Positions 1-25,210 of a stretch of 25,210 bases of DNA are shown here, in pieces. The position numbers were made by a program, and so were the translations under genes. The number at the start of each line of letters is the position of its first letter. Position 1 is the first letter of the stretch. Origin of the DNA: Cochliopodium minus (taxonomy: Eukaryota > Discosea > Himatismenida > Cochliopodiidae). The stretch spans positions 147,625 to 172,834 of the forward strand of contig JAMYWO010000028.1 of the NCBI GenBank assembly GCA_024220525.1, read 5' to 3'. The notes below the pieces were generated by a model. It did no database searches. It was not told the origin of the DNA and saw only the letters and a list, made by a program, of their open reading frames with translations.

Positions 1-1377
1 AAAGTTTGAGGAGAAACATGAAAAACAATTCTCTCTTCCAAAATCTATATTGATAGATATAATCACCTATCTTTCCTATAATGAAATTCTAAATGCAATG
101 CTCGCTTGCAAAGAATTATATTTCCTTTCACAAACTGAAGAATTCTTCAGAAAATTGTATATCAAGAATACCCTTCCTTATAATGAAAATTTCAAGAATG
201 ATCTTCCAACATGGAAAGAGAAATTCTTCACTTTGATAGATGCATGGGATAGGAATTTCTCAAATCCAAATACATTGTATATCTCAAAGAAAAAGATTGA
301 ATATATAGGTGTTGTAGATATCAATCTATCAACAGCAATAACCAAAAAGAAATTCATTATTGGAAAATATAATTATAATTATCTATTTGAGGTAAATATA
401 AAAAAATTAAAAAACAAGGGTACAAAAATAAAAATATTTAAGAGTGCAAAATGAATTTTGATTCTCTTTTATAAAAAGATACGTTTAACACCATTTTATA
501 TGAAAAAGTTGTTAGTTAAAATGATATTAGGAACATATCGATCAAAATATAATTAGATAATAGATTATTGATTAACAATATCTTGAAAAAATTTTCATTG
601 ATAAAACCAAAATGTTTCCCTTTTAAAATTTCTATTTAAATTTAAATGCTTAGTTTTATCTAAAAGGTGGAGCATTTACTTTTGATGGTGCTGGAATAAT
701 TTATCACAACGAGTTAAAAATCTTTTTTTTAAAGATATTTCTTGGAATTTTTTATTCATAAAACTATTTTGTTAGAACTCTAAAGAATAATAAAGTTTGG
801 GTAATTCAAAATTTTCAACAAAAAAAAATTCAGTTTATTTTTTTGAAAAAAAGTTACATGATGGAAAGCTTGGAACAGGATTGTAAAAAAAAAATTATTT
901 CAATTAAAAAAAAATCTAAAGAATCAAATAATGCGATTTCGAAATGAATCAACTTCTTTGAATAAAAAAAACTTCATAAATATTAAAATAAAAAAGTCGA
1001 TGATATTTTAAATAAAGATTTTTTTTTAAATAAAATTTAATCAAAATTAACTGATTTTAAAAAATATTTAGATCATATTTTAAGAATATTTAGAACTTTA
1101 TTTTTATAATTTATTTAATAATAGTTCGGGAAGTTTGTTATTCGATAACAAATGTGGAGAGGAGATTCGAAGAGTTAAATTATTACTTACCAAAGAACCC
1201 GAGCTTTATCATCTCGGTACAAATGGCAGCATACTGACTGGTGGACCCAAAAAAGGAATGTGGGCGAGTTTTTATGTTATTCTTTATCAAAAAGGTGAAT
1301 TTGCTGAATTTGTGAGAATGGTTGAACTTGACAACGTTCCAGATAAAATCACTCCTCAATATTTAAATGATTTGTGA
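1..1377 (+). CDS. F-box family protein, array copy 1 (5'-partial)
   Basis: Probable substrate-recognition subunit of an SCF-type ubiquitin ligase; the gene starts left of the window. Exons: <2-391, 654-712, 776-800, 854-882, 1125-1377. Exon 1 has a degenerate F-box (isoleucine/leucine helix, then CKELYFLS, EEFFRKLY and a TWKEKF block). Exon joins are in phase: GAG/TTT, GA/A, TGG/TTA, TT/T. The last exon ends in ITPQYLNDL. The exon-2 donor is GTTAAA where copy 2 has GTAAAA. Exons and introns closely match copy 2 at a period of about 1577 bp, so this is a recent tandem duplicate. The C-terminal half is not a domain I recognise. The F-box role is inferred from family knowledge; the splice model is from the sequence and from comparison with the other copies. 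Confidence 0.8.
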
Positions 1378-1415
1378 TTTATTAAAAATAAAAAAATTAA
1401 AATAAAAAATAAAAA

Positions 1416-2948
1416 ATGAAAAAAAAATTTTTAAAGGTAACCAGTCATCTCAGTCTTTTTAAAACCATTTGATCATAAAAGTATTCAAATATTTTATTTA
1501 TAGAAGAAAAAGGCTCAGAAAAAGAAAAGGGTAAATTTTGAAGGAAAATTGTTGGTGAAGAATTCTCCAGAAGAGATAAAGTTTGAGGAGAAACATGAAA
1601 AACAATTCTCTCTTCCAAAATCTATATTGATAGATATAATCACCTATCTTTCCTATAATGAAATTCTAAATGCAATGCTCGCTTGCAAAGAATTATATTT
1701 CCTTTCACAAACTGAAGAATTCTTCAGAAAATTGTATATCAAGAATACCCTTCCTTATAATGAAAATTTCAAGAATGATCTTCCAACATGGAAAGAGAAA
1801 TTCTTCACTTTGATAGATGCATGGGATAGGAATTTCTCAAATCTAAAGAAATTGTATATCTCAAAGAAAAAGATTGAATATATAGGTGATGTATTTCTCT
1901 ATCAAGGTTTACAAGGATTAGAAACAGCAATAACAAAAAAGAAATTCATTATTGGAAAATACAATTATCTATTTGAGGTAAATATAAAAAAATTAAAAAA
2001 CAAGGGTACAAAAAAAAAATACTTAAATATGCAAAATAAATTTTAATTATCTATTATAAAAAGATACAATTAAAACCATTTTATATGAAAAAGTTGTTAG
2101 TAAAAATGATAACTAGAACATTATTTATCAATAAAATGATATCTTATGTTGAGTGATGCAAATCAATAATCTATTTTTCATTGATGAAACCAGTTTCCCT
2201 TTTAAAATTTCTATTTAAATTTAAATGTTTAGTTTTATCTGAAAGGTGGAGCATTTAATTTGGTTGGTGCGGGAATAATTTATCATGACGAGTAAAAAAA
2301 TATAATTGAATTTTTGTTTTTCACAAAAACCAAATTTTGTTTAGAACACCAAAGAATAACAATGTTTGGGTAATTCAAAATTTTTCAACAAAAAAACAGT
2401 TTTATTTTGAATTGAAAAAAAGTTACATGATGGAAAGCTTGGAATAGGATTGTAAAAAAAAATTGTTTAAATTGATTATTAAAGAATCAAAAAAAAAATG
2501 TGATTTTGAAATGAATCAATTTATTTGAATAAAAAAAACTTTTTAAATATTAAAATAAAAGTCGATGATATTTTAAATTATGATCATTTTTTTAAAAAAT
2601 AAAATTTAATCAAAATTAACTGATTTTAAAAAAAACATTCAGATCATATTTTAAGAATATTTAGAACTTTATTTTTATAATTTATTTAATAATAGTTCGG
2701 GAAGTTTGTTATTCGATAAAAAATGTGGAGAAGAGATTCGAAGAGTTAAATTATTACTCACCAAAGAAACTGAGCTTTATCATCTCGGTACAAATGGCAG
2801 CATAATGACTGGTGAACCCAAAAAAGGCATGTGGGCGAGTTTTTATGTTATTCTTTATCAAAAAGGTGAATTTGTTGAGTTTGTGAGAATGGTTGAACTT
2901 GACAACGTTGCAGATAAAATCACTTTTCAATATTTAAATGATTTGTGA
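1416..2948 (+). CDS. F-box family protein, array copy 2, with polybasic 5' exon
   Basis: Complete six-exon gene: 1416-1436, 1504-1977, 2233-2291, 2345-2369, 2423-2451, 2696-2948, giving 286 residues in one frame. The ATG at 1416 opens a 7-codon exon (MKKKFLK) that splices in phase to an exon starting KKKAQKKKR, so the N-terminus is strongly basic and could be a nuclear localisation signal. The F-box follows (LPKSILIDIITYL, then CKELYFLS and EEFFRKLY). Without this 5' exon there is no in-frame ATG before the F-box, which is why I chose this start. The start lies only 38 bp after the stop of copy 1. The likely role is substrate adaptor for a Skp1-Cullin-F-box ligase. The C-terminal region (DGAGIIYH-type motif, then SFYVILYQ and ITFQYLNDL) is unrecognised. 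Confidence 0.8.
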
Positions 2949-2978
2949 TTTTGAAAAACAATTAATAAATAAAAAAAA

Positions 2979-4240
2979 ATGAATAATAATTTTGCTTCAC
3001 AAAAAAAAAAATATAAAAAGGTCAGCAACCCTTTTTAAAAATAATATGTTGTTTAAAGTATTCAATCAAAAAAATTTGATATTTTTAGAAGAAAAAAAAA
3101 ATTGGAAACTTTGAAGGAAAATTGTTTGGGAAGAATTCTCCAGAAGAGATAAAGATTGAGGAGAAACATGAAAAACAATTCCCTCTTCCAAAACCTTTAT
3201 TGATCGAAATAATCACTCATCTTCCTGTGGATGAAATTCTGAATGCTATTCTCGCTTGTAAAGAATTATATTTTCTTTCAAAAACAGAAGAATTCTTCCG
3301 AAAATTGTATATCAAGAATTCCTTTCCCTATCATCCAACTCCATTGAATGATCATCCAACATGGAAAGAGAAATTCTTCACTTTGTTGGAAGTATGGGAT
3401 CCCAATTTCTATAATAAAAAAATATTGATGATGAACAAGAGTATGATTGTTTATATCGGCGTGCAAGGATTATCAACAGCAATAACAAAAAAGAAATTTA
3501 TCGTCGGAGAACAAAATTATCTTTTTGAGGTAAATTAAAAAACAAACAAAAAAAAAAATTACAAGTGTACTCAAAAAAAATCAAAAAACAAATTGAATTT
3601 AATTTTAATTGGATTGTTTTTTAAAAAAAAAGTTCAATCTGAATGTAGGTGAAATTGGGTTGGTCGGTGCAGGGATAATTTATTGTGAGTAAAACATTGA
3701 AGTTTTAAATTTTTTCTTAATTTTTTTAAAATGAAGGCAATCCAATCCTAATGACAAGTGGGTTAAAAAAATTTCATAGAAATTCAAGATTTTTTGTTTA
3801 ATTCTTTCATAAAAAAGCTGCACCGTAGAGAACTAAATAATGGATTGTAAATATCTATTGATTTTTCAATTAAATTTTTTTTTCCAAAAAATAAATCCTA
3901 TTAAAAAAAAAATTATAAAATTTAAATTGCTTTTATTCATTCAATAAGCTAAAAATTTTTTTTTATTTATCATAAATTTAGTAGCAGAGACGAAATGTAC
4001 ATTAAAAATAAGAAATCCTTTCAAATTGTAAAGTTGTTAGTCACCAAACAACCCAAAATATATATTTTCACCTGTATTAATAATCTTATGAAAGAAGGTT
4101 ATGGTGAACTTAAAAAGGGTGCAATGGCCAGTTTTTACGTTACTCTTTACCAAAAATATGAGTCTGCTGATTTAATGAGGATTGAAGAAATATATAATGT
4201 ACCCGATGAAGTAACTCCTCAATATTTAAATGATTTATAA
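2979..4240 (+). CDS. F-box family protein, array copy 3, with polybasic 5' exon
   Basis: Six exons: 2979-3020, 3089-3529, 3633-3688, 3737-3761, 3818-3846, 3982-4240, giving 283 residues. The 5' exon (MNNNFASQKKKYKK) joins in phase to KKKKIGNFEGKLFGK, again a lysine-rich leader before the F-box (LPKPLLIEIITHLPVDEILN, CKELYFLSKTEEFF). It starts 30 bp after the stop of copy 2. It is more diverged than copies 1-2 in the small exons: exon 2 is 56 bp rather than 59, exon 4 reads LHRRELNNG where others have LHDGxLGxG, and exon 3 ends at a GTTAAA donor. It remains fully open, so it is probably functional. The role as an SCF adaptor is inferred from the F-box only. Confidence 0.76.
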
Positions 4241-4544
4241 GAATATCCTAAGGAGAAAATAAAATTTTTTTGGCTATTGGAACTTTTCTTTATTCGTTTC
4301 AAAAAAAAAAAAAAAAAAAAAAATCTTCAACATTTCAGGAAATAAAGATGCAAAAACAATAAGACACCATATCAACGCCGCTTGTGATAAAGCACTAACT
4401 AGTGATTTAAAAAGCACACTGAATTAGGATAGTGGAGATTATTACCTCGATAACAATTTACCAACCTTTACTTTAACATTGGTATTCAAAAAAATAATTA
4501 AATATTATTATTAATATTGAATATAAAAATAAAAATAAATAAAA
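4241..4544. other. Intergenic stretch with a coding-like relic
   Basis: This gap between copies 3 and 4 holds a long poly-A run (about 4301-4323). After it, from about 4339 to 4510, comes a patch with codon-like composition and lower AT than its surroundings, on the + strand. In one frame it reads like protein (for example KDAKTIRHHINAACDKALT and DYYLDNNLPTFTLTLVF) but is interrupted. It follows a TTTCAG that could be an old splice acceptor. It does not resemble the F-box family and I do not recognise it. It is best called an unidentified gene relic captured in the array. Confidence 0.4.
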
Positions 4545-5646
4545 ATGGGAAACTCAAAAGGAATAATGAATGATAATCGATTTGAAATGAAGAAGGAGAA
4601 ACATGGAGAGCAATTTAAATTAATAAGGATTGAGGAGAAATATGAAAGACAATTTCCTCTTCCAAAACCTTTATTGATTGATATAATAACCTATCTTCCT
4701 TATCATGAAATTCTTAATTCAATGCTCACTTGCAAAGAATTATATTTTCTTTCAAAAACAGAAGAATTCTTCAGAAAATTGTATATCAGGAATTCCTTTC
4801 CCTATCATCCAACTCCATTGAATGATCTTCCAACATGGAAGGAGAAATTCTTCACTTTGATGGAAGTATGGGATCACAATTTCTCCAACAAAGATATTTT
4901 GAAAATCTCAAAGAAAAAGATTGAGTATGTAGGTGTTCAAGGATTATCAACAGCAAGAACTAAAAAGAAATTCATTGTTGGAGAACAAAATTATCTCTTT
5001 GAGGTAAAATAAAAAACAAACAAAAAAAAATTGTAACTCAAATTCTTTCTAAAAATATTTGTGATTAGTTCAATTTGAAAAGTGGAAATTATCGCTTGGA
5101 TAGTGCAGGAATAATTTATGAAGAGTAAATATTTGAACATTTTTTAAAAAAATAATCTTCAAATTTTTATAAAAAGAACTGAAAAGAAAGACAAATGGGT
5201 AACTGATTCAACACTTTTTTTTTAAAAAAAAAAATTTTTGTTCATGTTCTTTTAAATAAGTTACATGGTGGAATACTTGGATGTGGTTTGTAAAAAAAAA
5301 ATTTTTCGTCATAATTATAAATAAAAACATTGAAATTATTTGTAAACAATATTACAAATAAACAATTTGTTAATTTTTTTTTAAAATTAGTTGGGGATCC
5401 TTCTCTTTAAATAAAAATAAAAAAGATATCAGAAAAGTCAAAATATTGCTCACCAAAAAATGTAACCTTTATATACTTGGTCCAAGAAATCGTATCCTTA
5501 ACTCTTCAGGTCAACCCACAAAAGACAGAATGGCTAGGTTTTATGTCATTCTTTATCAAAATGGCGAAACTGCTGAAATAACAAGATTTATTGAAATTGA
5601 TAATGTACCTGATAAGATAACTACTCAATATTTAAAAAATTTATAA
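4545..5646 (+). CDS. F-box family protein, array copy 4, MGNSKG N-terminus
   Basis: Five exons: 4545-5003, 5069-5124, 5177-5198, 5261-5289, 5391-5646, giving 273 residues. The protein begins MGNSKGI, which fits the N-myristoylation pattern (Gly2, uncharged residue 3, small residue 6). A membrane-anchored adaptor is therefore possible; this is a motif match only. The F-box follows after about 40 residues (LPKPLLIDIITYLPYHEILN, CKELYFLSKTEEFFRKLY). The small exons read FNLKSGNYRLDSAGIIYEE, TEKKDKW and LHGGILGCGF, and the last exon begins WGSFSLNKNK and ends ITTQYLKNL. All phases agree with the other copies. The C-terminal module has no function I can name. Confidence 0.8.
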
Positions 5647-5703
5647 GAATATAAAGAAAAAAATAAATTTTTTGTGATTGGAACTTTTGTTTTTAAAAAA
5701 AAA

Positions 5704-7047
5704 AATAAAAAAAAAAAAAATGGGAAACTCATAAAGAAAAATGATTGATAATCGATTTGAAATGAAGAAGGAGAAATATGGAGAGCCATTTAAAATAAAG
5801 ATAAAGGAAAAATATGAAAAACAATTTCCTCTTCCAAAACCTTTATTGATTGATATAATAACCTATCTTCCTTATCATGAAATTCTGAATGCAATGCTCA
5901 CTTGTAAAGAATTATATTTTCTTTCAAACAGAAGAATTCTTCAGAAAATTGTATATCAAGAATTCCTTTCCCAATCATCCAACTCCATTGAATGATTTTC
6001 CAACATGGAAAGAAATTCTTCATTTTGATAGATGTATGGGATCCCAATTTCTCAAATTTAGCGAATTTAAAAATCTCTAAAAATATAGGGATCTCCAAAA
6101 ATATTACAACAATTCAAATTTTGTTAGTAAATTTTATCCGCTAACAAAGTTGTAATATTTGGACATGTCTACTAAAAATAGGATCGAATACATAGGTGTT
6201 GAAAAACTAGCTACAGCAATAACAAAAAAGAAATTTATTGTTGGAGAAGGAAATTATCTTTTTGAAGTAAAATAAAAAAATAAAAAAAAAAAGTCCGTCC
6301 TTTTAAAAATAAATTTAAAAACTCAAATTCTTTCTAAAAAAAAATTTGTGATTATTAGTTCAATTTGAAAGCTGGTTCACGTGTCTTGAATGGTGCAGGA
6401 ATAATTTACCACGATAGGTGATAATGTTCTTTATTTCCTTAAAATAAATAACACATTATTTAGTTTTTCATTTTGTTCACATGTAAATGGTATTTGGGTA
6501 AAAATAAAATTTTTTTCTTTTGATTTCTTTTTAATATTTTTTCTCCCATTCAAAGTTGCACCTTGGCGAACTTGGGACGGGATTGCAAGTTTTTTTTTTC
6601 TTTAAAATAATTGTCATTATTTTAAAAATAAAATAAATTTAAAATAAAGGAAAAAAAGAAATAAAACTAAAAATCTAAAAAATTTAAAAAAATAATTTAA
6701 ATAGTTATACCACCAAAAAACATAAATTATAAAAATTAAAACAAATTTATTTTAAACTTTCAAAACAATTTTTTTTAATTTAGCTGGGGAAAGAACTTAT
6801 ACAACTCAGATTATAAAGAGAATATGACCCAGAAGGTAAAGATCTTGTTGACTAAAGAACCAAAAATTATAGCTTACACCTCTATTGATTCTAAAACTTA
6901 TCATCCTTATTCTCAACCCGACATATCCAAATCTGTGAGTTTTTACATCACTCTTTACCAAAATGGCGAAACTGCTGATTTTTGAGGATTGTTAAATTAG
7001 ATAATGTCCCTGATTACATCACTCCTAGATATCTAAATGATTTATGA
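5704..7047 (+). pseudogene. F-box family pseudogene, array copy 5
   Basis: All five exons are recognisable (exon 1 about 5741-6266, then 6359-6417, 6464-6497, 6556-6584, 6784-7047), but the gene is broken. The ancestral ATGGGAAACTCA start (5720) now runs into TAA. Exon 1 carries two 2-bp losses relative to copy 4 (near 5930 and 6014) and an 82-bp inverted-repeat insertion (6088-6169). The last exon has a 1-bp loss near 6985 (GATTTTTGAGG where others have GATTATTTGAGG). The exon-4 donor is GCAAGT instead of GTAAAA, and the exon-2 donor is GTGATA. The closest relative by leader and F-box is copy 4. It is probably not translated into a working protein. Confidence 0.85.
6088..6169 (+). mobile_element. 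MITE-like inverted-repeat element, TA target site
   Basis: An 82-bp insert within exon 1 of the copy 5 pseudogene. The left end GGGATCTCCAAAAATATT and the reverse complement of the right end, GACATGTCCAAATATTAC, form terminal inverted repeats of roughly 20 bp. A second arm (TTTGTTAG / CTAACAAA) makes nearly the whole element a hairpin. It is flanked by TA on both sides (6086-6087 and 6170-6171), as for Tc1/mariner-type insertions. It encodes nothing and must be non-autonomous. The other copies lack it at this position, which defines the insertion. A related copy lies at 19895-19967 in the opposite orientation. Confidence 0.75.
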
Positions 7048-7539
7048 CATTACTCAATTAAAATTTTTTGAAATGAAAATTTAATTTAATATTTTATTCA
7101 ATAATTTTTTTTTAACAATAAATATGATTGGCAATTTGGATGCGGATTGTAAAAAGATAAAATCTTTATTTTAGAATCAAAAAAAAAAAGCTTCTTTAAA
7201 AATACCCAAAATAAAACTGCTCTAAAAAATTGTTTCAATTTGAAATGATTCATTAATTAAAAAAATAAAATAGAAATTTAAAGGTTTAACTTTTATTTTT
7301 AAAAAAGATGACAAGATTTGATAGATCAAACAAGGAATCTAAGAAAGAATAACAAAAGGTAGAATGGCAAGCTTCTTTGTCATTCTTTACCAAAAAGGAG
7401 AGTTTTTGATACATCAAAAATGATTAAGCCAGATAAATATTAATTATGATTATTCATGGAATTTTGTTTAAAGAATTTCTAATATTTGAATTCATCTAAT
7501 ATTTGAATTCAAATTATTTAAAAATTAATATAAAAAAAA
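7048..7539 (+). pseudogene. Relic of a further F-box array copy (exons 4-5 only)
   Basis: Bases about 7121-7148 resemble exon 4 of the family (ATGATTGGCAATTTGGATG, then CGGATT and a GTAAAA donor). Bases about 7310-7440 contain a decayed terminal exon, in which AAAGGTAGAATGGCAAGC and the following bases correspond to the MASFYVILYQKGE block. No exon 1 is visible, and the downstream QYLxDL end is missing. I read this as the stump of an extra tandem unit between copies 5 and 6. The rest is AT-rich spacer, plus a direct duplication of ATATTTGAATTCA just upstream of copy 6. Confidence 0.6.
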
Positions 7540-8624
7540 ATGGAAAATTATGAAAAACAATTCCCTCTTCCAAAACCTTTATTGATCGAAATAATGACTC
7601 ATCTTCAAATCAATGAAATTCTGAATGCTATTCTCACTTGCAAAGAATTATATTTTCTTTCAAAAACAGAAGAATTCTTCAGAAAATTGTATATCAAGAA
7701 TTCCTTTCCCTATGAAGAAAATCCCAAGAATGATCTTCCAACATGGAAAGAGAAATTTCTCACTTTGATAGAGATATTCGATCCTAATTTCTCCAACAAA
7801 AACAATTTGAAAATTTCAAAAAAGAATCTTCAATATATTGGAACTCAAGGACTATCAACAGCAATAACAAAAAAGAAATTCATTGTTGGAGAACAAAATT
7901 ATCTTTTTGAGGTAAATTCCTATTATAACATATTGAAAACTCATCAAATCCATAATTATGAATCAATTTCCTTTCAATGAGAATCTAATCATCCAATTAT
8001 TATAATGAAAAAGAAAATAAATTTTTAAAAATTTGAAAAAAAAAAAAATGTTAGTTCGATTTAAAAGGAGGACATTTTTGCTTGGATGGGGCAGGATTAA
8101 TTTATCACGACGAGTAAAAAAAGAATTTTTCTCTTAAAAAAAAAAAAAAATATTTTTTACTTTTAAAAACCAAATATGAAAAGAACTCCAAAGAGTAACA
8201 ATATTTGGGTAAATTATTTTGAATGATTTTTGTTTTCATTTTATTTTTTATTCATTTTTTATTTGAAAAGTTACATGATGGATCACTCGGATGTGGATTG
8301 TAAAAAAACTTTCTCGATAAGAAAAAATAAAAATAGTTAGAAAAAAAAAAAATTTATTTTAGTTGGGGAACTGATTTGTTTAATTCTAACAATAAAGCCA
8401 ATATTCAAAAAATCAAAATACTATTAACGAAAGAACCCAAAATGTTTGCTTTGATGTGTGTAGACAATCGCATTGTTAACTCTTCTGGTCGCCCCAAAAA
8501 AGACAAAACTGCAAGTTTCTATGTCACTCTCTACCAAGCTGGTGAGTCTATTGATTATTTGAGGATAGTTCATGTAGATAATGTACCTCTTGAAATCAAT
8601 GCTCAATATTTGGCTGATTTATAA
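7540..8624 (+). CDS. F-box family protein, array copy 6
   Basis: Five exons: 7540-7911, 8055-8113, 8184-8208, 8271-8299, 8363-8624, giving 248 residues. It starts directly at MENYEKQFPLPKPLLIEI, without the basic or MGNSKG leader. The F-box spans about residues 6-55, with the WKEKF block near residue 70. The small exons give FDLKGGHFCLDGAGLIYHDE, TPKSNNIW and LHDGSLGCGF, then WGTDLFNSNNKANIQ and a conserved tail (LLTKEPKMF, SFYVTLYQAGE, DYLRIV, INAQYLADL). The 3' two-thirds of exon 1 is identical to copies 7-9, while the last exon differs clearly from theirs, suggesting partial gene conversion. Probable SCF ligase adaptor; substrate unknown. Confidence 0.82.
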
Positions 8625-8974
8625 TTCATTTTGTACTTTTTTTTCTATTAAAATGAAAAAAAAAAGGATAAAACAAAATTTTAATTTTAGTGAAAAAATT
8701 TGAAGAAATTTTTTGAAAAACAGAATATAAAAAAGTAAAAAATTTTTGAGTAATCAAAAAAAAAAAGTTTAAAACTTTTTGATGAAGAAAACCTAATGGT
8801 TGGATAATATTGTCAACTAAAAGATGCAATTTAAATGATCTTAAAAGTTCAGACAAAACTTTTCCAAAAAGAAAGGAAAAGTATTTTTACTTCACTTTAC
8901 AAAAGGAAAGATGAAAGAAAAAATATTAAAAAAAAAAAAAACTGGGAAACTTGGGGAAGTATTTTTCAGGAGAG
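8625..8974. repeat. Spacer module repeated upstream of copies 7 and 8
   Basis: The segment 8700-8910 recurs, with small differences, at about 10575-10790. Shared blocks include TTTGAAAAACAGAATA, AAGTTTAAAACTTTTTGATG, GAAGAAAACC, GGTTGGATA and CAAAAGGAAAGAT. It therefore belongs to the duplicated unit rather than to random AT spacer. It may carry the promoter of copies 7 and 8, but I see no defined element. No gene is supported on either strand. Confidence 0.55.
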
Positions 8975-10143
8975 ATGAGGATTGAGGAAAAATATGAGAA
9001 ACAATTTTCTCTTCCAAAACCTTTGTTGATCGATATAATAACTGATCTTCCTTATCATGAAATTCTGAATGCTATTCTCTCTTGCAAAGAATTATATTTC
9101 CTTTCAAAAACAGAAGAATTCTTCAGAAAATTGTATATCAGGAATTCCTTTCCCTATGAAGAAAATCCCAAGAATGATCTTCCAACATGGAAAGAGAAAT
9201 TTCTCACTTTGATAGAGATATTCGATCCTAATTTCTCCAACAAAAACAATTTGAAAATTTCAAAAAAGAATCTTCAATATATTGGAACTCAAGGACTATC
9301 AACAGCAATAACAAAAAAGAAATTCATTGTTGGAGAACAAAATTATCTTTTTGAGGTAAAAAAAATAACCATAAACTCATTAATAGTGTATAAAATTGCT
9401 TGATAATTTAAATATCAAATAAAAAGAGGATATCAAATGAAAAACATAATATTCTTAAAGATAATTATCTTTTATACTAATCTTTTTTTCCAAAAATAAA
9501 TTAAAAGTTCAATTTGAAAGGAGGTGAGTATTGTTTGGATGGTGCTGGAATAATTTATCAAGACAGGTAAGATCAAAGTGTATTTTTGTTGTTTATTATT
9601 TTTTTCATCCAAATATTTAGTTTTCAAACTGTATCAAATGGAACTTGGGTAATAAAGTTTTTTTTAATGAAATTTCTAAATTCTTTTTTAATCCTTTCAA
9701 AAGTTACACCATGGAGATCTTGGGACAGGATTGTAAACTCTTATAAAAATAAAATATAAAATATAAAAATATAAAAATAAATAAAAATATAAATATAAAT
9801 AAATAAAATATAAAAATAAAAAATAAAAAAATGAAGATAAACTGTTGTTTTACTTACCTGATAAAATAATCTTTAATATAGTTATGGAGGCAGTATTTTC
9901 TTAAAAAATCAAGTGATGGAGAATCAAAAGGTCAAGGTATTGCTTACCAAAGAGCCCAAAATTTTCGCTTTCAGATGTATCGATAATAAGATTTTTCATC
10001 CTCATATTGAACCCAAAATAGGGAAAATGGCAAGTTTTTACATCACTCTTTATCAAAATGGTGAGACTGCTGATTATTTAAGGATTGTTAAAATTGATAA
10101 TGTTCCCAACGATATCACTCCTCAATATTTAAAGGATTTGTGA
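8975..10143 (+). CDS. F-box family protein, array copy 7
   Basis: Five exons: 8975-9355, 9508-9566, 9621-9648, 9704-9732, 9882-10143, giving 252 residues if translation starts at the ATG at 8975 (MRIEEKYEKQF). Upstream, the family's ATGGGAAAC start reads CTGGGAAAC (8942), so the MGNSKG-type leader appears lost by a start-codon change. The F-box is intact (LPKPLLIDIITDLPYHEILN, CKELYFLSKTEEFF). The small exons read FNLKGGEYCLDGAGIIYQD, SFQTVSNGTW and LHHGDLGTGF; the tail has FYGGSIFLKN, LLTKEPKIFAF, SFYITLYQNGETADYL and ITPQYLKDL. Likely an SCF adaptor. The start is less certain than the rest of the model. Confidence 0.8.
9733..9881 (+). repeat. (ATAAA)n-type simple repeat in intron 4 of copy 7
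   Basis: Intron 4 is dominated by irregular ATAAA/AAATATA repeats (about 9743-9830) before a normal acceptor region. The same low-complexity block occurs at the same place in copies 8 (about 11720-11795) and 9 (about 13352-13440) at different lengths, so it expanded or contracted after duplication. Confidence 0.7.
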
Positions 10144-10865
10144 CCAAAAATAATTTGAGATATAATTCAAAATTTTTATTTATTTTTTTGTTGAATATTA
10201 TTTCAAATAAATTTCTTTTAAAAAATCGAAATTTTTTTGATTTTTCAACAAGTTTTTCATGAAGAAAAAAGTTAATATAGCTAAAAGAATTATCAAATGG
10301 TGCATGGAAGACTTTTAACTCAGATAGATCGAGTATTTCAAAAGAAACACCTTTTGATCCAGAAACATTTCTGATGAAATGTCTGGATTTATGAACTCAA
10401 TCACTTAAATTTATTTAATAATTAATAACAAGTTTAACTCAAAAAGGGAGATTTTTGAGAGAATAGGACAAGTTCGTCTTCTTCAAGTTTGAAAATGAGT
10501 GCAACATTTTTGAATTGAAGAACAATCTGTTGACTCATTTCCAATTTTTTAAAAATGGATAAAATAAAATTTTATTCAAAAAACATGAAGAAATTTTGAA
10601 AAACAGAATAAAAAAACGTAAAAATTTTTGAGTAATTAAAAAAAAAAGTTTAAAACTTTTTGATGAAGAAAACCAAAAGGTTGGATACTAAAAGACTCAA
10701 TTTTAACTCTTTAAAATTTTCATTTAAATCACCTTTCCATAAAGAATGGAAAAGTATACAATTTTTAATTCACTTCGCAAAAGGAAAGATTGGAGACTTT
10801 ACAAAAATTTAAATGAAAAAAAAATAATATTTAATTTGAAACCATTTAAAAAAAATATAAAAAAA
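10144..10865. other. Spacer with conserved antisense coding-like segment
   Basis: Bases about 10240-10520 are conserved at about 12175-12485, between copies 8 and 9. On the - strand both contain protein-like stretches, such as QQIVLQFKNVALIFKLEEDE (about 10460-10535) and VSFEILDLSELKVFHAPFDN (about 10290-10350), in different frames and not assembled into an open gene. I do not recognise it. It may be a decayed gene duplicated with the array unit. Bases 10575-10790 repeat the module upstream of copy 7. An in-frame upstream ATG at 10746 would extend copy 8 by 40 residues, but the added sequence has no match in other copies. Confidence 0.45.
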
Positions 10866-12086
10866 ATGGAGTATTACGAAAAACAATTTTCTCTTCCAAA
10901 ACCTTTATTGATCGAAATAATGACTCATCTTCCTTATCATGATATTCTGAATGCAATGCTCACTTGCAAAGAATTATATTTTCTTTCAAAAACAGAGAAA
11001 TTCTTCAGAAAATTGTATATCAGGAATTCCTTTCCCTATGAAGAAAATCCCAAGAATGATCTTCCAACATGGAAAGAGAAATTTCTCACTTTGATAGAGA
11101 TATTCGATCCTAATTTCTCCAACAAAAACAATTTGAAAATTTCAAAAAAGAATCTTCAATATATTGGAACTCAAGGACTATCAACAGCAATAACAAAAAA
11201 GAAATTCATTGTTGGAGAACAAAATTATCTTTTTGAGGTAAAAAAAAAAAACCATAAACTCATTAATAGTGTATAAAATATTTTTTCTTTTTTTTCTCTT
11301 GAAAAAATTGTAATTCTTTAAAAAACTATGGGTTTGTTTTGCAACTTTTAACTGCTTTCATCTCTCATGATAGGAAAAATTGCTGAATATTTGAATATAA
11401 AAAGAGGATATCATAAAAAAACAAAATATTCTTAAGATAATTATCTTTGATACTAATCTTTTTTTCCAAAAATAAAATAAAAGTTCAATTTGAAAGGAGG
11501 TGCATATTGTTTGGACGGTGCTGGAATAATTTATCACGACAGGTAAAATCAAAGTGTATTTTTGTTGTTTATTGTATTTTTTTTATCCAAATATTTAGTT
11601 TTCAAAGTGAACCAAATGGAACTTGGGTAAAAAACTTTTTTTTTTATGAAATTTCTTTCTAAATTCTTTTTTATTCCTTTCAAAAGTTGCACGATGGAGA
11701 TCTTGGGACAGGATTGTAAAATCTTTTAAAAATAAAATTAAAATAAAAATAAAATAAAAATAAAAAATAAAATAAAATTTTTTATATTTTATTTACTTAC
11801 CTGATAAAATAATTTTTATTACAGTAATGGAGGCAGTATTTTCTTAAAAAATCAAGTGGTAGAGAATCAAAAGATCAAAGTGTTGCTTACCAAAGAGCCC
11901 AAAATTTTCGCTTTCAGATGTATCGATAATCAGATTTTTCATCCTTTTATTGAACCTAAAATAGGGAAAATGGCAAGCTTTTACATCACTCTTTATCAAA
12001 ATGGTGAGACTGCTGATTATTTAAGGATTGTTAAAATTGATGATGTTCCCAACGATATCACTCCTCAATATTTAAAGGATTTGTGA
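10866..12086 (+). CDS. F-box family protein, array copy 8
   Basis: Five exons: 10866-11237, 11484-11542, 11599-11626, 11687-11715, 11825-12086, giving 249 residues. The start MEYYEKQFSLPKPLLIEI aligns with copies 6 and 9, which is why I prefer it to the ATG at 10746. The F-box is intact. The small exons read FNLKGGAYCLDGAGIIYHD, SFQSEPNGTW and LHDGDLGTGF, followed by NGGSIFLKNQVVENQ and the conserved tail (LLTKEPKIFAF, SFYITLYQNGETADYL, ITPQYLKDL). Exons 2-5 are almost the same as copy 9, so these two are the youngest pair along with copy 7. Likely an SCF-type ligase adaptor by its F-box. Confidence 0.82.
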
Positions 12087-12588
12087 CCAAAAATAATTTG
12101 AAATATAATTCAATATTTTTTCATTGAATATTATTTTAAATAAATTTCTTTTAAAATATTTGAAATTTTTGATAGAAATTCTTCATGAAGAAAAGTCTCT
12201 AAGATAAGATCAAAAATATAGCTAAAAGAATTCTCAACCAGTGTGCATGAAAGACTTTTAACTCAGCTTGATCGAGTATTTCAAAAGAAACACCCTTTGA
12301 TCCAGAAACATTTCTGTTGAAATGTCAGGATTTATGAACTCAATCACTTTAATTTTTTTAATATTTAAAAACAAGTTAAACTCAAAAAAGGGGAAATTTT
12401 TTGAGACAATAGGACAAGTTCGTCTTCTTCAAGTTTGAAAATGAGTGCAACATTTTTGAATTGAAGAACAATCTGTTGACTTGATTGGCAAATCATTTCT
12501 TATGGGACAAAAAGTTTTAAGTCAAATCTTTGTGAAAATCTTATTTTATTCCTTTTTCACTTATTTGATTTTTAAAATATAAAAAAAA
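12087..12588. other. Spacer with second copy of the antisense coding-like segment
   Basis: This repeats the 10240-10520 segment (about 12175-12485), including the - strand protein-like stretch LQFKNVALIFKLEEDELVL. Here the - strand frame extends a little further (EMICQSSQQIVLQF). It is still not an open gene. Conservation of both copies is explained at least partly by recent duplication of the unit, so it is not proof of function. Confidence 0.45.
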
Positions 12589-13691
12589 ATGGAGAATTAT
12601 GAAAAACAATTACCTCTTCCAAAACCTTTATTGATCGAAATAATGACTCATCTTCCAATCAATGAAATTCTGAATACTATGCTCACTTGCAAAGAATTAT
12701 ATTTTCTTTCAAAAACAGAAGAATTCTTCAGAAAATTGTATATCAAGAATTCCTTTCCCTATGAAGAAAATCCCAAGAATGATCTTCCAACATGGAAAGA
12801 GAAATTTCTCACTTTGATAGAGATATTCGATCCTAATTTCTCCAACAAAAACAATTTGAAAATTTCAAAAAAGAATCTTCAATATATTGGAACTCAAGGA
12901 CTATCAACAGCAATAACAAAAAAGAAATTCATTGTTGGAGAACAAAATTATCTTTTTGAGGTAAAAAAAATAACCATAAACTCATTAATAGTGTATAAAA
13001 TTGCTTGATAATTTAAATATCAAATAAAAAGAGGATATCAAATGAAAAACATAATATTCTTAAAACCTTTAAAAGATAATTATCTTTGATACTAATCTTT
13101 TTTTCCAAAAATAAAATAAAAGTTCAATTTGAAAGGAGGTGCATATTGTTTGGACGGTGCTGGAATAATTTATCACGACAGGTAAAATCAAAGTGTATTT
13201 TTGTTGTTTATTGTATTTTTTTTATCCAAATATTTAGTTTTCAAAGTGAACCAAATGGAACTTGGGTAATAAAGTTTTTTTTAATGAAATTCTTTTTTAA
13301 TCCTTTCAAAAGTTGCACCATGGAGATCTTGGGACAGGATTGTAAACTCTTTTAAAAATAAAATATAAAAATATAAAAATATAAATATAAATAAATAAAT
13401 ATAAAAATAAAAATAAAAAATAAAAAATAAAAAATAAAAAAATGAAGATAAACTGTTGTTTTACTCACCTGATAAATCATTTTTAATATAGTTATGGAGG
13501 TAGTATTTTCTTACAAAATCAAGTGATGGAGAATCAAAAGGTCAAGGTATTGCTTACCAAATTGCCCAAAATTTTCGCTTTCAGATGTATCGATAATAAG
13601 ATTTTTCATCCTTATATTGAACCTAAAATAGGGAAAATGGCAAGCTTTTACATCACTCTTTATCAAAATGGTGAGACTGCTGATTATTTAA
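12589..13691 (+). CDS. F-box family protein, array copy 9, cut off at an N
   Basis: Exons 12589-12960, 13123-13181, 13238-13265, 13313-13341 and 13492->13691. The protein starts MENYEKQLPLPKPLLIEI and follows copy 8 closely through the F-box and small exons (SFQSEPNGTW, LHHGDLGTGF). The last exon runs normally to GETADYL and then breaks at the N at 13692, after which the sequence is unrelated low-complexity DNA. The missing tail would be about 20 residues. Because the break coincides exactly with the N, I consider it an assembly junction rather than a real truncation. Probable SCF adaptor, as for its neighbours. Confidence 0.78.
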
Positions 13692-13692
13692 N

Positions 13693-14063
13693 AATTTTTA
13701 TAATAGTCGTTTTTTTTCATTTTCATTTTCATTTTTTTTTATTTTTATTTTTATTTTTTATTTTTTTTTAATTTTTTAAATATTATTTTTTAATTTCCAA
13801 AAATTTTTGTAATAGTCGTTTTTTTCATTTTTATTTTTTTTATTTTTATTTTTATTTTATTTTTATTTTTATTTATTTTATTTATATTTTTTTTATTTAA
13901 AATCAAAGTATTTTTGTTATTTTTGATATAAAGTTTAAACACATTAACTGAAAATATTTAATTTTTTTTTAATTTTATTATTTTTTTTAGCCTTGAATAT
14001 TTTTTAAAATGATTTATTTTATTTTTTATTAAAATTATTTTTAAATTGTTTCATTTCTATTAC
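13693..14063. repeat. Low-complexity T-rich region with a duplicated motif
   Basis: Almost pure T with ATTTT/TTATTTT runs. The block TAATAGTCGTTTTTTTC occurs twice (about 13701 and 13812), each preceded by an AATTTTT-type run, making an imperfect direct repeat about 110 bp apart. No gene is supported. It directly follows the N and may be sequence placed there by scaffolding. Confidence 0.55.
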
Positions 14064-14275
14064 CCCAAACACCAGCAGTGATATACAATAAATAAGGATA
14101 GTCTTTGAACCACATGACACCCTTGGTATAAAGTATAGTGATGTAGAACGCACTGACGAGGGCGAAAACAAAGCAAGAAGTGAAAAGAATGCATTTTTTG
14201 CCGACTTTTATCGAAATCTTTCCGAAAATAAAACAAAACAAACCATTTACAAATCCAAAAGGGACCATCACAAAA
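14064..14275 (-). pseudogene. Single UNC93-like transporter exon (partial gene)
   Basis: One exon, bounded on the - strand by an acceptor (CAACTTTTTAG at 14276) and a donor (GTAATA at 14063). It encodes about 70 residues with two hydrophobic segments: VPFGFVNGLFCFIFGKISI, then a basic KVGKK loop, then ILFTSCFVFALVSAFYITIL, and the end ITAGVWG. This matches the UNC93/MFS pattern where a GKxS..G..K loop precedes a helix and a GLWGxxDAVW motif; the downstream part of that motif would be in the next exon. No other UNC93 exon is found on either side: upstream is MCM4 and downstream is low-complexity DNA. It could be a gene fragment, an exon nested in an MCM4 intron, or an assembly artefact. Confidence 0.55.
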
Positions 14276-14471
14276 CTAAAAAGTTGAAACATTTGAAAAT
14301 TTAAAAAAACATTTAAATATTAAAGTAATTTAAAAAGATAAAAATAAAAAAAATTCAAAAAATCAAAATAAATATAATGAAAAACAAAAAATTTCAAAAA
14401 AGATAATCAAAAATTTAAAAAAAAAATAAAATAAAAATATAAAAAAAAATATAAATTAAAAAAAATATCTA

Positions 14472-16650
<2,179 letters not shown>

Positions 16651-16667
16651 TTTTTTTTTTATAAAAT

Positions 16668-16675
16668 TATGGCGC
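16668..16675. promoter_or_regulatory. Possible E2F-like site upstream of MCM4
   Basis: GCGCCATA on the - strand, ending 18 bp before the MCM4 ATG, is one base from the E2F half-site GCGCCAAA. A GCGC core stands out in a very AT-rich intergenic stretch, and MCM genes are classical E2F targets in many eukaryotes. A single short match is weak evidence. Confidence 0.25.
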
Positions 16676-16805
16676 AATAAAAATAATTGAGCAGTTAATT
16701 AAATCACAAATAAAATCGAGATATAGATTCTATATCTTCTTTAATTTGAACAATAAATGAAATGATTGAAAAATAGAATGATTGTAAATAAATTTTATTA
16801 TTTTT

Positions 16806-17805
16806 TTAAAGTTGTCCACTGTTTTTGATGGTGACAATCTTGGATGGTTTTCCACTTTGGGAACCAACTGCTTCAACAGCTTTGATGACATCCAAACCTT
16901 CAAGAACTCTTCCAAAAACGACATGTCTTCCATCCAACCAACTAGTTACAACAGTGGTGATAAAGAACTATAAATACAAAATAAAAATGAAAGATCAATT
17001 TATATGATGGAAATGTTTGATATAATTTCAAGGAAATTTGTTTTGAGATATGAATTTAAAGAAATATGTATATATTTCGATTTTTTCAAGCAAATATTTC
17101 TTGAATAATGAATTTGGGAAAATTTTACTTGAGATCCATTGGTCCCACTAAAAATTAAAAATCAGTTAAATTATCAAAATTTAGAAATATTGTTAATTAT
17201 ATTTTCTTTAATCTCGATAAATCGTTAAAAAAATTTTATTACGGTCCTGCATTTGCCATAGAAAGTAATCCAGGTCCAGTGTGTTTTAACTTGAAGTTTT
17301 CATCAGCGAATTTATCTCCATAGATAGATTCTCCTCCAATTCCAGATCCATGGGTGAAATCACCACCTTGGATCATAAAATCTAAATAAAAAGGGTAAAT
17401 GTAAGTAAAATTTTTTTTATATTCAAAAGGGAACTCACTTGGAATGATTCTGTGGAAAGAAGATCCTTTATAGTGAAGTGGCTTTCCAGATTTTCCAATT
17501 CCTTTTTCTCCAGTACAGAGAGCTCTGAAATTTTCTGCAGTTTTTGGGACAGTGTTGTCGAACAATCCAAAGACTACTCTTCCTGCGAATTTTCCATCAA
17601 TTTCAATATCGAAGAAAACTTTAGATTTAACAGGTTCTTTCAATGGATCAGACTTTCATAAATTTTCAAGCATTAATTAAAGAAAATTTATTATATCGAG
17701 ATATTATTTTATATAAAAGATTTGTTGGGCTAAATGATGTTTTTAATTTACATTTGCAAGCGCAGATATTGCGAATACAATCAAAAAAATTAAGATAATT
17801 TTCAT
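16806..17805 (-). CDS. Secretory-pathway cyclophilin (peptidyl-prolyl isomerase)
   Basis: Catalyses cis-trans isomerisation of X-Pro bonds, probably during folding in the ER or secretory route. Exons (- strand): 17752-17805, 17439-17652, 17243-17381, 17129-17147 (19 bp) and 16806-16967, joining to 195 residues. The first exon is exactly a signal peptide ([18 protein letters not shown]), spliced to the mature domain ([20 protein letters not shown]). Catalytic and binding residues are present: Arg in [14 protein letters not shown], the MANAGPGTNGSQFFITT block and the cyclosporin-contact Trp in [12 protein letters not shown]. The C-terminus is NSGQL, with no KDEL-type retention signal, so it may be secreted or travel beyond the ER. 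It most resembles cyclophilin B. The MCM4 start lies 155 bp beyond its stop, on the same strand. Confidence 0.95.
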
Positions 17806-17883
17806 TTTTTTTATTATTTATTTTGATGACTAATCTTCAAACAACAATACAATTTCTTCTTTCCAAATATATGTTATATTTCT

Positions 17884-18003
17884 TTATTTGTTTACATCAT
17901 CTTCTATTGATTGATCTTCAGTCGAATTCTTATTTATCATCCAAATAATGAAAAAGAAAAGAAAAAATGCAACTGCATAAATTTTTAATTTAGACATCCC
18001 CAT
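17884..18003 (-). CDS. Putative 39-residue single-pass membrane microprotein
   Basis: A short intact frame starting MGMSKLK, followed by one hydrophobic segment (IYAVAFFLFFFIIWMI, about residues 8-23) and an acidic, polar tail (NKNSTEDQSIEDDVNK). The layout of a short basic N-terminus, a membrane helix and a polar tail is typical of small tail-type membrane proteins. It fills the gap between the cyclophilin start (78 bp away) and the divergent BTB gene (85 bp). I recognise no family. The in-frame alternative start is the second Met. In such AT-rich DNA a chance frame of this size is possible, but the composition (Glu, Asp, Ser, Trp) is unlike random AT translation. Confidence 0.45.
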   Translation of the reverse strand: MGMSKLKIYAVAFFLFFFIIWMINKNSTEDQSIEDDVNK

Positions 18004-18088
18004 TTTATTTTACTTTTTGACTATTATTCAATTGGATTTGAAGTTGTGATTGAAAAGATTTCTCAATCAAAAAAAAATATAAAAAATA

Positions 18089-18894
18089 ATGGATTCAAAA
18101 TTGGTTAAAATTAGCATAGGTGGTTCTAAATTTACCACCACGAAAGATACTATCTCATCATCTGGATTTCTATCTGCAATGGTAGAAAATCACGAATCAA
18201 ATAAAATGAAATCAATAATGGATGGAGAATATTTCTTCATAGATAGAAATCCCAAAGTAATGATCCAATCAAAAATCTATATTATTTTCTTTCAATCAAT
18301 TGTAAATCTTAAATATATAATTTTTTATAAACAGTATTTCGATTTAGTTTTGGATTATTTGAGGAATAAAGAAATGCCTGAAATTGAAAACTCACAAATA
18401 CATAAATTGTTGAGAGAATTTGAATTTTATTGTATTGATTTGCCACCAAATTTGAAATATTTCAAAGAGATTCTCAATCTGAAGAAAAATGATATTTACA
18501 CAAAGTTTGTTAATTTGTTTATCGAAAAAGGCTTTCCTTTTATATTTGAAAAACTAAAAACTAATTGTGAAAATGGAAAAGATACAATGGTATTGAGTAC
18601 TTCATTATTGACAGACAAAGGTTTACTTTTCAAAGGAAATTTTTTTGCTCTTTTCATTATTAATTTTTTTAAAAGTTCTTTATCCCATACCTCCTGAAAT
18701 ATATAGCTTTCCTAAACAACTTTGCAAGGCAATCCTGAGTTTTTTTTTTGTTTATTTAATTTTTTTTTTTTAAAAAAAAGGACAAACCAAAACTTCAAAT
18801 AATGAATTTTATTAGCGAAACAATACAAAAACTGGGATTTAACTCAAAATTGGAAGTGGCAAATTCTTCAGTGAGAATAACAATACAAATATAA
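18089..18894 (+). CDS. BTB/T1-domain (KCTD-like) protein
   Basis: Exons 18089-18256, 18335-18620, 18676-18749, 18781-18894, giving 213 residues. The N-terminal 100 residues form a potassium-channel-tetramerisation type BTB: VKISIGGSKFTTTKDTI, then FFIDRNPK joined across intron 1 to YFDLVLDYLRNKEMP. Such proteins oligomerise and often act as Cullin-3 ubiquitin-ligase adaptors. The C-terminal half (VLYPIPPEIYSFPKQLCKAI, DKPKLQIMNFISETIQKLGF) is unrecognised. Intron 1 is 78 bp with no stop in frame, so retention would still encode protein. The exon 2 and 3 donors are GTTTAC and GTTTAT, less standard than GTAAA; a GC donor at 18729 is an alternative for exon 3. It ends 34 bp from the convergent gene. 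Confidence 0.8.
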
Positions 18895-18928
18895 ATTAAA
18901 AAGATCTTTTGTTTTGTTTTGTTTTTAT

Positions 18929-20339
18929 TTAAATCGGAAACATTTTGTGCTTTTTTGAGTGTTGAGAATTTTCGAAATTAAGTGTGAAACAAGAATAGCA
19001 CAAATCAAAATCCTTGCAAATAGTGCACTTAAATCTATTTCCATCACTTAATTGTAAAGCATCACAACCATCACAACAAATGTTTTCATAAGAATTTCTA
19101 AACAAAGAAAACATAATAAAATATGTTTTTTTTTTTAAATACTCTCTTTTTTTTAGTTTACATTTTTGTCAGTTTATGGCTTGTTGAATGTTCTTTGAAT
19201 GATTTTTTTTCTACACATTTGTTACAAAATGAAACATCTTCACAACCTTCTTCTGCACACATATGAAGGTTTCCTGAAACGAGTTTATCCTCACAAGAAT
19301 CACAAAAGTATTGTGTTATTGATTTTTTTCTTTAAAAAATATATTTTTATGAAACTATTAAAAAAAAGAAAAATTATGAGATGAAAAAATTTACTGTAAA
19401 TAGGGATCCTTTTTCAAAAGGTTTTGATGTATTGAAAAGTATGATTCAAAGTCTGAAATTTTTTTATCTTCAGAAAAATAAATTAAAAAAATTATAAAAA
19501 TTGAAAAAATTACTTAAAAATAAATTGATTAGACTTTCTTTTGTATGATCCTTCTTTCCTTGAAAAGATATTTCGTTCAAAAATCTGACGACATAAGAGT
19601 AACAGTTGTTTTCCAAAGAAGTGTATTTGTTCTTTTTTTCTCTTTTCACTTCTTTTTTGTTGAAGGATTCTAACATCTCGTCAAATTTCTGTTGATCTTT
19701 TGTAGTGAGGTCATTTAAAGGTATTGCCAAACAATCTTTTTTCCACTTTTCCTTGCAACATCCTCTTTCATCAAAGTTATAAACCAATCCTTTTGAATTG
19801 GAGATTCCACAATGCAAAAATGAATCCTACAATTATAAAGAAAAAAAAAGTTATAAACATAATTCAATTTTTATTTTTATTTTATTTATTTTTAGACATG
19901 TCCAAAATTTACAACTTTGTTATTAATTTTGACAATTTTTGAACTGTTGTAAAGTTTTGAACATCTCTAATTTAATTTATTTATTTTTACCTTTCTGTAA
20001 TTATAAAAACTTCCGATTGTAACTTTCACCATCAAATCTTTTTATTAAAAAAAAATATAAATGGTTTCTTTTGATTTGTTTATCTTTTTTACGAATGGGT
20101 GATTTTATTGAATTGGTTAATTCGCTTTCATATTTGAGCAAATAAAGATCATTTGATGATATCACTTTCAATTTGCAGAATACACATTCTGATATTTCAT
20201 TTAATGAAAAGATTTTATGAGAACAATGGTCCAATCTATATATTGGATTTAATTCTCCTTGTGGTATTGATTTTTGTTCATTATTATAAGATTCCATAGA
20301 TAGCATTAAAATTTTTTGTAATTCCTCATCTTCATCCAT
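18929..20339 (-). CDS. UIM-like + MKRN2OS-like (DUF4796) + two ZZ zinc fingers
   Basis: Six exons (- strand): 20093-20339, 19991-20037, 19514-19826, 19395-19452, 19162-19329, 18929-19097. They join in phase to 333 residues. Residues 1-18 (MDEDEELQKILMLSMES) resemble a ubiquitin-interacting motif, though the usual Ala is Ile. Residues about 30-200 match the MKRN2-opposite-strand family from memory: LDHCSHKIFS..CVFC near the start, TIGSFYNYRKDSFLHCGIS, NSKGLVYNFDERGC and NNCYSYVVRFLN. Residues about 220-333 hold two ZZ fingers: CDSCEDK...CAEEGCEDVSFCNKC with paired His, then CDGCDAL...FKCTICKDFDLCYSCF with H..H. ZZ domains bind protein tails and occur in ubiquitin and autophagy adaptors. A ubiquitin-linked role is inferred. 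Intron 2 carries a MITE. Confidence 0.8.
19895..19967 (-). mobile_element. MITE-like element in intron 2 of the UIM/ZZ gene
   Basis: A 73-bp element beginning GACATGTCCAAAATTTACAA and ending GTTGTAAAGTTTTGAACATC plus TC; the ends are inverted repeats of about 20 bp. It is flanked by TA (19893-19894 and 19968-19969). The end GACATGTCCAAA and the sub-terminal TTACAACTTTGTTA are shared with the element at 6088-6169 read in the opposite direction. Two related copies with the same TA flanks support a real family. Confidence 0.7.
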
Positions 20340-20694
20340 TCCCCAACTGTTGATTTTTATTTTGTTTAAAGATATAATGAGTTTTCAAATTTTATCTTTC
20401 AATTTTTTATTTTTCATGTGAAATAAATAGACAAAGATTTTGTTGGAGATTTAATCATATTTCAACATCTGAATGTTTTTATTCAAAGATTGTTATCTTT
20501 TGAAATAATTTTTTTAATCTTTGAGGAATTATTTTAAAATAAACATCCTCAAACCTCTTTTCTTTCCTCCTTATAAAAATAAATCATACACGATGCTACA
20601 CGAAGTTGTTTGAATGATCTCCCAATTTTACTCAAGTGAATTCAAACAGAAAAAATATAAAAAAAAATTGTAAAATAATTTTAAACAAACAAAA
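20340..20694. promoter_or_regulatory. Shared divergent promoter region
   Basis: This 355-bp gap separates the starts of two divergent genes (UIM/ZZ gene on the - strand, metallophosphatase on the + strand), so it should contain both promoters. It is AT-rich with several T runs and a less AT-rich patch around 20545-20650. I see no clear TATA box, repeat or gene that I would defend. Confidence 0.5.
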
Positions 20695-22845
20695 ATGCCA
20701 AGAAATTTGAGCCTCGTAAGTTACAGAACATCAAAATCCTTTAAATTTGATTATTTCTATAACATCATAGATAAGATTTGTGGTGGCACTGATCCTATTC
20801 TCATCTATTGGATCATTGGGAACAATATTTTTCATAAAGGACAGCCATATAAATTTTTATATCCATATAGTATTCCAATTGGTAAAAAAGAAAGAATAAA
20901 TCCCAAATCTTTGATCAACAAAATTTATTTTTTTAAACTGAAATTTTATAAATATTAATTTATACTCTTTTTTTGAATAATAAAGTGTTTTCTTTGTGAA
21001 ATCTATTGGAATAGAAGAGGAGAATTATTGAATAATAAATATCTCGAATTCATCTCGAAATTAGGATGCATCCAAGCATCGACCTCAGCATTGATGATAA
21101 TCTCGATGTTAGTATCACTTATTATCCCATACTACACCTATTTCATACCATACAAGTCTCAACTTGCAATCTGCTTCCTCCTTTCGGTGATCGGATGCAT
21201 TCAATCTGACGGCGCAGTGAGAGAACTCATTGACGTGAGGTTAGAGAAAAACAAATACTTTTCAACCAACTTGCAAAGAGTAGATCCTTACATTGAAATG
21301 AATCCTGATAAATTTTTGAACATTTTTCAAATTACTGATCCTCATATTGGTAAAAAAAAATAATTTTTACTTTAATTTTTGAATCAATTTAATTTTAATA
21401 TTTATGGATTTTTCTAATTAAATATTTTGATTTTAAACTTTTGTTTTTATTTCCAAATAGATTTTAATTTTTGTTTACAATTCATTAATTTATTGATTGT
21501 TTTTTTAATTTTTTTTTAAAAAAGGAACTTTCATGACTATTGAAAAATTTTCCAAAATTTGTGAGTATGCAGTCAAATTAGATCCTGACTTTATTTTTCT
21601 TACAGGAGACTTTTTCACCATGAAAGCTCACAACACTAAAAAAGCTCTTAGAGATTGTCTTTTGCCTCTCAAAAAAATTAACTATAAAGTGTAAAAACGA
21701 AAAACTATTTAATAATTCAATTAATATTAACTAAAAAATTTTTTTAAAAGGTTTGCTTGTTTAGGGTATTTTTTTTTAAAAAATTTTTTTTTTTTTATTT
21801 TTATTTGTTTATAAAAATTTTTTCTTTTAAATTTACTTAAAATTTCTGACAAAATTTGAATTAATTATTTTTATATTTAAAAAATATTGATTTTTAATTT
21901 ATTTTATTTTAAATTAATTATCATTTTTAATTGCTTATTTATAAACTTTTTTTTTTATTTCAAGAAACCACGATCATGAAGTATTACAAGAAGTTACGGA
22001 AGACTTAAAGGAATTGGGTATTAGACTCTTGGTAGACGAAAGTATTCAAGTAGACTCCAGATTGGGTAAAGTAGAAATAGTGGGGACTGATTTCAAGTAC
22101 AAGGGGAGAAAGGAGCACATTGAAAAAGTTTTTTTGAATAACCCCAGAAAGGATGATTCCATTGCTAGATTTTGGCTCGTTCATAATCCTTTTGATTTTA
22201 AGTACATCAAGGATGGTGATTGCGATCTTTGTTTCAGGTAAAAAAAAAAAAAAAAAAACTATGTTAATACAAATAAAAGATTTTTTAAACATTATAATTT
22301 TAATTTATTAAAAAGAAATTATCGAAAAAAATCGAAAAAAAAATATTAATTTTTTAATATTTTTAAATATTAAAGAGAATTAATGAACAAATTTTATTAC
22401 TTTTAAAAATTGATCTTATTTATTTTGATCCTTTTAGTGGACATACTCATGGTGGAGGTAAACAAGTTTTTTTTTTTATTTTTGTTTGGTAGTCTTCTTT
22501 ATTTTATCTCCTTTACTTTTTTTTTTTGAAAAGGTGGTATTGGTTTGAAGAGTTTGGGTTTCCCTAACATCAATTTAATCAGTTCTTTTTCTCGTCCTTT
22601 TGGATTTATTTTGCCCGAACACGGTTTATGGTAAAAAATATTTTTTATTTTTTATTTTTATTTTTATTTTTTTTATTTTATTTTTATATTTTTTTTTTAT
22701 TTTTTTTTTTTTCTGAAGGTCACATGGATCTAATTTGTTGTATGTTCACTCTGGAACTGGATTTTATGGTAATCCTTTGAGAGTTGGAATTCCCAATGAA
22801 CAGTCTGTTCTTCGTGTGCATTTTAAGAATAAAAATAAAGATTAA
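20695..22845 (+). CDS. Transmembrane calcineurin-like metallophosphoesterase
   Basis: Exons 20695-20881 (joint to the next exon unresolved), 20986-21349, 21525-21690, 21751-21765 (15 bp), 21965-22237, 22438-22457 (20 bp), 22534-22630, 22719-22845. From 20986 onward all phases agree (354 codons). Two hydrophobic segments (SALMIISMLVSLIIPYYTY and LAICFLLSVIGCI) precede the catalytic domain, as in TMPPE/YkuE-type proteins. All metal-ligand motifs are seen in order: ITDPHIG, LTGDFF, GNHDHE, WLVHNPF and GHTHGG; three of these cross splice junctions. The enzyme probably hydrolyses a phosphoester at a membrane; its substrate is unknown. The 5' exon (MPRNLSL..., DYFYNIIDKICGGTDPIL) is open and gene-like, but its donor phase does not match the first acceptor, so one splice site or a base there is uncertain. 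Confidence 0.88.
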
Positions 22846-22899
22846 TCAAAAGGGAAATATTTAAATTTTCGCTGTGAAAAAAAAAAATATAAAAAAAAA

Positions 22900-23094
22900 A
22901 TGGGAAACTCAAAAGGAAAATTTTTAAAGTATAAAATTAAGATCAAAGAAAAATATGAAAAACAATTCCCTCTTCCAAAACCCTTATTGATTGATATAAT
23001 CATTCATTTACCTTTGAATGAAATTCTGAATGCAATGCTCACTTGCAAAGAATTATATTTTCTTTCAAAAACAGAAGAATTCTTCAGAAAATTG
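22900..23094 (+). CDS. F-box family protein, truncated copy at an N
   Basis: Starts MGNSKGKF, the same myristoylation-type leader as copy 4, and continues KIKEKYEKQFPLPKPLLIDI through the F-box to EEFFRKL. It is interrupted by the N at 23095. The sequence beyond bears no clear relation to the family. It lies 54 bp downstream of the metallophosphatase, about 9 kb from the main array. The cut at an N, like copy 9, suggests an assembly joint in a repeated gene rather than a biological truncation. The missing part would be the rest of exon 1 and four more exons. Confidence 0.75.
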
Positions 23095-23104
23095 NTCTTT
23101 TTGT

Positions 23105-23134
23105 GGAGATAAAATGATATAAAAAAATATCTCC
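23105..23134. other. Small inverted repeat near the junction
   Basis: GGAGATA and TATCTCC form a perfect 7-bp inverted repeat around an AT-rich loop just right of the N and upstream of the small + strand gene. It could be a hairpin, but such repeats arise easily by chance in AT-rich DNA. Confidence 0.25.
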
Positions 23135-23149
23135 ATTAATTAAAACTAA

Positions 23150-23479
23150 ATGAGCAAAACAAATAAAAAGATAAAAAAAATAGATTTAGGAAAGGATTTT
23201 TTCAAAGGTATTGGTGACAAATATTATGATGATAAAAGATATTACAAAAAACATAAAGATGGAAGTTATGAATTGATTAGTATGTCTAAATTATTGAAAG
23301 ATTGTTATCCTGAAAAGTATGAGAAGTGGTTGAAAAAGGAAAGAGTAAGATTTAGAATATATTATCAAAATAACAACAAAATAATCAAATGCAAATGTGG
23401 ATGTAAAATAAGAGAAAAGGGATTGTTAAGACATAAAAAAAGTGAGAAACACAAAAAAAGAATGAAACAAAAAGAATAA
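23150..23479 (+). CDS. Small lysine-rich protein with C-terminal zinc-finger-like motif
   Basis: Intronless, 109 residues. The N-terminal part is Lys/Tyr-rich (KYYDDKRYYKKHKDGSYEL). The C-terminus has CKCGCKIREKGLLRHKKSEKH, a Cys-x-Cys...His-x5-His arrangement that could bind zinc. This Cys/His end resembles short domains that recur in giant-virus proteins, where a CxCG...HxxSxKH tail is common; that comparison is from memory. The predicted charge suggests nucleic-acid binding. It converges on the next gene with 19 bp between stops. Lack of introns and tight spacing set it apart from the host genes to the left. It looks whole. Confidence 0.65.
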   Translation: MSKTNKKIKKIDLGKDFFKGIGDKYYDDKRYYKKHKDGSYELISMSKLLKDCYPEKYEKWLKKERVRFRIYYQNNNKIIKCKCGCKIREKGLLRHKKSEKHKKRMKQKE

Positions 23480-23498
23480 TGAAAAATAAAGTTTAATT

Positions 23499-24215
23499 TT
23501 AATTGATTATTTTTTCAAAATCAGGAATGGTAATTAGTGGGATATCTTTTTTATTTTTTCCACTTGGAAATGATGTGAAAATGAATGAAATTCCTTCTTT
23601 GGAATAAATTAGACTCTTATTGAAATCAAATTCTTTTCTATTATCCGATTTAAATGTACGAACCAAAGTTTTTAAATCCATCAATTCTTCTTTTAGTTCT
23701 CCATTTGTATTAGAAGAATATGGAAAGTTTTTGAACAAAGAAGAAGTTGAATTAATTCCGAATGCTTTGCAAAAATAGATCATAGGTAATATTCCGAGAA
23801 TGACAACTTTTAGTTGACATTTTTTAAGTATCTCTATTTCTACTTTGAGATTCTCAACAGCTGCAGTGCAATGATCCACTGAAATGGTATTTCCTTTTTG
23901 ATAAGTTATACAAAAATATTTTTTCTCATTATAGGGAAGGGAATCCAAACAAAAGAGCTTAATTATCACAATATCATCTGATTCTTTGTCTTTCTTCACT
24001 TGATGGAAATAATCTTGTAATGTCTTTGCTGATTCAGAATTGTGAGATTTTTTTGGATCATCAGATGGCATAGGGCAATCAAATATGACAGCAACTTTTT
24101 TCTCTTTGCAATTGTTATATTCTTCTTCATCCCATTCACATAAAATAATATCATATTTTCTGTCTATTTTCTCTAAAGGTTTTAGAGGTTTCTTTGGTGT
24201 AACTTTCTTTTTCAT
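23499..24215 (-). CDS. Unknown intronless protein, 238 residues
   Basis: I do not recognise this family. It starts MKKKVTPKKPLKP (basic tail) and continues with alternating strands and helices: KYDIILCEW, KKVAVIFDCPMPSDD, IVIIKLFCLDSLPY, and LKVEIEILKKCQLKVVILG followed by a short helix. The last block loosely recalls the helix-strand-LG arrangement of family 4/5 uracil-DNA glycosylases, and the IFDCPMPSDD loop sits roughly where their GExPG loop would. The catalytic pattern is not clear, so I do not assign that function. It lies 29 bp downstream of the methyltransferase gene on the same strand, suggesting cotranscription or viral-style packing. It looks whole. Confidence 0.65.
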   Translation of the reverse strand: MKKKVTPKKPLKPLEKIDRKYDIILCEWDEEEYNNCKEKKVAVIFDCPMPSDDPKKSHNSESAKTLQDYFHQVKKDKESDDIVIIKLFCLDSLPYNEKKYFCITYQKGNTISVDHCTAAVENLKVEIEILKKCQLKVVILGILPMIYFCKAFGINSTSSLFKNFPYSSNTNGELKEELMDLKTLVRTFKSDNRKEFDFNKSLIYSKEGISFIFTSFPSGKNKKDIPLITIPDFEKIIN

Positions 24216-24244
24216 TTTTTTTATTTTTTTATTTATTTTTTTAT

Positions 24245-25084
24245 TTATTTTTTGGATGGTTCATAAAATATAAAGTCATCCTTTTCATTCAATAATTCAT
24301 TCATCAATCTTTCATATTCCAAAGATAAATTCTCTGTGACAGATAATTCATTAATTTGCAATGATAATTTCTCTATGACCTCTGCTTCTTTTCTGCTATA
24401 TTGGTAAATTGGTTCTATTTTATTCTTTTTCTTTACCAATCTGTATGTTTTATTGTTTTTTTCAACAATCTTCTCAACAATCATTCCATTAAAGATGTTA
24501 TTGAAGTTAATTTCATCTCTAATGTTGCATATTGTGCCATACTCTTTCCCAGTTAATTTCAACAAAAGAAGCATAGGAATGCTTAAACCATTATTCTCAA
24601 AGATGTATTGTCCATTTTGGTTTTTTCTGTTGGAGAAATGAATAGGAGGAAGCTCAATGTATGTATCAGCGATTTTTTCAATCATTTTCTGATGCAGATT
24701 TATCCTTTTTGGTTTTGGATAAATAAAGAATATTGTTCTACCATTCTCTTTGCATTCTTGATGACATTTCAGCAGAAAATCCATTGGACCATTCTTTCCA
24801 TTTTTATCTTTGGCAAATGGAGGATTGACATAAATTATATCAGCATTTTGTTTTCTTTTCAATGCTTCCAGACTCCAATTAGATTTTATCAATATATTCT
24901 CTTTATGAACATCCATTGCGTTGAAGTCTTTTTCAGGATCCCAATTAACAATGAACATACATGGATCAAAATTCTCCTCTATTTTGCAATCAAGATTGAA
25001 ATGGGTATTTATAAATTGATACAAGTATGGTGGTGTCTTATAACTCTGATCTTTTTTCCATAAAGGATTATTGTTTTCAATCAT
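24245..25084 (-). CDS. Dam-type DNA adenine-N6 methyltransferase
   Basis: Intronless, 279 residues. Likely transfers a methyl group from S-adenosylmethionine to adenine N6 in DNA. The layout fits the phage-type Dam family: WKKDQSYKTPPYLYQFI at residues 9-25 (the W..TP start), FNLDCKIEENFDPCMF next (the region around the SAM pocket), NADIIYVNPPFAKDK about residue 90 (NPPF as the DPPY-type catalytic motif), then DFLLKCHQECKENGRTIFFI, the helix-strand that follows it. The C-terminal 90 residues are Lys/Glu-rich and unassigned. Eukaryotic host enzymes of this type are unusual; phages, bacteria and some giant viruses carry them. Together with the two neighbours it suggests a virus-derived or transferred block. 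It looks whole. Confidence 0.7.
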   Translation of the reverse strand: MIENNNPLWKKDQSYKTPPYLYQFINTHFNLDCKIEENFDPCMFIVNWDPEKDFNAMDVHKENILIKSNWSLEALKRKQNADIIYVNPPFAKDKNGKNGPMDFLLKCHQECKENGRTIFFIYPKPKRINLHQKMIEKIADTYIELPPIHFSNRKNQNGQYIFENNGLSIPMLLLLKLTGKEYGTICNIRDEINFNNIFNGMIVEKIVEKNNKTYRLVKKKNKIEPIYQYSRKEAEVIEKLSLQINELSVTENLSLEYERLMNELLNEKDDFIFYEPSKK

Positions 25085-25210
25085 ACAGAGGAATATTAAT
25101 TTTTTTTTAAAAACAAAAATAAATATGTGATATTTTTTATAAAAATTACAAAAATCTTGAATTATTCGAAATTTCTTAGCATCAAATTTTTGAGTTCTGT
25201 TTATATCAGA
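25085..25210. other. Right-end AT-rich flank
   Basis: These 126 bp lie upstream of the methyltransferase and should contain its promoter. No further coding sequence or repeat is visible. Confidence 0.5.

Follow-up and report, generated by a model that had tools for sequence, protein, structure and literature searches.

A DUF4796 (MKRN2OS) domain with predicted catalytic residues joined to ZZ fingers and a UIM-like helix in a predicted protein of Cochliopodium minus

Does the MKRN2OS domain, when it occurs in one protein with a ubiquitin-interacting-like helix and zinc fingers of the ZZ type, take part in the recognition of client proteins or does it act on them? The question is raised by a gene on the minus strand of a 25,210-nucleotide stretch of Cochliopodium minus DNA, the whole of which is called the window below. 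An earlier note on this DNA had described the product as a motif like the ubiquitin-interacting motif (UIM), an MKRN2OS-like domain and two ZZ fingers, in that order. The order was borne out for the DUF4796 domain (E 3e-20) and for the second finger, ZZ2 (E 1.1e-6), and more weakly for ZZ1, by its similarity to the ZZ of HERC2 (E 0.0069), and for the UIM, which stayed sub-threshold. The features of the gene are the following, in window coordinates.

18929..20339, minus strand: complete gene, ATG through stop codon, with six exons that encode 333 residues, read through in-phase GT..AG joins
20093..20339, minus strand: exon 1, with the UIM-like helix, the DUF4796_N-like stretch and the start of DUF4796_C, from joins and family matches
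20292..20336, minus strand: UIM-like motif, residues 2-16, with Ile10 at the place of the usual Ala; UIM_2 and UIM matches sub-threshold
20193..20243, minus strand: DUF4796_N-like stretch, residues 33-49; 13.2 bits, cut-off 27
19524..20120, minus strand: DUF4796_C domain, residues 74-199, over exons 1-3 with two introns within; Pfam E 3e-20
19991..20037, minus strand: exon 2; raises the DUF4796_C score by 8.9 bits, in collinear order on the profile
19514..19826, minus strand: exon 3, core of DUF4796_C; 63.5 bits alone
19812..19814, minus strand: codon of His103, predicted catalytic His; masking loses 6.0 bits, second of 19
19602..19604, minus strand: codon of Cys173, predicted catalytic Cys; masking loses 7.2 bits, the largest of 19
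19395..19452, minus strand: exon 4, linker; in-phase join
19330..19394, minus strand: intron 4, which ends in an AAG acceptor and has a possible TAG acceptor 25 nt before it, from splice-site inspection
19162..19329, minus strand: exon 5, with ZZ1; in-phase join
19176..19304, minus strand: ZZ1, residues 231-273, diverged; HERC2 ZZ by phmmer, E 0.0069
18929..19097, minus strand: exon 6, with ZZ2 and the stop; in-phase join
18944..19081, minus strand: ZZ2, residues 284-329; PF00569 E 2.1e-7, and the ZZ of HERC2, KCMF1, BIG and p62 by phmmer

The DUF4796 domain and its conserved histidine and cysteine

A significant DUF4796 match, the absence of which had been named beforehand as refuting the proposal, is present: in a Pfam search with the whole protein, DUF4796_C (PF16044) was found with 72.9 bits against a cut-off of 28. 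Exon 3 by itself scores 63.5 bits; addition of exon 2 brings this to 72.4 bits and that of the end of exon 1 to 77.1 bits, and this collinear rise indicates that the three exons share one domain. The DUF4796_C profile has one place in the 44.65 Mb of the genome of the organism itself, which is the window gene, and none was found in 14 control genomes. By sequence, no solved structure is related to the DUF4796 region (best E 0.62). A search of NCBIfam returned 0 families at E ≤ 10, and two further Pfam matches of the whole protein, ZZ_ADA2 (19.8 bits, cut-off 27.5) and C1_2 (14.8 bits, cut-off 26), are sub-threshold.

Ahead of the domain, residues 31-57 matched DUF4796_N (PF22795) as their sole family (13.2 bits), while a slightly different 31-residue piece of the same stretch gave no match and the window gene was not listed when the own genome was searched with the DUF4796_N profile at E ≤ 10. 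His38, Cys39 and His41 inside this stretch and Cys52 and Cys55 following it may, judging from the letters, make up a zinc knuckle. The RTE1-like profile (PF05608) gave 21.2 bits with the whole protein, 29.1 bits with the domain and 30.4 bits with exon 3 alone, its cut-off being 29.4; at E ≤ 0.001 this profile had 0 matches in the own genome and likewise 0 in the controls. Membership of the C97/PPPDE family was ruled out, as PF05903 (PPPDE) did not match the window protein at E ≤ 10. PF05903 has four places in the own genome (on contigs C16 and C42), and a PPPDE exon of the own genome had 0 matches among solved structures.

The earlier statement that the family has no known function is outdated, since a papain-like placement is in print. 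In the accessible part of a classification of 2023, DUF4796 (PF16044) is counted among the papain-like cysteine proteinases, for which a Cys-His-Ser triad might hold, and human MKROS is placed in cluster II, of the NlpC/P60-like type, with DESI1, DESI2, TMEM222 and LRAT (PMC10318531). The same part gives C97/DeSI, C92 and LRAT as permuted members, names C97 members deubiquitinases/desumolyases, has LRAT and C92 act on lipids, and treats RTE1 as papain-like too, RTE1 and TMEM222 being membrane proteins (PMC10318531). MKROS is further described there as an E3 ligase that takes part in the control of NF-kappaB (PMC10318531), a label that we suspect to be the consequence of a mix-up with MKRN2. 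Elsewhere the function of MKRN2OS is described as unknown; in C. elegans the DUF spans all 178 residues of GVD-1, and a gvd-1 mutant has a phenotype in larval and germ-cell growth, according to the accessible part of that report (PMC10320718). Neither a UIM/DUF4796/ZZ architecture nor an enzyme assay was found in the accessible parts of the family literature (PMC10318531, PMC10320718, PMC9992864, PMC5380684).

Single residues of the domain were masked by changing them to X and rescoring a 136-residue piece, which unmasked gives 77.1 bits with DUF4796_C and 29.1 bits with RTE1; the 19 positions were of our own choosing. In the DUF4796_C profile the largest losses were those of C173 (7.2 bits) and H103 (6.0 bits), followed by G120 (5.5), Y174 (5.0) and Y166 (4.9), in a procedure that favours Cys and His from the outset because conserved rare residues score high. 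Intermediate losses were obtained for F180 (4.0), G105 and N172 (3.9 each), Y114 (2.5) and N182 (2.1). The candidates for a third catalytic residue, N115, D117 and S175, lost 1.9, 1.7 and 1.0 bits; C130 lost 1.4, N171 0.7, C104 0.6, H192 0.5 and P134 0.2 bits, and W126 gained 0.4. The small losses of C104, C130 and H192 show that being a Cys or a His is insufficient for a large one. With the RTE1 profile C173 again came first (4.8 bits), before N172 (3.8), Y166 (3.5), N182 (3.1), G105 (2.9) and H103 (2.8), which makes His103 only the sixth of the 19. As His103 holds this sixth place and G120, Y174 and Y166 are close behind the pair in DUF4796_C, conservation alone is no proof of a catalytic pair.

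His103 stands 70 residues before Cys173, and both are strongly conserved in the family profile. The order of His and then Cys is the one found in the permuted members of the papain-like group. Taken with the published classification, the near-invariance of the two residues in the profile points to a catalytic domain.

The ZZ fingers and the UIM-like N-terminus

ZZ2 on its own scores 31.1 bits with PF00569, the cut-off of which is 21.4 (E 2.1e-7); within the whole protein the match covers residues 284-319 (E 1.1e-6). Its best solved relatives by phmmer are the ZZ domains of HERC2, KCMF1, BIG and p62. ZZ1, with a spacing of C-x4-C instead of C-x2-C, is a diverged ZZ, and when used alone it had no match to PF00569 at E ≤ 10; two PF00569 stretches were reported when both fingers were used in tandem as the query. 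For the ZZ of HERC2, the accessible part of a structural report describes a pocket of D2709, D2728 and D2730 in which the N-terminus of histone H3 or of an Nt-Arg peptide is held, and gives SUMO1 as a further protein bound by its N-terminus; binding is abolished by the loss of D2709 or of D2730, the latter having been tested as an Ala mutant (PMC9001736). According to our own mapping, which was made from the alignment and the spacing, D287, D307 and D309 of ZZ2 are at the places of these three residues. In ZZ1, D232 and D253 are kept and Ser255 is at the place of D2730. With three pocket aspartates in ZZ2 and two in ZZ1, ZZ2 is likely to be a reader of N-termini, and such a role is doubtful for ZZ1.

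When the spliced protein was compared with the own genome, 11 places were obtained at E ≤ 1, five of which, on contig C28, are the window gene itself and six are ZZ places elsewhere. In two collections of non-eukaryote sequence, searched within the reach of close relatives, residues 1-222 gave 12 pattern-matching stretches and 0 relatives (viral_contigs), and residues 70-205 gave 48 such stretches and 0 relatives (genome_contigs). Other genes with ZZ domains were seen in the own genome. At L006:2-3327 on contig C43, an MT-A70 methyltransferase domain extends over two frames (profile positions 1-86 and 94-172), and in the second frame it is followed by four ZZ stretches, apparently a fusion of an m6A-writer-type domain with ZZ. 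Two PB1-ZZ-UBA genes of the p62/NBR1-like kind lie on minus strands at L007:889-2076 (C390) and L012:940-2190 (C456); the second has two ZZ domains and a UBA_NBR1_C match below the cut-off.

In the UIM consensus an Ala stands at the position of Ile10 of the window protein, a departure that the earlier note had correctly pointed out. The first 24 residues, used alone, matched two Pfam families, both of them UIMs: UIM_2 (PF23625) with 13.6 bits (E 0.08) and UIM (PF02809) with 11.8 bits (E 0.23). No UIM match was obtained in Pfam with the whole protein. When the own genome was searched with the UIM profile at E ≤ 1, seven places were obtained, of which one was over the cut-off and none was the window gene. 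Ten shuffles of the 24-residue peptide gave no match to a UIM family, but a family unrelated to the UIMs turned up with one of them (E 0.023), so that an E value near 0.1 is to be read as weak evidence. A true UIM was not taken as established, both matches being under the cut-off of 21, with Ile10 in place of the Ala and no match in the whole protein; the N-terminal helix is called UIM-like here.

Candidate activities and the joining of the exons

The reading that we prefer, with a probability of roughly 0.4, is that the window protein is an isopeptidase for ubiquitin or ubiquitin-like proteins (Ubl), that is, a thiol hydrolase of the DUF4796 branch with a permuted NlpC/P60-like papain fold, which would use His103 and Cys173 and be steered by its ZZ fingers. 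ZZ2, perhaps together with ZZ1, would grip the free N-terminus of a client, such as an N-degron or the first residues of a ubiquitin-like tag, the UIM-like helix at the N-terminus would hold ubiquitin weakly, and the DUF4796 domain in the middle would cut the bond by means of Cys173 and His103, as the DeSI enzymes of the fold group do. The analysis itself shows the domain matches, the conservation of the residues and, by alignment, the acidic pocket of the ZZ; the papain-like placement of the family was taken from print, and catalysis, the kind of substrate and the cooperation of the parts are what we infer. On account of the published classification and the near-invariant His103 and Cys173, we prefer a thiol hydrolase with recognition domains to direct it over a pure receptor. 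The idea of a tie to the recognition of ubiquitin or N-termini stands as far as DUF4796 and ZZ2 are concerned and has weak support from ZZ1 and the UIM-like helix, albeit not with DUF4796 as the recognition part, since this domain looks catalytic.

An active thiol hydrolase might also have another kind of substrate, as an acyl-thioesterase, acyltransferase or amidase similar to LRAT or C92, with ZZ fingers that only dock the enzyme onto a partner. This is rather unlikely in our estimate, although LRAT and C92, which are permuted as well, have lipids as substrates and the RTE1-like similarity leads to membrane proteins, RTE1 and TMEM222, as given in the accessible part of the classification (PMC10318531). 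The closest solved matches of the ZZ fingers come from ubiquitin ligases and p62, and the only families matched by the N-terminus, though weakly, are UIMs. The neighbourhood of a ZZ of the N-terminus-reading type and a UIM-like helix makes ubiquitin-type tags the likelier substrate when compared with lipids.

Similarly improbable is a non-enzymatic receptor with an inactive or structural papain-like domain, which would link clients that are ubiquitylated or carry an N-degron to some other machinery, along the lines of the ubiquitin or autophagy-type recognition proposed in the earlier note. ZZ2 resembles the ZZ of p62 and HERC2 and has its acidic pocket intact, and the PB1-ZZ-UBA genes at L007 and L012 indicate that ZZ-based receptors of the p62/NBR1 type exist in this organism. 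However, neither a PB1 nor a UBA domain was found in the window protein with Pfam, and the His and Cys that are predicted to be catalytic are both present and hardly vary in the profile. The conservation of the His/Cys pair places a pure receptor behind the enzymatic reading.

The isopeptidase reading requires that the ZZ exons belong to the same product as the DUF4796 exons. The spliced reading of the window has the six in-phase exons and the 333 residues that had been claimed for it, with five GT..AG introns of 55-164 nt, the GC content of which (0.115-0.159) is well below that of the exons (0.263-0.300). Introns 1 and 4 end in AAG, a choice that is forced because exons 2 and 5 are each closely preceded by a stop in their own frame. 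The spliced product of a nearby cyclophilin gene is a full-length Pro_isomerase match (E 2.1e-47), and as one of the four introns of this gene has an AAG acceptor, such a site can be used in the own genome. The first Met of exon 5 is residue 245, after the first zinc cysteines, and with the stop just upstream in frame the ZZ exons have no start of their own; on these grounds a separate ZZ gene was considered unlikely. By frame logic and predicted splicing, the ZZ exons would be joined to the DUF4796 exons. That the model is partly an artefact, with a DUF4796 product that stops by exon 4 or a splice form without ZZ, and with the ZZ exons in another transcript, would fit the stop codon directly after exon 4 if intron 4 is retained and the TAG acceptor of this intron, which leads to 239 residues without ZZ fingers where the full product requires the rarer AAG, but it is very improbable in view of the start-less exon 5, the composition of intron 4, which is like that of the other introns, and the AAG acceptor of the cyclophilin gene. 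One may speculate that use of the TAG acceptor would allow splicing to turn the targeting off.

Other genes were seen in the window. The plus strand has a tandem F-box cluster of seven successive frames at 1504-13005, five of the seven being over the curated cut-off, and a BTB_2 (KCTD-type) frame at 18083-18694, which is convergent with the DUF4796-ZZ gene and by eye appears to end about 40 bases or less from its stop. On the minus strand at 14971-15894, matches to MCM_OB and MCM mark an MCM exon region, which lies in the only stretch of the window with a clearly raised GC content: 0.412 in 15001-16000, compared to 0.19-0.30 in the other 1-kb steps.

What is fresh in the locus is that an orphan domain, which is here predicted to be an enzyme and retains the key residues, appears to be fused to a ZZ of the type that reads N-degrons. 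Very little is in print on human MKRN2OS. The fusion to a finger reading N-termini and to a helix that possibly binds ubiquitin hints at which substrates of MKRN2OS should be considered first, and if the isopeptidase reading is right, the human protein would move from an orphan fold to a candidate for the ubiquitin pathway. It is a bold extension, and one we hold to be improbable, that DUF4796/MKRN2OS constitutes an unrecognised ubiquitin/Ubl isopeptidase family from protists to vertebrates, with the window protein as a self-contained, N-terminus-directed deconjugase. If it were true, the window protein would read the N-terminus of a client by its ZZ and strip the tag, as a counter-enzyme to the N-degron ligases.

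Comparison with known systems

The C97/PPPDE enzymes DeSI-1 and DeSI-2 belong to the same fold cluster in the accessible part of the classification (PMC10318531). Around the cysteine, the window protein has NCYSYV (Cys173) and the PPPDE exon of the own genome has NCNHFC; the window protein differs from these enzymes in having no PF05903 match at E ≤ 10. To RTE1/TMEM222 (PF05608) it is similar in that exon 3 alone is over the cut-off and that Cys173 is the costliest of the 19 masked positions, whereas the whole protein is under the cut-off; RTE1 and TMEM222 are described as membrane proteins in the same part of the classification (PMC10318531). ZZ2 shares its spacing and three acidic pocket residues with the ZZ of HERC2, KCMF1, BIG and p62, which are found in ubiquitin ligases, partners of ligases or an autophagy receptor and not beside a papain-like domain. 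With the MKRN2OS/DUF4796 family (PF22795 and PF16044; human MKROS and GVD-1 and W10D9.3 of C. elegans), the window protein has DUF4796_C in common, preceded by a weak DUF4796_N match, and its His and Cys are at strongly conserved positions of the profile. Beyond this common core, the window protein has a UIM-like helix and a pair of ZZ fingers.
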